Below are positions 1 through 64,000 of a stretch of DNA of 64,000 nt, in pieces. How positions within the stretch are numbered: position 1 is the first letter of the stretch; each line of letters starts with the position of its first letter. The stretch comes from Mucilaginibacter rubeus (lineage in GTDB: Bacteria > Bacteroidota > Bacteroidia > Sphingobacteriales > Sphingobacteriaceae), in NCBI RefSeq assembly GCF_003286415.2, contig NZ_CP043450.1, positions 6,014,001-6,078,000 on the forward strand, written 5' to 3'. The notes under the pieces are model-generated. The model was not told the origin of the DNA. It made no database searches and was given only the letters and a program-made list of their open reading frames with translations. Position numbers and translations under genes: made by a program.

Positions 1-1
1 C

Positions 2-1057
2 GCCATTAAACAAATGGATTTTGTAAACAATGCCGACCTCGGGTTCAATAAAGATGCCGTGCTGGTGCTCCCATGCCCTGCAGATAGCGTTGGCTTATCG
101 CGCGCAGTGAGTTTTAAGCAGCAGGTACTGACCATGCCGGGCGTAAAGGCCGCCAGCTTCGCGTCTGACGTACCATCATCAGATAATAACAATTCTACCA
201 ATTTCAACTTTGATCATTCAGATAAAGACCCCGGTTTCAACGTTTATATGAAAACAGCCGATGCCGACTACTTTAAAACCTTCGGACTTCATTTTGTAGC
301 CGGACAGGGATACGACCAAAGTGAGATCCTGCACCAGGCAGTGATCAATGAAACCATGATGCACAAACTTGGCATCAACCGCGCTCAGGACGCACTCGGG
401 AAAACCATGCGGTTTGGCGATAGCAATTGGCTGCCGATAGCCGGCGTAGTTGCCGATTTCAAAACCAACTCGATGCGGGAGGAAATTAAGCCGCTTGTGA
501 TCTATCCGCAAAAAGCATTTGAACAGGAAATAGCCATAAAAATTGAGGGCAGCAAACTGACCAGAACCGTAGCCGGCTTACAAAGCCTCTGGTTAAACCG
601 CTACCCGGAATATGTTTACAGTGGCTTTTTTGTTGACGAAAGTATTGCCAGTTTCTACAAACAGGAAAACCAGCTCGAGCTGATCTACAAAATATTTTCA
701 CTGATTGCCATTTTTATTTCGTGCCTTGGTTTATACGGACTGGTATCCTTCATGGTAGTGCAGCGTACCCGCGAAGTGGGTATAAGGAAAGTTTTAGGTG
801 CCCCGTTAAGCAGTATCGTGTACCTGTTTTCGAAAGAATTCATCGCGCTTATTGCCATCGCGTTTATGTTGAGCGCGCCCGCCGCCTGGTACATCATGAA
901 AAGCTGGCTGCAAACTTTTGCCTATCGCATCTCGCCAGGTATATGGGCATTTATAGCAGCTATCACGGCTTCGCTATTGATAGGCTGGCTCACGGTAGGC
1001 TATAAAGCCATTAGGGCGGCATTGGCCAATCCGGTTAAAAGTCTGCGCTCTGAGTAA
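2..1057 (+). CDS. MacB/FtsX-type ABC transporter permease, C-terminal part (cut by window edge)
   Basis: The frame is open to the window edge, so the true start lies upstream and the ATG at 14 is internal. What remains is a periplasmic MacB-like domain, then FtsX-type membrane segments near residues 222-245 and 275-340 of the visible part. The signature REVGIRKVLGAP follows the first of these helices, and the protein ends in ALANPVKSLRSE. The same architecture and the same last residues occur in the permease half of the protein at 60178-63834, so the two are paralogues. Family members are inner-membrane permeases, partnered by a separate ATPase, that export or remodel envelope substrates. The substrate is unknown. 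A strong hairpin terminator follows the stop. Confidence 0.9.
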   Translation, partial: AIKQMDFVNNADLGFNKDAVLVLPCPADSVGLSRAVSFKQQVLTMPGVKAASFASDVPSSDNNNSTNFNFDHSDKDPGFNVYMKTADADYFKTFGLHFVAGQGYDQSEILHQAVINETMMHKLGINRAQDALGKTMRFGDSNWLPIAGVVADFKTNSMREEIKPLVIYPQKAFEQEIAIKIEGSKLTRTVAGLQSLWLNRYPEYVYSGFFVDESIASFYKQENQLELIYKIFSLIAIFISCLGLYGLVSFMVVQRTREVGIRKVLGAPLSSIVYLFSKEFIALIAIAFMLSAPAAWYIMKSWLQTFAYRISPGIWAFIAAITASLLIGWLTVGYKAIRAALANPVKSLRSE

Positions 1058-1085
1058 GTTTTGGGTTTACCAGACTTGAAAAGCC

Positions 1086-1118
1086 AAAGGGCATAGTAGA
1101 TTTTACTATGCCCTTTTT
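1086..1118. terminator. Rho-independent terminator, usable on both strands
   Basis: A 13-bp perfect stem (1086-1098 with 1104-1116), a five-base loop and a T run lie between the ends of two converging genes, the permease and the RND pump. The inner arm GGGCATAGTA is almost the same as that of a second hairpin at 47569-47598. Confidence 0.85.
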
Positions 1119-1174
1119 GATTATTATGTTATGGATTTTAGCAACAAGTTATTAAGACGGCAATGTGCCCGCTC

Positions 1175-4100
1175 TTAATTTTTCAATTTACGATAGGCCC
1201 AGCCAAAAATTAACGGAAAAACCCATAAGCTAAATAGCATAGCACATAAAATGCCCCCGATAACAACACGCGCCAATGGCCGGGAGCTTTCAGAACCTAT
1301 GCCGTGTGATATAGCTGCAGGGAACAAACCTATGGCAGCCATTAAAGCGGTCATCATTACCGGCCTGATCCTGGAGTTTACGCCGAGCTTGATAGCCGTA
1401 TACAAGTCAGTTTGAGTCCTCCCCTTCAAGTTTTCGAGGTTTTGTTTGAAAATACTGATCAGTAGTACACCATCCTGGATACAGATCCCGAACAGGGCTA
1501 TAAAACCAATGCCCGCAGAAATACTGAAATTGGTTCCTGTTAAAAACAGGGCTATGATCCCGCCCACAATGGCGAAGGGCACATTAAGAAATACAAGTGC
1601 GGCATCTTTTACATTACCGAACATGATGAACAATAAACCGAAGATCAGTATCAGGCTTACGGGTACCACCTGCGTTAACCTTTTTTGAGCACGCTGCTGG
1701 TTCTCAAAATCTCCCTGCCAGGCCATATGATAGCCACGATCCAATTTCACCTGCGCGTCAACCTTGCGCCGGGCTTCGGCAATGGTGCTGCCCATGTCCC
1801 GACCGCGCACAGAAAATTTAAGGGTAGCGTAACGTTCATTTTCGTCCCTGAATATCAGGCAGGGCCCTGTCTTCTGTGTAATATCCGCAATTTGCTTAAT
1901 TGCCACTTTAGCTCCACTTTGCGTTGGTACCATCAGGTTGCCGATATCGGCAGGTGTACGCCTGAAAGCTTCCGGAAAACGTACCCGGATATCAAACGTT
2001 CGTACACCTTCATATAAAGTGGAAGCCGCCTGTCCGCCAATGGCCATAGCAATAACCGAGTTAGCATCGGCAGTTGCCACGCCGTATTGCGCCATTTTTT
2101 GCTGATTGAGCTGTATATCCAGTTCAGGCAAACCAACACTTTTAAGTACACCCAAATCTTCAATACCTTTTACATCTTTCAATATCCGGTAAACTTCATT
2201 CACTTTAGATTCCATATAGTTAAGCGAATCGCCATAAACTTTTACAACAATGGATCCTTTTACGCCCGATACTGCCTCTTCCACGTTATCGCTAATGGGC
2301 TGCGAGAAATTCAGATCAACTCCCGGCAGTTTGGATAATCGCGCGTTCATCTGCTTAATCAATTGCTCCTTCGTTATTTTAGGTTTCCAATCTTCTTCGG
2401 GATACATTAACACATCAAATTCATTATTGTAAAAGCCCGCCACATCGGTTCCATTATCCGGCCGGCCTGTTTGCGAAACCGCATACTGCACCTGCGGAAA
2501 CTCCATTAATATCTTGCGTACCTGCCGGGCCGTTTCAATCGACTGGTCAAGAGATACGCTGTATGGCAGCTGTACCCGTAACCATATCGCACCTTCATCC
2601 AATTCAGGCAAAAACTCGCTGCCTAAAAATTTGAACGAGAACAGGCCAACCACCATCGCAATCAATGATAACGTCACTACAATCTCTTTAAATTTGAAGG
2701 ATTTAATGAAACCACCCAACATGAATGCAGTTAGGTTATGTACAAAGGGATTATGCTTTTCGTGAACATTTTTCCGCAACAGTAAACTGATGAGTACCGG
2801 AACCAGTGTTAACGTAGTGATCAAAGCGCCCAGCAAGGCAAAACCAAGCGTGTAGGCCAATGGAGAAAACAGCTTTCCTTCAACTTTTTGAAAGGCAAAT
2901 ACCGGTAATAAGCCGGTTATGATAATCAGCTTGGCAAAAAAGATTGCTTTACCCAAATTTGCACCGTTGTTTTTGATCAGGCCCAGTTTAGCAATCTTAT
3001 TAAAACGGTCCATGCCCAGTTCAACAGCCTTGTGATCAAGAATTACGAACATCCCTTCAACCATCACCACGGCCCCATCAATAATGATCCCAAAATCAAC
3101 AGCACCCAGGGATAGTAAATTGGCCGACATACCCATCAGGTGCAGGCAGATAAAAGCAAACAACAACGCCAATGGAATGATGACAGATACTATAAGTGTG
3201 GTACGCCAGTTGAACATAAACAGCGATACCAGCAAGGTTACCAGTAAAATTCCTTCAATAAGGTTATGCAACACCGTGTGGGTGGCATAATCAATCAGGT
3301 TGGTACGGTCATAATAAGGTACTATCTTGGTATCGGCAGGCAGTATATCATTATTCAGTTTATCAACCTCAGCTTTCAGCGCGTTAACCACTTCTGTTGG
3401 GTTTTCGCCTTTACGCATAACAATAATAGCTTCAACGGCATCTGCATCATCGGTAATGGTGCGTTTGCCATTTTTAATTACAGCGTCGCTTCGGCCCACC
3501 CATCCCAGTCTTGGCAAATTTGAAATCTCGACATGTGCCACATCCTTCACCAGTACCGGAACACCGTTGTTGTTGCTTACAATAATATTGCGGATCTCAT
3601 TGATATCATTAAGCAAGCCCAAACCCCTTACGGCAAAAGCCTGGTTGTTTTGGATGATCATATCGCCGCCAACGTTGATATTGGTTTTCTGAACGGCAGT
3701 AAAAACATCTAATGGTGTAATATTCAGCGTTGCCAGTTTTTCAGGATCAACAGTAATTTCATAGGTCTTGGTCTTGCCGCCGAAACTATTGATATCACCA
3801 ATGCCCGGGATAGACCGCAGTCGCCTATCAATTAGCCAGTCCTGAATAGTTTTAAGCTCCCTTACATCACGTACCTTACTCCTGAGCGTATACCTGAAAA
3901 TTTCCCCGGTCGGCCCAACCGGCGGCTGTACCGAGGGCGTTATACCTGCGGGTAAAGTAGCATTATTTAGCAGGTACATCACCTGTTGCCTTGCTTCCGG
4001 ATCCTTGATACCATCGTCAAAAATTACCTTCACATAGCTTAAGCCAAAAATGGAAGTTGAGCGCAGGCTTACCTTTTTCTGTACCGGGTTTAGCGCTATC

Positions 4101-4318
4101 TCAATGGGGATGGTTACGAGTTTTTCCACTTCCTCGGCACTTTGTCCGGGCCATTGTGTAATGATATCTATTTCGGTATTGGTTACATCGGGAAACGCCT
4201 CGATAGGCATTTGAATAAATGTAATAATGCCGGCAACAACAAGTACAACAGCAAGAAATAATATGAGGATCCTGTTTTTTAACGAGAACCCTATGATCCG
4301 TTTAAGGAGCTTAGTCAT
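1175..4318 (-). CDS. CzcA/CusA-family heavy-metal efflux RND pump
   Basis: This 1047-residue protein has the length and layout of HME-RND pumps: a TM helix at about 10-30, a large periplasmic loop, a six-helix block from about 340, a second periplasmic loop and a C-terminal helix block. The segment DFGIIIDGAVVMVEG near residue 412 is the helix-4 motif whose acidic residues carry the proton relay in CzcA/CusA. It should act as the inner-membrane trimer driving metal export through the adaptor and outer-membrane protein encoded just upstream, 19 bp away. I cannot tell copper/silver from cobalt/zinc/cadmium by reading alone. Last gene of the regulator-sensor-pump cluster. Confidence 0.93.
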   Translation of the reverse strand: MTKLLKRIIGFSLKNRILILFLAVVLVVAGIITFIQMPIEAFPDVTNTEIDIITQWPGQSAEEVEKLVTIPIEIALNPVQKKVSLRSTSIFGLSYVKVIFDDGIKDPEARQQVMYLLNNATLPAGITPSVQPPVGPTGEIFRYTLRSKVRDVRELKTIQDWLIDRRLRSIPGIGDINSFGGKTKTYEITVDPEKLATLNITPLDVFTAVQKTNINVGGDMIIQNNQAFAVRGLGLLNDINEIRNIIVSNNNGVPVLVKDVAHVEISNLPRLGWVGRSDAVIKNGKRTITDDADAVEAIIVMRKGENPTEVVNALKAEVDKLNNDILPADTKIVPYYDRTNLIDYATHTVLHNLIEGILLVTLLVSLFMFNWRTTLIVSVIIPLALLFAFICLHLMGMSANLLSLGAVDFGIIIDGAVVMVEGMFVILDHKAVELGMDRFNKIAKLGLIKNNGANLGKAIFFAKLIIITGLLPVFAFQKVEGKLFSPLAYTLGFALLGALITTLTLVPVLISLLLRKNVHEKHNPFVHNLTAFMLGGFIKSFKFKEIVVTLSLIAMVVGLFSFKFLGSEFLPELDEGAIWLRVQLPYSVSLDQSIETARQVRKILMEFPQVQYAVSQTGRPDNGTDVAGFYNNEFDVLMYPEEDWKPKITKEQLIKQMNARLSKLPGVDLNFSQPISDNVEEAVSGVKGSIVVKVYGDSLNYMESKVNEVYRILKDVKGIEDLGVLKSVGLPELDIQLNQQKMAQYGVATADANSVIAMAIGGQAASTLYEGVRTFDIRVRFPEAFRRTPADIGNLMVPTQSGAKVAIKQIADITQKTGPCLIFRDENERYATLKFSVRGRDMGSTIAEARRKVDAQVKLDRGYHMAWQGDFENQQRAQKRLTQVVPVSLILIFGLLFIMFGNVKDAALVFLNVPFAIVGGIIALFLTGTNFSISAGIGFIALFGICIQDGVLLISIFKQNLENLKGRTQTDLYTAIKLGVNSRIRPVMMTALMAAIGLFPAAISHGIGSESSRPLARVVIGGILCAMLFSLWVFPLIFGWAYRKLKN

Positions 4319-4337
4319 CTTGGGGAATAATTGGTAA

Positions 4338-5441
4338 TTAACTGTTTAATGATCCGTACACCAGGATTGCCTTTGAAGCAATTACCCTTTCGCCAACGTT
4401 AACACCATTTTTAATAAATGCCGTTTTTCCGTTTGTGCTGATAACTTCTACCTGGCGCAGCTCCACATTTTTATCGCCCTTTAAAACAACAACATAATAT
4501 TGGCTGTGATCAAAGATGAGTGCGCTGCTGGCTACCGAAATTGCCTTGTCATTTTCGGTATTATTGATGGTTACGGTTGCAAACATTTGCGGTTTTAGCA
4601 TAAAGTCGGGGTTATCTATAATTACCCTCATCTTCATTACTTTGGTGTTGGGGTCAATTACATTCATCAGCCTGTTCACCTTTCCCTTAAAAATTTTATC
4701 AGGATAAGATATGGTTGAAATATCGGCCTCGTCACCTTCGTGAACTTTGCTTACGTTCTCTTCATACACGTTAGCCTCTACCCATACATTTTTAAGGTTT
4801 GATACCGTAAACATAGGAGCCGAATTATCGGGGCGGATAGCCATGCCGTTAGTCACATTTTTTTGTACCAGGAAGCCATCAATGGGCGATTTTATAAAGT
4901 AATCGCCACCAGTATTGTTGCCATTCACCATCAGCACACGTTGCGCGGCTGTTTTTGCAGCTACGGCTTGCTCATAATTAACCTCGGCCGCGGTAATATC
5001 TACTTTGGATGCCATACCGCTTTTATAAAGGTCCTGTTGCTGTTCCAGCTGTTTTTTGGCCAAGCGTACGGCGGCTTCTGATGAACTGAGCGAAGAAGAA
5101 TAGTTGGCCATCTCGCTGCTTTTTACCATGCCAAGTACCTCGCCGGTTTTAACAAAATCGCCCGGCATGGCGTGGATGTTTTGCACTACGCCGCTTACCA
5201 GAGGGAAGATGTTAGATACCTTATCGGTGTTAAAATCAACAACGCCGTTAAACTTTATAGCATAGGTGATATTCCGAATCTTAACTGTATCTATATCTAA
5301 TATTCTTTTTAACGAATCAGACAGTGTATAAGGCTGCCTTGCCTGTTCGGTATTTTCATCAGAGTGGCATGAGCTAATGCTGATCAACAATAATGCGGCT
5401 GCCATACATTTCAGGCAATGCTTTTTTAATAAATAGTTCAT
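4338..5441 (-). CDS. RND efflux periplasmic adaptor (membrane fusion protein), lipoprotein
   Basis: A 367-residue protein with an N-terminal lipoprotein signal (lipobox ISSC near residue 25), so it is probably anchored to the inner membrane. A biotinyl-lipoyl-like segment (VVQNIHAMPGDFVKTGEVLG) is followed by a helical hairpin (about 110-150) and beta-barrel segments, including VEANVYEENVSKVHEGDEA. This is the CusB/CzcB order. It links the RND pump to the TolC-like protein. Its start is 1 bp downstream of the TolC-like stop, which indicates translational coupling. No His-rich N-terminal extension is visible. Confidence 0.92.
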   Translation of the reverse strand: MNYLLKKHCLKCMAAALLLISISSCHSDENTEQARQPYTLSDSLKRILDIDTVKIRNITYAIKFNGVVDFNTDKVSNIFPLVSGVVQNIHAMPGDFVKTGEVLGMVKSSEMANYSSSLSSSEAAVRLAKKQLEQQQDLYKSGMASKVDITAAEVNYEQAVAAKTAAQRVLMVNGNNTGGDYFIKSPIDGFLVQKNVTNGMAIRPDNSAPMFTVSNLKNVWVEANVYEENVSKVHEGDEADISTISYPDKIFKGKVNRLMNVIDPNTKVMKMRVIIDNPDFMLKPQMFATVTINNTENDKAISVASSALIFDHSQYYVVVLKGDKNVELRQVEVISTNGKTAFIKNGVNVGERVIASKAILVYGSLNS

Positions 5442-5442
5442 C

Positions 5443-6723
5443 TTAATTCTGGTTAAAGAAAGGAGTGCCTGTAACGTAATTTAATTGTTCGAGCGAGGTG
5501 ATCCTGTTGAGCTGGATATTATTGAACTGAATGGTATTTGTTTTGAAAGAATCATAAAAATCAATAAACTCCAGCAAACCGATGTTTCGCAGCAAATAGT
5601 TTTTATATACTTCGTTAATAAGGTGGGTGAAATCTGATTTAAAGGCTGGATCAAAACTATTATACAGCTCTTCGGACCGTAATGCCTCTTTGTAGGAAGT
5701 AGCAAGGTCCATTGCTACCTGATTTTGCTGGTTCTCCAGTTGCACCTTACTTTGATCTATCGCGATACGGGCCTGCTTAATGCCCCCCTGGTTACGGTTA
5801 AATACAGGCAGGTTAAACTCAATACCCCCGCCTACGTAATTGTTATTAAATGAACCGTATTTATCATACCCGAGCGAAAAAGTAACATCAGGTACCGCGG
5901 TGGCCTTTTGCAGGGCCAGATTGGTTTTATTATAATCAACCGTGATCCGGGCGTTTTTAAGATCATAACGGTTTACATAGGCAGAGTCCAATAACTTACT
6001 ATAAGGAACTGAGGTTGCCGAAATTGTATTGGCAAAACCAGGATCCACAAGTGGCACAATATAACTTTGAGGTGAGGCCTTGATCAGCATTTTCAACTCG
6101 CTTTCTGTAGCATCAATCCCTCCAACCAGGCCATTGTACTCCGCCTGTAGGGAATAAAGCTGCGATTGAATACGCAACACCTCTTTTTGAGCGATATTAC
6201 CTTTGGCAAACTGTTCTTTAAATGAGGTTAGCGTTTTCTTTAAAGATCCGATCTCGAGGTCATACACCGTAGCCGACTGCTGATTGTAGTAAATCGTGTA
6301 AAAATCAGTCCGTACGGTAAATCTGAGTGTGCGCAGCAAATCAAAAAACTGGTATCTGGCCTGGTCTACCCCAATTTGAGCCAGGCGTATGTTTTTATTT
6401 CGTTTACCAGCCGTTGTAAATAATTGCGAAATACCTACCGATTGATTCTTGTAGGCATCATGCGTATCATTAAGGATCCCGTTCTGGAAATTAAAATCGG
6501 GATTGGCGAAAAGCTTTGCAGTTATAATTTGAGCCTCAGCATTATCTATGTTATACTTTTCGGCGATAAGCGTAAGGTTATTTTTTAGAAATTGTTCTTC
6601 AATTTGCTTAATATTGACCTTTAGTGTATCACTGTTGGGCGCTTGCGCCTGAGCGCAAGCACCTGAAACAGCCATACACCATAGTTGAATTGAAGAAAGA
6701 ACGATAACAAATTTTCGGTGCAT
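5443..6723 (-). CDS. TolC/CusC-family outer membrane efflux protein
   Basis: A 426-residue protein with a signal peptide (hydrophobic stretch ending AVSGACAQAQA). It has two repeats of the long helical outer-membrane efflux domain; segments such as ALQKATAVPDVTFSLGYDK and GGGIEFNLPVFNRNQGGIKQ are typical of the strands and helices of the channel. It forms the exit duct of the tripartite pump encoded with it. The gene starts 68 bp after the histidine kinase, and no terminator is seen in that gap, so read-through from the regulator pair is likely. Confidence 0.9.
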   Translation of the reverse strand: MHRKFVIVLSSIQLWCMAVSGACAQAQAPNSDTLKVNIKQIEEQFLKNNLTLIAEKYNIDNAEAQIITAKLFANPDFNFQNGILNDTHDAYKNQSVGISQLFTTAGKRNKNIRLAQIGVDQARYQFFDLLRTLRFTVRTDFYTIYYNQQSATVYDLEIGSLKKTLTSFKEQFAKGNIAQKEVLRIQSQLYSLQAEYNGLVGGIDATESELKMLIKASPQSYIVPLVDPGFANTISATSVPYSKLLDSAYVNRYDLKNARITVDYNKTNLALQKATAVPDVTFSLGYDKYGSFNNNYVGGGIEFNLPVFNRNQGGIKQARIAIDQSKVQLENQQNQVAMDLATSYKEALRSEELYNSFDPAFKSDFTHLINEVYKNYLLRNIGLLEFIDFYDSFKTNTIQFNNIQLNRITSLEQLNYVTGTPFFNQN

Positions 6724-6791
6724 AGTTTATTTGTTTATCCAAAACTATACAGGCCAGATTAGAGAAGAATTAAAACCGGATTAGAACGGGA

Positions 6792-8153
6792 TTAGATTTC
6801 GGGTTGTGGAAACGTCAATGAAAAGATGGTTCCGGGCTGTGCCGGTAACACTGTTATTGTACCGCCAAAAAGCTGGATGATTTTCTGGGTTACATACAAA
6901 CCAATGCCGCTACCCTTAAAACTCCTCCCGTTAGGGCTGCGGTAAAATGAGTTGAATATCTTATCGACATCTTCAGTCGGAATGCCAATTCCGGAATCCC
7001 TGATATCTATTTTAATAAAACTATCGTCAACATTAAGTGTACAAACCACCGGCTGACCGCCCGAAAACTTAAAGGCATTGCCAATGATGTTATTTAAAGC
7101 AATGATCAATAGGGGCTTACTAACCATCATTACCAAATGGTTTGCATCTTCAGGCATCTGCTGCATTTCTACAATAAGCTTCCCTTTCGTCTTTTTATTG
7201 TTCCAGTAGTGATGCATGTCCCATACCAGTTCATCTATCATAACGGGGGTCAGCTTTGCGCGCGTATATTCCAGGTCGGACTGCGCCAGTTCCATTAAAC
7301 TGCTTATGGTATCGTTTAAGTTTTCGGCATCGCTGAGTACAGATACCAATAACTGCTGATATTCAGCTGCAGATCTTTCCCGGTTGAGGCCGACTTCAAT
7401 TTCGCCCATGATGCTGGTTACCGGGGTACGTAACTCATGCGACGCATTGGTTACAAATGTTTGCTGAAGCTCAAATGCATTATATAAATGCTCCAGCAAC
7501 CTGTTAAAATTACGCGCAAGCTCGGTAATCTCGTCTCTGCCCTCGCCTTCATGCACCCTGACGTGCAGGTCATTTACGGTGATCCGCTGCATTTGACGGA
7601 TCAAATCATTTATAGGAGACAACGATCGTTGCGCAAACCAGCGGCCGATAAAAAATACGCCGCCGTTGAGCACGATAAAAGCCACCAACATAATACGGGC
7701 AATATCAAGCAACTGGTCATTATTACCCGAATCCACAGCCGATACCAGGATCACAAAATTGCCCTGGTTGTCCCGGTAATAAATGCCTACAGTTTGCCGG
7801 CTACCTTCTGCAAACTGCAAATGCTCTTTTTTACGAACACGATCAATCACTTTATCTGTCCAGTACGAGTTTTTATGAGCCAGAAAAGATTCATTATGCT
7901 CATTATAAATGCCTACACGTTCTTCAGGTAATTTGGCAAGATAACGCTCCCTGACATGCCCCAGTGAATCCGAAGATATTTCATCCGCTTCGAGATATAA
8001 TTGCGCGGCAACTTTTGCCCTGTCGTTCAGGTGTTCATAAAAATCATTCCGCACAAACGAATAAAACACTAAAAAGATGGCCGATAAAATAAGCAGTAAT
8101 ATACCTGCGGTTATCAGCGAAAAATTAAGGGCCAACTTGTTCTTGATCTTCAT
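6792..8153 (-). CDS. Sensor histidine kinase, metal-pump associated
   Basis: A 453-residue membrane kinase. TM1 is at about 10-32, the periplasmic sensor at about 33-150 and TM2 at about 150-170. A HAMP domain follows, then the H-box in ASHELRTPVTS near residue 240, the N-box NNIIGNAFKF, the G1 box DSGIGIP and the G2 box KGSGIGLYVTQK. All catalytic motifs are intact. Its ATG overlaps the response-regulator stop (TAATG), so the two are coupled. Position upstream of the pump genes suggests it senses periplasmic metal (CusS/CzcS-like). The ligand is inference; no clear Met- or His-rich metal motif is evident in the sensor loop. Confidence 0.93.
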   Translation of the reverse strand: MKIKNKLALNFSLITAGILLLILSAIFLVFYSFVRNDFYEHLNDRAKVAAQLYLEADEISSDSLGHVRERYLAKLPEERVGIYNEHNESFLAHKNSYWTDKVIDRVRKKEHLQFAEGSRQTVGIYYRDNQGNFVILVSAVDSGNNDQLLDIARIMLVAFIVLNGGVFFIGRWFAQRSLSPINDLIRQMQRITVNDLHVRVHEGEGRDEITELARNFNRLLEHLYNAFELQQTFVTNASHELRTPVTSIMGEIEVGLNRERSAAEYQQLLVSVLSDAENLNDTISSLMELAQSDLEYTRAKLTPVMIDELVWDMHHYWNNKKTKGKLIVEMQQMPEDANHLVMMVSKPLLIIALNNIIGNAFKFSGGQPVVCTLNVDDSFIKIDIRDSGIGIPTEDVDKIFNSFYRSPNGRSFKGSGIGLYVTQKIIQLFGGTITVLPAQPGTIFSLTFPQPEI

Positions 8154-8836
8154 TAGCCAGCTTTTTCTTTCAGGATATAGCCCATGCCGATATTGGTATG
8201 GATCAATTTACCATGGAAACCTTTCTCGATTTTTTTACGGAGATAATTCACATATACATCGATAAAATTGGTTTTGGTATCAAAGTCTATCCCCCAAACT
8301 TTTTCGGCAATATAATCCCTCGAAAGGGTTTTATTAGGGTGTTGCATAAAAAGCTCCAACAACGCATATTCCTTTGCGGTTAGGATAATTTCGGCTCCCG
8401 CGCGCTCGGCTAACTTACTCGCGGTATTCAATTTCAAATCGGCAAATGAGAGTATCCCAGGTTCGGTTTGCAGCCTTGCCGTTCTGCGCAATAGCGCCTC
8501 AATCCGTGCAAGTAATTCGTTAAAATGAAATGGTTTAACAAGATAATCATCTGCTCCGGCCTGTAAGCCACTAACTTTATTATCGATACTATCTAAGGCA
8601 GTGAGCATCAGTATCGGCGTCAGCACATCCTGCTTGCGGATGTACCGGCAAAGGTCCATTCCATTCCCGTCAGGAAGCAATACATCTATAATAATAAGGT
8701 GATAATCATCTGCCTGGAGCGCTTGTTTTGCATCAAAAACATCTTTGGCCAAACTAACATCATATTGGCATTCCCGGAGTCCTTTTAATAAAAACGCCGC
8801 AACCTTTGGTTCGTCCTCTATTACTAATATGTGCAT
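8153..8836 (-). CDS. OmpR-family response regulator
   Basis: A 227-residue protein with a receiver domain: acidic pocket in VIEDEP at the N-terminus, phospho-acceptor Asp in IIIDVLLPDG near residue 51, and Lys in VKPFHFNELL near 101. A winged-helix DNA-binding domain follows, with DVYVNYLRKKIEKG as the recognition region. It is the first gene of the cluster RR-HK-TolC-adaptor-RND and probably activates the promoter in front of itself and/or the 68-bp gap before the TolC gene. In CopR/CusR systems the pair induces the pump when metal is in excess. Confidence 0.93.
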   Translation of the reverse strand: MHILVIEDEPKVAAFLLKGLRECQYDVSLAKDVFDAKQALQADDYHLIIIDVLLPDGNGMDLCRYIRKQDVLTPILMLTALDSIDNKVSGLQAGADDYLVKPFHFNELLARIEALLRRTARLQTEPGILSFADLKLNTASKLAERAGAEIILTAKEYALLELFMQHPNKTLSRDYIAEKVWGIDFDTKTNFIDVYVNYLRKKIEKGFHGKLIHTNIGMGYILKEKAG

Positions 8837-8973
8837 TAACGGGAGGTATTATTTAAAGCGTATTAAAGCAGAGAGAGCCTGCATGCCGATATAGCCGCTA
8901 CTGTTCAAAGTATTTCAACATATTGACAGCAACGAAGCTCGTGCTTGATAATGAAGTTTTTATGAATGATTGA

Positions 8974-9268
8974 GCTGATATACTTTTGCACCGGCAAACG
9001 CACTACACCGGTAAATATGGTTTGCTGCAGAAGCCCAGCTACCTGTTCATTATTTTCCTCCTGTTCCCGGTGGTTATATCAACCGGGGTTACGATGTCGC
9101 CGGCTATTACTGCATCCTATCCTTTTTTATTGAAAATATTTTTCGGGCACCAGTCGGCCCGCACCATAGATTTTTTTTGCGGCGGTATTACTGTTGCCAG
9201 TTCATGTGGTAATGGTGGCCATGCCGGGATTTAAGCGCAATATCAAGGCAATTACTTTTGGCAGCTGA
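8974..9268 (+). pseudogene. Remnant of a cytochrome b561/b6-domain membrane protein
   Basis: Reading from 8986 gives YGLLQKPSYLFIIFLLFP, then a TM helix and GHQSARTIDFF, the pattern of the C-terminal half of di-haem cytochrome b subunits. The frame breaks at a run of eight T (9171-9178). Removing one T restores AAVLLLPVHVVMVAMPGF and a stop at 9266-9268. The N-terminal half is absent; an in-frame stop lies at about 8970. So it is both 5'-truncated and frameshifted. No molybdopterin partner gene is in the window. It lies beside the integration site, on the chromosomal side. Confidence 0.6.
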
Positions 9269-9314
9269 CATGAGAAAGAAAAAATTGATGCCCCCCGCGA
9301 CAAGCCATTAACAA

Positions 9315-9346
9315 AAAAGCCTCAAATCTTTCGACTTGAGGCTTTT
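9315..9346. terminator. Hairpin terminator, original downstream terminator of the initiator tRNA
   Basis: An 11-bp stem (9315-9325 with 9336-9346) is followed on the minus strand by a T run. Before integration this hairpin would have stood about 11 bp downstream of the tRNA 3' end, transcribed toward it. The mobile element now separates the two by 38 kb. Confidence 0.8.
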
Positions 9347-9356
9347 GATTTTTAAG

Positions 9357-9368
9357 GTAGCGGGAACA
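9357..9368. repeat. attL direct repeat, 12 bp
   Basis: GTAGCGGGAACA, identical to the copy at 47617-47628 in the tRNA 3' end. The flanking bases differ on both sides (G/C before, T/G after), so the exact identity is 12 bp. Confidence 0.85.
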
Positions 9369-9445
9369 TGCCAAATGTCGAACTTTTTGGAGGATTTAAA
9401 AGCGATTTCGGCGGCCACCATGAATGGAAATTGAAAAGATTACAG

Positions 9446-10249
9446 CTATAATAACTCTTTAATTATTTCCTTAAGCCAATTATGTCTTATAGCGTACCGT
9501 CGAAACGCGATATATGGATTAGTCATCTTTTTTGAATCCCGTTTAAACTTGTCTACAAGGGCTCCTATTCCGGCTATTTGTCCTGCTTTATTTGGTTTTA
9601 GTAATTCCGCCGCAATATCATCTTTGAAGTCATTTAATAACTTTCTTCTCTCATCCTTTAAGTATGTTCTGGAGATCTTGCATTTTTCAATAGTGTATTT
9701 AAACCGAATTTCATTTGATTCTATTGCACCATCAACTTTAAACTTAATATGTGGCAATGGATCAGTAATTTCAGGGTTTATCATCTTGGGCAGTTCCCTG
9801 AAATAATAAGATGCTGAAAGAGTATTAATACTGCGAATATTGGCCGCGGTATTAGTAAATGTTACGGCAGTCCCGGATAGCTCAAAATGAGTACTTTTAT
9901 ATTCATTGCAATGCGGACAGGCTAAAATGAGATTATCCCATGAAAACGCCAGCCAATGATAGATGTCCTTCGGCCTGTAATGTTCTACATGGGATAGTTC
10001 TATCTTTTGTTCGCAATAAGCACATTTACTTAAATATATCGCGCCCAAAGCGGTTCGGATGTCGTCGTACTTATAACGCTTATTGTACTTTGTTTCATCG
10101 GTGTACTTACCATCATTTATCATTTTCATCCTGTGTAGATGAGTCGTCTTTGTAGGTACTGGTACTGACGATAACGGATTATAGTACTCCGTTGTTGCAG
10201 GCTTTAATGATTCCGGAATTTGGTTTAGGTCTTTATTTATTTTAATCAT
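9446..10249 (-). CDS. HNH nuclease, PtuB-like (Septu-type effector)
   Basis: A 267-residue protein. The nuclease core is at about residues 73-120: first Cys pair CAYCEQK, then HVEHYRPKD (HNH His), WDNLILACPHCNEYK with the second Cys pair, and a downstream His in THF. This zinc-ribbon HNH pattern is that of the TIGR02646-type nucleases found beside AAA ATPases in Septu and in some retron systems. The start overlaps the ATPase stop by 8 bp, so the two are coupled. Family knowledge suggests it cuts nucleic acid when the ATPase is triggered by phage. Last gene of the operon and closest to the left att site. The long helical C-terminal part (about 150-267) is unassigned. Confidence 0.8.
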   Translation of the reverse strand: MIKINKDLNQIPESLKPATTEYYNPLSSVPVPTKTTHLHRMKMINDGKYTDETKYNKRYKYDDIRTALGAIYLSKCAYCEQKIELSHVEHYRPKDIYHWLAFSWDNLILACPHCNEYKSTHFELSGTAVTFTNTAANIRSINTLSASYYFRELPKMINPEITDPLPHIKFKVDGAIESNEIRFKYTIEKCKISRTYLKDERRKLLNDFKDDIAAELLKPNKAGQIAGIGALVDKFKRDSKKMTNPYIAFRRYAIRHNWLKEIIKELL

Positions 10250-12425
10250 TGCTATCTAAATCTTCCCTAAGCAATTTGTCGATTAATTCATCAATTTCAG
10301 ATTCAGTTATAAACACCTGGCCACTATTTTTTCGAGCTTCCAATTCCGAGTGTATTCTTTGATTGATTCTATATAAAAGATAACTATCACTAGTATCCGA
10401 ATTATCATTTGTGGAATTCATACGCGCCGAATCCATACCGAATAGCGGTGAAGTAACCAATGAATTGATCATCAAGTGGTCTAAATTTTTTCGATAGTAA
10501 ACATCGCTCAGTTTGGTCTTACCGTCCTTTTCATTTCTGTAAACTCTGTAGATAATCGCATCGTCAGATGCTCCTTGGATGATAGCTGGGCTATGGGTAC
10601 TAAAAACAAACTGCACATTGGGAAACAATGCACGTAATTTTTTAATAATGATAAATTGCCATTTTGGATGTAAATGGAGATCAATTTCATCTACTAATAC
10701 AACTCCCTTTAATTCCTGAATAGATTGCGCCCAGGGTTGGTTTTGTATTAAACGAAATATAAGGTCACAAACAAATATAATTACACTTTTATAACCTTCC
10801 GAAAGCTGATCAAATTTCAAACGACTGCCTTTTTCTAAAAAAAAGATTTCGCTGCCTTCAAAAGTAATTGAAACGTTTTTTTCAAGAATATCATAGAGCA
10901 TCTCCTGAATTGATGAAATGGATAGCTGTACAAGAGATTGAGATTGAGCCTGTGATGGATCACTAATAGCAGATGGACGAGTCTGAAGTTCTTCCAACTT
11001 TTTGTCTTTCAGCCATAAGACCGGACTTATTAAAACCTGATCACCATCAAAAAGGCTCATAAAACCATATTTCTCTGTATTATCGGCGCCGTGCCGACCA
11101 CGGTGAGCGCCGTAAGCAAAAAATTGATTTAACCAATGTTTTCTTTTGCCGTAAACAACACCGTTTTCATCTCTGCCGATTAAGAAAAGATTTCTATTAT
11201 CCTGTATAAGATCTTTTATTTTCCCTGTCCTTTCCTGTTCGGTATTCTCTGTAATATAGAATTGATTAAACGCTAAATAAATAGCCATTAGAACAAGAGA
11301 CTTACCATCTCCGTTTTCACCAAGCAGGTATATTTCATTAGTAGAGGATAAGCCCGTAAGATTGATTTCTTTTATTGAATAGAAATTTTCAATCCTTACG
11401 GCATCAATTTTTGTAACGTAATTTGCCGCCAGATATTTATTAACATTAATAAATAGGTCATCCTGCAATAACGTATCTAAATCAATTGAAAAGACATGTT
11501 GGTATATACGCAATACATCATTCCCAATACTGGGCACATCAGATTTTCTATTTAAAATCTGATCGTATTGTAATTTTAAAGCAGTATCACTAATTTGTTC
11601 AAGATGAAAAGTGACAGTTTTTATACCAGGAAAAAATTCACGAAGCGAATCAAATCGTGGTTTTTGCTTTAAATAAAAAGCCTTGTTCTTGTAAATAAAA
11701 TCATAAAGCAGATCAAGATTATTGGCTGTTAACCGCTCTTCAATATATTCCTTAAATTTTCTGTCGAATTCGGCAGGTGTAATTACAAAGGTATCTTTCT
11801 GCATAAATTCCAATAAGGAACTGCCTTCCAGCCAACGTTCGTATTGAAATTCCGTAAGGCTAAGCGCGCGGTGAAAGTTATTATCCCGGCTTGCCTGATA
11901 AAATTCCTCGGTAGTAATCTGTCGTTTAGCCACGCGACTAAGACGTTCTATTAATACTTGCTTGAATAATTTTCCGACTTCACCATTTTTATATATCGGC
12001 GTGAAATCATAAGGCACCTCTTCTGCTCGCCTGTAGATTGACTTGGCGGCACCAGATTCTACCAACGCGCTTCGGATATTTGTGAAGAGCTTTCCTCCAG
12101 AAACTATGCATATTCCTTGCATAAAACCCGTTGAAAATTTTTCCGCGAACCACTTTACTATTTCACCATGAGTGAAAATTACTGCGAGTAGGGCAAATAG
12201 TCTTTTTTCTTCGGGGTAATTTTGAATTTCGCTCCAATATGTCGGAACCGGTTCTGTTAAAGACTTTATTCCTAAAAATGATCGTAGAATGGGGATATCA
12301 ATGATTATTTTCCTTTTTAAATAACGGTCAATTCTATCTTCACTCGAAATAACATCCATAACTTGGACAATATCATATTTAGTCCATGATGTTTTAAGTT
12401 TAGTAAAATCGATATTCAGGCTCAT
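10242..12425 (-). CDS. ABC/SMC-type ATPase, PtuA-like
   Basis: A 727-residue protein. The first ~340 residues are a helical region I do not recognise. The ATPase core has Walker A in GENGDGKS near residue 370, an ABC signature LSEGYKS near 545, Walker B VVLVDEIDLHLHP near 578 and the H-loop STHSPAII near 612. This is the AAA_15/AAA_21 'OLD-like' ATPase class, without a TOPRIM domain, so it is not OLD or PARIS AriB. The neighbouring HNH nuclease matches the Septu arrangement PtuA-PtuB. It starts directly after the methyltransferase stop (TAAATG, zero spacing). The role as sensor and clamp for the nuclease is inference from Septu. Confidence 0.8.
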   Translation of the reverse strand: MSLNIDFTKLKTSWTKYDIVQVMDVISSEDRIDRYLKRKIIIDIPILRSFLGIKSLTEPVPTYWSEIQNYPEEKRLFALLAVIFTHGEIVKWFAEKFSTGFMQGICIVSGGKLFTNIRSALVESGAAKSIYRRAEEVPYDFTPIYKNGEVGKLFKQVLIERLSRVAKRQITTEEFYQASRDNNFHRALSLTEFQYERWLEGSSLLEFMQKDTFVITPAEFDRKFKEYIEERLTANNLDLLYDFIYKNKAFYLKQKPRFDSLREFFPGIKTVTFHLEQISDTALKLQYDQILNRKSDVPSIGNDVLRIYQHVFSIDLDTLLQDDLFINVNKYLAANYVTKIDAVRIENFYSIKEINLTGLSSTNEIYLLGENGDGKSLVLMAIYLAFNQFYITENTEQERTGKIKDLIQDNRNLFLIGRDENGVVYGKRKHWLNQFFAYGAHRGRHGADNTEKYGFMSLFDGDQVLISPVLWLKDKKLEELQTRPSAISDPSQAQSQSLVQLSISSIQEMLYDILEKNVSITFEGSEIFFLEKGSRLKFDQLSEGYKSVIIFVCDLIFRLIQNQPWAQSIQELKGVVLVDEIDLHLHPKWQFIIIKKLRALFPNVQFVFSTHSPAIIQGASDDAIIYRVYRNEKDGKTKLSDVYYRKNLDHLMINSLVTSPLFGMDSARMNSTNDNSDTSDSYLLYRINQRIHSELEARKNSGQVFITESEIDELIDKLLREDLDSND

Positions 12426-13628
12426 TTATCTTTTTTTGAATAAGATAATATATTCAGTTACCTCCTGCTCTTTTTCGTCACTTCTACCCATTTTGCTATG
12501 CATGTGATTTTTCTCCAATACAAAAACCGAATAAAGCCCGTTAAATACGGTATCAGCTAAATCGGTAATTTGTTTTAAGGTAATCATGCCCGTGTCACTA
12601 TAACTCAATGCTAAATGCGCGTTTTTATTCTTAACTGCATTGAACAAGGAAACAAAGGCGCCCTGTACGGTTGTTTTCTTGCAAAATGGAGACTGATGCC
12701 GGTCTTCTCTGTACCGTCCTTTATGCAAAACAGAAGGGTAATCGTAACGCACCAATGTCTCTAAAGCGTGATAAAACCGGGAATAATGAACCGATTGGTA
12801 CGGCGGGTCGGCATAAATTATTGAACCATTTTCGACAACACGTAAGCAATCAAGGTAGTCCAAAGTTGTAACCCGATAATCTTTCGTCGCCGTACCATTC
12901 AAGCTAATGGTTAATTCTTTAAATTTTCTTTCAAAATAGTACCAAAGATTCCTTCTGCGGTAGATTAGTATATCTTCCAGATTTTTTGATGAAATATCTC
13001 TGTATTGAGCATAGTGTCCTGTACTTTGTGAGACGTAAGACATAGCCGAGATCAGGGATGACATTATTGCATAATAAAGAGGCTTATCTTTATGCCTTTC
13101 TGCTATACATCTTAAGGAATCAATCCAAATACATTGTTCAAAATTCCAATACGTCCCGGAATAGTATTTGGCAAATAAATGAAATCCAATATCGAAGTCT
13201 TTATCTATCAGTTCCTGTTGTGCTTTTTCAATTGTAATTATCGCATCTATCTGGTTGGTGCCTGCATAGTCAAAAATAAGTTCCGGAAACTTTAATTTGA
13301 ATTCTTCGACCAAAACCGTTGCCTCTTTTTTTATAATATCAATATCTGTGACATTGATATTGGATTTTAAATCACTCAAATAAGTTCTCGCTAAAACCCC
13401 TGAATAAGCCTGTATGTCATTTGAATGGATGTTATATTTACCTTTCAGGGAGGCACCTACTACGCTGGTACCCCCAAACAAATCACAAAACCAATCGCTT
13501 TCAACTTTCAAGTCCGCAATGGCATCCATCACAAAATCCAAAATTTCCCTTTTCGAACCCATATACTTTAGGACGTGCGGGATTTTTGATGCTATTACTA
13601 AATCGTCTGCGACAATCTCTTCACTCAT
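12426..13628 (-). CDS. D12-class adenine-N6 DNA methyltransferase
   Basis: A 400-residue protein of the Dam/D12 type. KYMGSKREI near residue 19 and FCDLFGGTSVVGASL near 46 form the SAM-binding part, and YADPPYQSVHYS near 272 is catalytic motif IV (DPPY). In this class it methylates adenine at N6 in a short DNA motif. The target sequence cannot be read from the protein. It is the first gene of an operon with the ATPase and HNH nuclease, zero spacing to the ATPase. The simplest inference is that it marks self DNA against the nuclease, giving a restriction-like logic not present in classical two-gene Septu. Catalytic motifs look intact. Confidence 0.85.
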   Translation of the reverse strand: MSEEIVADDLVIASKIPHVLKYMGSKREILDFVMDAIADLKVESDWFCDLFGGTSVVGASLKGKYNIHSNDIQAYSGVLARTYLSDLKSNINVTDIDIIKKEATVLVEEFKLKFPELIFDYAGTNQIDAIITIEKAQQELIDKDFDIGFHLFAKYYSGTYWNFEQCIWIDSLRCIAERHKDKPLYYAIMSSLISAMSYVSQSTGHYAQYRDISSKNLEDILIYRRRNLWYYFERKFKELTISLNGTATKDYRVTTLDYLDCLRVVENGSIIYADPPYQSVHYSRFYHALETLVRYDYPSVLHKGRYREDRHQSPFCKKTTVQGAFVSLFNAVKNKNAHLALSYSDTGMITLKQITDLADTVFNGLYSVFVLEKNHMHSKMGRSDEKEQEVTEYIILFKKR

Positions 13629-13853
13629 TATTTAATTATTCAAATATTCAACGAAGATAACTTATTTTCACTCAAAAAGTGATGATTCTCCCTGCCTCTA
13701 TCGCAGAAATATCAACAAATTCGCAGGATAGGCGGACATTCTGGCTGCATTAGTCACCGAGTTCTCAATAAAGATCTGGGCGCTTCAATTATACTTTTAG
13801 CATTCTAACTAACTGATTAAAAATATTTAGAAAATTTTATTTAGAAACGAACC

Positions 13854-15074
13854 TTATTCCTCTAACGATGGCAAAGCAGCTTGGTAACGTATACCGGAAT
13901 GTCCAAGGAAATCATTCAAAGTAACCGCGCTAAAACCCTTACTCTCCGCACCATCAATCAGTAATTTTATGTAGATGTGATATTTTGGCAAACTGATAAA
14001 ATCATCATAAGTAAACACAGGGTAAAACTCCCGCTCCATCACTTTGGCATCCTCCAAACCGATACGAAAAACAATTAAGGAACCAAAATTTGCAAGAATA
14101 GCACTTCGCGTTTCGGTATCAAGTTGGCTAAGATGCTGATTTGCCAAAAACAATCCCAGTCCGAATTTGCGCACCTGCGGAAGCATGGTAGCGAAGGATG
14201 TTGACACGAAATTTTGCGCTTCGTCTATGTACAGGTAAAACGGCTTTCGCTGTGATTCGGGAATAGAGGCTCTTCGCATTGCGGCATTTTGTATGGCGGT
14301 AGTAATGAAACTGCCAAGCACGGTTGCCACGTCTTCGCCCACCTCGCCCTTTGACAGATTGCATAACACTATCTTGCCCTCATTCATGCACTGTTCAAAC
14401 GAGATACCGTTTTGCTGTCCGAAAATGCCGCGCAATGTATCATTCGCAAGCAATACGCCTATCTTATTCAAGATCGGCAAGATGGTGTTGGCCTGCGTGC
14501 TTGCAGACTGCATTTCGTATTCCGTTTCCCAAAAGGCGCGGATATAGGGATTTTTGATACTTTGCAGCACATTGCCCCGGAATGACTTGTCTGTTAATAG
14601 GGCATTGATATCAAGCAATGTCGCACCGGGATATTCTAATAACGTCACGATGGCAAACCGTAAGATATATTCCATCCTGTTGCCCCAAGACTCCAAAAAC
14701 AGCTTTTTAAACGTCGTGATCATTTCAGAGGCGACCAGTTGCCGTTGGTGTTCCGGCACGTTGGCAAGGGGATTAAACCCAGGCAATCCGCTGGTATTGG
14801 TTGCATCAAAATACACCAAATCGCTCTTCCTATTTTCAGGAATTTGACGCAATATTGCCTTGACTGTATCGGCATGAGGGTCTAACACGCAGATGCCTTG
14901 CGCTTTGTATATGTCATCGCATGCCATATTGATGAGCAAATGGCTTTTCCCGGTACCTGATTTTCCAATCACAAAAATGTGACTTAATTTGTCGTTCGGC
15001 TTAATTCCAAAAAGCTGATTGTGGTTGCGCCAATTGGTGACGCCGATTGGGGTGAATGGTTTGAAGTTGTACAT
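13854..15074 (-). CDS. TraD/VirD4-like DNA-translocase ATPase
   Basis: A 406-residue soluble ATPase. Walker A in VIGKSGTGKSHLLINM near residue 37, VLDPHADTV and DATNTSGLPGFNPL after it, Walker B in LYIDEAQNF near 283, then GLGLFLANQHLSQLD. This order is that of TrwB/TraD/VirD4-type coupling ATPases and HerA-like translocases. No N-terminal membrane segments are visible, unlike canonical coupling proteins. It is divergent from the serine recombinase and its small upstream gene (132 bp between starts). It is a second coupling-type ATPase in the same element, the other being at 43980. Function in transfer is inferred. Confidence 0.75.
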   Translation of the reverse strand: MYNFKPFTPIGVTNWRNHNQLFGIKPNDKLSHIFVIGKSGTGKSHLLINMACDDIYKAQGICVLDPHADTVKAILRQIPENRKSDLVYFDATNTSGLPGFNPLANVPEHQRQLVASEMITTFKKLFLESWGNRMEYILRFAIVTLLEYPGATLLDINALLTDKSFRGNVLQSIKNPYIRAFWETEYEMQSASTQANTILPILNKIGVLLANDTLRGIFGQQNGISFEQCMNEGKIVLCNLSKGEVGEDVATVLGSFITTAIQNAAMRRASIPESQRKPFYLYIDEAQNFVSTSFATMLPQVRKFGLGLFLANQHLSQLDTETRSAILANFGSLIVFRIGLEDAKVMEREFYPVFTYDDFISLPKYHIYIKLLIDGAESKGFSAVTLNDFLGHSGIRYQAALPSLEE

Positions 15075-15206
15075 GCGTTAAGCGTATACAAATCATCAAT
15101 AGCTCGTTAGTGTCCTTTTCATAAACGCTTCTTTAAAAACGGGAGACTGAAAAATTGCGACTGAAATTGAGATGATACCTGCATCATATGAACTCAATTT
15201 TCGCCT

Positions 15207-15386
15207 ATGCCAAATTCTCAATTCGCAAAATCAACACCCGCGACATCTCACCCCAAGTCGAAAAGAGGGCCAAAACTCAAACAGCCCGTCATTGAATACG
15301 TGTACGTAGAAGACGTTGAAAAATTGGCGAAAGCCTATGCTATACTTTTTGAAGCAATCATTAATAAACGAGGCAGCAAACTATGA
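15207..15386 (+). CDS. Small basic protein coupled to serine recombinase
   Basis: A 59-codon frame starting MPNSQFAKSTPATSHPK and rich in Lys/Ser/Pro in its first half, with a helical second half ending EAIINKRGSKL. It is not in any family I know. Its stop overlaps the start of the recombinase (ATGA), the usual sign of translational coupling, and the pair diverges from the ATPase at 13854-15074. A recombination directionality factor or DNA-binding accessory would fit by size and place; that is a guess. Confidence 0.5.
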   Translation: MPNSQFAKSTPATSHPKSKRGPKLKQPVIEYVYVEDVEKLAKAYAILFEAIINKRGSKL

Positions 15387-17113
15387 GTACAACAAAGCTA
15401 ATAGCAGTATATGCACGCGTATCAACACTAAATCAAGAGAAAGAACAGACCATAGAAAATCAACTTTTAGTCATGCATGAATATGCAAAAGACAACGGCT
15501 ATATCATTGTCAAAGAATATCTCGATGAGTTTTGGACAAGTGATACATTGAAGCGCCCCGCACTCGACCAGTTGCGCCAAGATGCCAAAGCTAACCTTTG
15601 GCAAGGCGTCTTAATCTATGATCCCGACAGATTGGCACGACGATACTCCTATCAGGAACTGGTGATTGATGAACTCAAAGAAGCGGGAATTGAGGTCATG
15701 TTTATAACCGTCACTACTCCGGAGAATAGTGAAGATAAAATCTTGTATGGGGTGCGCGGTTTGTTTGCAGAATATGAACGAGCGAAAATTACCGAGCGCT
15801 TTCGGTTGGGGAAGCTTCGCAAGGTAAAAGGGGGCCATATCTTAGTAAGTGAGCCGCTCTATGGTTATACCTATATTCCCAAAAAAGAGCTTCAACATGG
15901 GTATTACATATTCAACGAAGAAGAAGCAAATACGGTGAGGCTTATCTTTTCAATGGTCGCCAATGAAGGATTAACGGTAAGAAAAGTGACGGCGCGATTG
16001 CAGGAACTTGGTATTAAGCCGCGTAAGAGCAAGCGCGGGGTATGGAATACCAGCACCCTTACCACCTTACTACGTCACCGCGGATATATCGGCGAGGGAA
16101 AATGGGGAAGCACGACAGCGGTTGTGCCTAAAAAACCGCTCAAAGTGCAGAAATACAAGCGAGTGCTAAAAAGCAGCAGAATAGTCAAGCCGAAAGAAGA
16201 ATGGTTCATTATCCCTATCCCTCCTATTATCGATCAGGAACTTTTCGACCGTGCACAAATGCAATTGTCAATAAACTCCCGTATGTCACAGCGAAATAAG
16301 AAAAATGACTATTTGTTGGCCGGTATAATACGGTGTACGTGTGGTCAGACAAGAACAGGAGAAGGTCCTCAGCATGGCAAACACCTTTATTATCGCTGTT
16401 CTGATAGGGTGTTAAAACACCCGCTACCACGAACATGCTTGGTGGGCGGCGTTAATGCTCGCATTGCCGATAAACTCGTGTGGGATGAGCTAACTGCTCT
16501 CATGACGTCGCCGGAATTGCTTAAACAGCAGATCGAAGATTGCCTAAATAATACTCGAGAAAAAGCAGTATCTGTTGTAGATAATGTTGAGCCTTTAATC
16601 AAGGAGATTGGCAAACTTAAAGAAGAACAGTCACGATACACAAAAGCTTACGGCCAAGGACTTTTTACAATAGAACAATTGCAGGAATATTCTGAACCAG
16701 TAAAAGCTCATATTCTAAAACTGGAAATGCAAATACAAAAAGCAAGGGAGGCAAAACGAGAGTTGGAAACACTGAATATACCAGATCAGAATGAAATACG
16801 AGATTTTGCCACGGAAGTGATGGATGGGCTTGCAGGCTTGAATTTTATTGAAAAACAAGGCATAGTACGCTCTGTTATAGATAAGATCGTCGGAAATCAG
16901 GAACATTTAGTAGTTAGCGGATTTATTCCGATAGAAAATATCAATGTCAAACTTAACGATAGGTACGGCAAAGAAATACCTCAACATAATTATGATAAGG
17001 TTATCCCGTTCTCCTTTGTCATAAAACTGCCGCCGCCGCAGAAACGAGGGGTAGATTACGGGTTTATATCTTCAAAAAATAACAAGTCTTCTCCAACATC
17101 GCTTTCGTGTTAA
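15383..17113 (+). CDS. Large serine recombinase (second copy in the element)
   Basis: A 576-residue protein with an N-terminal resolvase domain (YARVSTLNQ, catalytic Ser at residue 14; the Arg motif DPDRLARR near 81), a recombinase domain (about 160-270), a zinc ribbon (IIRCTCGQTRTGEG through YYRCSD and TCLVGG near 325-362) and a coiled-coil (about 385-450) typical of phage-type large serine integrases. All hallmarks are present. It starts in the stop of a small gene (ATGA). It is not at an element end, unlike the recombinase at 46051. It may be left over from a second element that merged, or serve an internal inversion. I could not find its attachment sites by eye. Confidence 0.9.
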   Translation: MSTTKLIAVYARVSTLNQEKEQTIENQLLVMHEYAKDNGYIIVKEYLDEFWTSDTLKRPALDQLRQDAKANLWQGVLIYDPDRLARRYSYQELVIDELKEAGIEVMFITVTTPENSEDKILYGVRGLFAEYERAKITERFRLGKLRKVKGGHILVSEPLYGYTYIPKKELQHGYYIFNEEEANTVRLIFSMVANEGLTVRKVTARLQELGIKPRKSKRGVWNTSTLTTLLRHRGYIGEGKWGSTTAVVPKKPLKVQKYKRVLKSSRIVKPKEEWFIIPIPPIIDQELFDRAQMQLSINSRMSQRNKKNDYLLAGIIRCTCGQTRTGEGPQHGKHLYYRCSDRVLKHPLPRTCLVGGVNARIADKLVWDELTALMTSPELLKQQIEDCLNNTREKAVSVVDNVEPLIKEIGKLKEEQSRYTKAYGQGLFTIEQLQEYSEPVKAHILKLEMQIQKAREAKRELETLNIPDQNEIRDFATEVMDGLAGLNFIEKQGIVRSVIDKIVGNQEHLVVSGFIPIENINVKLNDRYGKEIPQHNYDKVIPFSFVIKLPPPQKRGVDYGFISSKNNKSSPTSLSC

Positions 17114-17330
17114 ACTGCAACCAGGCTATGAAAAGCCTTCAGATATGATTGATCTGAAAATAATATTTATTTTGCAGCTATTATGAGAAATGTTTAGTGA
17201 TAGCGATTTACTCACTGCCAATTATCTTTACATTATGATACGGTCAACATTGCAAATCAAGATTATAATTCATCCCTTCGGTGTAGCATAACTAAGATTG
17301 TAATTAAATGTCGCCCAACTCTAAATAATT

Positions 17331-17338
17331 TACATTTG
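17331..17338 (+). promoter_or_regulatory. Bacteroidota -7 promoter box
   Basis: TACATTTG matches the TAnnTTTG consensus, 13 bp before the ATG of the Abi_C gene. No well-spaced TTG at -33 is seen, so this is a weak call. Confidence 0.4.
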
Positions 17339-17351
17339 CATTTAGAAAGCT

Positions 17352-18119
17352 ATGGAAGATAATGATATAAGGAAAATAAGAAAGGTTTTAAGCTACAAGG
17401 GGCGTGATGATTTGGCCGACCTCATACGGTATTCTAAATCCACTCTTGACGAGTCGAGTACGTATGGTAGCCGTTTGTATTCGCGTTTGAGTACTTTTAC
17501 TATTTTTTCTCCACCCTCAAAACAGAAGAATATCGAAAAACTGTCAGAAGACGACAAAAGTGAAATATTTAATGCCGTTTTATTAGTATACCCATTGGGT
17601 GACAATGAACCTGAAATAAAGCATGTTGAATATTTGCCAGATTTTGATAGTGAAGAGGAAAATGTCGTTGAGGTTAAAGAATTAGAACGAATATCTTTTG
17701 AATTCATCCATCAACAGATCAAAAAGTGCAACAATAAAATTGCCGAGAAAGATTTTGACGGTGCCGTTACGAATGCAAGATCTCTTATCGAATCAGTCAG
17801 TCTTTTTATTGTTGAAAATATCAAAAAGGAAAAAGTAGAATACGATGGTAATCTGATTAAGCTTTACAAACAGGTAGCTTTACTGTTGAAAATGTCACCG
17901 GGAGATTATGAGGATTCCAACCTAAAGCAAATCTTATCAGGTGTTTTTAGCATTATAAATGGCGTTTCAAGTCTAAGAAACGATTATAGCGATGCACATG
18001 GGCTTGCCCCTTCAAAAACCAGCTATAAGATTGACGAACGACACGCCATCTTGACCATCAATCTATCGAAAACTATTTCAGAATATCTATTTTTGAGTTA
18101 TGAAAAAACTTTAACTTAA
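17352..18119 (+). CDS. Abi_C/HEPN-domain abortive-infection-like protein
   Basis: A 255-residue protein. The C-terminal half (about 115-250) fits the Abi_C domain: a helical array with NARSLIESVSLFIVE and then SSLRNDYSDAHG near residues 206-217. That segment contains R-x6-H, the form of the HEPN ribonuclease active site. The N-terminal ~110 residues are unassigned. Family members are linked to phage defence by RNA cleavage and growth arrest; this is from family knowledge, not shown here. The gene ends 6 bp from the end of a TIR gene on the other strand, making a convergent pair. Confidence 0.7.
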   Translation: MEDNDIRKIRKVLSYKGRDDLADLIRYSKSTLDESSTYGSRLYSRLSTFTIFSPPSKQKNIEKLSEDDKSEIFNAVLLVYPLGDNEPEIKHVEYLPDFDSEEENVVEVKELERISFEFIHQQIKKCNNKIAEKDFDGAVTNARSLIESVSLFIVENIKKEKVEYDGNLIKLYKQVALLLKMSPGDYEDSNLKQILSGVFSIINGVSSLRNDYSDAHGLAPSKTSYKIDERHAILTINLSKTISEYLFLSYEKTLT

Positions 18120-18125
18120 TCTGCC

Positions 18126-18911
18126 TCATTTAGCTTCGCCGTCCAATACTCTTTTAGTTTGCCTAACCAAATTGACAAATAATTCCTCTTTATCGCTGTA
18201 GTCCATTTTGATTACCGGATTACTTGGAGGGTTCATAGCTTGATATTGATTTAAAGATGGAAATTCTTCAAACAAACAAGGCTTAACGACAACCATCAAT
18301 ATTACTGCACCGTTTTCTTCAGCTGCTTTTAACAATGGAGGTAACTCATCAGTTGCGATAAAATCTGAGCCCAAAAAATCTGTACTGACCAACAATATTG
18401 CAACTTTAGTGGCATCTATTGCCTTTTTGATTTCATCTTTCCATTTTTGTCCCGGAAGTATTTTAGAATCATCCCAGAAATCAATTTTATTCAGGAAAGG
18501 CTTGAAATGCCTTTGTATATCGGTTAAAAATTCCTTATCTAAATGACTGTAACTCACAAATACTTTATCTCTTACTTGAGTGGGATTTGCTTCATTCTTT
18601 TGATGAGCAATAATCGGTAGCGTATCTAATTCTTGCTTGATGTAAAAAAGGAGTTTTTCAGGTTTTCTCTCATGCATGCAATTTATGCCAGGTAATCCAC
18701 CATGTGCCTTGTCGCGGTGGGCTTTAAGTGCAGAGACAATCTGTTTTTCTATTTCATCCAAAAAAATAGCTTTGCTTTCCGGTGAATAGAAGTCATACAA
18801 CCGGTGCTTAAGTTCGTGGAAATCATCAATAGCCTCTACTTTTCTTGAGCCTTCGATTGTTTTACGGTGAAAATCTTTTGCTTCTTGCCGTATGATCGCT
18901 TCTTCTTCCAT
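18126..18911 (-). CDS. TIR-domain protein
   Basis: I start it at the ATG at 18911 (261 residues); a longer frame to 19034 exists but its first part lacks family character. The N-terminal ~110 residues are helical and unassigned. The TIR domain occupies about 113-255: KVFVSYSHLDKEFL opens it, DFWDDSKILPGQKW is the box-2 region, and SDFIATDELPPLL carries the Glu where catalytic TIRs act on NAD+. Bacterial TIR effectors usually deplete NAD+ or make cyclic ADP-ribose signals on phage infection. No obvious sensor is fused, so a partner would be needed; the nearest candidates are the convergent HEPN gene and the DUF3805-HEPN gene upstream. Confidence 0.8.
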   Translation of the reverse strand: MEEEAIIRQEAKDFHRKTIEGSRKVEAIDDFHELKHRLYDFYSPESKAIFLDEIEKQIVSALKAHRDKAHGGLPGINCMHERKPEKLLFYIKQELDTLPIIAHQKNEANPTQVRDKVFVSYSHLDKEFLTDIQRHFKPFLNKIDFWDDSKILPGQKWKDEIKKAIDATKVAILLVSTDFLGSDFIATDELPPLLKAAEENGAVILMVVVKPCLFEEFPSLNQYQAMNPPSNPVIKMDYSDKEELFVNLVRQTKRVLDGEAK

Positions 18912-19134
18912 CGTTATATATAGTAATCTTATAGTTGTTTGCTTATCGCGTAAATATAGAAGGAAATAATTATCAATATATTGGGAATGAGCGGGAGTAA
19001 CACATTCAATTTCGTTTACTTTTTGCTCTCTCACCCAACTGCATTTTCCAGTAATCTCTTATATTTGAGAATTGCAAAAGGGAATTTAGTAACTAAAAAG
19101 CCCCGTTATTTTTTTATTTGCAAAAGAATATAAT

Positions 19135-20139
19135 CTACTTGCTTATTTTACGTGCCAAGTCCTTCCATAAATGTTTGTCGTTAACCTGTGAATAAAGTAA
19201 TAATCGGTCTTCTTCAGAAATATCTTGAGCGACAGTTAACCCATTTTTATAGATACCAATTTTTGAGGCCGCCTGCTCATCTTCCACTGCCTTAAGTGCC
19301 AAACGAACTCTTTCTGCAACTTGATAATAATCACCTGCAATAAAGTAAATGTCACGTGTATTTAGGTCTGTGATGATGTAACGATGAATTACCTTGTTCC
19401 GTTCCTTATATAGGCTATCAAGAGCATCAAATAACGATTGATCGATTATACTAAAGGAGAGTGCTTGCTTATAAATAGTGCGTTCCATGACTGGGGAATC
19501 GGTATCACCTTGAAAAAGCAAAGCAATATCGATATCGTCAGTTTTGTCGGCGAGTTGTTTTTTAAGTACAATCGACATTCTCAAATAGGCATCAATCTGA
19601 TTAGCGGTAATTACCATGAATTCTACTACAGCATCATTCTCAAGTGCTTTTGTACTAATATCGAAGGAAGCGCTTAAGGAAGCCATAAATTTTTCGTAGC
19701 GGTCAATTTCAATGGCCTTTTTGCGGTCATGAACTTCCACTAAGCGTAGCGAGGATAAAGATTCCTCAACAACGCCTAACTCTTTTTCAAATCGCTCGCT
19801 TCCTTCATCTTCGATGTTGTATATAAACTTTGCTATAAACGTATGATCCTCCACAGTCGCAAACCACAACTTGGTTCTTAAACCATCACCATCATCCGGA
19901 AGAAACGCGGTATCAAATTTCAGACCTGCGGTACCAGCGTTTTGTATTGGAACATGGGGATTTTGTTTGACCTCATTCGCAGAGTAACAAGAAATTTGGA
20001 AGCTGCTCTTTACTTCCTCGCTGTAAGGTTCAAAGCAAAAAGGTGACTTAGCTTCGTAGTCAGCAGCCTTGTTCATGTATCGCCAATCTGTAGGTATCCG
20101 AACAACGAATTTCCCTAAAGGTTCAGTAAACCATTTCAT
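19135..20139 (-). CDS. DUF3805-like protein with C-terminal HEPN-type motif
   Basis: A 334-residue cytoplasmic protein. The N-terminal ~135 residues (from KWFTEPLGKFVVRIP) resemble the DUF3805 domain seen in Bacteroidota. The C-terminal part is helical and contains LYKERNKVIHRYI near residues 243-256, an R-x4-H motif with the RN start typical of active HEPN ribonucleases. A predicted substrate/partner-binding N-terminus joined to a HEPN effector would suit a defence or toxin role. It lies about 220 bp from the TIR gene, in the same direction, and could be co-transcribed with it. Function is inferred; domain naming is by pattern only. Confidence 0.55.
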   Translation of the reverse strand: MKWFTEPLGKFVVRIPTDWRYMNKAADYEAKSPFCFEPYSEEVKSSFQISCYSANEVKQNPHVPIQNAGTAGLKFDTAFLPDDGDGLRTKLWFATVEDHTFIAKFIYNIEDEGSERFEKELGVVEESLSSLRLVEVHDRKKAIEIDRYEKFMASLSASFDISTKALENDAVVEFMVITANQIDAYLRMSIVLKKQLADKTDDIDIALLFQGDTDSPVMERTIYKQALSFSIIDQSLFDALDSLYKERNKVIHRYIITDLNTRDIYFIAGDYYQVAERVRLALKAVEDEQAASKIGIYKNGLTVAQDISEEDRLLLYSQVNDKHLWKDLARKISK

Positions 20140-20218
20140 GTATCGTCAAATTTTTCTACAAAATAACATTCTTTGTACGCAGTGTATTTGCGTACTTCAC
20201 ATATTAATTAAATTTTAA

Positions 20219-20782
20219 GGGGGCAAGCATAAATTATCGAAAAAGAACTTTGAGTCAACCTTTTCGAGTGAAATCCTTTTTCATTTTGTCACGAGACCAG
20301 AGATAGACCTAACAATTGACGCAAACTTTCAAAGAACCAGAGAAAAGGCAGAAGTAGAATACAAGACAATCGGCGAAGTATACTGTCCTTATTTTAAGGA
20401 AAAAATAGCGTTCAATGATAAAGGGCTTACACACCTCAAATTCAAGAAAAATAAATTTGCACGAGAACGGAAGGATCAATACATGCGGTTGAAAAACATT
20501 CACATTGCCCCGACAGTGCTCAAATCCAGCTATACATTGCAAGAGTATCAGGTTAAGAAGGAATTTATTGACATAGCGACGAATACGCGTAAGGAAAAGG
20601 TACAAAAGGATGTCTACTACTATGCATTCGTGGCAATTATCAGGGATGGAAATTTCGACAAACGTGTGAAGGTAGTAATACGTCAGGTTACTGGAGGTAT
20701 AAAAATGTTTTTGAGCATCATACCGTATTGGAAAAGCAATAAAGAGCTGAAGTTGCACACAGGCAGCCTCGATGAAGATTAA
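20219..20782 (+). pseudogene. Conserved-looking ORF without a start codon, possibly 5'-truncated
   Basis: The frame is open from 20219 (after a TAA) to the stop at 20780-20782, but has no ATG, GTG or TTG before the ATG at 20483. Protein-like sequence clearly precedes that ATG, for example IDLTIDANFQRTREKAEVEY and GEVYCPYFKEKIAFNDKG. Either the 5' end has been lost or a shift lies just upstream, or only the last 99 residues are made. The end, VKVVIRQ then GGIKMFLSIIPYWK, recalls RelE/PBECR-fold nuclease domains from phages and mobile elements; this is a weak resemblance. A terminator follows closely. Confidence 0.4.
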
Positions 20783-20794
20783 ACAACAAAAAAG

Positions 20795-20817
20795 CACCTC
20801 CGAAGAGGTGTCTTTTT
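20795..20817 (+). terminator. Rho-independent terminator
   Basis: Stem CACCTC/GAGGTG with loop CGAA, then TCTTTTT, 12 bp after the stop at 20782. Confidence 0.75.
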
Positions 20818-21010
20818 GTGTGCTTGGTTACAGTTTGACTTTAACCGTGACGGAGTAATGACCCCTCCAAACACAATTCAATGCTATCATGCAGTAGTGC
20901 AAAATGTCAACATTCCAGAAATGCATTCCCTTTTGTCATTTATAATCTTCACAGATATTGCATAAAACTCAAAGCCAATATTTCAAAAATTGAAGAAGAT
21001 AAGTAAACTA

Positions 21011-22438
21011 TTAGAATTTTTTAGGATTCCTTTTTATGTATTCTGAAAATTTTCCTGATAGAATAGCTTTATTCCAATTAGTTTTTGAGGTGGATAATAA
21101 GAACCTATCGTTACCAACGAGTGCTGGGACTGAATACATTTCTTTATAAGCTAAAGTTAAAGTATCTGTACCAATTCTAACGCTATCACTATGTTTATAA
21201 TACCAAACCCCCATCCTACTAAAATCCGCTGAATCAACATTCACATTTACGAAAGATGAAAAAACACTCCATGGTATTTTTTTAAATTGTATGTCAGAAG
21301 GTACGTAGAGGAACATGGGACGACAATCAAAATTGGCATTAGTTAAGTTAATATCTGAAAAAAAGATGCCGAAAGTGTCTGAATTCTTGTAATGAGAATT
21401 AGCAGAAGACTCCCGATATTGATAATAAAGGGAAAAATCCGACCCACTCATGTCGCCTCCCATAAATCGGGTTCCAAAAAGATTTGCATTTTCGAAGCTG
21501 CATTTCTGACATATCATATCAAAAAAACCACAAGATTTAAGATACGCATTTGATAAATTCAAATTATAACCTTTTAACCTTATGAACTTTTTATTGTAGA
21601 AATATGTCGATGACATATCTTTTATTTCAAAACCATACGACAGCAAGGCGACAATTGCATCGGACGTAGCATTTATTTTATCATAATAAAGCTTTAGGCG
21701 ACTAATAGGCAAAGAATCTGGGTGGACTATCGTGTCCAAATCGGATTTCTTTTCTAAATACAGTTTTCTGTTTATGATTATCAAAGATTTTGTCACCTCT
21801 TTCAAAATAGAAGTATCAACCTTTCTCATATCATCTGAAGAAAAAACCTCTAATATTGAACCTCGAATGTCACCATCTGATTCTATTCCTAATGCATGAG
21901 CTAAGGATAATAAAGCCTGCGTATTTTTCAAGCTATCACCTACACTAATAAACGATTTCAGTGCAATGACACCTGTAAGCCTTTTTCTAACTACTGTATC
22001 GCCGATATTAGCTAAAGCAGCGGCTAAACGATCTTCTTTTTTTGAGTCTAATGTAAGTTTTGATGTTTGATAATATTGGTAAATCGAAAACCCAATTGCT
22101 ACTAAAGAAACAATAACTGTTGCAGCACTTGCTATACTGGCGAAAGCTTTCAGACTTTCCTGGTTTTTATATTTTTTTGAGGTCTGATATTCCAGTATTT
22201 TTATTTCCTCATTAAGCTTATCAATCTTTCTTTTAGCCTCATTTTTTTCGGTGACGTTAGGGATTTGATTATCAAGAATGGATATTTCTTTATCTAACTT
22301 AGTTATCCTCTTTTTTGCTTCATTTTTATCATCTTCTTGCATCAAAATTTGATTGTCAAGAATTTTAATTTCTTTTTTAAGTTTATTTATTTTTGCCTGA
22401 AGCTCCTCAAGTTCCAGTTCATCTCTAGTTTTTGCCAT
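21011..22438 (-). CDS. Coiled-coil, single-TM, pentapeptide-repeat-like protein
   Basis: A 475-residue protein. Residues 1-90 are three near-repeats of a charged coiled coil (IKILDNQI, ISILDNQI, IKILEYQT). One TM helix follows at about 98-120 (ASIASAATVIVSLVAIGFSI). Then comes a helical stretch with AAALANIGDTVVRKRLTGVIALKSF (about 140-170), like segments in membrane-anchored pentapeptide proteins, and A(D/N)LxX-type repeats at about 290-370 (LNLSNAYLKSCGF, CSFENANLFGTRF, GDMSGSDF, INLTNANF). No catalytic motif is visible. It stands alone between two terminated units in the defence-rich part of the element. A membrane effector or sensor is possible, but this is only inference from place. Confidence 0.6.
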   Translation of the reverse strand: MAKTRDELELEELQAKINKLKKEIKILDNQILMQEDDKNEAKKRITKLDKEISILDNQIPNVTEKNEAKRKIDKLNEEIKILEYQTSKKYKNQESLKAFASIASAATVIVSLVAIGFSIYQYYQTSKLTLDSKKEDRLAAALANIGDTVVRKRLTGVIALKSFISVGDSLKNTQALLSLAHALGIESDGDIRGSILEVFSSDDMRKVDTSILKEVTKSLIIINRKLYLEKKSDLDTIVHPDSLPISRLKLYYDKINATSDAIVALLSYGFEIKDMSSTYFYNKKFIRLKGYNLNLSNAYLKSCGFFDMICQKCSFENANLFGTRFMGGDMSGSDFSLYYQYRESSANSHYKNSDTFGIFFSDINLTNANFDCRPMFLYVPSDIQFKKIPWSVFSSFVNVNVDSADFSRMGVWYYKHSDSVRIGTDTLTLAYKEMYSVPALVGNDRFLLSTSKTNWNKAILSGKFSEYIKRNPKKF

Positions 22439-22829
22439 TGGCTTAGATTTTCTATAAATCTAAAAATCAATCTTTTAAAATCAACAACTTAAAAGCTATT
22501 TCCTCAAGACAAAATCCTATTTTCAAGTCCTGCTGTGTATGTACAACCACCATAAAGTTTTAATTAATTTTATCAGAATCGTAGTTTATTTCAGGATTTT
22601 CTAAGAGTAATGGCCGAGCGTCATTGAGTAGAAGCACAAACCAGAAAGGCATTAGACTATAGTAGTTTCAAACCTTTGCAAATAATCCTTTATGGAACTC
22701 TGAAAAAACATCCGCAAGTGTGTCAGTTGTCCAGTTATTTACCTACGTATGGCACCTTTAAATGCGGTTACTTTCCTCCAATTTACTATCACCACATAAG
22801 CTATTCTTTATTACACTCCAAAAGAAAGT
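22439..22829. other. AT-rich intergenic stretch with no gene seen
   Basis: About 390 bp between divergent genes. Short frames here lack coding character. It should hold the promoters of the coiled-coil protein (minus) and the methylase-like gene (plus). Confidence 0.5.
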
Positions 22830-22854
22830 GTGCGATACTGTACGCAAATCGCAC
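22830..22854 (+). promoter_or_regulatory. Inverted repeat before the methylase-like gene
   Basis: GTGCGAT and ATCGCAC form a perfect 7-bp inverted repeat with an 11-nt spacer, ending 11 bp before the ATG at 22866. It could be an operator. No T run follows, so it is not a terminator. Confidence 0.35.
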
Positions 22855-22865
22855 ATAATCTCAAT

Positions 22866-23600
22866 ATGAATAATATCAACAAACTTCTGATCCTCTTTGA
22901 ACAGTTCGCGTACACGCAAAACGAAGCTGCTGCCCTTAATGACTTTCTTGATTATTTTCTCTTAGCGTTTCGATATCACGAAACAGCCGAAGAGCAGAAA
23001 CGGGCACTTGAAACACTCATCAACCATCCAAAGCGGGAACTGCTCTCGAAGATGCTGATCGAAGTAGGGGAACTCTCCGAAAACTTCAATGACCCTTTAG
23101 GAGATCTGTATGAAACCCTAATATCAAAAGGCAGAAACGGGCAGTTCTTCACTCCTGGCCCAATAACGGATTTGCTAACTGCTCTTGTTTACGACAGCAA
23201 TGCAAAACAAGGAGACATGGTACTTGACCCAGCCTGTGGATCAGGAAGAATGCTGTTGTCGGCGGCAAAGCGCAACCGGCACCAACTCTTTTACGGCGCA
23301 GACATTGATCCGCTATGTTGCAAAATGGCCCTGATGAATATGCTGTTGCATTCGTTGACAGGTGAGATTGCGCACATGGATTCGCTTTCCAACAAGTTCT
23401 TCAAGGGATACGTTATCGGTACCGTTCTTTTAAATGGTCACCATCATCCCTACTACAAACCCTTTACTGATCCTGAGCAAAGCAGAATCTGGCTGCGCTC
23501 GAAGGAAAACCTTTCACAGGAAGCAGTTACCGATCCCTCCGAGTCAATGCGACAGCCCTCAGAAAGAGGAGTACAAGGAAATTTGTTTGATGAACTCTAA
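22866..23600 (+). CDS. Orphan N6-adenine methylase-like protein (type I HsdM/N6_Mtase fold)
   Basis: I take the ATG at 22866 (244 residues), because the 12 codons upstream from 22830 lack character. The order SKGRNGQFFTP near residue 90, LDPACGSGRMLLSA near 119 (motif I, SAM binding) and FYGADIDPLCCKMA near 145 is that of N6_Mtase proteins. Motif IV, expected as NPPF/Y near residue 190, is not found; the matching place reads VIGTVLLNGHHHPYY. So it may bind SAM but not methylate, or use a different motif. Such short forms recur on Bacteroidota conjugative elements. A strong terminator follows at once. No specificity or restriction subunit adjoins. Confidence 0.65.
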   Translation: MNNINKLLILFEQFAYTQNEAAALNDFLDYFLLAFRYHETAEEQKRALETLINHPKRELLSKMLIEVGELSENFNDPLGDLYETLISKGRNGQFFTPGPITDLLTALVYDSNAKQGDMVLDPACGSGRMLLSAAKRNRHQLFYGADIDPLCCKMALMNMLLHSLTGEIAHMDSLSNKFFKGYVIGTVLLNGHHHPYYKPFTDPEQSRIWLRSKENLSQEAVTDPSESMRQPSERGVQGNLFDEL

Positions 23601-23606
23601 ACATAC

Positions 23607-23630
23607 ACGCCGGTAATTCCGGCGTTTTTC
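23607..23630 (+). terminator. Rho-independent terminator
   Basis: Stem ACGCCGG/CCGGCGT, loop TAATT, then TTTTTC, 6 bp after the methylase-like stop. Confidence 0.85.
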
Positions 23631-23745
23631 TAATACCTTAACATTATTAATTTATAAAGTTCTTCTGCAATCCACACATGCTTGCAAAAATCTGCAAACA
23701 TACATGCTAGAGGAAACCAATAATGTTTCCTCTAATCAAAAGATA

Positions 23746-23774
23746 ATACTTTATGCAAATCTTGCATAAAGTAT
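23746..23774. promoter_or_regulatory. Perfect 13-bp palindromic operator-like site
   Basis: ATACTTTATGCAA, three bases, then TTGCATAAAGTAT. It lies 70 bp before the lipoprotein gene at 23844. The inner words TTTATGC and GCATAAA recur several times at 37751-37898 beside the XRE regulator, so both may be bound by that regulator. Confidence 0.55.
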
Positions 23775-23843
23775 GCACAAAGTGAATTGGATGGGGCAAT
23801 AGAGCGCACGAACTTAGTGCTGTACTAAACCCCAACACTCAAC

Positions 23844-24791
23844 ATGAAAAAAGTACTATTTCTGCTTCAACACACCGTTCTGCTGACGGGTGCAATGATC
23901 CTATTCCTTTCCTGCGGCAAAGGCTCCGGCAATTTAGACAACATGAACAATGGCGGACATATTGACCCGCCGCCAACGAACAATGGCGAAGTAGAAACTA
24001 CTGCCGTTTCGGGCGTCACCTCTGGACACGCAACGATTGAAGGAGAATTGACCAAAGAACTGCCGTTGGGAGCAAACGGAGAGATCGGGTTTGCCTGGGA
24101 TACGAAATCACACACCAACATCGCTGATTATCCTAATAAGTTTTACAGCCAACCAAGTGCGCCGTTCAACGGCAAATTCAAATTCATTCGAGCTGGTTTG
24201 GTTGGAGGCACTACCTACTACGTTCGAGCTATTGCCTCGAAAACGGTTACTGGTGATCCGCTCATCTATGGCAAAGAACTCTCTTTTACCACCAAAGCCC
24301 CCAGTATGGAATATGGCGAGTTTGTACAGGGCGGCATCCTTTTTTATGTTGATAAGACCGGCAAGCATGGCCTTGTTGCCGACCTTGACGCACTTGTTTA
24401 TAACTTCGGAGGTGGCCCGAAATGGAAAGGCGATGGCAACGCAGGCGTTTTGTTTACTACCAGCAAAGCCATGGGTACTGGTAATGGAAATACTACTACA
24501 ATCGTTTCCACCTACGGCACGAATCAAGCTATCGGCTATGCAGCTTTGTACAGTTACAGCCTTGACAAAAACGGCTATAGCGATTGGTATTTACCATCAA
24601 TTGACGAATTATCACAAATGAAAAAAAATCTCTATGACAATCCGCTTGGCCTGGCACCAGGGCATTTTTGGAGTTCTACTGCCACGGAAGCGGGGTACGC
24701 ATAGTGTTTAAGCACCGATGCTGTCACCGATACCCCCGATCAATTTCTTATTTCAAATTATGCATCTGTATGCTCAGTTCGAGGCTTTTAG
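23844..24791 (+). pseudogene. DUF1566-type surface lipoprotein interrupted by a stop codon
   Basis: The frame opens with a lipoprotein signal (lipobox FLSC near residue 26). A fibronectin-like region (about 50-150) is followed by a DUF1566 domain (GGILFYVDKTGKHGLVADLD, then YSDWYLPSIDELSQMKKNLY and FWSSTATEAGYA). TAG at 24702-24704 ends it at 286 residues. The same frame continues as CLSTDAVTDTPDQFLISNYA and then SVCSVRGF to a TAG at 24789, which is how DUF1566 domains end. A TGG-to-TAG change (Trp follows YA in many members) explains it best. The shortened product may still be exported. Confidence 0.65.
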
Positions 24792-25017
24792 TTAGAATAG
24801 CAATTTGTTCGATAAGTAGCACAACCTAGCGTAGTCAGATATGTCTTAAAGCTTTTAAACGCGCTTTTCGTTTTTCAATCAACCAATAGGGAAGGTGTAA
24901 AAAATGCTTTATGGGTATGAATACGCCACATAGTGCATGTAATTCAATTTGAAAGGAAGTTCTTACTGCCGAAACAACTAAAATAATTATATCAATAACA
25001 ATTAAATTTTATCAACT

Positions 25018-25212
25018 ATGTCAACGAAACAACAAAATCAATTTAAGGAAGAAACCGAAGAAAAACCCTTATTCTTTGGCTTGTTTGGCACCGAGCATGT
25101 GCATACCCTCACTAACCGGAAAACCGGAGAGGTTACAAAAGGAACGTCTTTAGACACACCGAAAGAAGCAAGGGACAAGGCATGGGACAAGATATTTCAG
25201 AAAGATAAATAG
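25018..25212 (+). CDS. Small hydrophilic protein, function unknown
   Basis: 64 residues, highly charged (QFKEETEEKPLFFGLFGTEH; many Lys at the end), no TM or signal peptide. A start at ATG 25018 after an AT-rich leader looks sound. I do not recognise the family. It stands alone between the broken lipoprotein gene and the RHS cluster, in the same direction. Confidence 0.55.
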   Translation: MSTKQQNQFKEETEEKPLFFGLFGTEHVHTLTNRKTGEVTKGTSLDTPKEARDKAWDKIFQKDK

Positions 25213-25431
25213 TTGCGGGATCGGCAAAGTTAGTCCGCAAATGATAATACTTTAACTTCGTATTTTTTCAATTTTACTCCATTATAATTCTGTTTCAGTA
25301 GGTGTTTATACTGTATATTTTTCAGTTAAAACACCTATTTATTTTTTTCATACTTATTACCAATTTCAGGGCTGTTATAATTAGCTACTAAAAAAAGGCC
25401 CTTACATTCACATACCAGTGTCTTATCACAA

Positions 25432-28400
25432 ATGAAAAAAAATGTACTCCCCGTGGCTCTTGCAATACTCTGTCTTTGCATGAGCACAATCAGTCGCGCA
25501 CAAAAAACTGATGACGACAAACCGGAAACGGCATTGCCCAAGCCTATCATTTCACCCTCTCCCGAAGCCGCTTCGTTGGGCAAATATGGCGATGTTCCTA
25601 TCGGGTTATTTAAAGGGATGGCCAATGTTGACATTCCGTTTTATACGCTTGCAAAAGGAGATATTTCGGTGCCCATCTCGATCAACTATAGTTCCAGTGG
25701 CATTAAGGTCGACGAGATTTCGACTAACGTGGGCTTGGGATGGACATTGATGGCAGGAGGAGTGATCACATCTTCAGTCTCAGATAAAAACGACTTTAAT
25801 TCTTCGTATAGCAGGGTACTTCCTATTAATCCGGTCAATTTCCACCCGAACACAACTAATACCAATGACCCTGATTATGTATTTGCCCGTTCGTATGTGA
25901 ATAGTCATACTGCATACGATCTTCAGCCTGACATTTTAAACTATAACTTTTGCGGGCGATCAGGGAAGTTTTACTTCGATACCGACTTGCAAGTTGGACA
26001 CACCATTCCGGCGAGTACCGTAAAAATAAGCCGAAATGCTTCCGGGTTTACAATTACCGACGAAAAAGGAATCAACTATTTATTTACCACTACCGAGACA
26101 TCGCTGGTTGAGGATTCCTGCACCGTCGGTGCATCGCCGCGTCAGGACACATCACCAGGTCAAACCTCGTACTATCTTACCCAGATTGTTGATACCAAAG
26201 GCAATATTGTAAACCTCACGTATGAAAACACCAGTTATTATTATTCAGAGGGGATTGAAGAAGCGCAATACTTTAGCCAGCTTACCGGAAATTGTCCTTT
26301 ATTAACCGATCACAACAGTACCTGTGTGAAAGTACAGACCGTAGGAGGCAAGCGCATTAAAACAATTAGCGCCGGGGACAATTCCATTACAGTGACATTT
26401 AATTACTCAGCAACAGCGCGTCAGGATGTCGTACCTCTGGCTGGTTCCGAAAAGGTAGTCAGTTCGCTTGATGGCGTGGTAGTAACGGCCGGAAGCACCA
26501 CAATTAAGACCATTACACTTGACCATGATTATTTCAAAACGAGTGGCTATGCGAGTGCTCCGAATAGCAGGCAACGGGCATTGGAGTGCCGGCTTAAACT
26601 GCTAGCAGTAACTGAATCAGGAAAGAAACCATATATTTTTACCTATAATGAAACCCAGAATCTTCCTTCCAGGCTTTCGTACACTGCGGATTATTGGGGC
26701 TATTATAAAGGCAATGCGGGCTCAAGCTCCGTCCCCGCCGATCCAACGATAGGAAACCCTGGCGGCAACCGGGAGCCCGATCCGTCGGCGCTGTACACGC
26801 AGGCCAACCTGCTCACTAAAGTGCGCTATCCTACCGGTGGTTCAACGACTATTGTCTACGAGCCCAATGACACTTATAAATGGGAAACAGTAACCGAGAA
26901 AGTCCAGCATACAATAGGGTGTAGCGCTAATGCACAATCGTCAAACACCTGTACCTATACCCTTAGTAATTCGCTTCAAGGGGCATCAGTCACCTACCAT
27001 TTGCAAATTACCGGGCAGCACGACAATGGCTCAGGGACAATAGACGGACCGAACTCCCTTCATTTGGAATTTGCGGGAAACGGGACACTGGGGAATCAAT
27101 CGTTTCCGGCGGGCAGCTATACATTTTCATTGGAAAATACCTATACTTCCGGTATCACCCACTTGGGCATCATTTGGGATCAATTTGATTCGCATCTGGT
27201 GCAAAACCACTATGTGATGGGCGGCGTACGCGTTGCGCAGACTATAGACTCTACAGGCATTGGTATTCCTGTAAAAAAGTATTATAGCTATCTTATTTCC
27301 GATACATCAAAGGAAACCAGTCTTTTTTATAAAAAAATATCGCCATCAAATTACAAATATCCCTATACGACCTATCATCCCGATAGGGATGGAGTAGTTA
27401 GTTCATGCCAATATAACGTAATGCGTTCTGCGCCTATTCCGCTAATTGGCAAGGGCGACCCCTTTAACTATGGTTATACAAAAGTAACCGTACTCTCTGA
27501 TTCGTTAGGAACCCAGGGAAAATCTGTCCATTATTACTCAAGCAGCCTGCAAGATTTCTTAAGCGGCACCAGTCAAATCACCGACCAAAGCTGGTTGCAA
27601 GGAATGGAGCTGAAGCAGGAAGATTACTTGTATAACCGTCTACTCCAAAAATATATTATCAACAAACGGGTAACCAATACCTATAAGGTAAACCTGAATT
27701 CAACCTACCTGGGAGACAATACCAATCCGGCGCTTCCTCCCAATCAATATTCCGTGTATGGCATGAAATTAACACAAGAAAGCCCGGAGTTCACCCACTT
27801 AAACCAAGTGACTGCTGCCACCTTTAAATATGAAGTCTATCCTGTGGTTACCGCCTGGATGTATCAATCACGATCAGATGCAACGTTGTTCAACACTTCA
27901 GACACAACGCGTTTTCTTACCACAACAACAAACACCTACTTTGAGAACGCGCTTCATCAGCAGCCAACCAGAACGGTGACGAACCAGAGCGACACCACAC
28001 AGGTAACCGCAATAACAACGTATGCCAATGATTATGCCTCCGGCACTACGTTTATCGATGATATGAAAACCAATCACATCATCAGTACACCGATAGAGCA
28101 GGTGGTATATAAAAGCAATAAGTATGGCACCAATGTCGCATCCGGTTCAGTCACAACATACAAACCTGGCGGGAAAGACCTGATAGATCTCGTTTATAAT
28201 TTTGAATCTGCCGGTGTTGTCCCTCTGTCAACATTCAAGTTCTCGAACAAAACAGTCGGACAATTGCCCTATGGCACACCTTTAGGCGGTTATGGGCTTG
28301 ACTCTCGTTACCAACCAAAACTTGCATACAATGCTTATGATAACATCGGGAATTTATTAACCGCGACTCCAACCAACGGACGGTCTGAGAGCTACCTCTG

Positions 28401-28962
28401 GGATTATCAAAAACTGTATCCGATAGCAAAAGTGATCAATGCTGATAGTGTAAATATTGCCTATACTTCATTTGAAGCAGATGGAAGTGGTCACTGGACA
28501 ATTGGATCACCAACCAGAAATACCAGCGTTGCGAAAACCGGGAGCATATCATATGCCTTATCAGCAGGAAATATCACTAAATCCGGCCTTACAGCCACAC
28601 GTAGTTACGTGGTGTCATACTGGCTCAACACTACCACACCGCTTACCATAACAGGAACGCAAGTCGGATATCCCTTAAAAGGCGCAACCATCAATGGCTG
28701 GACCTATTTTGAGCATCTTGTTTCTGGTCTTTCAACGGTGACAATCACAGGAAGCTCGGTTATCGATGAATTAAGACTGTATCCTCTTGGAGCAAAGATG
28801 GCTACTTACACCTATGCTCCCTACATTGGGATGACAAGTACCACTGACGCGAAAGGAATAACAACATACTTCGAATATGACAATTTCCAGCGTTTACAAA
28901 ACATCAAGGACAAAGACGGCAACATTATTAAACACATCGATTACCACTACCAAGGCCAATAA
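25432..28962 (+). CDS. Secreted RHS/YD-repeat-related shell protein
   Basis: A 1176-residue protein with a signal peptide (hydrophobic core VLPVALAILCLCMS, ending SRAQ). Early segments such as YGDVPIGLFKGMANVDIPFY and then PISINYSSSGIKVDEIS are typical of the large secreted RHS-associated proteins of Bacteroidota. YD-like repeats appear near the end (ATYTYAPYIGMTSTTDAKG, then TYFEYDNFQRLQNIKDKDG). It lacks the RHS core motif and a toxin tip, so it probably forms part of the shell or a partner to the toxin-bearing RHS protein downstream. It is co-directional with the next two genes (19 and 31 bp gaps), forming an operon. Confidence 0.75.
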   Translation: MKKNVLPVALAILCLCMSTISRAQKTDDDKPETALPKPIISPSPEAASLGKYGDVPIGLFKGMANVDIPFYTLAKGDISVPISINYSSSGIKVDEISTNVGLGWTLMAGGVITSSVSDKNDFNSSYSRVLPINPVNFHPNTTNTNDPDYVFARSYVNSHTAYDLQPDILNYNFCGRSGKFYFDTDLQVGHTIPASTVKISRNASGFTITDEKGINYLFTTTETSLVEDSCTVGASPRQDTSPGQTSYYLTQIVDTKGNIVNLTYENTSYYYSEGIEEAQYFSQLTGNCPLLTDHNSTCVKVQTVGGKRIKTISAGDNSITVTFNYSATARQDVVPLAGSEKVVSSLDGVVVTAGSTTIKTITLDHDYFKTSGYASAPNSRQRALECRLKLLAVTESGKKPYIFTYNETQNLPSRLSYTADYWGYYKGNAGSSSVPADPTIGNPGGNREPDPSALYTQANLLTKVRYPTGGSTTIVYEPNDTYKWETVTEKVQHTIGCSANAQSSNTCTYTLSNSLQGASVTYHLQITGQHDNGSGTIDGPNSLHLEFAGNGTLGNQSFPAGSYTFSLENTYTSGITHLGIIWDQFDSHLVQNHYVMGGVRVAQTIDSTGIGIPVKKYYSYLISDTSKETSLFYKKISPSNYKYPYTTYHPDRDGVVSSCQYNVMRSAPIPLIGKGDPFNYGYTKVTVLSDSLGTQGKSVHYYSSSLQDFLSGTSQITDQSWLQGMELKQEDYLYNRLLQKYIINKRVTNTYKVNLNSTYLGDNTNPALPPNQYSVYGMKLTQESPEFTHLNQVTAATFKYEVYPVVTAWMYQSRSDATLFNTSDTTRFLTTTTNTYFENALHQQPTRTVTNQSDTTQVTAITTYANDYASGTTFIDDMKTNHIISTPIEQVVYKSNKYGTNVASGSVTTYKPGGKDLIDLVYNFESAGVVPLSTFKFSNKTVGQLPYGTPLGGYGLDSRYQPKLAYNAYDNIGNLLTATPTNGRSESYLWDYQKLYPIAKVINADSVNIAYTSFEADGSGHWTIGSPTRNTSVAKTGSISYALSAGNITKSGLTATRSYVVSYWLNTTTPLTITGTQVGYPLKGATINGWTYFEHLVSGLSTVTITGSSVIDELRLYPLGAKMATYTYAPYIGMTSTTDAKGITTYFEYDNFQRLQNIKDKDGNIIKHIDYHYQGQ

Positions 28963-28981
28963 TAAATTAAAAACCAATCAC

Positions 28982-29800
28982 ATGAAAAAACTAATCTTAG
29001 CTACGATTTTATTCGTTTCCATATCGAACTATCTTTTTGCACAATGGAATACAAACGGGAATGATATTTATAATTCCAACAGCGGCAATGTCGTTATTGG
29101 CGCAACCTCCCCCACGGCAGTTAATGCTTCATCAACATTGTTTCCTTCGACAATACCCAAGTTTAATGTAGTGACGGGCACCGGAACCGGGGCCTACACG
29201 GACCTGGTGGTTTTTAATCATCCGGGGGTAAATGTAGACGCGGTTCAGCGGCAAATCGGTTTGCTATTGAAGCTATCTTATGAAAGTACTGCAGGCGAAT
29301 CCAACAAGATGGGTGGAATGATATTGGAAAGCAGTCTCGGATATGGCAATATTCCTTCCCTAAGCCTTGTTACAGCTAATACCCGCAGGCTTACCGTTGA
29401 TTATAGTGGGAATGTGGGTATTGGTACAACGACGCCGCAAAATAAATTGGATGTGAACGGCACTATTCATTCCAAGGTTGTCTTGATAGACCTAAATGGA
29501 TGGCAAGATTGTGTGTTCAAAAAAGAGTATCGGTTGCTCCCGTTAACGGAGGTCAAAAATTACATCGATCAAAACCAGCATTTGCCAGAAATCCCTTCAG
29601 AACCGGAAATGATCAAAAATGGGCTTGATGTGGGTGAGATGAACAAGTTGTTGATGAAGAAAGTGGAAGAGCTGACGTTGTATGCGATAGAGAACGAGCA
29701 AAAGGATAAGGAAAAAGACAAACTACTTACGACGCTCCAGGCACAGATCGACTTGCTAAAAGAGCAACTGACGGCGGTTCAAAAGGAGATAAAAAAATAA
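28982..29800 (+). CDS. Secreted tail-fibre-like protein with C-terminal coiled coil
   Basis: I start at ATG 28982, where a signal peptide begins (KKLILATILFVSISNYLFAQ), giving 272 residues; the longer frame from 28877 overlaps the previous gene. It has the pattern NSGNVVIGATSP, then DYSGNVGIGTTTPQNKLDVNG, which is common in Bacteroidota fibre-like proteins, followed by DVGEMNKLLMKKVEELTLYA and a long coiled coil to the C-terminus. Such proteins often sit between RHS genes. It may form a trimeric stalk or adaptor for the RHS shells. Role is inferred from context. Confidence 0.7.
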   Translation: MKKLILATILFVSISNYLFAQWNTNGNDIYNSNSGNVVIGATSPTAVNASSTLFPSTIPKFNVVTGTGTGAYTDLVVFNHPGVNVDAVQRQIGLLLKLSYESTAGESNKMGGMILESSLGYGNIPSLSLVTANTRRLTVDYSGNVGIGTTTPQNKLDVNGTIHSKVVLIDLNGWQDCVFKKEYRLLPLTEVKNYIDQNQHLPEIPSEPEMIKNGLDVGEMNKLLMKKVEELTLYAIENEQKDKEKDKLLTTLQAQIDLLKEQLTAVQKEIKK

Positions 29801-29831
29801 CGAAACCTTTATCACATCTAAATACTAAAGC

Positions 29832-32800
29832 ATGAAAAGAAATGCTTATCACAATGGCCGTTTAAAGGTACCATTTATATTCTTGTTGTTGCTTACGCTC
29901 AACATGCGTGTTTCAGCACAGACGTACCTTACGTCACCGGTAACGTTAACTACCGCACCAGCACCGGGCTCTTATTATAACAATATCCGTATTACGTTAA
30001 CGTCAACGTTCCAGTTTTCCGCAACAGCTGGCAACGGCATGAAATTCTATGTGGTAGCCGCAGATTGCGTTCCTCAAACCATAGCGCTGAGCAGTAACCA
30101 GAACTATATCCTGACCTCGGTGCCGAGGACAAAGGGTTTGATCAGCAATGCGATGCTTGCGGGCCGGATGACCTGTGAACTGATGCAGACGGTACAATAT
30201 ATAGACGGACTGGGCAGACCCCTGCAAACCACACAGATCAAAGGCTCACCGTTAAAAAAAGACATTGTACAGGCTTTTGCGTATGACCAGTACGGGCGGG
30301 AAGCGATGAAATACCTGCCTTACGCGGCTGCAACAACCGACGGCAGTTATAAAAGCGATGCCCTGACCGGGGCGCTGACCTCTTTTTATAACCCTGGCAA
30401 TACCGGAGCTACCCAGCAAACCAATGGTATACCCAATACATCGTATCCATTCGCGCAAACAGGCTTTGAGTCCTCGCCCCTGAACCGGGTGATTGAGCAG
30501 GGAGCGCCGGGGGCGGCCTGGCAGCTAAGTACAACGCCCGATGCCGGCAGCAGCAGCCATTCGGTAAGGATGGTATACACAGCGAATGACCAGAACAGCA
30601 CTTTTAGTACAGCAACAACAGGCAACAATGGCAGCCGGATAGCAGCGTTGTATACAGCAGGCATCAACACCAATCAAAGCCGTACTTTAAGCCGGGCAGG
30701 CAACAATGCCACCTACAGCCCTAACCAGCTATCGGTTACCATTACCCGTAACGAAAACTGGCAACCGGCAGACGGTTGTTTTAATACCACCGAAGAGTAT
30801 AAGGACAAGGAAGGGCACGTGGTGCTGAAACGCACGTATAACATCAAGGGCACAACAGCCGAAGAGCTCTCGACCTATTACGTGTACGATGACCTGGGCA
30901 ACCTGTGCTTCGTATTGCCACCGGGAGCCAACCCCGATGCCCCGGCAGTTATTTCCCAAGCAACGCTTGATAACCGCTGCTACCAGTACCGTTATGATGC
31001 CAGGAACAGGCTGGTGCAAAAGAAGGTGCCGGGCAAAGGCTGGGAATATATCATCTACAATAAACTCGATCAGCCGGTTGCAACCCAGGATTCGGTGCAG
31101 CGGATGAAATCACCACAGGAATGGATGATCACTAAATATGACGCGATAGGCAGAACGGTGCTCACCGGCATTTATCAGCATACAGGCAGTACAGCGGGAA
31201 CGGATATCCATGCCACGATCCAGGGGCTTGTTGATGGCCAGGCGGCGCAATGGGAAACGCCTGTAAACACCGGCAACGGTTATACCACCAACAGCTGGCC
31301 GGGTACCAACCTGGCAACCACGCTAAGTGTGAATTACTATGACAGCTATGCGGGTATCCCAAGCTTTCCCGGGGCCTATGACCAAACGGCTAATCCCGCG
31401 TTCAGCAAACAAACCACTGGTCTGCTTACCGCCTCGAAAACATTGGTGCTGAACACCACCGGAGACTATTTGTGGAGCGTACCGTACTATGATAACGAAG
31501 GGCAGGTGGTCAAATCATTCACACAGCACTATGTGGGCGGAGGTCCATCGCTGAGCATGTATAACTATGATGCCGATAGTACGGTATATAACTTTTCCAA
31601 ACAGCCCACGCTGGTACAACGGAAGCATTACCTGAAGAACACCAACGGAACTGCCGGGGTGCTTACCCTCACCGAACGGAGCAGTTATACCTACGACCAC
31701 ATGGGCCGTAAGCTAAATACGGTTCACCAGTTACAGGATGGCAGTAATGCTGCACAGGATTCGGTGATCCTGACCCGGAGTGATTATAACGAGGTAGCCC
31801 AGCTAAAAACCAAAGGACTGCATTCAAAGAACGGCGGGACGAACTACCTGCAAACTATCGACTACCGCTATAACCCGAGGGGCTGGCTGAGCAGTATCAA
31901 CAATGCCAACCTGAACAGCGACGGCGGCCTGACCAACAACGACAACAACGACAAGTTTGGCGAGGAGCTGAGCTATGACGGAGCAACCACGGCAGCCAAA
32001 CAATACGGCGGCAATATAGCCACAGCGGTTTGGAAATCGGGACCAATCATCATCGGCGGAACAACCATAACACCTGTTAAACAAACTTATGATTACGGGT
32101 ATGATAACCTGAACCGGCTTCGTTCGGCGGTATCCACCAGCAGTACGGCAAAAGATAACCTGTACGGGGAGAATGTGACCTATGACAATATGGGTAACAT
32201 TACCAACCTGGGCAGGTATGATAATATTCCAGGCCAGGGCAGAAAGCAGATCGATACGCTGACCTATACTTATAACCATTACCAGGTAAACCAGGTAGAT
32301 GATGCTTCAACCTATTCCGGAGCCTTTGGTTTCCAGGACCCGGTAAAAGTAGCGAATGAATATACCTATGATGGTAACGGCAACGAACTGAAAGACCAGA
32401 ACAAAGGCATCAGCAGCATTACCTACAACCTGCTGAACCTGCCGCAAACGATCACCAAAACAGACGGCAGTACGGTAACTTATGTGTACAGCGCGGCAGG
32501 CAACAAGCTAAGAAAAATATTAGTGGCTGGTGGCAATACAACGACCACAGAATACGAGAGCGGTATCGAATATGATAACAATACCTCAACCGTAGCATTC
32601 ATTCAAACCGAGGAGGGCCGGGCCAGAAAAAGCGGAAGCAATTATGTGTACGAGTATGACCTGAAAGATCATTTAGGTAATACCAGGGTAACGCTAACGC
32701 CTGACCCGAATGACGCTGCCCAGCAAACAGCGAAACTGCTACAGCAGAATGATTACTATGCCTTTGGGTATGGGATCCAGTCGACACAGCAGACCATTTC

Positions 32801-33665
32801 TCCTAAAAATGAATATCTTTATAACCATAAGGAATTACAGGAAGAAACCCAGCTGTATGATTATGGCGCAAGGTTCTATGATCCGGTAATAGCCAGGTGG
32901 ACGAGCGTAGATCCGTTGGCGGAGAAAGGAAGAAGATGGTCGCCATATGTTTATGGGCTTGATGATCCTATCAGGTTTATTGATCCTGACGGAATGTGGC
33001 CAGATTGGGGTAAACTTTGGAAACAGACTAAGAGTGCTGCTACACGTGCCACAGCATTTGTCGCTTCTACTTACATTAACGGCAACCAAAAATCCGGTGA
33101 AGCTTTCATCGCGACGGTCACACTGCCAATGAGAATGGCAGATGAGTATCAAGCTGCCGCAAACAGTAAAATACCGGAATATAGAGAAGAAGCAAAAAAA
33201 GAATTCAAACAGGATGCCACTGGATTAGCAATAGGTTATTTAGGAGGCAAATTATTTGGCATGGTGGGAGAGGCATTTGCAAGCAAGGTTTCCGGTACTT
33301 GGGTGACAGAAAGTACCAGTGGCTGGTCAAAATCTGCGGTTTCTTACCAAGAACAAATAACCGGGGTTCAGGCTGGTAACGCTTTCGAAGTTAATGGTGT
33401 AAAATTTGACGGTGTTCGTAATGGCACTTTACTTGAAGCTAAAAGTTCTTATGATGGCTTCGTAAATAAAAAAACCGGGGAATTTCAATCCTGGTTTAAA
33501 GGTTCGGATGCATTGGTGGATCAAGCAAGTCGTCAGATTGAGGCGGCCAATGGTGCTTCTATTGAGTGGAACTTTTCCAGTCAGAAAACGTTAGATGCCA
33601 CTAAAGCACTTTTTAGAGAAAATGATATTAAAGGTATTAATTTAAAATATACACCAGCAAAATAA
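29832..33665 (+). CDS. RHS polymorphic toxin with Tox-REase-5-like tip
   Basis: A 1277-residue protein with a signal peptide (to about residue 29). A DUF6443-like region (about 75-230; VQYIDGLGRPLQTTQIKGSP) is followed by many YD repeats, and then the RHS core around 955-1050, with DHLGNTRVTLTPDPND, YGARFYDPVIARWTSVDPLA and PYVYGLDDPIRFIDPDGMWP. After that comes a variable tip. Its last ~110 residues (NAFEVNGVKFDGVRNGTLLE, AKSSYDG, QASRQIEAANGASIEWNF) match the Tox-REase-5 restriction-endonuclease fold, with Asp, Glu and Lys in the FDG…LLEAK core. The shell region is clearly more GC-rich than the tip and the next gene, the usual mark of tip exchange. No T9SS sorting domain is seen; export route is open. 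Confidence 0.85.
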   Translation: MKRNAYHNGRLKVPFIFLLLLTLNMRVSAQTYLTSPVTLTTAPAPGSYYNNIRITLTSTFQFSATAGNGMKFYVVAADCVPQTIALSSNQNYILTSVPRTKGLISNAMLAGRMTCELMQTVQYIDGLGRPLQTTQIKGSPLKKDIVQAFAYDQYGREAMKYLPYAAATTDGSYKSDALTGALTSFYNPGNTGATQQTNGIPNTSYPFAQTGFESSPLNRVIEQGAPGAAWQLSTTPDAGSSSHSVRMVYTANDQNSTFSTATTGNNGSRIAALYTAGINTNQSRTLSRAGNNATYSPNQLSVTITRNENWQPADGCFNTTEEYKDKEGHVVLKRTYNIKGTTAEELSTYYVYDDLGNLCFVLPPGANPDAPAVISQATLDNRCYQYRYDARNRLVQKKVPGKGWEYIIYNKLDQPVATQDSVQRMKSPQEWMITKYDAIGRTVLTGIYQHTGSTAGTDIHATIQGLVDGQAAQWETPVNTGNGYTTNSWPGTNLATTLSVNYYDSYAGIPSFPGAYDQTANPAFSKQTTGLLTASKTLVLNTTGDYLWSVPYYDNEGQVVKSFTQHYVGGGPSLSMYNYDADSTVYNFSKQPTLVQRKHYLKNTNGTAGVLTLTERSSYTYDHMGRKLNTVHQLQDGSNAAQDSVILTRSDYNEVAQLKTKGLHSKNGGTNYLQTIDYRYNPRGWLSSINNANLNSDGGLTNNDNNDKFGEELSYDGATTAAKQYGGNIATAVWKSGPIIIGGTTITPVKQTYDYGYDNLNRLRSAVSTSSTAKDNLYGENVTYDNMGNITNLGRYDNIPGQGRKQIDTLTYTYNHYQVNQVDDASTYSGAFGFQDPVKVANEYTYDGNGNELKDQNKGISSITYNLLNLPQTITKTDGSTVTYVYSAAGNKLRKILVAGGNTTTTEYESGIEYDNNTSTVAFIQTEEGRARKSGSNYVYEYDLKDHLGNTRVTLTPDPNDAAQQTAKLLQQNDYYAFGYGIQSTQQTISPKNEYLYNHKELQEETQLYDYGARFYDPVIARWTSVDPLAEKGRRWSPYVYGLDDPIRFIDPDGMWPDWGKLWKQTKSAATRATAFVASTYINGNQKSGEAFIATVTLPMRMADEYQAAANSKIPEYREEAKKEFKQDATGLAIGYLGGKLFGMVGEAFASKVSGTWVTESTSGWSKSAVSYQEQITGVQAGNAFEVNGVKFDGVRNGTLLEAKSSYDGFVNKKTGEFQSWFKGSDALVDQASRQIEAANGASIEWNFSSQKTLDATKALFRENDIKGINLKYTPAK

Positions 33666-34357
33666 TGATTGACTCATTTTATATCGGAGCTTATTGGGAA
33701 ACGAAAAAAGAGCTACTCGAAGATGTTATTGAACCAACGTTGCAGACATTAGAACAGCTAAGTGAACTGGATGAACAGTTTTATAATTTTTATGAACTTG
33801 GAACCAGTCGAAAACAAGCTTTTGAAAATAGGATACCGTTAGAATTCGGATATATAAAGGAACTTTATCAGAAAAGATTAAAAAAAGCAGATCTTGATCA
33901 AAATGGTTATAGCAAAATAGGTTATGGGTTATCTCTCTGGACCGGTCAGAATGAAGATGAATCAAGTCAAATTTCTTTTAATGTTGGAAGTAGCTCGAAT
34001 AAGATAAGAAATCGATGCCTTATTAAAATACCAACAGAGGGTGTGGCAAGAGAAAGATTACTTCAGCTTAATAAAGTAAAAGAAATTATTAAACTTTTAA
34101 TTTTAAAATGGAATCCTGATTTAGTTGTTTTAACATCAAAAGAACTTTCAACGGCTTTGGATATAACAAACGACTTGGGCTGGGTTACTTATGTTAAAGC
34201 TAAGCAACGTAAAACTAAATATAAATCAAGCAGTAGAATGGTACACGAATCAAATTACCACGGTGGCGACCTGTTTTACTTGACAACCGATAACGGTCTT
34301 GTTTATGATTACAATTTGATCAATGAATATCAATCATTAAAAAAACAAATACAGTAA
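33665..34357 (+). CDS. Imm52-like immunity protein
   Basis: 230 residues, cytoplasmic, AT-rich. Start and the RHS stop overlap by one base (TAATG), so toxin and immunity are translated together. FYIGAYWETKKELLEDVIE at the N-terminus and ISFNVGSS, then LTSKELSTALDI later, fit the Imm52 family, which is usually found behind Tox-REase-5 tips. It should bind and block the DNase tip of the preceding protein. Naming rests on pattern plus this pairing. Confidence 0.75.
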   Translation: MIDSFYIGAYWETKKELLEDVIEPTLQTLEQLSELDEQFYNFYELGTSRKQAFENRIPLEFGYIKELYQKRLKKADLDQNGYSKIGYGLSLWTGQNEDESSQISFNVGSSSNKIRNRCLIKIPTEGVARERLLQLNKVKEIIKLLILKWNPDLVVLTSKELSTALDITNDLGWVTYVKAKQRKTKYKSSSRMVHESNYHGGDLFYLTTDNGLVYDYNLINEYQSLKKQIQ

Positions 34358-34419
34358 TGAAATTAACACTTGCCCCCGCAAGCGCTCTCACTTATTTCCC
34401 AGTACATAATTAATTGTGC

Positions 34420-34453
34420 AAATCCCGGATGTTGACTACACCCGGGATTTTGT
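34420..34453 (+). terminator. Hairpin terminator of the RHS operon
   Basis: AAATCCCGG (34420-34428) pairs with CCGGGATTT (34442-34450), followed by a short T stretch. It is 62 bp after the Imm52-like stop. Confidence 0.65.
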
Positions 34454-34591
34454 CATAAATAAAATGCCAGTTATCTAAACACTTTCGTTATACACATGCA
34501 GTATCTGTCGAAGATGCAACTATTTCACGCTATAATCGTCTTTTTTATTACATGAACTACAAACGATAAATAACAGAAGATATTTAGGATA

Positions 34592-34758
34592 AGACATGCT
34601 ATTGGAGCGCAAGTAAAAGAAACGCGTGAGAAAAGCATTGGACTCAACAACGACTTGCAGAAGAATTGCAGTGTTTGGTGAAATACATCAAACGAATAGC
34701 ACGAGGCGAGGTTCATTTTCGACTGAATCTAACGACAGAACTTTCTTATATTCTTTAA
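34592..34758 (+). pseudogene. Frameshifted XRE-family HTH remnant
   Basis: One frame reads IGAQVKETREK. The next frame continues with HWTQQRLAEELQ, then VKYIKRIARGEVHFRLNLT and ends ELSYIL. Joined, this is a standard XRE helix-turn-helix (WTQ.RLAEEL … VKYI.RI.RGE). The shift is near 34630-34636. No intact start is apparent. Confidence 0.55.
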
Positions 34759-35073
34759 ATAAATCCATCCACGTATTTAGATACAAAGGTCAAAGCAGCA
34801 AATGATAAAAATGCAGGTTATCAAGAACAATTTAATGATCCTTGTCGTGACAAGACATGCAGCAAACACAGAGAACTAAGTAAAAGGTGGGATTTTTATA
34901 AGATAATGCCTTATTGAATAAGATACGGTCTTTTATAACAATTAATACGCTGCATGTGAAAGCCTCCGATTTTTAACATTGTCTTAACATTGCTCATCAC
35001 CTCACACATTTTCAATATAAACTTTAGTTTAATTTTAGGGTACTTACGATATACTTGCGACAATTGGTATCGT

Positions 35074-35328
35074 ATGAGTGTGGATTACAAACAGCAACCG
35101 TATCCGAATAAACTGAAAGTAATCCGCCGAAAAGCGCGTTATACGCAGCAGCACGTTGCTGTGCTGCTGGGGCACAACAATACGGTTACCATCAGTGCCT
35201 GGGAAATGGGCTAAACAATGCCAAGCGGAACGAACCTCATGAAACTATGCATGCTCTATGAGAAACTGCCGCAAGAACTCTATCCTGACTATTATAACCG
35301 AATACAACGATATTTCCGCTTCATATAA
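35074..35328 (+). pseudogene. XRE-family HTH regulator with internal stop
   Basis: From ATG 35074 the frame gives LKVIRRKARYTQQHVAVLLG and TISAWEMG, then TAA at 35212-35214. The same frame continues as TMPSGTNLMKLCMLYEKLPQ and then ELYPDYYNRI to a TAA at 35326. The second part is the normal end of this HTH family (a SGTNL.KLC.LY…LPEELYP-like pattern). So one nonsense codon has split the gene. It sits just before two conserved-looking element genes and may once have controlled them. Confidence 0.65.
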
Positions 35329-35519
35329 GCACTTAAGGGTGCAACACAGCCCTTCACAATATAATACTGTCTTAACCGCTGTTCTTAGCAACGCTGCTTT
35401 GCCATGCCCGCTTTTTGGAAAAAATGCAACGTTCGAAACGCTAGTAAAATATACCGTTACGAACGATACCAATCTAATTATTAGTTCTTTATGTTCATTT
35501 ATGACAACAAAAAAAGCCT

Positions 35520-35756
35520 ATGCACACAGCCAAAGAATTAGAGTTGGCACATCAACTCGCCGAAGCACTGGATGATCAGAAATCCCTTGCTTTCTATATC
35601 TCCTGCGCGAAAAAGTACCCAAAAGAATACCTGCTCGCAACACTCACCCATGTGATAACCTTGCCGGGGCATTCGATTCGCACCACGCGCGCCCGTCTCT
35701 TCACCAACATCGTTACCAAATCAGTCTACAACACCAATGACTATATTTGGGATTAG
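35520..35756 (+). CDS. Small element protein upstream of a RuvC-like gene
   Basis: 78 residues, helical: AKELELAHQLAEALDDQKSL, then TRARLFTNIVTKSVY. No TM segment. It overlaps the next gene by 20 bp in another frame, so the two are coupled. The pattern is familiar from small proteins on Bacteroidota mobile elements but I cannot assign a function. Confidence 0.55.
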   Translation: MHTAKELELAHQLAEALDDQKSLAFYISCAKKYPKEYLLATLTHVITLPGHSIRTTRARLFTNIVTKSVYNTNDYIWD

Positions 35757-36216
35757 CATCGGCTCGTCCCGCACCGCCGTATGCATCCTCAAAGATGGCG
35801 TATTGCTTGACGAGGAACTGCATATACACAGCTTTGATGCGCAATGGTCAGAGAAAAAGTTGCGCGCGATCATCAACACTTATAAACATTACCTGCACAA
35901 ATACAACGTACATGCGATCCTGGTAAAAATACCGCCGTTGCGAAAGCACACCAACGCGATTACGCAACTGCTCAAACGCATCGATACGCTGGCCAAGGAG
36001 TATGATTGCCAATTTGATCTCATAACCAAAAGCGAATTGAAACACGTCAACAATCTTCGCTCAACCAATGAAATCATCGAGTTCACCAGACGGCTCTATC
36101 CTGAATTAAATGAACTATTTGAGCGGGGAATAGACAATGATCACCGATACTACAAAAAACTCTACGAAGCGATCCTGAGCGCGCATACGTACCAGGAATG
36201 GCAGCGCTTCAAATAG
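35737..36216 (+). CDS. RuvC/RNase H-fold-like protein, acidic residue missing
   Basis: 159 residues. The start FGISIGSSRTAVCILKDG has the form of the first strand pair in RuvC-like folds, but the usual catalytic Asp (GIDPG) is Ser here. AILVKIPPLRKHTNAITQLL and the last helix YYKKLYEAILSAHTY match later fold elements. Either it is a non-catalytic relative or it uses other residues. It follows the 78-residue gene with overlap and ends in a terminator. Fold call by pattern only. Confidence 0.5.
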   Translation: MTIFGISIGSSRTAVCILKDGVLLDEELHIHSFDAQWSEKKLRAIINTYKHYLHKYNVHAILVKIPPLRKHTNAITQLLKRIDTLAKEYDCQFDLITKSELKHVNNLRSTNEIIEFTRRLYPELNELFERGIDNDHRYYKKLYEAILSAHTYQEWQRFK

Positions 36217-36242
36217 CAAATACAACAAAATAGCGTCTTTTC

Positions 36243-36267
36243 AAACAGGGCATTTGTCCTGTTTTTT
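36243..36267 (+). terminator. Rho-independent terminator
   Basis: Stem AAACAGG/CCTGTTT with an eight-base loop followed by T residues, 27 bp after the RuvC-like stop. Confidence 0.7.
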
Positions 36268-36293
36268 ATTTGGCTATTACCCTCAATAGATTT

Positions 36294-36322
36294 TTGACAA
36301 CACCAATTTATCAGTACTTTAA
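36294..36322 (+). promoter_or_regulatory. Possible promoter of the Lit-like gene
   Basis: TTG, 18 bases, then TACTTTA, close to the Bacteroidota -33/-7 form. The ATG is only 4 bp downstream, which would give a leaderless or nearly leaderless mRNA. Confidence 0.35.
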
Positions 36323-36325
36323 AGT

Positions 36326-37333
36326 ATGGAAAAAAGCAACGACATACCAGTTCTTTATATCGACGCTCTCTATGGAAACATTGATGAAACATTTCGAACG
36401 GGCAATAAAAAAATGGCTGACGAGCTATTGGCGCTATTTGCAAAAGGCAAAGTAAAAGGGCTCGATTTAAAACCAACAATGTATCCGATGAGGGGACCGT
36501 ATGCAGATTTGAATACTCAGTTCATCGTGCTACAAGCTGGCTTCCTCTCATACCTGTGGACTGTGTGCTATTTTATGATTGGACTGATAGACCTCTATCA
36601 GGAACGGGCACAGCAACCGGTAACGGTGGTGCGGCTAAGCGACGACAATGAGTTTATGATGCTCAATAATACCTTGGGATGGGGCAGATCACTCAAATTC
36701 GGAGAAGAAGATGAGGTGACATCGTGGCCTGACTATATACCAAACCCTACGCAGTCTGAACGGCGTGTACTACAGGCAAACCACATCTTTGTTTTGGCAA
36801 CCTGTTATCTGATGTATCACGAAGTAGGGCATTTAGTACTGCATGCGGATGCCAAAGATTTTATTAAAATGACGAAAAGTCGCGATTACGTCCTTTCCAA
36901 CGAAGACAAACGTAGAATTAGAACAATGGAAATCCAGGCTGATTCATACGCCTTAGATTGCATGCTTATTTCAATTGATGACGAACACGAGCGATATATG
37001 AGGTTTCTGGGTACAATCGTAGCTCAATTATCAGAATTTTTTGTTCGCACATTCCCAGCGCATACGCTTGGAGGGCAGCACCCGGATCTTGATGAACGAT
37101 TGAAACGCATCCTACATAGAGTTGATGTACAGTATCCGGGATATAAGCTCAATCTTGATCTTACTGCTTCTATCGGTCTGCAACTGTTTTTTGCTCTAAC
37201 ATTCACCGATTATATTCCCGAAGATCAGAACAATTTCGGTTTCGATAACTTCGATGCGTTAACGAAATATCTCTTCGATATTATTGGAGAGTGGAAAAAC
37301 AAGTATCATGAGGAAGCTAACAAGAACCACTAA
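36326..37333 (+). CDS. Lit-like (U49-type) zinc metalloprotease
   Basis: 335 residues. YHEVGHLVLH (about 162-171) contains HExxH, and about 35 residues on is MEIQADSYALDCML, with Glu as likely third zinc ligand. A single HExxH near residue 165 in a ~300-residue cytoplasmic protein resembles the phage-exclusion protease Lit of E. coli prophage e14, which cuts EF-Tu when triggered by phage T4. Late in the protein HTLGGQHPDLDERL (about 248-261) is also seen in relatives of M48/U49 type. Placement in a defence-rich element supports it. It could instead be another soluble gluzincin. Target unknown. Confidence 0.55.
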   Translation: MEKSNDIPVLYIDALYGNIDETFRTGNKKMADELLALFAKGKVKGLDLKPTMYPMRGPYADLNTQFIVLQAGFLSYLWTVCYFMIGLIDLYQERAQQPVTVVRLSDDNEFMMLNNTLGWGRSLKFGEEDEVTSWPDYIPNPTQSERRVLQANHIFVLATCYLMYHEVGHLVLHADAKDFIKMTKSRDYVLSNEDKRRIRTMEIQADSYALDCMLISIDDEHERYMRFLGTIVAQLSEFFVRTFPAHTLGGQHPDLDERLKRILHRVDVQYPGYKLNLDLTASIGLQLFFALTFTDYIPEDQNNFGFDNFDALTKYLFDIIGEWKNKYHEEANKNH

Positions 37334-37352
37334 TTGTTCTACGCTCCTAAAG

Positions 37353-37712
37353 TCACTTTTTTGACAACAACGATTCGATAATCAATTTCAAATGGGCGAT
37401 CTCTTCGTCTTTGGTCGACAATAATTTCTCGTAGAGCTCTTTTTGTTCAACGTTGATGGTGCCAATTGACCCGAATGGAGCCGAACCATGATTCGGCCCA
37501 TAAAAGTTCACCACTACAGGCTCGGCGCTCATGATGTCCGACGCACTCACCCCCAGCTCTTTCGCAAGCTTTTCAAGCAGGGAAGTGTCAAGCTTCGTTT
37601 GGTTGTTCTCGATGCGGGAATAGCTTGCTTGCGTCATTCCCAACTTAGCCGCGATATTCTCTTGGGAATAGCCGCGCAACTCCCGTATCATTCTGATTTT
37701 TGCTCCGTACAT
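37353..37712 (-). CDS. XRE-family transcriptional regulator
   Basis: I choose the ATG at 37712 (119 residues), since MYGAKIRMIRELRGYSQENI is the usual N-terminus; upstream codons from 37754 are not conserved-looking. HTH at about 7-60 (SQENIAAKLGMTQASYSRIE), a linker with VVVNFYG, then a C-terminal coiled coil (about 88-117) for dimerisation. The stretch upstream holds several copies of GCATAAA/TTTATGC-type words, so self-control is likely. It is divergent from the 41-residue membrane gene. As the intact XRE regulator in the element, it is the candidate master regulator. Confidence 0.85.
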   Translation of the reverse strand: MYGAKIRMIRELRGYSQENIAAKLGMTQASYSRIENNQTKLDTSLLEKLAKELGVSASDIMSAEPVVVNFYGPNHGSAPFGSIGTINVEQKELYEKLLSTKDEEIAHLKLIIESLLSKK

Positions 37713-37750
37713 GTGTTTGTAACAAATGAACAGTAAATGTATGAAAAACC

Positions 37751-37898
37751 GCATACATTATGCAGTATCCGCATAAAGCATTCATATAACGCATACTGCA
37801 TGCGCCCGTCAATGATTGCAGCATAAAGAACGGTTTAAAATCTGGATACTGTTTTCGACTTCCATGCAGATTTATACTGCATAAAATGCACTTTATGC
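37751..37898. promoter_or_regulatory. Operator region with repeated GCATAAA / GCATACTGCAT words
   Basis: Within 150 bp upstream of the XRE gene are GCATACATTATGCAGTAT, GCATAAAGC (37771), GCATACTGCATGC (about 37791), GCATAAAG (about 37821), and GCATAAA-N6-TTTATGC at 37879-37898 across the ATG of the small gene. Repeated half-sites between divergent genes suggest control of both by the XRE protein. The same words form the palindrome at 23746-23774. Confidence 0.55.
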
Positions 37899-38011
37899 CA
37901 GTTCGCGACAGTAGATACAAAAGGCTATTTCAATTCATTTTCGGGGCATTGCTGTGGTTACTTATCCTATATGCGATCCTCGACGGTATCATGCGATTGT
38001 TCGGATGGTAA
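37886..38011 (+). CDS. 41-residue single-TM peptide
   Basis: ATG 37886, HFMPVRDSRYKRLFQFIFGA, then LLWLLILYAILDGIMRLFGW. One TM helix with a basic N-terminus. A good terminator follows 5 bp after the stop, and an operator-like repeat overlaps the start, both of which argue for a real gene. It may be a small transfer-associated or toxin-type membrane peptide; unknown. Confidence 0.5.
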   Translation: MHFMPVRDSRYKRLFQFIFGALLWLLILYAILDGIMRLFGW

Positions 38012-38016
38012 CAACC

Positions 38017-38045
38017 AAGGTTGCTGAAAAGCAGCCTTTTATTTT
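38017..38045 (+). terminator. Rho-independent terminator
   Basis: AAGGTTGCT pairs with AGCAGCCTT (one G-T pair), loop GAAA, followed by a T-rich tail. Confidence 0.75.
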
Positions 38046-38099
38046 TGCCCTAACATAAAGCAAAATAAATTTTTCGCCATGTGTCCCCGGAGGGACACA

Positions 38100-38939
38100 C
38101 TATCTTGCTCTCTCCTCCCAGTCTCTTTCTTCCCGGTCGCGACCTGCCTGCCGCTCCCGTATGCGCCGTATCTCCTGCAATGCCTGCTCCTCTTCACTCC
38201 TTTCTACAGGCAATGCATCAAGGCGCATATCAGCGAGCAGTCGTGAAAAACTCATTTTCACGCCATTTGCCTCCACTCCCGCAGGTCGTCCGTGCCGCTC
38301 GTAATAATCCAACCGCCGTGCTCGCAACAGTTCAAAGAACTGCTGTTGCGACTTTGCTTCCGCAAAGCACCTCCGTGCCATTTCAGCAATCAGCTCACGC
38401 TGATTCGCATGCCATTGGCCGTGCCGCAGATACGGCATGGCCTTGCCATGTTCAACCGTACTTTTGTCAATCCCCGGGTACCGCTGTTGGTGGTATTCCT
38501 GAAACGAGTGTTTCAACTCATGCAATTGCGCTTTTGATAGGCCAAACGATAGGCCGGTTCTAAAGTGCAAGGCAGAGACGCAAAAATGCACGTGCACGTG
38601 CTCTTGATCGTGATGCACGGCACCGATCATGACGCCTGTGTGGCCTCGCAAGCGTATGTATTCCTGCACGAGGTCATCCAGCACCTCCGGCGACAGCAAG
38701 GCCTTGTTTTCGTCAGCGTGGAACGAAATAATCTCATGGTACAAATACACGTGATCGGTACGCGACTGCTGTCTGAAGGTTTCGTTTTCGATAAATTCCT
38801 GGACATAGCCGGGGATATTGTCAGAGCGGAGATTGTTGGTGAACACTTGCATCTTGTCGCTCTTGTCCTCGTTCAGGATGTACCGGATCAGGGAAGCATA
38901 CGAAGGGCTATGACGAGCAAGAATTTTGACGATTGCCAT
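38100..38939 (-). CDS. Relaxase/mobilization nuclease (MobA/VirD2-like)
   Basis: Start at ATG 38939 (MAIVKILARHSPSYASLIRY), 279 residues; the longer frame to 38984 runs over a terminator hairpin. Tyr in SYASLIRYI near residue 13 or 19 may be the nicking residue. The three-His metal motif is HHDQEHVHVHF near residues 107-117. This is the MOB relaxase order. The C-terminus is Arg/Glu-rich and short, with no helicase or primase domain. It should nick oriT and pilot the strand to the coupling protein. No MobC-type gene is next to it; the likely partner is 6.5 kb away. oriT was not pinned down. Confidence 0.85.
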   Translation of the reverse strand: MAIVKILARHSPSYASLIRYILNEDKSDKMQVFTNNLRSDNIPGYVQEFIENETFRQQSRTDHVYLYHEIISFHADENKALLSPEVLDDLVQEYIRLRGHTGVMIGAVHHDQEHVHVHFCVSALHFRTGLSFGLSKAQLHELKHSFQEYHQQRYPGIDKSTVEHGKAMPYLRHGQWHANQRELIAEMARRCFAEAKSQQQFFELLRARRLDYYERHGRPAGVEANGVKMSFSRLLADMRLDALPVERSEEEQALQEIRRIRERQAGRDREERDWEERAR

Positions 38940-38972
38940 AACGAAAATTCGCTTTGCGCTAAAATACGCGTA

Positions 38973-39000
38973 TAAAAAAACCAATGCAAGTGCATTGGTT
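38973..39000 (-). terminator. Rho-independent terminator of the 187-residue gene
   Basis: AACCAATGCA and TGCATTGGTT form a perfect 10-bp stem around 2 bases. On the minus strand seven T residues follow. It separates the gene at 39010-39573 from the relaxase. Confidence 0.85.
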
Positions 39001-39009
39001 GTGTTTGTG

Positions 39010-39573
39010 TTACTTTTTTAAGAACTGTTGCAGTTCTTCTGGGAACTCTTCCATCGGCCAACCTTTTTTCAATGTTTCGATAAGCAAATAGTATGCTTCT
39101 TTCCACGAACCTTTGAAGTTGTATAACTCTGGGTATTGTTCTGCATCCTCAAAAGTTGGGAACCAAAATTTCGCCGTACCATCAGCTTTCAATCTCACTT
39201 CATAAGCACGATTGTTCGAACTTCGAATAGAATTATAGGCGTATGAAGGGGCAAACCAAGCCGTTATAATTGTGTTCTTCTGTAACAGCTCAAGATTATC
39301 GTCATCCGCTAAAAAACAAAAAGGGCAGTAGTCCCAGCCAGGCAAATTGTTAAAAAGGGCGATCCACTTTTCTAATACAGAATCAATTTGTCCAACATCT
39401 GATATTTTTATTTCGGTAGGAAAATCAAAAAAACTGGTTTCTGTAAGAAGTGACGAGATGCAATCAATAAGTAATACTCTGTCATCTTCTGTTAATGTTA
39501 TTTGAGTAGATAGGTGCTTTTTAATAGCGGTTAGTTGTAGAAGCGCTTTAGAGTTTAATTTAATTGTGTTCAT
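39010..39573 (-). CDS. Hypothetical cytoplasmic protein
   Basis: 187 residues, no signal or TM. A Cys pair in WDYCPFCFLADDD near residue 80 could be half of a metal site. Other marks are SIRSSNNRAYEVRLKADGTA and a helical end WKEAYYLLIETLKKGWP. I do not recognise the family. It has its own terminator and lies between the relaxase and the STAND gene, all on the minus strand. Confidence 0.65.
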   Translation of the reverse strand: MNTIKLNSKALLQLTAIKKHLSTQITLTEDDRVLLIDCISSLLTETSFFDFPTEIKISDVGQIDSVLEKWIALFNNLPGWDYCPFCFLADDDNLELLQKNTIITAWFAPSYAYNSIRSSNNRAYEVRLKADGTAKFWFPTFEDAEQYPELYNFKGSWKEAYYLLIETLKKGWPMEEFPEELQQFLKK

Positions 39574-39653
39574 TGTATGTTTATTTGGTCACCCTAAGAC
39601 CCGAAAAGTAAATGCAGACCCTTGGGCGACCAAACAACACTCCTCGCATGTAA

Positions 39654-41627
39654 TCAGAAGATGTCGAACATGTCAAGAGTAAAATACCAAAATGGCGGCC
39701 TTTCCGTATATAAGTCCATAACGCACGCCCGCACTTCAAAAAGAAGGTTTAGGTGGCCGGGCAGTGTTCCGTTATAAGCTATTATAAGTGATTGCTTGAA
39801 TTTATCCCTTAGAGCGGGTATAAGTGACTCAATTTCCTCGCTATAATGATATGTTTGAAGAACACATATGCCTTCGCAACCTGAGGCTATTAAAAGGGCC
39901 AGTATTTCCCTTTGGTAGTATATCGGAGTGTTTTCAAATATGTGAAGTATAGATCCAAGCCGACCACGCCAAAAAGATTCAGTTTGGGGAACACTTGCTT
40001 CTTTAAGTAAACGTTCTAATGTATGGTTTTTAGTTAATACATCGAAGAAAGGCACCGTATTTCTGATTTCCTGAAAGTAGTTATCTTTTGCAATATCACC
40101 AGATGGCTCGTCTGAATAGTAATGAATATTTAATATGTCGTATGCCAATTCAGGTTCATCGCATTTGTGAAAGACATCAATAATTTCTAATAATATATCA
40201 TTATTATTGAAGTACAATTCATCTAAATGCACTTTACATAAGCCGTCACTCAACAATATTCCATGATGGAAATAGATGATCTGGTCATCTTCATAATATG
40301 GCATTAAAAAATGCTCAAGCGAAAAATAGCGGTTTAGAACTTTGCAAGATGGATTGGACAAGTCAAAGTCAACTATTTGCGCATTGCTTCCTCCAGAATA
40401 ATGGATCGCGAGTTTTATCAAAGCCTTCCAGGTAAAAGTCTGGTTGTGAAAACAATAAAGACATCCGAGATGATAAAGAGCTTTTGATAAACCTGGAAAA
40501 AAAATATTTAATCTGACTAAATCATGTTCAATAATATCAACAAATCGGCCATGAATTCCTTTTGTGAAAGTTCGTGTTTGATCCTCACTCTCCTTTATTA
40601 TAATAAATAATATTTTGAATATGGAAGTGCTATAAATTTCATTATAGGAAAAACCATCTACTATTGGTTGCCAAGATTTTTTAAAAAATAGTATTTTATT
40701 AATAATCTCAACATTGTCTCGAGAAGTTAATTCAAAGAAATTGTTGCCTAATAAGTATTTCCTTATGTTGGGGTGCTCGGAGACTCTGTCTGAAACAACA
40801 ACTTTTACGTTATTAAAATGACCTACTTTTTCAAATAAATCTTCTATTCTTTCTTGGCGTGCTAAATAGGCGGACAAATCATCTAAAATGAGAATGTATT
40901 TTAGATTGCTTATAATATTCTTTAAATCATCCTTTAAAAAGCTTTCTAAACTAATAATCCATAGGACTACAAACCCCTCATTTATACATGCCACAGTCAT
41001 CTGTCGAAGAAAAGTGGTTTTACCGACACCGCCCAATCCATGAATTAAGGCGGATATTGGGGGCTCCCAGGCAAATGATTCTTTTATTTGATTAATGACT
41101 TGTTTAATCACTGGTCTTGGACAAGCCCAATCATTTGCGATTCCGACCCATTGACAATCGTTTTTCTGTTTAGCCAAATAAAAATCCTCCACATCGTGGT
41201 TAAAGGTATTTTTCTTTGCCTTGCTCACAAACTCTCTATCAATAACTTCGCAGCCCGCTATTTTACCGTTCCTCAAAAAATACCTACCCGTGTCTTCTTC
41301 AATACTAACAAGTAAATATTTCTCAAACAAATCGATTGTTGTTTTTTCAAACCACCTATTTTCTTTAAGTGGCATCTCATTTCCATTTTTGTCAAGTGTT
41401 CTATGAAAAAATCTTATCAGAGTATCGCCATCAAAGACTTGACCGATCTTTTTTTCAAATACGAGATTAAGCCCAACATAGACCTTGCTACGTTTGTCCC
41501 TATTAAATTTTAAAACTATTTTATCTCGTGATTTAACGTCATCCAAATACTTGTTGATAACTTTTTCTCTGAGTTCATTCAAGTAACCCGCCTTGTATAA
41601 TTCTCTTGACGATCGTTGTTTAGCCAT
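39654..41627 (-). CDS. STAND-type P-loop NTPase, candidate defence protein
   Basis: 657 residues. The N-terminal ~165 residues are unassigned (KVYVGLNLVFEKKIGQVFDG; FLRNGKIAGCEVIDREFV). The NTPase has Walker A ALIHGLGGVGKTTFLRQ near residues 196-210 and Walker B YILILDDL near 246, then DRVSEHP like the sensor-1 region of STAND proteins. A helical C-terminal part (about 330-657) follows, without clear TPR or WD repeats. STAND NTPases with such layout include Avs and other immune sensors that oligomerise on phage proteins. No known nuclease, protease or TIR effector is visible, so the N-terminal domain could be a new effector. Alone in its unit. Confidence 0.65.
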   Translation of the reverse strand: MAKQRSSRELYKAGYLNELREKVINKYLDDVKSRDKIVLKFNRDKRSKVYVGLNLVFEKKIGQVFDGDTLIRFFHRTLDKNGNEMPLKENRWFEKTTIDLFEKYLLVSIEEDTGRYFLRNGKIAGCEVIDREFVSKAKKNTFNHDVEDFYLAKQKNDCQWVGIANDWACPRPVIKQVINQIKESFAWEPPISALIHGLGGVGKTTFLRQMTVACINEGFVVLWIISLESFLKDDLKNIISNLKYILILDDLSAYLARQERIEDLFEKVGHFNNVKVVVSDRVSEHPNIRKYLLGNNFFELTSRDNVEIINKILFFKKSWQPIVDGFSYNEIYSTSIFKILFIIIKESEDQTRTFTKGIHGRFVDIIEHDLVRLNIFFPGLSKALYHLGCLYCFHNQTFTWKALIKLAIHYSGGSNAQIVDFDLSNPSCKVLNRYFSLEHFLMPYYEDDQIIYFHHGILLSDGLCKVHLDELYFNNNDILLEIIDVFHKCDEPELAYDILNIHYYSDEPSGDIAKDNYFQEIRNTVPFFDVLTKNHTLERLLKEASVPQTESFWRGRLGSILHIFENTPIYYQREILALLIASGCEGICVLQTYHYSEEIESLIPALRDKFKQSLIIAYNGTLPGHLNLLFEVRACVMDLYTERPPFWYFTLDMFDIF

Positions 41628-41730
41628 ACTTATATTGCTGGTAGGTGGTCTAATAGGTGTAAATCGGTGATCTAATAGGTGGATATAACGCTAATATATT
41701 CAGTGCTTTACGTAAAAATAAACAGAAGGT

Positions 41731-41913
41731 ATGAAAAGCACAATCCAAACAAATAATAGCGAGGAAATTACAATTAAACACTTCGGTATTTCCAAAAGCA
41801 GGCAAGTCAATTTTCGCGATCTCCTCAACGAGTGGAACCATACGCCGCCTATGAAACAGAACCAATCAACCAGCAGAAAACCCGAAGTAGATGAAAAAGC
41901 AACAAAACACTAA
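41731..41913 (+). CDS. Small hydrophilic element protein
   Basis: 60 residues, KSTIQTNNSEEITIKHFGIS, then FRDLLNEWNHTPP. Divergent from the STAND gene and first of a plus-strand series of short genes leading to the coupling protein. It overlaps the next short frame by 23 bp. Unknown function. Confidence 0.45.
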   Translation: MKSTIQTNNSEEITIKHFGISKSRQVNFRDLLNEWNHTPPMKQNQSTSRKPEVDEKATKH

Positions 41914-42061
41914 ACACAAGTCAAGCAAGTACCCGACCCGAGGACATGCAAAGATCATTCTCGACTTCTTGGAAATGTCGGAGCTACCCAAACATGATTC
42001 TCCTTTCAAACTGTACAGCGACTGCAAATTTATCGCCCCTGCTCGAATAACCAACCACTAA
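41891..42061 (+). CDS. Small basic protein
   Basis: 56 residues from ATG 41891: a Lys-rich start, then RGHAKIILDFLEMSELPKHD and a basic end. It overlaps the previous gene and ends 11 bp before the next start. Spacing suggests it is translated in the mobilization operon. Confidence 0.4.
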   Translation: MKKQQNTKHKSSKYPTRGHAKIILDFLEMSELPKHDSPFKLYSDCKFIAPARITNH

Positions 42062-42072
42062 ACCCAACAACG

Positions 42073-43143
42073 ATGAGCACACTTGAAAAAAGCATGCAAC
42101 AAAGGCCGGAATTAACGGCCTTTGTTCAAGAACAACTGAAACAGTTCGACCAATACAACCTCATCGATGCAGAAAATCATGGGGGAAGAGATAAGCCTTC
42201 CTTATCGGAACAGAATATCAAACCGTATCTCATCGGCAATCACCATAAGGCGCAGGCAATCATAGGACATGTGGCAACCGAATTACAAGCTGCAATATTG
42301 GTGTCCGAGGTAGTTGAAAACGAAAAAATCACACAACGAAAGCTGCAAACCTTGCAAAACAAACTGGTTGCCGTGAAAGAAAAGGCGGTGGAATTTGAAA
42401 AGACACTAAAAGATACACAGTTTGAGGACGGCTGGTTTCATCCATACTTAATATGGCTTTGCATATGCATACCCCTGTTAGGCGACAGCATGCTGAACCG
42501 GCCAGCGTTTGAAACCTACGGGTACAGCTACATTGAGTCTCTGGGCATAAGCGTATTGCTTGCCGCAGCCCTCGCGGTGCTGGCTCACTGTTTCAGTCGA
42601 ATTGTGGCATTGGGGAAATCCGTTTGGCAGAAAAGAGCAATTGGGGCTGCAATTTTCCTGTTAATAACTGCTCTATTCTATTACTTGGCAGACACGCGTA
42701 TCTCATATCTCTCAAGTGAACCAGATGCGGCAAACGTCCATCTCAGCGCTGTTCCCATTGCGGCAATGTCAGTATTGTTATTCGGTGTCGCAGTCGGACT
42801 AAAGCATTTCTTTTTCCCGACGACAGAGCAACGTAAAGCGATCCACGAATATCAAGCTTCAAAACAGCAGTATGATGATAACAGAGCCGAACAGCAATGC
42901 ATTGAACAGGAAATAGAAACGCTGAAGCAAAAACAGGAGGAATTGCGACAGGTGAACAGTGCTCTGTATGTCTATGGCGGCAGATTGGAAGACATGATTA
43001 TTTCTCATGCGTATGCCGGATTCGCCACCTGGCAAAAGGTGAATATGATGCACAGAACGGATAATGGTAGGCCGCTATGCTTTGACCATGACGAATACCC
43101 CTTTGCATTTCAACGAAATTTCAAACCGATACATCACTCTTGA
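42073..43143 (+). CDS. Membrane protein with four TM helices and flanking coiled coils
   Basis: 356 residues. Coiled coil at about 75-115 (KITQRKLQTLQNKLVAVKEK), TM helices near 126-142, 158-176, 190-206 and 225-246, then a second coiled coil at about 258-300 (QQCIEQEIETLKQKQEEL). Both ends would be cytoplasmic. It starts the operon that holds a lipoprotein, a small membrane peptide and the coupling protein, so a role in holding the transfer machinery at the membrane is plausible. No family recognised. Confidence 0.6.
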   Translation: MSTLEKSMQQRPELTAFVQEQLKQFDQYNLIDAENHGGRDKPSLSEQNIKPYLIGNHHKAQAIIGHVATELQAAILVSEVVENEKITQRKLQTLQNKLVAVKEKAVEFEKTLKDTQFEDGWFHPYLIWLCICIPLLGDSMLNRPAFETYGYSYIESLGISVLLAAALAVLAHCFSRIVALGKSVWQKRAIGAAIFLLITALFYYLADTRISYLSSEPDAANVHLSAVPIAAMSVLLFGVAVGLKHFFFPTTEQRKAIHEYQASKQQYDDNRAEQQCIEQEIETLKQKQEELRQVNSALYVYGGRLEDMIISHAYAGFATWQKVNMMHRTDNGRPLCFDHDEYPFAFQRNFKPIHHS

Positions 43144-43144
43144 T

Positions 43145-43855
43145 ATGAAAACGATTCTATTACGCATAACAATAGCAATGAGCATAGTGTTCATTGGCTG
43201 CAAAAAGCCGTCAAATCCCTATGATACGACAATGACCGTGATGATCGACGAAACGGATTCACTGCCTGTCTATCCAACCTCGCAAGCATTGCTTGCACCC
43301 TTTAAGCTTGCAGAAAATCCCTGGCAGGGCTTGCAGATAACATTGGTTGGCATCACCGACAAAGACGTCAATGCCACCCAAATTGTCTCACTGCCGAAGG
43401 AAGACCGGCTTACCGGCAACATCGCCATCAGGCGGGAAAAGGTGAAACGGTTCAGCAGCGAACTGCAAGCCGAGCTCATCCGCTTTGACAGCACCCGAAG
43501 TTATTCGCACTCTATTATTTTTCGGGCAATCGCCCATCAAGCAACTCTGTTGGCAGAAAGATCATTTAGCAATCGGTATCTTTTAATTTACAGCAATCTG
43601 CGCGAAAACAGTGAAGTCAACTTCTATAATCCGCAAACACTCGCGCTACTGCAACAACATTCGGAAATAATCGAAAAGCAACTGGCAGCTAACAGTCCGT
43701 TGCCCTTACTTAATGGTGTACAAGTATGGTTTTTATTTGCGCCTCCTACGTATCATCAAAACAATGTCTATATGCCGATTGCCCGCTTTTACGAGCATGT
43801 ATACAAGGCGCGCCAGGCAGAGGTGCATGTAGAAACCCAATTCATATTGCCATGA
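43145..43855 (+). CDS. Lipoprotein of the mobilization operon
   Basis: Start at ATG 43145, where KTILLRITIAMSIVFIGCKK forms a lipoprotein signal with Cys near residue 19; the frame extends upstream to 43064 but overlaps the previous gene. 236 residues. The middle (NLRENSEVNFYNPQ; GVQVWFLFAPPTYHQNN) has an alpha/beta look, reminiscent of von Willebrand A-like folds (a DxTxS-type motif was not clear: VMIDETDSLPVY is the nearest). Overlaps the next gene start by ATGA. Unknown function, envelope-located. Confidence 0.6.
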   Translation: MKTILLRITIAMSIVFIGCKKPSNPYDTTMTVMIDETDSLPVYPTSQALLAPFKLAENPWQGLQITLVGITDKDVNATQIVSLPKEDRLTGNIAIRREKVKRFSSELQAELIRFDSTRSYSHSIIFRAIAHQATLLAERSFSNRYLLIYSNLRENSEVNFYNPQTLALLQQHSEIIEKQLAANSPLPLLNGVQVWFLFAPPTYHQNNVYMPIARFYEHVYKARQAEVHVETQFILP

Positions 43856-43968
43856 AAATATTGGTAAAACTCTTAAAGTTTCTCTGCTACAGCGTGATCG
43901 TAGTTGCGGAATACATTCTTATGATGCTGTTAGACATCATTAAACACATGAAAAAAGCATTCCAATAA
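43852..43968 (+). CDS. 38-residue membrane peptide
   Basis: ATG 43852 overlaps the lipoprotein stop. KILVKLLKFLCYSVIVVAEY, one TM helix, basic end. It stands 11 bp before the coupling protein gene. Coupling and spacing support translation. Confidence 0.5.
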   Translation: MKILVKLLKFLCYSVIVVAEYILMMLLDIIKHMKKAFQ

Positions 43969-43979
43969 ATCATATTCAA

Positions 43980-45398
43980 ATGAAAGAAATCATATCAATC
44001 CTATTAAAATGTATTCAATTCATTTTCTCACTAATAGCTGATCTTTTCAGTGCCATTGTTGATGCATTTTCGAAACAAAAAGGGTTCAACGCGGAGTTCG
44101 GCAGCGAGCGCTCAATTGCATCTCGATTTAATAACGGTTTTGTTATCTCCAAAAACAGACGGTTATCACGCAAGGCCTCATTTTCAAATCTTTTGTTAGT
44201 TGGCCCCACCGGATCCGGCAAAACGTCGAGAATTTTATTGAAAAATTTATTCGCGCTTAAAAAATGCAGCCTGATTGTAAATGACCCATCCGGCGAACTA
44301 TTCATGCGTTCAAGCGGTTATTTAAGCCAGTATTTCAAGATACTTACCATTAACTTCTCAGACACTTCGGCAAGCACTGGCGGGTTTAACATTCTTTCGA
44401 GGATTAAGAAGCCCAACGATGTTAATAAGATCGCACACCTCTTGGTTGCGACAAGTTTAGACAAAGGCAATTCCGACTTCTGGTCAATTAGCACTAAAAG
44501 TTTATTATCCATATTGATACGCCTTACCTTGCACCAACGGGAGCAATACCGCAACATGGCGAACGTTCTTCATTTGCTGCATACCCTTGCTGCGTATCCA
44601 GAAAGAATCGACGTACTTGTTGCCAACTCAAAAGATGAAAAATTGTTACTGGATTACAAATCTTGCATTTCCACACCAGAACGCACCTTGCAAAACATTA
44701 TTGCTTCGACAAAGGCAGCACTACAACTGTTTGATGATCCAGAGATCGCTAAAACGACCGCCCAGGACAACATCAGCTTTGACGAAATACGGGCAACTCC
44801 GACGATTATTTTCCTCCATAACAGCGTCGGCGACCAGAAATATGTAAGTATCCTCAATAGTATATTCTTTGAACAGTTCTACAATCACGTTTTGCAACGA
44901 CTCCCGTCGAAGAAAGAACTCGACTTGTTTGTGATCTTGGAGGAAGCGTCATCAATGTACATTCCGTTACTGGCATTAGCGACAGCCAACTGTCGCAAAG
45001 CACGAGTTGGGAATATCATAGCCGTGCAGACCAAAGGCCAGCTTAAAACATTTTACAAGGATGATGCGGAAAATATCGCCGCCAATTGCCTCACTAAACT
45101 GTATCTCCCTGGGCAAACCGCTATGGATGAACTTCGGGAAATTGAGGCCTTGGGTGGAAAATCAATTTACACGGATGAAAAAGGGATTGAACGAGTAAAA
45201 TCACTGATTACAACAGACGAAATACGCTTGTTACCCGAAAATCGCTCCGTCATCATTTCCGGTAATAAACCGCTCATTAAAGGCCGGACATCTCCGTATT
45301 ATCGCTCGTTAATTTACAGCAGCTATGGCAAAATCTCTTCCGTTTCTTTAGAACGGAGCATCCCCGATACACCAGTACCACTTATTGAACTAAAATGA
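43980..45398 (+). CDS. VirD4/TraG-family coupling protein
   Basis: 472 residues. A hydrophobic N-terminus (about 1-25, IISILLKCIQFIFSLIADLF) suggests membrane attachment. Walker A LLVGPTGSGKTSRIL near residue 75, NDPSGELF after it, Walker B in LFVILEEASSMYIP near 317, then IIAVQTKGQLKTFY, the C-terminal substrate-binding type. It delivers the relaxase-bound strand to a conjugation pore, here probably one supplied by a helper element. It overlaps the MobC-like gene by ATGA. This is the main coupling protein; the one at 13854-15074 lacks the membrane part. Confidence 0.85.
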   Translation: MKEIISILLKCIQFIFSLIADLFSAIVDAFSKQKGFNAEFGSERSIASRFNNGFVISKNRRLSRKASFSNLLLVGPTGSGKTSRILLKNLFALKKCSLIVNDPSGELFMRSSGYLSQYFKILTINFSDTSASTGGFNILSRIKKPNDVNKIAHLLVATSLDKGNSDFWSISTKSLLSILIRLTLHQREQYRNMANVLHLLHTLAAYPERIDVLVANSKDEKLLLDYKSCISTPERTLQNIIASTKAALQLFDDPEIAKTTAQDNISFDEIRATPTIIFLHNSVGDQKYVSILNSIFFEQFYNHVLQRLPSKKELDLFVILEEASSMYIPLLALATANCRKARVGNIIAVQTKGQLKTFYKDDAENIAANCLTKLYLPGQTAMDELREIEALGGKSIYTDEKGIERVKSLITTDEIRLLPENRSVIISGNKPLIKGRTSPYYRSLIYSSYGKISSVSLERSIPDTPVPLIELK

Positions 45399-45817
45399 AA
45401 ACGCGAAGTACAGCTTTATATCAATATCTCCTTACCGCTGGTGTCATCGGCGGTTCAAAGGAAGATATTGCGCTGGCAAAAGCGCAATACCGCAAGTTGT
45501 ACAAGAAGCAATGGAAAGCCCGGCACCGGCCACGCAAGGAACTTCGCATCGAAGTTACCCTGAAGCAATTGGCAGACATCAAAGTAAAAGCCGCTTCCGC
45601 CAACATGCGGCACACCACATTTGCAAGATCAATTTTACTACTCTCCTTAAATGAGCCGTTACCGCTTTTTCATCGAGATACACTGTTACAGGTATTGCAG
45701 TACATCAGCATGGCCAGTATTCATATCACCCGTAATAACCCCAACCGGGTACAGGTATTACGTTTAGTGCAACAGGCTGAAGTCGCATTACTTCAATACC
45801 TCAACCAACTGCCATGA
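45395..45817 (+). CDS. MobC-like relaxosome protein
   Basis: 140 residues. After a basic stretch (KKQWKARHRPRKELRIEVTL) comes a ribbon-helix-helix-like part (LKQLADIKVKAASANMRHTT, then FARSILL), the usual layout of MobC proteins that bind oriT and help the relaxase. The C-terminal helical part holds the ITRNNPNRVQVLRL segment often seen as a conserved N-x-NQ-like motif in MobC. Overlaps its neighbours on both sides by ATGA. Confidence 0.7.
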   Translation: MKTRSTALYQYLLTAGVIGGSKEDIALAKAQYRKLYKKQWKARHRPRKELRIEVTLKQLADIKVKAASANMRHTTFARSILLLSLNEPLPLFHRDTLLQVLQYISMASIHITRNNPNRVQVLRLVQQAEVALLQYLNQLP

Positions 45818-45993
45818 AAAAGCGTTTGCACATAGATTATTTGCGTCAACATGATCTCACCATCGAAGAGGTAAAAGCATGTGCAGTGTTTGAACATCTC
45901 ACCGACGAACAGGCCAAAGAAGTCATTGCTACGCTGAAAACATTTACAAAAATCGTCTACGACTATTTCAAAAAAGAATACAAAAACCATTGA
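45814..45993 (+). CDS. Small helical protein, last of the mobilization operon
   Basis: 59 residues from ATG 45814 (overlapping the MobC-like stop): KRLHIDYLRQHDLTIEEVKA, then EHLTDEQAKEVIATLKTFTK. Helical and charged. Its end overlaps a possible promoter for the integrase. Function unknown. Confidence 0.5.
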   Translation: MKKRLHIDYLRQHDLTIEEVKACAVFEHLTDEQAKEVIATLKTFTKIVYDYFKKEYKNH

Positions 45994-46018
45994 AAATCAA
46001 GCACTTTTTCGTATCTTA
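45990..46018 (+). promoter_or_regulatory. Possible integrase promoter
   Basis: TTG, 19 bases, then TATCTTA, about 32 bp before the integrase ATG. Fits the Bacteroidota spacing loosely. Confidence 0.35.
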
Positions 46019-46050
46019 ATGTCACAATAACAATCTATTATCTATTAGTT

Positions 46051-47690
<1,640 letters not shown>

Positions 47691-47704
47691 CTGTTTTGAT
47701 AATG

Positions 47705-47712
47705 CAAATGTA
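47705..47712 (-). promoter_or_regulatory. -7 promoter box of the tRNA gene
   Basis: TACATTTG on the minus strand fits TAnnTTTG and ends 15 bp before the tRNA 5' end. A -33 TTG at good spacing is not clear. Confidence 0.5.
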
Positions 47713-47910
47713 CAATAAGTTATCACATCTGTGTGTCACAAATTGGTGCAGGCAGTTAACAATCTCTTAACACGCTATCATCTAACCTGTTAAATTCATT
47801 GATATAAGTCAATTTCTTTCTTACGACACATCAATGTGCAGCTTTCGGGCTCTTTGCACTTTTGTGATGTCCCCGCCGATGAACGGTCAGGATCATAAAA
47901 CACAAGCAAA

Positions 47911-48324
47911 ATGAAAACCGCTAAAGAATTATTGCTCGCCTATCTTGAAAATATCAATAATCCAGATAAAGCCATTGAATTATTCGCCGATGATGCCGTC
48001 TTTGAACTTCCCTACCTGGCAAACCTGGGCTTACCGTGGCAATGGAAAGGCCGCGAAGTGATCTACAACTTCCTTAAAAACCTGCCTAATACATTCGGCA
48101 ATTTTAAATTTCAAAACATCAGGGTTCATATTGATACGCCAGACCAGGCCTTTGGCGAGTACGATGTAAATGCCATAGTCAACTCAACAGGTCGGGCTTA
48201 TCCGCAAACTTACATGGGACGCGTGGTTGCCGAAAATGGCAAGATCAAACTGATCCTCGAAGCGTTGGATATGGCCATAGTAGCTAAAGGGATGTTTCCT
48301 GATGGGTTAGCACATTTGGTTTAA
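47911..48324 (+). CDS. SnoaL/NTF2-like protein (ketosteroid isomerase superfamily)
   Basis: 137 residues, single alpha+beta cone domain: KELLLAYLENINNPDKAIEL, FADDAVFELPYL, WQWKGREVIYNFLKNLPNTF, and strands ending GRVVAENGKIKLILEALDMA. This is the nuclear-transport-factor-2-like fold. No catalytic assignment is possible; members bind small molecules or act as isomerases/hydrolases. First chromosomal gene to the right of the element. Confidence 0.75.
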   Translation: MKTAKELLLAYLENINNPDKAIELFADDAVFELPYLANLGLPWQWKGREVIYNFLKNLPNTFGNFKFQNIRVHIDTPDQAFGEYDVNAIVNSTGRAYPQTYMGRVVAENGKIKLILEALDMAIVAKGMFPDGLAHLV

Positions 48325-48487
48325 TTATTGAAAAATCAAACCGCAACACGACTTGTCCGATGCTAAACCGCCGCTCTAAAAAAATCGTTACGCGGCATGG
48401 GCAAACCGGCGAAGGGAACATTGCAGCTGCTCTTGTAATGGGAATTACCAGACACGCAATTATGCGTCTCTGCAATAAAAAAGAAAA

Positions 48488-49129
48488 CTAACGGGCTTCC
48501 TGTAAGGTATCAGGCACAGCATCTTCATCCTCTTCCTGTGCTTGTGGATCTCCTTTAAACACACGGATGGTTTTAATATACCTGCGCTGGTACCTGTCAT
48601 TCATAGCAGTTATTGTAACGCCATTCTCATCGCCTGAGGTAGAATGGATAAATTCCAGCGGTTCGCCGGGTTGTGATATTACAATGCCGATATGGCCTGC
48701 ACTATGGTAATTGTGACTGCGGGTGCCAGTGAATAATATCAGGTCGCCAAATTTGGCATCTTTAATATCAATACCCTTAACCGGCGCAAAATCTGAAGAA
48801 CTGCGAGGAATGGAAATACCAAAATGAGTAAAAACGTAATTCACAAAACCAGAACAGTCAAAGCCTCGTTCAGGATTGCTTGATCCGTACCTGTACCGGA
48901 TCCCTTTAAGCGTTTGAGCAAACTCCACCAGTTCGTCGGGTGTGGTTTCGCCTGTTTCGTAATTAGTTTCAATTTCAGCGTAGTGATGCCTTAACCTGGT
49001 GTGGCTGTGCAATTTGGCTGCTTTATTTGCTTTATGTTTTTTTGATGCATGAAGTACGGCAGGCTTTACCGGCTTCATAAGTGATAGACAAGCTACAAGG
49101 AGGAGTTTGGAACCAATTACAAAATGCAT
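48488..49129 (-). CDS. NlpC/P60 (C40) cell-wall peptidase
   Basis: 213 residues with a hydrophobic signal-like N-terminus. Catalytic Cys in GFDCSGFVNYVF near residue 86, His in SAGHIGIVISQ near 146, and a third polar residue HS near 163 (EFIHSTSGDENG). This order is typical of NlpC/P60 endopeptidases that cut peptidoglycan stem peptides. The C-terminal tail is acidic. It is divergent from the GH127 gene. Confidence 0.88.
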   Translation of the reverse strand: MHFVIGSKLLLVACLSLMKPVKPAVLHASKKHKANKAAKLHSHTRLRHHYAEIETNYETGETTPDELVEFAQTLKGIRYRYGSSNPERGFDCSGFVNYVFTHFGISIPRSSSDFAPVKGIDIKDAKFGDLILFTGTRSHNYHSAGHIGIVISQPGEPLEFIHSTSGDENGVTITAMNDRYQRRYIKTIRVFKGDPQAQEEDEDAVPDTLQEAR

Positions 49130-49305
49130 GTTGTAATGATAGGTAAAAAATTCCGGGGATAGTAATCAAATTGTAAAAAAGATAATGGAGGTATGATACT
49201 ATTATTTCATTTCCTTGATCAAAAGGCTCAAAATTGGTGTTGAAATAACAATTATAAAAATCATTGTTTATTTTAGTACTACTAATCCAATTGTAATACC
49301 CAACC

Positions 49306-51237
49306 ATGACAACCAGGAAAGTAACACGCAGCTTTTTAACGCTGTTTTCGATATTAATGTGTCTTTATACTTCCCTTCAAGCGCAAAGCCAATCCGCCCT
49401 GCATTCGTTTAAACTGCAACAGGTTACGCTTTTGCCCGGCGTGTTTAAGGATGCCCAGTTAACAGATAAAAAATACATACTGGCTTTAGACCCCGACCGT
49501 TTACTGGCCCCCTATTTAACCGAAGCCGGGTTTAAGCCGAAAAAGAAAAGCTATGCAAACTGGGAAAACACCGGCTTGGACGGGCACATAGGTGGTCATT
49601 ACTTATCGGCCCTCTCGTTCATGTATGCCTCTACACACGATGCTGAACTGAACCGCAGGTTAGACTATATGCTGGCCGAACTAAAACGCTGCCAGAATAA
49701 AACAGGAAGCGGCTACCTTGGTGGTACACCAGGGGGCACCGCTATGTGGAAGGATATTGCCGCAGGTAAAATTGAAGCTGATACTTTCGCCCTAAATAAA
49801 AAATGGGTACCACTATATAACATTCATAAGCTTTTTGCTGGCTTGAGGGATGCCTACACCATTGCCGGAAAAGCTGAGGCTAAAACGATACTGGTTCGCC
49901 TTACAGATTATATTTATGGAGTTTCGCTCAAATTGAGTGATGAGCAGATCCAAACCATGCTTATTTCTGAGCAGGGCGGCTTGAACGAAGTATTTGCAGA
50001 TGTGTCAGTTATAACCGGGCAGGATAAATACCTTAATCTGGCCCGGAGGTTCTCGCATAAAGAGATCTTAAACCCATTGATCCAGGGGCATGATGAACTT
50101 AACGGCTTGCATGCCAACATGCAGATCCCTAAGGCTGTAGGTTTTCAACGTATTTCAGAAGTTGGCGGCGACGCGGACTACGGCAAGGCAGCACAGTTTT
50201 TCTGGGAAACCGTAACCAATAACCGCTCGGTGGTGATAGGTGGCAACAGTGTTAATGAGCATTTTAACCCGACGGGTAATTTTACCAAAATGATAACAGA
50301 CATTGCCGGGCCCGAAACCTGCAACTCCTACAATATGCTCAAACTCACCCGTCACCTTTTTGAGCACTCTGTAGATGTTAAGTATATGGATTTTTACGAG
50401 CGGGTTTTATACAACCATATCCTATCGAGCCAGCACCCTGGTCATGGCGGGTTTGTTTATTATACTTCCATGCGTCCGCGTCATTATCGTGTTTATTCGC
50501 AGCCGCAGGTTGATATGTGGTGCTGTGTGGGTTCGGGGATGGAAAACCACGGTAAATACGGCGAGCTTATCTACAGCTACCGGCAAAAAAACATTTATGT
50601 AAACCTGTTTATCGCCTCCCGCTTAAACTGGGCAGCGCAAGGGCTTGCGCTTTCACAACAAACCCAATTCCCTGATAAGGAAACCACCAAACTTACAGTA
50701 GAAGCGGTAAAGTCGGGCAAATTTGATATCAACATTCGTTACCCGCATTGGGTGAAAGCCGGTAAGCTACAAATTAGGATCAATGGTGCCAACGTACCAA
50801 TTGATGCTCAGCCCGGCTCCTACGTAAAACTTAACCGTGCCTGGAAAAAAGGCGACGCCATAGAAGTACGTTTGCCCATGGAGCTGAGCACCGAAGCATT
50901 GCCGGATAGTTCTCACTATGTAGCGTTTTTGAACGGCCCTATTGTATTGGCAGCAAAAACGGACACAACAGATCTTGATAATTTAATTGCCGATGGCGAT
51001 CAGTTTGGTGGCTACCGTGCACGTGGGAAAATGTACCCATTAAACGAAGCTCCTGTAATAACCGGCAACCTGGCTGATGTAGATAAGTACCTGAAACCAG
51101 TTGCCGGTAAATCGCAAACTTTTGTGGCTCCAGAGCTGATCAGTCCTGCCAAGTTTAAAAACCTGGAGTTTATCCCTTTTTACAAATTACATGATGCCCG
51201 GTATATGATTTACTGGCACGAGGGTAATCTGAAATAA
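49306..51237 (+). CDS. GH127-family glycoside hydrolase (beta-L-arabinofuranosidase-like)
   Basis: 643 residues with a signal peptide (ending LQAQS). The (alpha/alpha)6 part contains GLDGHIGGHYLSALSFMYAS near 90 and YNIHKLFAGLRDAY near 170. GPETCNSYNMLKL near 335 and DMWCCVGSGMENHGK near 405 supply the Glu and three Cys that form the zinc site with the nucleophile Cys in this family. It would release L-arabinofuranose or a related sugar from plant glycans in the periplasm. It stands alone, not in a polysaccharide-utilisation locus within this window. Confidence 0.88.
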   Translation: MTTRKVTRSFLTLFSILMCLYTSLQAQSQSALHSFKLQQVTLLPGVFKDAQLTDKKYILALDPDRLLAPYLTEAGFKPKKKSYANWENTGLDGHIGGHYLSALSFMYASTHDAELNRRLDYMLAELKRCQNKTGSGYLGGTPGGTAMWKDIAAGKIEADTFALNKKWVPLYNIHKLFAGLRDAYTIAGKAEAKTILVRLTDYIYGVSLKLSDEQIQTMLISEQGGLNEVFADVSVITGQDKYLNLARRFSHKEILNPLIQGHDELNGLHANMQIPKAVGFQRISEVGGDADYGKAAQFFWETVTNNRSVVIGGNSVNEHFNPTGNFTKMITDIAGPETCNSYNMLKLTRHLFEHSVDVKYMDFYERVLYNHILSSQHPGHGGFVYYTSMRPRHYRVYSQPQVDMWCCVGSGMENHGKYGELIYSYRQKNIYVNLFIASRLNWAAQGLALSQQTQFPDKETTKLTVEAVKSGKFDINIRYPHWVKAGKLQIRINGANVPIDAQPGSYVKLNRAWKKGDAIEVRLPMELSTEALPDSSHYVAFLNGPIVLAAKTDTTDLDNLIADGDQFGGYRARGKMYPLNEAPVITGNLADVDKYLKPVAGKSQTFVAPELISPAKFKNLEFIPFYKLHDARYMIYWHEGNLK

Positions 51238-51271
51238 ACAGGGAAGTTAATAAAGGGCTCCTCCCCTGTTT

Positions 51272-52195
51272 TTAGTTAAAAGACCGTCTGAATTCGAGCG
51301 GGGAAAGATTTGTTTTGGTTTTAAATAACTTGCTAAAAGATTGCGGATGTTCAAAGCCCAGCTCGTAGGCCACTTCGCTTACCGATAAGCTGGTGGTTGA
51401 TAATTTTTCCTTCGCTTTTTCGATAAGCTTATGGTGGATGTGCTGCTGCGCGTTTTGCCCGGTAAGGGATCGTAACATATCGCTCAGGTAACTCGGTGAA
51501 ATATTTAGCTTTTCGGAAAGGTATTGCACCGTTGGGATTCCCTGGCTTGAAGATCTTTCGCCGGCAAAATATTCATCCAGAATTTCTTCCAGTTTTAGCA
51601 GCAAATCACTGTTTACCGCCTTTCGCGTAATAAATTGACGTTTATAAAAACGGTTGGCGTAATTGAGCAGCAATTCTATTTGGGAGATAATAACATCCTG
51701 GCTAAAATCATCTATCCTGCTGTTCAACTCCTCTTCAATAAATTTAAAAATGGAAATAATGGTTATTTTTTCCTTTTCCGACAAGTGCAGTGCTTCATTG
51801 GCCGAGTAAGAAAAAAAGCCATACTGTTTGATCTTTTTCGCAAACGGATAATTCCACAAAAAGTCCGGATGGATCAGCAAGGTATAAAGGGCGCAGTTGG
51901 TTTCATTATGCCCGTTGTTGCCGCCGATAACCTGGTTTGGGGAAGCAAACAACAATCCCCCTTCGTCAAAATCATAATAATCCTGGCCATATTTTATCGG
52001 TGCGCTAAGTCTTGGTCGGTATGAGATTTTATAAAAGCTAAGCACATGAGCGCCGGACGGCGGTCTTGGCGTATCCGGGCTGTTTGCCGCAGAAATCAGG
52101 CTGATCAGCGGGTGCAGCGGTTTGGGTAAACCAAAAGCCCGGTGCACATCCGATAATGAATCAAATTTATGAGGACTGCTTTCTTCTTTCTTCAT
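51272..52195 (-). CDS. AraC-family transcriptional regulator
   Basis: 307 residues. N-terminal cupin-like sensing part (to about 190) and a C-terminal double HTH with VQYLSEKLNISPSYLSDMLR near 225 and SVSEVAYELGFEHPQSFSKL near 275, ending SPLEFRRS. The SDR gene just upstream on the same strand (78 bp gap) may be its target or operon partner; this is inference. Ligand unknown. Confidence 0.88.
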   Translation of the reverse strand: MKKEESSPHKFDSLSDVHRAFGLPKPLHPLISLISAANSPDTPRPPSGAHVLSFYKISYRPRLSAPIKYGQDYYDFDEGGLLFASPNQVIGGNNGHNETNCALYTLLIHPDFLWNYPFAKKIKQYGFFSYSANEALHLSEKEKITIISIFKFIEEELNSRIDDFSQDVIISQIELLLNYANRFYKRQFITRKAVNSDLLLKLEEILDEYFAGERSSSQGIPTVQYLSEKLNISPSYLSDMLRSLTGQNAQQHIHHKLIEKAKEKLSTTSLSVSEVAYELGFEHPQSFSKLFKTKTNLSPLEFRRSFN

Positions 52196-52273
52196 CTCAA
52201 AACTTAATACAATGATAACCGATAATATGTTTAAATACCGGTTATCATGGGTGTTTTACAAAGCTGTGATTAT

Positions 52274-53134
52274 TTATTTTGGCTGCCCCTGGGCTGCATT
52301 AGAAACAGATTCCCATTCTTCCCAAAGGGCCAATCGCTCGGTATAAGCGGCGCGGACCCATGGTAAATTATGGCTGCCAAGGAAAAACCTTAGCGGAGGG
52401 TTCTCCACATCCACAATTTTGAATATAGCATCAGGCGTAGCCTCCGGGTCGCCTCTTTCCATCGTTTTTAAACTGTCAACAAATTTCGTTTTAAAATCTG
52501 TGTAGAGATCCATGCCGACGGCAAACTTCAACGAATCCTGGCTGCCAAATTCAGTAGCATAAGCGCCAGGCTCAATGATGGTCACTTTAATGCCTAAAGC
52601 CTCCACCTCTTTAGCCAAACTTTCGTGAATTGCCTCAAACGCCCATTTTGAAGAACAGTAATAGCCTATCACCGGCAGGGTCACATGGCCAAGCCCACTT
52701 GATGTGCCCAATATATGACCACCGCCCTGTTCCCTCAACAAAGGCAACGCTGCCTTGATCACCGACAGCGTGCCGAAAATATTGGTTTCATATAATGCCC
52801 TTACATCGTCAGCGCTTCCTTCTTCAATTGTCCCCACCAATGAGTATCCGGCATTATTGAGCACAATGTCAAGTCGCCCGAAATGGGCGTGAGCCTGCTC
52901 CACAGCTGTTGTTACCTGATCGGGGTTGGTTACGTCAAGTTGTAATGTCAATACGTTTTCACCATACTTTTCTTTCAAATCGGCAATGCTTTCCAGCTTA
53001 CGTGCCGTAGCGGCAACTTTATCGCCACGTTTTAACGCAGCATCGGCCCAAACACGTCCGAAACCACGCGAAGCGCCTGTAATAAACCATACTTTAGCGC
53101 CAGTGCCTTTTGAGCTATCATTTTGATGTTCCAT
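52274..53134 (-). CDS. Short-chain dehydrogenase/reductase
   Basis: 286 residues. NAD(P)-binding TGASRGFGR near residue 18, NNAGYS near 92, catalytic Ser in LGTSSGLG near 147 and YYCSSK (Tyr, Lys) near 161. Classical SDR of the oxidoreductase type without a clear substrate. The Arg after the Gly motif hints at NADP. It precedes the AraC regulator on the same strand. Confidence 0.9.
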   Translation of the reverse strand: MEHQNDSSKGTGAKVWFITGASRGFGRVWADAALKRGDKVAATARKLESIADLKEKYGENVLTLQLDVTNPDQVTTAVEQAHAHFGRLDIVLNNAGYSLVGTIEEGSADDVRALYETNIFGTLSVIKAALPLLREQGGGHILGTSSGLGHVTLPVIGYYCSSKWAFEAIHESLAKEVEALGIKVTIIEPGAYATEFGSQDSLKFAVGMDLYTDFKTKFVDSLKTMERGDPEATPDAIFKIVDVENPPLRFFLGSHNLPWVRAAYTERLALWEEWESVSNAAQGQPK

Positions 53135-53270
53135 AATTTTTTATTTTGAATACATCAAAGGTCTGCAGATGCTGCTGGCTGCAAGTAGCCTAACCGGGGG
53201 ATCTTGTAGCCAAAATGAGCATCAGGGATAATATTATTAATTAGCTGAGTTTTGTAACATATCGCGTATG

Positions 53271-55694
53271 TTAAAACACCTTTTCAATATGGGCCAATTT
53301 TCCCTCCGAATTTATTCCTTCCAGCACCAGTTTAAACTTTTCGGCCAGGTCATTATTATAGAATTGAATGATATATTCTTTCGCTCGCTTATCAAAAATA
53401 ATGTTTGGGTTCCAGTATAAAGTTTTCCGGACATCCGGAACGCCAAGATTAACTGCGGTAGCGTATTCCGGGGAGTAAAATGCAATGGGTGGCGAGTATC
53501 CCCGAAGCGTATTATATTTATTATCCTGGTTGTTAAAATTATAGCCCTTCCCTTTTTTCGTATAAACGGCAATAACTCCTGCATAAGCACCAAAAATCCC
53601 TCCGGCGGCCGGATCGTATACTTTCACATAGTCAAACTCCTCCATCCCTATGTTGCGAATATCAGATGCCGAACTTTTCTGATTATTAAGAAAAAAACTA
53701 ACCCGACCTCTCCATGATGCACTTGGTGTTAGCGACACAGGGTTTGAAATTTCCAATCCGGGTATCTTTCCTAAAAGGTATTGAAACAAGGAAACGAAGT
53801 TTAAGGCCTTTTTATCATTGCCAATATTAAAGTTTTTGGAAATGCCCCCGCTGAAAATGCCTAATGTATATGTTTCGTCAACTTTTTGATTTTCAGTAAT
53901 GGCTTTGGCTGTAATCTTTACCTCCTTTAAAGCTTTAACATTGTTATGTGTACGATGAACAACAGGTATGGCAGATACGTTTCTATTATCGCCAATCAGT
54001 TGGAATTGTTCATCCCTTAATTCCTTACGTAAAGTTTGGGCGCTATCGATCAAGCCATTATTTAAAACAGCACTATGCAGATCTGTTTCTATTGACTTTT
54101 CGGGCAGCCTGAAGTATAATTTAGCATCCCCATAAAATATAAGGCCGTCTTTGAAAAAGGCCCCGGATTTATCGGTTTTAACAGGCACCAAAACAGAACT
54201 TGAATCAGCGGCCTGAACTATTACATTCATATTCAGTCCGGAAAACCCATCGCGTGATTTTGCGGCAGCATTTACATTTCCGCTTATAGTCAAATAATTA
54301 TGATCGACAAGTGAACTTATCTTTTGCTTTTCAACGGAATCCGCCCAATTATACTTTCTCCAGCCATGCGTCAACATTACCAAATCCAATTCGTTCGCTT
54401 TATCTCCCCCCTCCGAGAAATAATAGTAAGGGTTGATTATTTTACCACGCAGGTCACCGGTTAAAAGCAGGCTTGAAATGATATCGCCATTCCGGGAGAA
54501 ATGCCCGCTACTGCTATAGTCAGATACCGATACCGAAATATTTGACCTGATTGTATCGCTTACAAATAACCGGATCTTATTAAGTGTGCGCTTTCGCTTA
54601 TCTACTGCAACAAATTGCGTATCTACATCAAATTTGTAGTTGAAGTTATTTACAAAGGTTAGGCGCGCTGCTATTGGCACCCTGTCTGCATTTAATAATT
54701 TAATTTCCATGATGCCCGTTGGCAATCCTTTAAGTGGGATAACGCCATTCACGGCTTCACTCTCAGACAGGCTAATTTTAGCCTCGTAAACTTGATTTCC
54801 GTCAATCGTAGCTATGATAACCAGGTTCTTGTTATTCTCCTCAACGGTCTTTGTTCGATACACAAAAAACTTCTTTCCATCTTTGAGGTCATTAACGTGC
54901 ATTGCTACACCTCGTGATTTCCTCTCGGGAAGCCTGACGCTATGATTTAATCCATCAGCCGTTTTCCATTCAGCAATGTAATCTTTACCGGCTTCCGGAA
55001 GCATGGTCATGTTTCCCATTCCGTCATGACTTGTTTCGAAATTAACAAGCACTTTATCATCACATTTTACAACACCTTTAATGTTTACAGGGATATCATT
55101 ATTATCGGTAAAACTAAATGCAACCAACGACGGGAGCCCGTTTATCCAATCACCTCCCTCGGGCAAGAAATGCGGATTTGCAACAGTTGAATCCTGTGTT
55201 GCCTGATGGGTTCCAGTATACATCACAGGTATCCTTGTAATGTACCCATTTCCAGCTGTTTCTTTTAAAAGTTGCGCGGTGTAGGCACGGCAATAAACAC
55301 CCTTCAAACCGCCTGTATCTGGCAATATAATGCTCCCGGAAGCTGTCGATTCAAAAATTGGGGCTGTGATCCGTTGCCGCATGTGTCCATCACCTGTATA
55401 AACTTCGAGATAAAAGTTCTTAGACCTCCATTTCGTATTCCCTCCTTCTACCAGGTATGCTTTGAACCAGGCGGTATCGCCAGGCGCATAGTTGTCCCGG
55501 TCGAAATGGAGATATACTTTACTGTTTTTTTGATGGGCGGTTAAGTCCGATAGTTTTAAATTACCATTCTGCGCAAAACAGGAATTGGTGATAAACGCAA
55601 CCAGTATAACATATCTAAAGCTACACCGCAGGATGCATTTTTTGAATATTTTCAAAATAAGGCATTGAGACAAGGTAAGGTTCATGGTAAACAA
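53271..55694 (-). CDS. Secreted MG2-domain/TonB-plug protein without a beta-barrel
   Basis: 807 residues. The signal-like stretch ends near NSCFAQ (about 42). Then come VYLHFDRDNYAPGDTAWFKA (alpha-2-macroglobulin MG2-type start), several beta-rich domains, and late in the protein a TonB-receptor plug-like part (LGKIPGLEISNPV, VSFFLNN, VKVYDPAAGGIFGAYAGVIA). No outer-membrane barrel follows. Such proteins are common in Bacteroidota and of unknown role; they may act with SusC-like receptors or as surface carriers. The likely start could also be one of the internal ATGs before the signal core. Confidence 0.7.
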   Translation of the reverse strand: MFTMNLTLSQCLILKIFKKCILRCSFRYVILVAFITNSCFAQNGNLKLSDLTAHQKNSKVYLHFDRDNYAPGDTAWFKAYLVEGGNTKWRSKNFYLEVYTGDGHMRQRITAPIFESTASGSIILPDTGGLKGVYCRAYTAQLLKETAGNGYITRIPVMYTGTHQATQDSTVANPHFLPEGGDWINGLPSLVAFSFTDNNDIPVNIKGVVKCDDKVLVNFETSHDGMGNMTMLPEAGKDYIAEWKTADGLNHSVRLPERKSRGVAMHVNDLKDGKKFFVYRTKTVEENNKNLVIIATIDGNQVYEAKISLSESEAVNGVIPLKGLPTGIMEIKLLNADRVPIAARLTFVNNFNYKFDVDTQFVAVDKRKRTLNKIRLFVSDTIRSNISVSVSDYSSSGHFSRNGDIISSLLLTGDLRGKIINPYYYFSEGGDKANELDLVMLTHGWRKYNWADSVEKQKISSLVDHNYLTISGNVNAAAKSRDGFSGLNMNVIVQAADSSSVLVPVKTDKSGAFFKDGLIFYGDAKLYFRLPEKSIETDLHSAVLNNGLIDSAQTLRKELRDEQFQLIGDNRNVSAIPVVHRTHNNVKALKEVKITAKAITENQKVDETYTLGIFSGGISKNFNIGNDKKALNFVSLFQYLLGKIPGLEISNPVSLTPSASWRGRVSFFLNNQKSSASDIRNIGMEEFDYVKVYDPAAGGIFGAYAGVIAVYTKKGKGYNFNNQDNKYNTLRGYSPPIAFYSPEYATAVNLGVPDVRKTLYWNPNIIFDKRAKEYIIQFYNNDLAEKFKLVLEGINSEGKLAHIEKVF

Positions 55695-55830
55695 ATGGTT
55701 TATCTAATATATCAATTCATAAACTCTAATTCAATACATTAACAAAGCGGAGAAATTGTTAGCCAAGCCTTAGAAGCTGCTCCAGTATCTATAAAATATT
55801 GCATATTATTGCTACCGGCTATCAATAATA

Positions 55831-56430
55831 ATGACACCCCAGATATTTAAAAACAGTTGGATAAATACCAACGAGCCTCTTTCTCCATTGAGCAAAATGC
55901 GTCTTGATCGATTTAAGTTGCGAAAAGAAACGTATGAGTTTCTACACATAGCCGGGCTACCTGTTTATTGTGAACCCAACCTCACTTTCGTGAATGATAC
56001 CGACGATCTTTTTAGTGGGATTTGCAAACTGACTGAGCAATTTGATTACCTGGAAGAAGAAGACAGCTTTGATAAATACGTCGTTATTGGCTCCTGCCGC
56101 GACGGTGATGTTATTGCCATTGACACCGGCAACCACGACACAATTGTTCAGCTTGATCACGAAGATTCATTCACATCAATGTACTTTAACAGTTCGATAG
56201 CAATGTTAGCGGATTTTTTAATACTGTATCACGATTTCCAAGCAGAAGTATTGCAGGATGAGGCTCCCGAAGATAATTTTCAATGTTATAATTTCACAGA
56301 TGCCCAGATCGAAGAATTGATAAATAAGATGTATGCTGCAGACAGCAAAGCGATAACAGAAGAAGGCTTTTGGAAACAGGAACTTGAAATAATGTTTTCC
56401 ATCAGGCAAGAGAAGTTCCAAAATCCATAA
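55831..56430 (+). CDS. SUKH-4-like immunity protein
   Basis: 199 residues, cytoplasmic. FLHIAGLPVYCEPNLTFVND near 35-54, YVVIGSCRDGDVIAIDTGNH near 83-102 and MYFNSSIAMLADFLILYHDF near 116-135 are the three marks of SUKH-4 proteins, immunity partners of nuclease toxins. No toxin gene lies beside it, so it is an orphan that may protect against toxins from neighbours or kin. Naming by pattern. Confidence 0.65.
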   Translation: MTPQIFKNSWINTNEPLSPLSKMRLDRFKLRKETYEFLHIAGLPVYCEPNLTFVNDTDDLFSGICKLTEQFDYLEEEDSFDKYVVIGSCRDGDVIAIDTGNHDTIVQLDHEDSFTSMYFNSSIAMLADFLILYHDFQAEVLQDEAPEDNFQCYNFTDAQIEELINKMYAADSKAITEEGFWKQELEIMFSIRQEKFQNP

Positions 56431-56523
56431 CAGCCACCAACCAATAGTTACAATTCAAACTTCACCGAATGAATACCAACTGCTACCACTTTTAATCTTA
56501 TCCATCCAACCAGATTTTGCCGT

Positions 56524-57807
56524 CTACTCTGCCTGCTGCCTCATCATTTTTTTAGCTCCAAGCAAAGCCAATAACGTAACAAATGCAGCAGCCGTTAGGT
56601 AATAGCCAACGTATGCAAGTCCGTATTTATGAGCCAATGTAGTTGCCAGGTACGGCGTAAGCGAAGCACCCAAAATACCCGCCAGCGTAAATGCCAGCGA
56701 AGCACCGGTATAGCGTACTGCCGGCGGAAAAATACCAGCTAACGCGGTGCCAATTGGTCCGTAAGTAAGGCCCATCAGGAACATCCCTATTGATAAAAAC
56801 ACAGCCGTCATGGTCAAACTGCCCGTAGTAAACAAGGGCGCGAAAACAAGTCCGAATATAATAATGCAGACTGTTGCCACAATGAGCATGCTGTTACGGC
56901 CGTATTTATCCGCCAGTACAGCTGAAAGCGGGATTCCCAGCCCAAATGCCAGCATAGATATCATTTGTATAATAAGGAACGAACTTTTAGTATAATGCAA
57001 GGCGGTAGTACCCCAGCTAAGCGTAAATACCGTCATTAAATAAAACAGCAAAAAGGTGGTAATAGTTGCCAGCGTTCCTAATGTGATAGCGGCAGTATGT
57101 TTCACAAAAACATCAGCAAAGGGAACTTTTGAACGTTCTTCTTTATTGACCATCTTCATAAACTCCGGCGTTTCAGATATTTTTAACCTCACAAAAAGCC
57201 CTACCCAAACCAGCAATGCGCTTGCAATAAAGGGGATGCGCCAGCCATAGCTTAAAAAGTCAGCTTCGCTCATTGCTTTACTGAGTATGAAGAATGTGCC
57301 GCTTGATAACAGGAAACCTATTGGCGCACCTAATTGCGGAAACATGCCATACCAGGCTTTTTTGTGCGCAGGTGCATTTTCTGTAGCCAGTAAAACCGCA
57401 CCGCCCCATTCGCCACCCAAGCCAAGGCCCTGACCAAAACGGAACAAGGCAAGCAATATCGGCGCAGCAATACCAATAGAAGCATAGCCCGGCAAAAGCC
57501 CGATAGCAACGGTTGATGGCCCCATGGTTAATAACGCTGCAACCAACGTAGCTTTACGTCCTTTCCTGTCGCCAAAATGCCCGAATATCGCCGCGCCCAA
57601 AGGCCTGGCAAAAAAGGCCAGTGCAAAGGTTGCCAGTGATTCAAGCGTAGCCGAGGTGGGGTCGGCAGATGGGAAAAACAACTTAGGAAATACCAATACC
57701 GCGGCAGTGGCATATATGTAAAAGTCAAAAAACTCGATGGTAGTGCCGATAAGGCTGGCAGTAAGTATTCGGCTAACCGGGTTTCCGGTGTTAGGTTGCT
57801 GGTTCAT
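56524..57807 (-). CDS. MFS transporter, metabolite:H+ symporter (MHS) type
   Basis: I place the start at ATG 57807 (427 residues, MNQQPNTGNPVSRILTASLI); 54 bp of upstream frame lack family character. Twelve TM helices. GTTIEFFDFYIYATAAVLVF, HFGDRKGRKATL (loop 2-3) and GLGLGGEWGGAVLLATENAP are signatures of the MHS branch (ProP, KgtP, ShiA). It imports an organic acid or zwitterion with protons; substrate not deducible. Confidence 0.88.
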   Translation of the reverse strand: MNQQPNTGNPVSRILTASLIGTTIEFFDFYIYATAAVLVFPKLFFPSADPTSATLESLATFALAFFARPLGAAIFGHFGDRKGRKATLVAALLTMGPSTVAIGLLPGYASIGIAAPILLALFRFGQGLGLGGEWGGAVLLATENAPAHKKAWYGMFPQLGAPIGFLLSSGTFFILSKAMSEADFLSYGWRIPFIASALLVWVGLFVRLKISETPEFMKMVNKEERSKVPFADVFVKHTAAITLGTLATITTFLLFYLMTVFTLSWGTTALHYTKSSFLIIQMISMLAFGLGIPLSAVLADKYGRNSMLIVATVCIIIFGLVFAPLFTTGSLTMTAVFLSIGMFLMGLTYGPIGTALAGIFPPAVRYTGASLAFTLAGILGASLTPYLATTLAHKYGLAYVGYYLTAAAFVTLLALLGAKKMMRQQAE

Positions 57808-57898
57808 AGCCTCAAACATATCAAATTTGAGCGAATGCACAAATTGACTATTACCTATCATAAAGCCTATATTAACTTATCGCCGCAAAAAGCCTCTA

Positions 57899-59086
57899 CT
57901 ACTTGTGTTTAATTACCACGATACCTGTGGCCTGCGCCCCCGATGTTGCCAGCATCACCAACGAAGCATTTTTCCAATAACCCGCAATACCGCTATTACT
58001 ACCCTGTGCAGAACCATATCCGCATATATATACATCATTATTGTAAAACGCTATCCCCGTGGGATTTGGAGCCTGCCCATTCATCCCCAACATGACAACG
58101 GCATTATCTTTTTTATAATAACCGTTACTTGCATCATATGGCCCTGCCGTATAAACGATAGAACCATTTATGCCAATTACGCTGCTTTTTGAATAAATAG
58201 AATTATCAAATAGTTGAACCCCAATAGTATTTTTCCAATACACTGCGCCACCGATGTCCGTAGGTTTCGCCAGGATGCCCGTGGCCGGAATAATGAAGCC
58301 GGCCATATAAATATCAGTTCCCTGAACCACAAGGTCATTTACCGTAGATTTCGCGGATAAATTACCAAAACTTGATGAATAGGTTGTTAGATTAGTTGCT
58401 GTGCCATTTTTCCAGTATAAAGCAACTATATTACCGCCACCATATGTACCGTTGCCAAAACCACCAACGTACACATCATTACCAGAAACTGAAATAGCCA
58501 ATGCATTGGCGTTAGGCAGGCCACCACTTATATCTCCAATGGGATTTACCAACTTATTAATAACTCCATTTTTCCAGTATGCTGCAACCATAACAGGTGG
58601 TACAGAAGTTCCATAAACGTAATTATCAAAATTCCCCGATACGTAAACATCTGGCCCCTGCACAACAATATCCGTAGCAGCACCATCATCTAATATAACC
58701 ATGCTGCCATTTTTCCAGTAAACAGCTTTCTTTTTCCCGCTGACCTCTGCGGATCCCGCTACATAAACATCGTCATCTTTAATAAAGATAGCTTTGGCCA
58801 CTGTGTTTGAAGTGCCATCGCCTAATTTAACAAGCGTGTTACCTTTCCAATACACGGCGGTAGAATTGAATCCAATTAACAAATTCCCGCTTACATAAAC
58901 ATCAGTTTCAGGGGCTGCAGGCGGGATTACAATCGGTGGGGGAATTACGACAGGCGGAGATACCACCGAAGGGCGCACAACCGGCGGAGACACGGGCAAC
59001 GGTCCCTTAGATTTCCCGCATGCGGCTATAAAAAAAAGTATAAGCAGCACGCATATTCGATAATTGGGTTTAGTTACTTTAAACAT
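57899..59086 (-). CDS. Repeat-rich surface lipoprotein (beta-propeller-like)
   Basis: Start at ATG 59086, since the lipoprotein signal (CVLLILFFIAACGKSKG) follows; the longer frame to 59152 is not needed. 395 residues. After a Pro/Val-rich linker (residues about 32-60) there are about seven repeats of 45-60 residues with the theme DVYVSGN…AVYWKNG…(V/L)L. The count and motif suggest a seven-bladed propeller of the extracellular-repeat type. Function unknown; exposed on the cell surface or facing the periplasm. Confidence 0.7.
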   Translation of the reverse strand: MFKVTKPNYRICVLLILFFIAACGKSKGPLPVSPPVVRPSVVSPPVVIPPPIVIPPAAPETDVYVSGNLLIGFNSTAVYWKGNTLVKLGDGTSNTVAKAIFIKDDDVYVAGSAEVSGKKKAVYWKNGSMVILDDGAATDIVVQGPDVYVSGNFDNYVYGTSVPPVMVAAYWKNGVINKLVNPIGDISGGLPNANALAISVSGNDVYVGGFGNGTYGGGNIVALYWKNGTATNLTTYSSSFGNLSAKSTVNDLVVQGTDIYMAGFIIPATGILAKPTDIGGAVYWKNTIGVQLFDNSIYSKSSVIGINGSIVYTAGPYDASNGYYKKDNAVVMLGMNGQAPNPTGIAFYNNDVYICGYGSAQGSNSGIAGYWKNASLVMLATSGAQATGIVVIKHK

Positions 59087-59454
59087 GACTTGCATAAGGA
59101 TTAGTATGCTAATATAATAATCCCCCATTATTATATACATTACTACCTGCAAGATTTGGCGTTTTGGTTAAATATTCAGCGTAAGCTTTTATCATAGTAT
59201 TGGTTTTAATCCGGAATTATTTCCGCCGCAAGTACTACCCCATTACCATGTAATTTTCAAAAGACTTATACCCGGTGATAATAAATATTCATTACGTTTC
59301 CGCCGCAAGCAACGATATCAAGTCTTTAAATAAAAGACATTAAATCCTGTTAATGAACACAATCAGATTATTTAAAGAAACCACTCAAAAATACTGATCA
59401 AAACAGCCGGCAGGTAGCATAAGATATGAGCATTTCAACAATGTTGATTTCACA
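59087..59454. other. Intergenic stretch, no gene seen
   Basis: About 370 bp between the lipoprotein start and the terminator of the elongation-factor gene. It should contain the lipoprotein promoter; no clear box, RNA or repeat was recognised. Confidence 0.5.
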
Positions 59455-59488
59455 AAGAAGCCTCAAAGCTTTCGCTTTGAGGCTTCTT
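59455..59488. terminator. Strong hairpin terminator after efp
   Basis: A 15-bp stem AAGAAGCCTCAAAGC/GCTTTGAGGCTTCTT with loop TTTC. T runs on the plus side (seven T) and a shorter one on the minus side. It lies 48 bp past the efp stop. Confidence 0.85.
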
Positions 59489-59536
59489 TTTTTGATGTAA
59501 TACAGATAACTTCATTTAAAAGTTATTCCTGATGGC

Positions 59537-60097
59537 TTATTTTACACGCTCAACATATTCGCCAGTACGTGTATCTACTTTTATTTTATCACCCTGATTT
59601 ATAAAAAGCGGCACTTTCATTTCTATGCCATTCTCCGTCGTCGCGTTTTTCAACGCGCCGGAAGAGGTGTCACCTTTAACAGCTGGTTCGGTATAAGTAA
59701 TTTCCAGGTCAACATGATTTGGCGCGGTTGCCATTATTGGCTCTTCACTTTCAAAAGATACAATTACATTCATCCCTTCTTTCAAAAATTTAGCAGCCGG
59801 GCCAAACAGGGCTTTAGGAATACTATGCTGATCATAAGTAGTATTATCCATGATCACCATGTAATCGCCCTCTTCATACAGGTATTGATAATCATTAGTT
59901 TCTACCCGGCAAATCTCAACCTGCTCGTCAGTAGCCAAACGGGCTTCTACAATTTTTCCTGTTTTAATGTTACGAAACTTATCTAAATAGAAAGCTCCGC
60001 CTTTGCCCGGTGTGCGATGTAAAACTTCCGTAACAGTTACCAACTCGCCGTTGTAGCGTAATATATTCCCTACTTTAATTTCAGATGCCTTTGCCAT
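59537..60097 (-). CDS. efp: Elongation factor P
   Basis: Start at ATG 60097 (MAKASEIKVGNILRYNGELV), 186 residues, the usual EF-P length; the longer frame to 60127 adds ten unconserved residues. Three OB/KOW-type domains. Lys32 at the loop tip in TPGKGGAF is the residue that enters the peptidyl-transferase site. The C-terminus GDKIKVDTRTGEYVERVK is canonical. It relieves ribosome stalling at polyproline. No modification gene is adjacent. Confidence 0.97.
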   Translation of the reverse strand: MAKASEIKVGNILRYNGELVTVTEVLHRTPGKGGAFYLDKFRNIKTGKIVEARLATDEQVEICRVETNDYQYLYEEGDYMVIMDNTTYDQHSIPKALFGPAAKFLKEGMNVIVSFESEEPIMATAPNHVDLEITYTEPAVKGDTSSGALKNATTENGIEMKVPLFINQGDKIKVDTRTGEYVERVK

Positions 60098-60177
60098 GAA
60101 AATACCTTTGTAAATTTTTGAAGCCAAAGATAGGTCAAGTTATTGAAAAAGCTTTATCTAAAAACAACAGGGAATTG

Positions 60178-63100
60178 CTATTCGCTCCTTAAACTCTTCA
60201 CAGGGTTAGCCAGGGCCGCTCTCATCGCCTTGTAACCTACGCTTGTCCAGGCAATAATTACCGATGCCAATACCGCCACAATAAATATATCGGGACCAAT
60301 AGTGATCCTGTAGGTAAAATCCTGCAGCCATTTATGCATAAAATAATACCCTATAGGGGCTGATATAGCGAACGCGATAACAATAAGCACAGTAAACTCT
60401 TTGGAGAACAGGTAAATAATATGCCCAACGGATGCTCCCAAGGTTTTACGGATACCGACCTCTTTAGTGCGCTGCAAAGCCATGAATGACACAAGACCAT
60501 ACAAGCCAAGGCATGAAATGAATATCGCTATACCGGCAAATATTTTGAAAAGTGTGGATAGCTCCTCCTCGTTGTTATAAAAACTGGCAATGGTTTTATC
60601 AAGAAACTGGTATTCATAGATCCCTTCCGGATAGGTCTTGTTCCACAGGGTTTCAACACTGGCCAGGGTTTGCTTCAGGTTTTGAGGGCTAACCTTAATA
60701 TTCAGCCTGGAATACTGTGCTTTCCAGGGTCCCATCAATACTGGCGGAATAGCGGTGCGCAGTGAACCTGTATTAAAATCCTTTACCACACCGGTAATTC
60801 GCGCTTTTAGATTTTTGTTATTCCATAGCATGATGTTTTTACCTATGACCTGCTTTGGATCGGTGATACCCAATTTATGGATCAAGGTTTCATTAACAAC
60901 ATAGCCTGATATGGTATCCGCTTTATTGTACGGGCCTCCTGCTAAAAACTGGATATCGTATAATTTGAAATAATCAACATCGGCCCATTTCAAACATGCG
61001 CCAAAATCAACCTGCTTGTCTGCATTATTGAATTTAAAATCGCTAAACCAACCACCATTATCAGATGGGGCGTATAAACTAACGCTTACAGCTTTAATGC
61101 CCGGTTGCTGCAAAAGCTGATCTTTCAGTGCCCCCACTCTTGCCCTGCTGATACTATCGCCGGGAAAAGGAACGGTAATTACAGCATCTTTATTAAATCC
61201 GAGCGATTTGCTTTTGAAATAATTCATCTGATAGATCAATACCAGCGTTCCGATCACGAGGAATTGAGCTATGCAGAATTGCACCACCACCAGCACCCGC
61301 CGTAGGGATATACCACTCGCGCGCCCGGCATTGATCTTATTTCTTAAGGCCTCCATTGGGTTAAACCCGGATAATACCAGCGCGGGGTAAAACCCGGCCA
61401 AAAACGTAACCCCAATAACTACTCCGGCCAAAAACAAGATCACCATCGGGTCTGCCAGGAAGCCCCCGCTTAGCTGCACCTCAAGCAAACTGTTCAGCAT
61501 TGGTAAAGTGATAAGGGCAGCAATTGCGGCCAACACAACGGCAAACAAGGTAATGATCAAGGTTTCGGCAATAAATTGCAGAACCAGTTGGTACCGGTTA
61601 CTGCCCAAAACTTTACGTATGCCAACCTCTTTTGAGCGGTTTACAGCCTGCGCGGTAGCCAGATTAATAAAGTTAACACAGGCTATAACCAGCAGAAATA
61701 AGCCAATCAAACTGATAACATTAATGAGTTGCTTGCTAAAGGGGTGGTTGCTATACACATTAACCTCGGTGTTATAATGCATATCGGCCAATGCCTGTAA
61801 TTGAAAAATCTCGTTTTTGTTGTAAGGTGCCGGGATATGTCTTTTAGCCAGTGATGCAAGCTCGGTGTTAAGCTGCTTTTCATTCATGCCCAGGGGCAAA
61901 ACAACGTAACAATTCTTGTCGCTGAAAGTACTTATCCAATCCTGGGCATTCCCGCTAAGGTCGCCCCCCTTGTCAACAAGCGTGATCCAGGATATTGCCA
62001 GTTTTAACGGAAAATCAGTATTCACCGGTGTATCCTCCAATATCCCGGTCACCTTCAAATCGCGCCTATTTTCATATCGCACTATTTTCCCCATGGCCTT
62101 ATGCCAATCGCCAAAAAACTTATCGGCTTCGCTACGGGATAGCACAATGGTATTAGGCTCTGCTAAGGCGGTATTTTTATCTCCCGCCAGCCAGCTAAAT
62201 GCAAAAATCTGAAAGAAGGCCGGATCAGCATAATAAGCCAGATCTTCTTTAAACTTCTTCATAGCGCCAACATTTCGCGCGTCCCCCACGGCATAATGCG
62301 AACCATCATTCTTCATGATATTCGCTACCTGTTTTACCTGCGGGATGTCAAGCTTTAAACCTTCTGCCAGCGGTAAAGGAGTCCCCGAATTGGCATGCGT
62401 ACCATCGGGACCGCTGTTCGCTGTCACAACGCGATAGATCCTGTCTTTATTAGCATGAAAATTATCAAAACTTGTTTCATACTGCACAACGAGGAATATC
62501 AGCAGGCAGGCGGCAATGCCTATTGCCAAACCTGTAATATTAATGGAAGCGTAGCTTTTGTTACGCATAAGATTGCGCCAGGCGATTTTGAAGTAATTTT
62601 TGATCATTGCTTTGCGATTTGGTTTCATACCGGTCCATTTCGGGGCCGTTTCCTGGTACAAAAATACCGTCGCAAAACGGGGCTGGCGCTCCAAATTATA
62701 ATATGGTCGCTCTTTTTTGAGTTCAGATTTGTATTCTGCGGGGCTTTTACCTGTTAATTCTTTAAACGCGCGGTTAAAGGTAGTTTTGGAATTAAAGCCG
62801 GATTCAAGCGCGATGCCAAGCAGGGTTAAATGTTCATTAGTGGGATCCTGCATTTTCCAGGCTACCTCAGCTACGCGATATTCATTAATGAAATCATTAA
62901 AGCTTTTTTTGAGCACGGTATTAATGATCCGGGATAGTTCGTTAGGGTGCAATTCAAGTTTTTCCGCCAGCGAACGCAAACTAAGCCCCGGGTCCAGATA
63001 ATATTGATTAGCTTTTAATACCCGCTTCAGCCAGGTGCCCTTTTGCCTTAACTCTGCCGGTGCCGCAGGTTTTGAAAGGACGGGTGCAACAGCAGGCACT

Positions 63101-63834
63101 CCAACTTCTGGTCTTAAAAAAGCAATAGCTGCAGTCCTGATGGTTAGTATCACCCAAAGCAGGTAAAAGGGATAATAAGCATATACCCTTAATGTATGAT
63201 GATAACTCCAATAATCGACAGCAGCAAAGAGTGTCCAACATAACCATAGCAAACCGAAACCAGTTAACAAATGATGAAGCCACCTCATCTCATACCGGTA
63301 CCTATCACCATTATTAAATTTTATACGCGCATAAAAACGTTCTATAAGCCGGTGAGATAAATACAGGTAAGTAATGACCGAAGCAAACGCGAGGATCTGC
63401 AATACCGGATTTAACTGTTGAAAAATGGTTGTATTATAGGCAGGCACACCTGTTCTTATGCTTTCGTTAACTTCCAAAATTTGAACACTCAATTCAAACA
63501 ATAGCGGAATAAAATGCAATAAGTCCTTAAACTGGATCTTATACTTAGGATGGGTTAATTTAAGCACGTAAAAGAAAATCAACGGACCAGATGCCAGCGA
63601 AAACTGTAATGGCAACCAACTCCAACGTGTGATATAGTTCGTCAATTCAATATCAATAGACAATATGCGGGCCATGTATAAAACAACAGCCATCAGCGCC
63701 AGGGCCAGGAAGCGGTTTGCCGCCTTATTCACTCTTTTGGTGAACCATAAAAGCATGGCAAAGCCTGCTCCAAGGAAAATAGTTCCTAAAAAGGCAATAT
63801 CATAAGCGTTGATATGGAATGTATAGGTTTTCAA
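60178..63834 (-). CDS. Fusion of membrane-bound AraC regulator with MacB/FtsX permease
   Basis: 1218 residues in one open frame. Residues 1-240 hold about seven TM helices (DIAFLGTIFLGAGFAMLLWF onward). An AraC-type double HTH lies at about 275-370 (LSLRSLAEKLELHPNELSRI; LLGIALESGFNSKTTFNRAF; ELTGKSPAEYKSEL). A short linker follows, and at about 411 a complete permease begins at MIKNYFKIAWRNLMRNKSYA, with MacB periplasmic domains and FtsX helices, ending in ALANPVKSLRSE. Membrane AraC proteins and such permeases are usually separate genes. I see no stop between them. It shares family and C-terminal tail with the permease at the left edge of the window. Confidence 0.85.
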   Translation of the reverse strand: MKTYTFHINAYDIAFLGTIFLGAGFAMLLWFTKRVNKAANRFLALALMAVVLYMARILSIDIELTNYITRWSWLPLQFSLASGPLIFFYVLKLTHPKYKIQFKDLLHFIPLLFELSVQILEVNESIRTGVPAYNTTIFQQLNPVLQILAFASVITYLYLSHRLIERFYARIKFNNGDRYRYEMRWLHHLLTGFGLLWLCWTLFAAVDYWSYHHTLRVYAYYPFYLLWVILTIRTAAIAFLRPEVGVPAVAPVLSKPAAPAELRQKGTWLKRVLKANQYYLDPGLSLRSLAEKLELHPNELSRIINTVLKKSFNDFINEYRVAEVAWKMQDPTNEHLTLLGIALESGFNSKTTFNRAFKELTGKSPAEYKSELKKERPYYNLERQPRFATVFLYQETAPKWTGMKPNRKAMIKNYFKIAWRNLMRNKSYASINITGLAIGIAACLLIFLVVQYETSFDNFHANKDRIYRVVTANSGPDGTHANSGTPLPLAEGLKLDIPQVKQVANIMKNDGSHYAVGDARNVGAMKKFKEDLAYYADPAFFQIFAFSWLAGDKNTALAEPNTIVLSRSEADKFFGDWHKAMGKIVRYENRRDLKVTGILEDTPVNTDFPLKLAISWITLVDKGGDLSGNAQDWISTFSDKNCYVVLPLGMNEKQLNTELASLAKRHIPAPYNKNEIFQLQALADMHYNTEVNVYSNHPFSKQLINVISLIGLFLLVIACVNFINLATAQAVNRSKEVGIRKVLGSNRYQLVLQFIAETLIITLFAVVLAAIAALITLPMLNSLLEVQLSGGFLADPMVILFLAGVVIGVTFLAGFYPALVLSGFNPMEALRNKINAGRASGISLRRVLVVVQFCIAQFLVIGTLVLIYQMNYFKSKSLGFNKDAVITVPFPGDSISRARVGALKDQLLQQPGIKAVSVSLYAPSDNGGWFSDFKFNNADKQVDFGACLKWADVDYFKLYDIQFLAGGPYNKADTISGYVVNETLIHKLGITDPKQVIGKNIMLWNNKNLKARITGVVKDFNTGSLRTAIPPVLMGPWKAQYSRLNIKVSPQNLKQTLASVETLWNKTYPEGIYEYQFLDKTIASFYNNEEELSTLFKIFAGIAIFISCLGLYGLVSFMALQRTKEVGIRKTLGASVGHIIYLFSKEFTVLIVIAFAISAPIGYYFMHKWLQDFTYRITIGPDIFIVAVLASVIIAWTSVGYKAMRAALANPVKSLRSE

Positions 63835-64000
63835 TCAGCTTAAATGGCTCAATCGTTGTTCCAAATATACAACACATTGATCTCCACAAAGATAACCTAT
63901 TTAGATAGAAATACATCGTAACAAAACCGGACATATACCCGTCCGGTTCCGGATGCCAAAGCTGATTACAACCGGCTCCGCTCTTCGCCTGAGCCGCTGT

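Follow-up and report, generated by a model that had tools for sequence, protein, structure and literature searches.

How a single gene came to join a membrane-bound transcription regulator to an entire transporter, and what such a protein might do, is the question raised by positions 60178–63834 (reverse strand) of the 64,000-nucleotide stretch of Mucilaginibacter rubeus DNA analysed here, which we call the window. To our knowledge, covalent fusion of a transcription factor to a whole transporter is rare. The gene is one uninterrupted open reading frame of 1218 amino acids with no stop or frame change, including across 62560–62740, the region containing the interval (62590–62740) in which the preliminary description had asked for a search for a hidden break. 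The order that it had proposed, a 7-TM block followed by an AraC helix-turn-helix (HTH) pair and a full FtsX-type permease in one frame, is borne out and is conserved in relatives. Such fusions provide a direct route to testing how transcription can come under the control of a multi-pass membrane protein, and they bear on the role of orphan FtsX-type permeases and their ATPase, as well as on the possibility that Bacteroidota obtain two proteins from one gene by means of a conserved internal start. The parts are already known, namely membrane-bound one-component regulators (PMC10269533) and duplicated FtsX-type permeases (ADOP; YbbP, PMC12646458). In the literature searched, whose coverage mostly left out subscription papers, we found no description of an AraC–FtsX or other regulator–permease fusion, or of cassette exchange.

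The N-terminal membrane sensor block (residues 10–240; 63115–63807, reverse strand) was modelled with AlphaFold2 as part of residues 1–410, using the alignment of fusions as input. The model predicts seven helices, at residues 10–31, 37–61, 79–94, 102–128, 136–170, 184–210 and 217–240, and structure comparison identifies a generic 7TM bundle; we claim no kinship with GPCRs, as the VIA Z scores of about 15 to many GPCRs are barely above the level that helical bundles reach by chance. The AraC-type DNA-binding domain follows at residues 259–374 (62713–63060, reverse strand), where Pfam HTH_18 and HTH_AraC both exceed their cut-offs (HTH_18, PF12833, residues 289–369, E = 2.7e-15, 56.8 bits against a curated cut-off of 33.6). 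Its predicted fold comprises seven helices forming a double HTH, and its structural matches in Foldseek and VIA are AraC-family domains (3oou, 6swi and ToxT structures). As a single chain that carries both TM segments and a DNA-binding domain, the protein is a predicted transmembrane transcription regulator on the evidence of Pfam and AlphaFold2. Like regulators of the ToxR, CadC and BcrR type (surveyed in PMC10269533, whose main text contains neither the word "permease" nor the word "fused"), it would be a one-component DNA-binding protein held in the membrane; unlike them, it carries an AraC-type HTH behind seven TM helices and ahead of a whole permease. Bacteroidota also possess closer counterparts, the standalone 7-TM AraC regulators (Spirosoma L129 and Flavobacteriaceae L133, for example), which have the same TM block and HTH but stop after the HTH and lack the promoter element described below. 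Several of the nearest of these, L129, L238, L242 and L133, adjoin a serine hydrolase gene (PF00144) and not a permease; the hydrolase neighbour recalls TesA, partner of YbbP, the closest permease fold.

Residues 410–1218 (60181–62607, reverse strand) form a duplicated MacB_PCD/FtsX permease resembling YbbP and ADOP proteins, with two Pfam MacB_PCD stretches (best 431–608) and two FtsX stretches (best 709–826). In a second AlphaFold2 model, covering the HTH and the permease (mean pLDDT 78), the best fold match is E. coli YbbP (9ge6; VIA Z 24.8 over 667 residues), followed by BceB, MacB, FtsX and LolC/E in Foldseek and VIA, so that the predicted fold is that of a type VII ABC transporter permease. 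The ADOP model TIGR03434 aligns over positions 6–803 of 803 (E = 2.8e-89), yet its 300.2 bits fall below the curated cut-off of 622.3, which keeps the protein outside the formal family. Two other ADOP traits are present: the internal MacB_PCD/FtsX duplication, visible both in the Pfam stretches and in the predicted fold, and the lack of an adjacent ABC ATPase, the nearest PF00005 match lying more than 15 kb from every one of the eight M. rubeus fusions. MacB proper, defined by an ATPase in the same chain, does not apply, as the fusion protein has no ABC_tran domain. The fusions thus share with ADOP permeases and YbbP (YbbAP-TesA, PDB 9GE6) the two repeats per chain and large paralogous sets, and with ADOP permeases also the absence of a neighbouring ATPase gene; they differ in the 409-residue regulator in front, and no ATPase or hydrolase partner was identified for them. 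A looser parallel is offered by PadR genes beside ADOP permeases, where a regulator is likewise linked to an orphan permease (Spirosoma L175: PadR at 8125–8466, permease from 8545); PadR, however, is soluble and its gene merely adjacent. In the M. rubeus genome, about 23 orphan duplicated permeases stand in tandem at G000:C1:2162571-2220897 (L096, L097, L192 and neighbours), bracketed by stand-alone ABC ATPases of 230 and 227 amino acids (2162571+ and 2220451+). These two are candidate partners and could act in trans for every member of the orphan family.

Many species of Mucilaginibacter have the same architecture, as do Olivibacter domesticus, Chitinophaga rupis, Hufsiella ginkgonis, Hufsiella arboris and a Chitinophagaceae MAG, and 83 distinct intact fusions (Mucilaginibacter, Hufsiella, Olivibacter, Chitinophaga and MAGs) could be aligned. 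Relatives keep the fusion, and the preliminary description's proviso that they might always carry two genes fails for that reason. The M. rubeus genome, a single contig of 7.63 Mb, holds seven intact fusions and one broken copy beside some 40 unfused paralogues, one of which was correctly recognized at the left edge of the window as resembling the permease half: the C-terminal part of an orphan permease lacking the regulator (2–1057, forward strand; 818 amino acids in full, 49% identical to the fused permease). A survey of 395 evenly sampled Bacteroidota genomes detected intact fusions only in the genus of the window, plus one decayed copy outside it (G304); regulators of the standalone 7-TM AraC kind, 370–420 amino acids long, occur in several families of that sample. 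Broken fusion copies are scattered (L015, L072, L082, L126, L136), each interrupted at a different site. The broken M. rubeus copy (L015:1909-5411; C1:1162909-), the eighth fusion of that genome, has a frame change splitting the first permease half while its promoter element is the closest of all to the consensus, and it may be a pseudogene or reflect a sequencing error. At least five fusion genes lie in tandem arrays in one genome (L076 and L077 at G014:C11, L078 at G014:C29), likely sites of module exchange. PADLOC gave no match to a defence system.

To compare the histories of the two halves, we analysed the 83 distinct fusions together with 45 orphan permeases and 41 standalone regulators. 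The fused/orphan label changes 23–24 times on the permease tree, 20 of these changes being forced by strongly supported branches, a count in which gains and losses are inseparable; on the regulator tree the fused/standalone label changes only twice. An AU test on 44 permeases rejected a single clade of fused permeases (p = 2.9e-5). Pairwise identities of the regulator and permease halves are nearly uncorrelated across the 83 fusions (rho = 0.10). Broken down by segment, the correlations are 0.64–0.80 within the TM block plus first HTH half, 0.34–0.45 between that part and the second HTH half or the linker, and 0.32–0.69 among the permease segments, whereas values between the regulator and permease blocks range from −0.04 to 0.18. 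The extremes are pronounced: in one pair the permeases are 92% identical and the regulator modules 43%, in another 32% and 80%, respectively. L094 and L095 share 92% of their permease residues and about 34% of their TM blocks, and L116 and L073 have TM blocks that are 80–93% identical on permeases that are 24–42% identical. One regulator lineage occurs on permeases only ~30% identical to each other, and the converse is also seen. The joint itself is sharp, the linker tracking the regulator weakly and the first 60 permease residues tracking the permease; it falls at Met410, the equivalent of the start of unfused permeases, which is Met in 83 of 83 fusions. Judged from these trees and alignments, the comparison shows that regulator modules have been swapped repeatedly between permeases exactly at the permease start codon, and that the cassette has largely one phylogenetic origin yet occupies many permease lineages. 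Such frequent joining or rejoining of the module to different permeases amounts to a natural domain-swap experiment.

The coding region is preceded by a conserved element that appears to belong to the same module. Translation starts at a TTG codon (63832–63834, reverse strand), assigned because a stop codon immediately precedes it and because TTG, GTG or ATG stands at this position in most relatives (65, 8 and 5 of the 83 fusions, respectively). Directly ahead of it, alignment and a sequence model delineate a promoter/leader element of ~65 nt with consensus TAATTTTTTATnTATCAATATnTTATnAATTTGGAACAGCGATTGAGnnnnTTAAnTnA (63835–63900, reverse strand), which includes TATATTTG at 63862–63869 (reverse strand), resembling the Bacteroidota −7 box TAnnTTTG. 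The model recovered about 32 of 42 fusion starts outside its training set, some of the test species being close to training species; among standalone regulators it found none, and among orphan permeases its hits stayed at noise level. In a scan of the M. rubeus genome, seven of the eight fusions scored E < 1e-4 and the eighth 0.35, with everything else at noise; as all eight belonged to the training set, only the exclusivity of that scan is informative. Mean identity is 0.53 upstream of the gene against 0.35 downstream; the upstream identities follow those of the regulator half (rho = 0.47) and not those of the permease half (0.13), which shows that the element travels with the regulator. As a candidate operator we considered the inverted repeat TCAAT-N23-ATTGA, in which 81% of cells pair; its covariation is no greater than in shuffled alignments, so that it is at most a putative operator of the HTH. 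Alternatively, the element may be a core promoter, recognized by a sigma factor or another regulator. On the protein side, the most conserved segment is the second HTH half, with a mean identity of 0.70 compared with 0.26–0.49 for the permease, as would fit all these HTHs binding one shared site. Considering that the HTHs seem to share one target and that the only known shared, confined DNA element is their own promoter region, we propose self- and cross-regulation.

Between the HTH and the permease lies a linker of residues 375–409 (62608–62712, reverse strand), predicted to be disordered (pLDDT 35–55 in AlphaFold2), and nowhere in the gene are synonymous sites conserved more strongly. When 1194 eight-codon windows are ranked by excess codon identity, the first 25 all fall within residues 370–412, with values of 0.29–0.43 against an all-window mean of 0.077 (sd 0.065). 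The linker ends at the invariant ATG of Met410 (62605–62607, reverse strand), the old permease start and a probable second translation start. Upstream of this codon, A occupies position −6 in 94% of fusions and positions −11, −12 and −13 in 84, 99 and 93%, compared with 17–31% at the same positions of 1986 other in-frame ATGs; position −3 is mostly T and not the favoured A. Codon usage ahead of it is skewed as well: TTA, which makes up 18% of Leu codons over the whole gene, predominates for Leu, and CGC, which makes up 24% of Arg codons, predominates for Arg. In Flavobacterium johnsoniae, A at −3, −6, −12 and −13 raises initiation and A is enriched from −14 to −11 (PMC6847099). The simplest reading, suggested by this context, is that the internal ATG is a functional start producing free permease, opposite the weak TTG used for the whole protein. 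The preliminary description of one polypeptide is then right for the fused frame, which is intact, and perhaps incomplete, because a conserved internal ATG in a Bacteroidota-like context suggests additional free permease. The conservation outreaches the initiation region, so an internal start explains it only in part; the further conserved islands upstream, CCAncTTATAATTTGG and GTAATTTCG, may mark an internal promoter or the recombination joint. Other causes were discarded. No RNA structure was predicted, other frames of the linker are open in just 0–5 of 83 fusions, and identity within genomes (0.653) is close to that between genomes (0.640), which speaks against gene conversion. A second copy of the promoter core, TTATAATTTGG, is only mildly enriched, the linker holding the best site in 9 of 83 fusions versus about 3 expected. 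Apparent linker remnants ahead of orphan permeases (E = 0.002–0.09, in the tandem array) are mostly due to the first permease codons. A pattern defined post hoc, T.AA[AC]CG within 30 nt of the ATG, occurs in 6 of 32 orphan permease leaders (L185, L192, L101 and L096) against a background of 1.9%; it resembles the end of the fusion linker and is perhaps its origin.

We propose that these genes carry a portable and probably self-regulating cassette, plugged into YbbP/ADOP-like orphan permeases at their start codon, a reading that we consider to have an even chance of being correct. The cassette would consist of the promoter element, the TTG start, the 7-TM sensor, the AraC HTH and the linker, with the start codon of a duplicated FtsX-type permease as the exact point of in-frame joining. 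Control would be driven by a signal that the 7-TM block perceives within the membrane or close to it; the membrane-held HTH would bind the promoter element of its own gene as well as those of paralogous genes, and any permease acquiring the cassette would fall under the same self-control. The weak TTG would yield a small amount of fused regulator-permease and the internal ATG additional free permease, with an ABC ATPase encoded elsewhere borrowed in trans. A more ambitious version, which we hold only tentatively, sees two-in-one genes on the scale of a genus, in which a mobile cassette sits on dozens of permeases, autoregulates through one operator and, by way of a strong internal start, delivers a scarce tethered regulator-transporter along with a free transporter.

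Of the competing explanations, the one closest to the preliminary description is that the permease, together with a borrowed ATPase, changes shape with substrate or flux and relays its transport state through the linker to the HTH. The two halves are physically fused, and in its fold the permease is similar to BceB and YbbP, both of them transporters that undergo large conformational changes. A precedent exists in BceAB, which is thought to pass its transport state to the kinase BceS and interacts with this membrane partner (PMC12646458); like the fusion, that system pairs an FtsX-type permease with a membrane signalling partner, but it uses separate proteins, a histidine kinase and a cognate ATPase, none of which is seen here. 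A finely tuned sensor–permease pair is also what some of the sequence evidence appears to speak against, because regulator lineages sit on distant permeases and the two halves evolve almost independently of each other. Furthermore, a predicted disordered linker is a poor lever, and the probable internal start would release permease unlinked to any regulator. As partners exchange freely and the linker is disordered, we regard sensing through the fusion as possible but unlikely, and do not favour it.

Less probable again is a role of the HTH in trans, at other genes. The permease would then be no more than a partner expressed in step with the regulator, and the element a strong core promoter recognized by a different factor. 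The overlap of the element with the −7 box and the lack of covariation support for the palindrome agree with this, yet the conservation far exceeds that of a core promoter and is confined to fusions, and an HTH so strongly conserved over paralogues would be odd when no other shared site was found. The modular history could also reflect a promoter–regulator unit of little function that moves through a recombining permease family, spreading because permease starts share sequence, with no specific coupling. The many paralogues, the tandem fusion arrays (G014), the several broken copies and the recurrence of joining at the ATG, where permeases have common sequence, would all be expected; mostly intact frames, a conserved HTH and start context, and linker DNA conserved across species without homogenization within genomes make this improbable. 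Finally, an assembly or sequencing artefact joining two genes deserves almost no credence: the same fusion recurs in dozens of independent assemblies, an ortholog whose regulator half is about 92% identical has an equally long frame, and nothing was found in favour, although certain paralogues elsewhere are frame-broken.

Around the gene, an 807-amino-acid open reading frame at 53271–55694 (reverse strand) has no Pfam or NCBIfam match at 1e-3. A further fusion, L013 (C1:6010201-), lies just outside the window and is divergent from the orphan permease at its left edge. About 50 bases after the fusion, the co-directional frame at 59537–60127 (reverse strand) reads like elongation factor P.
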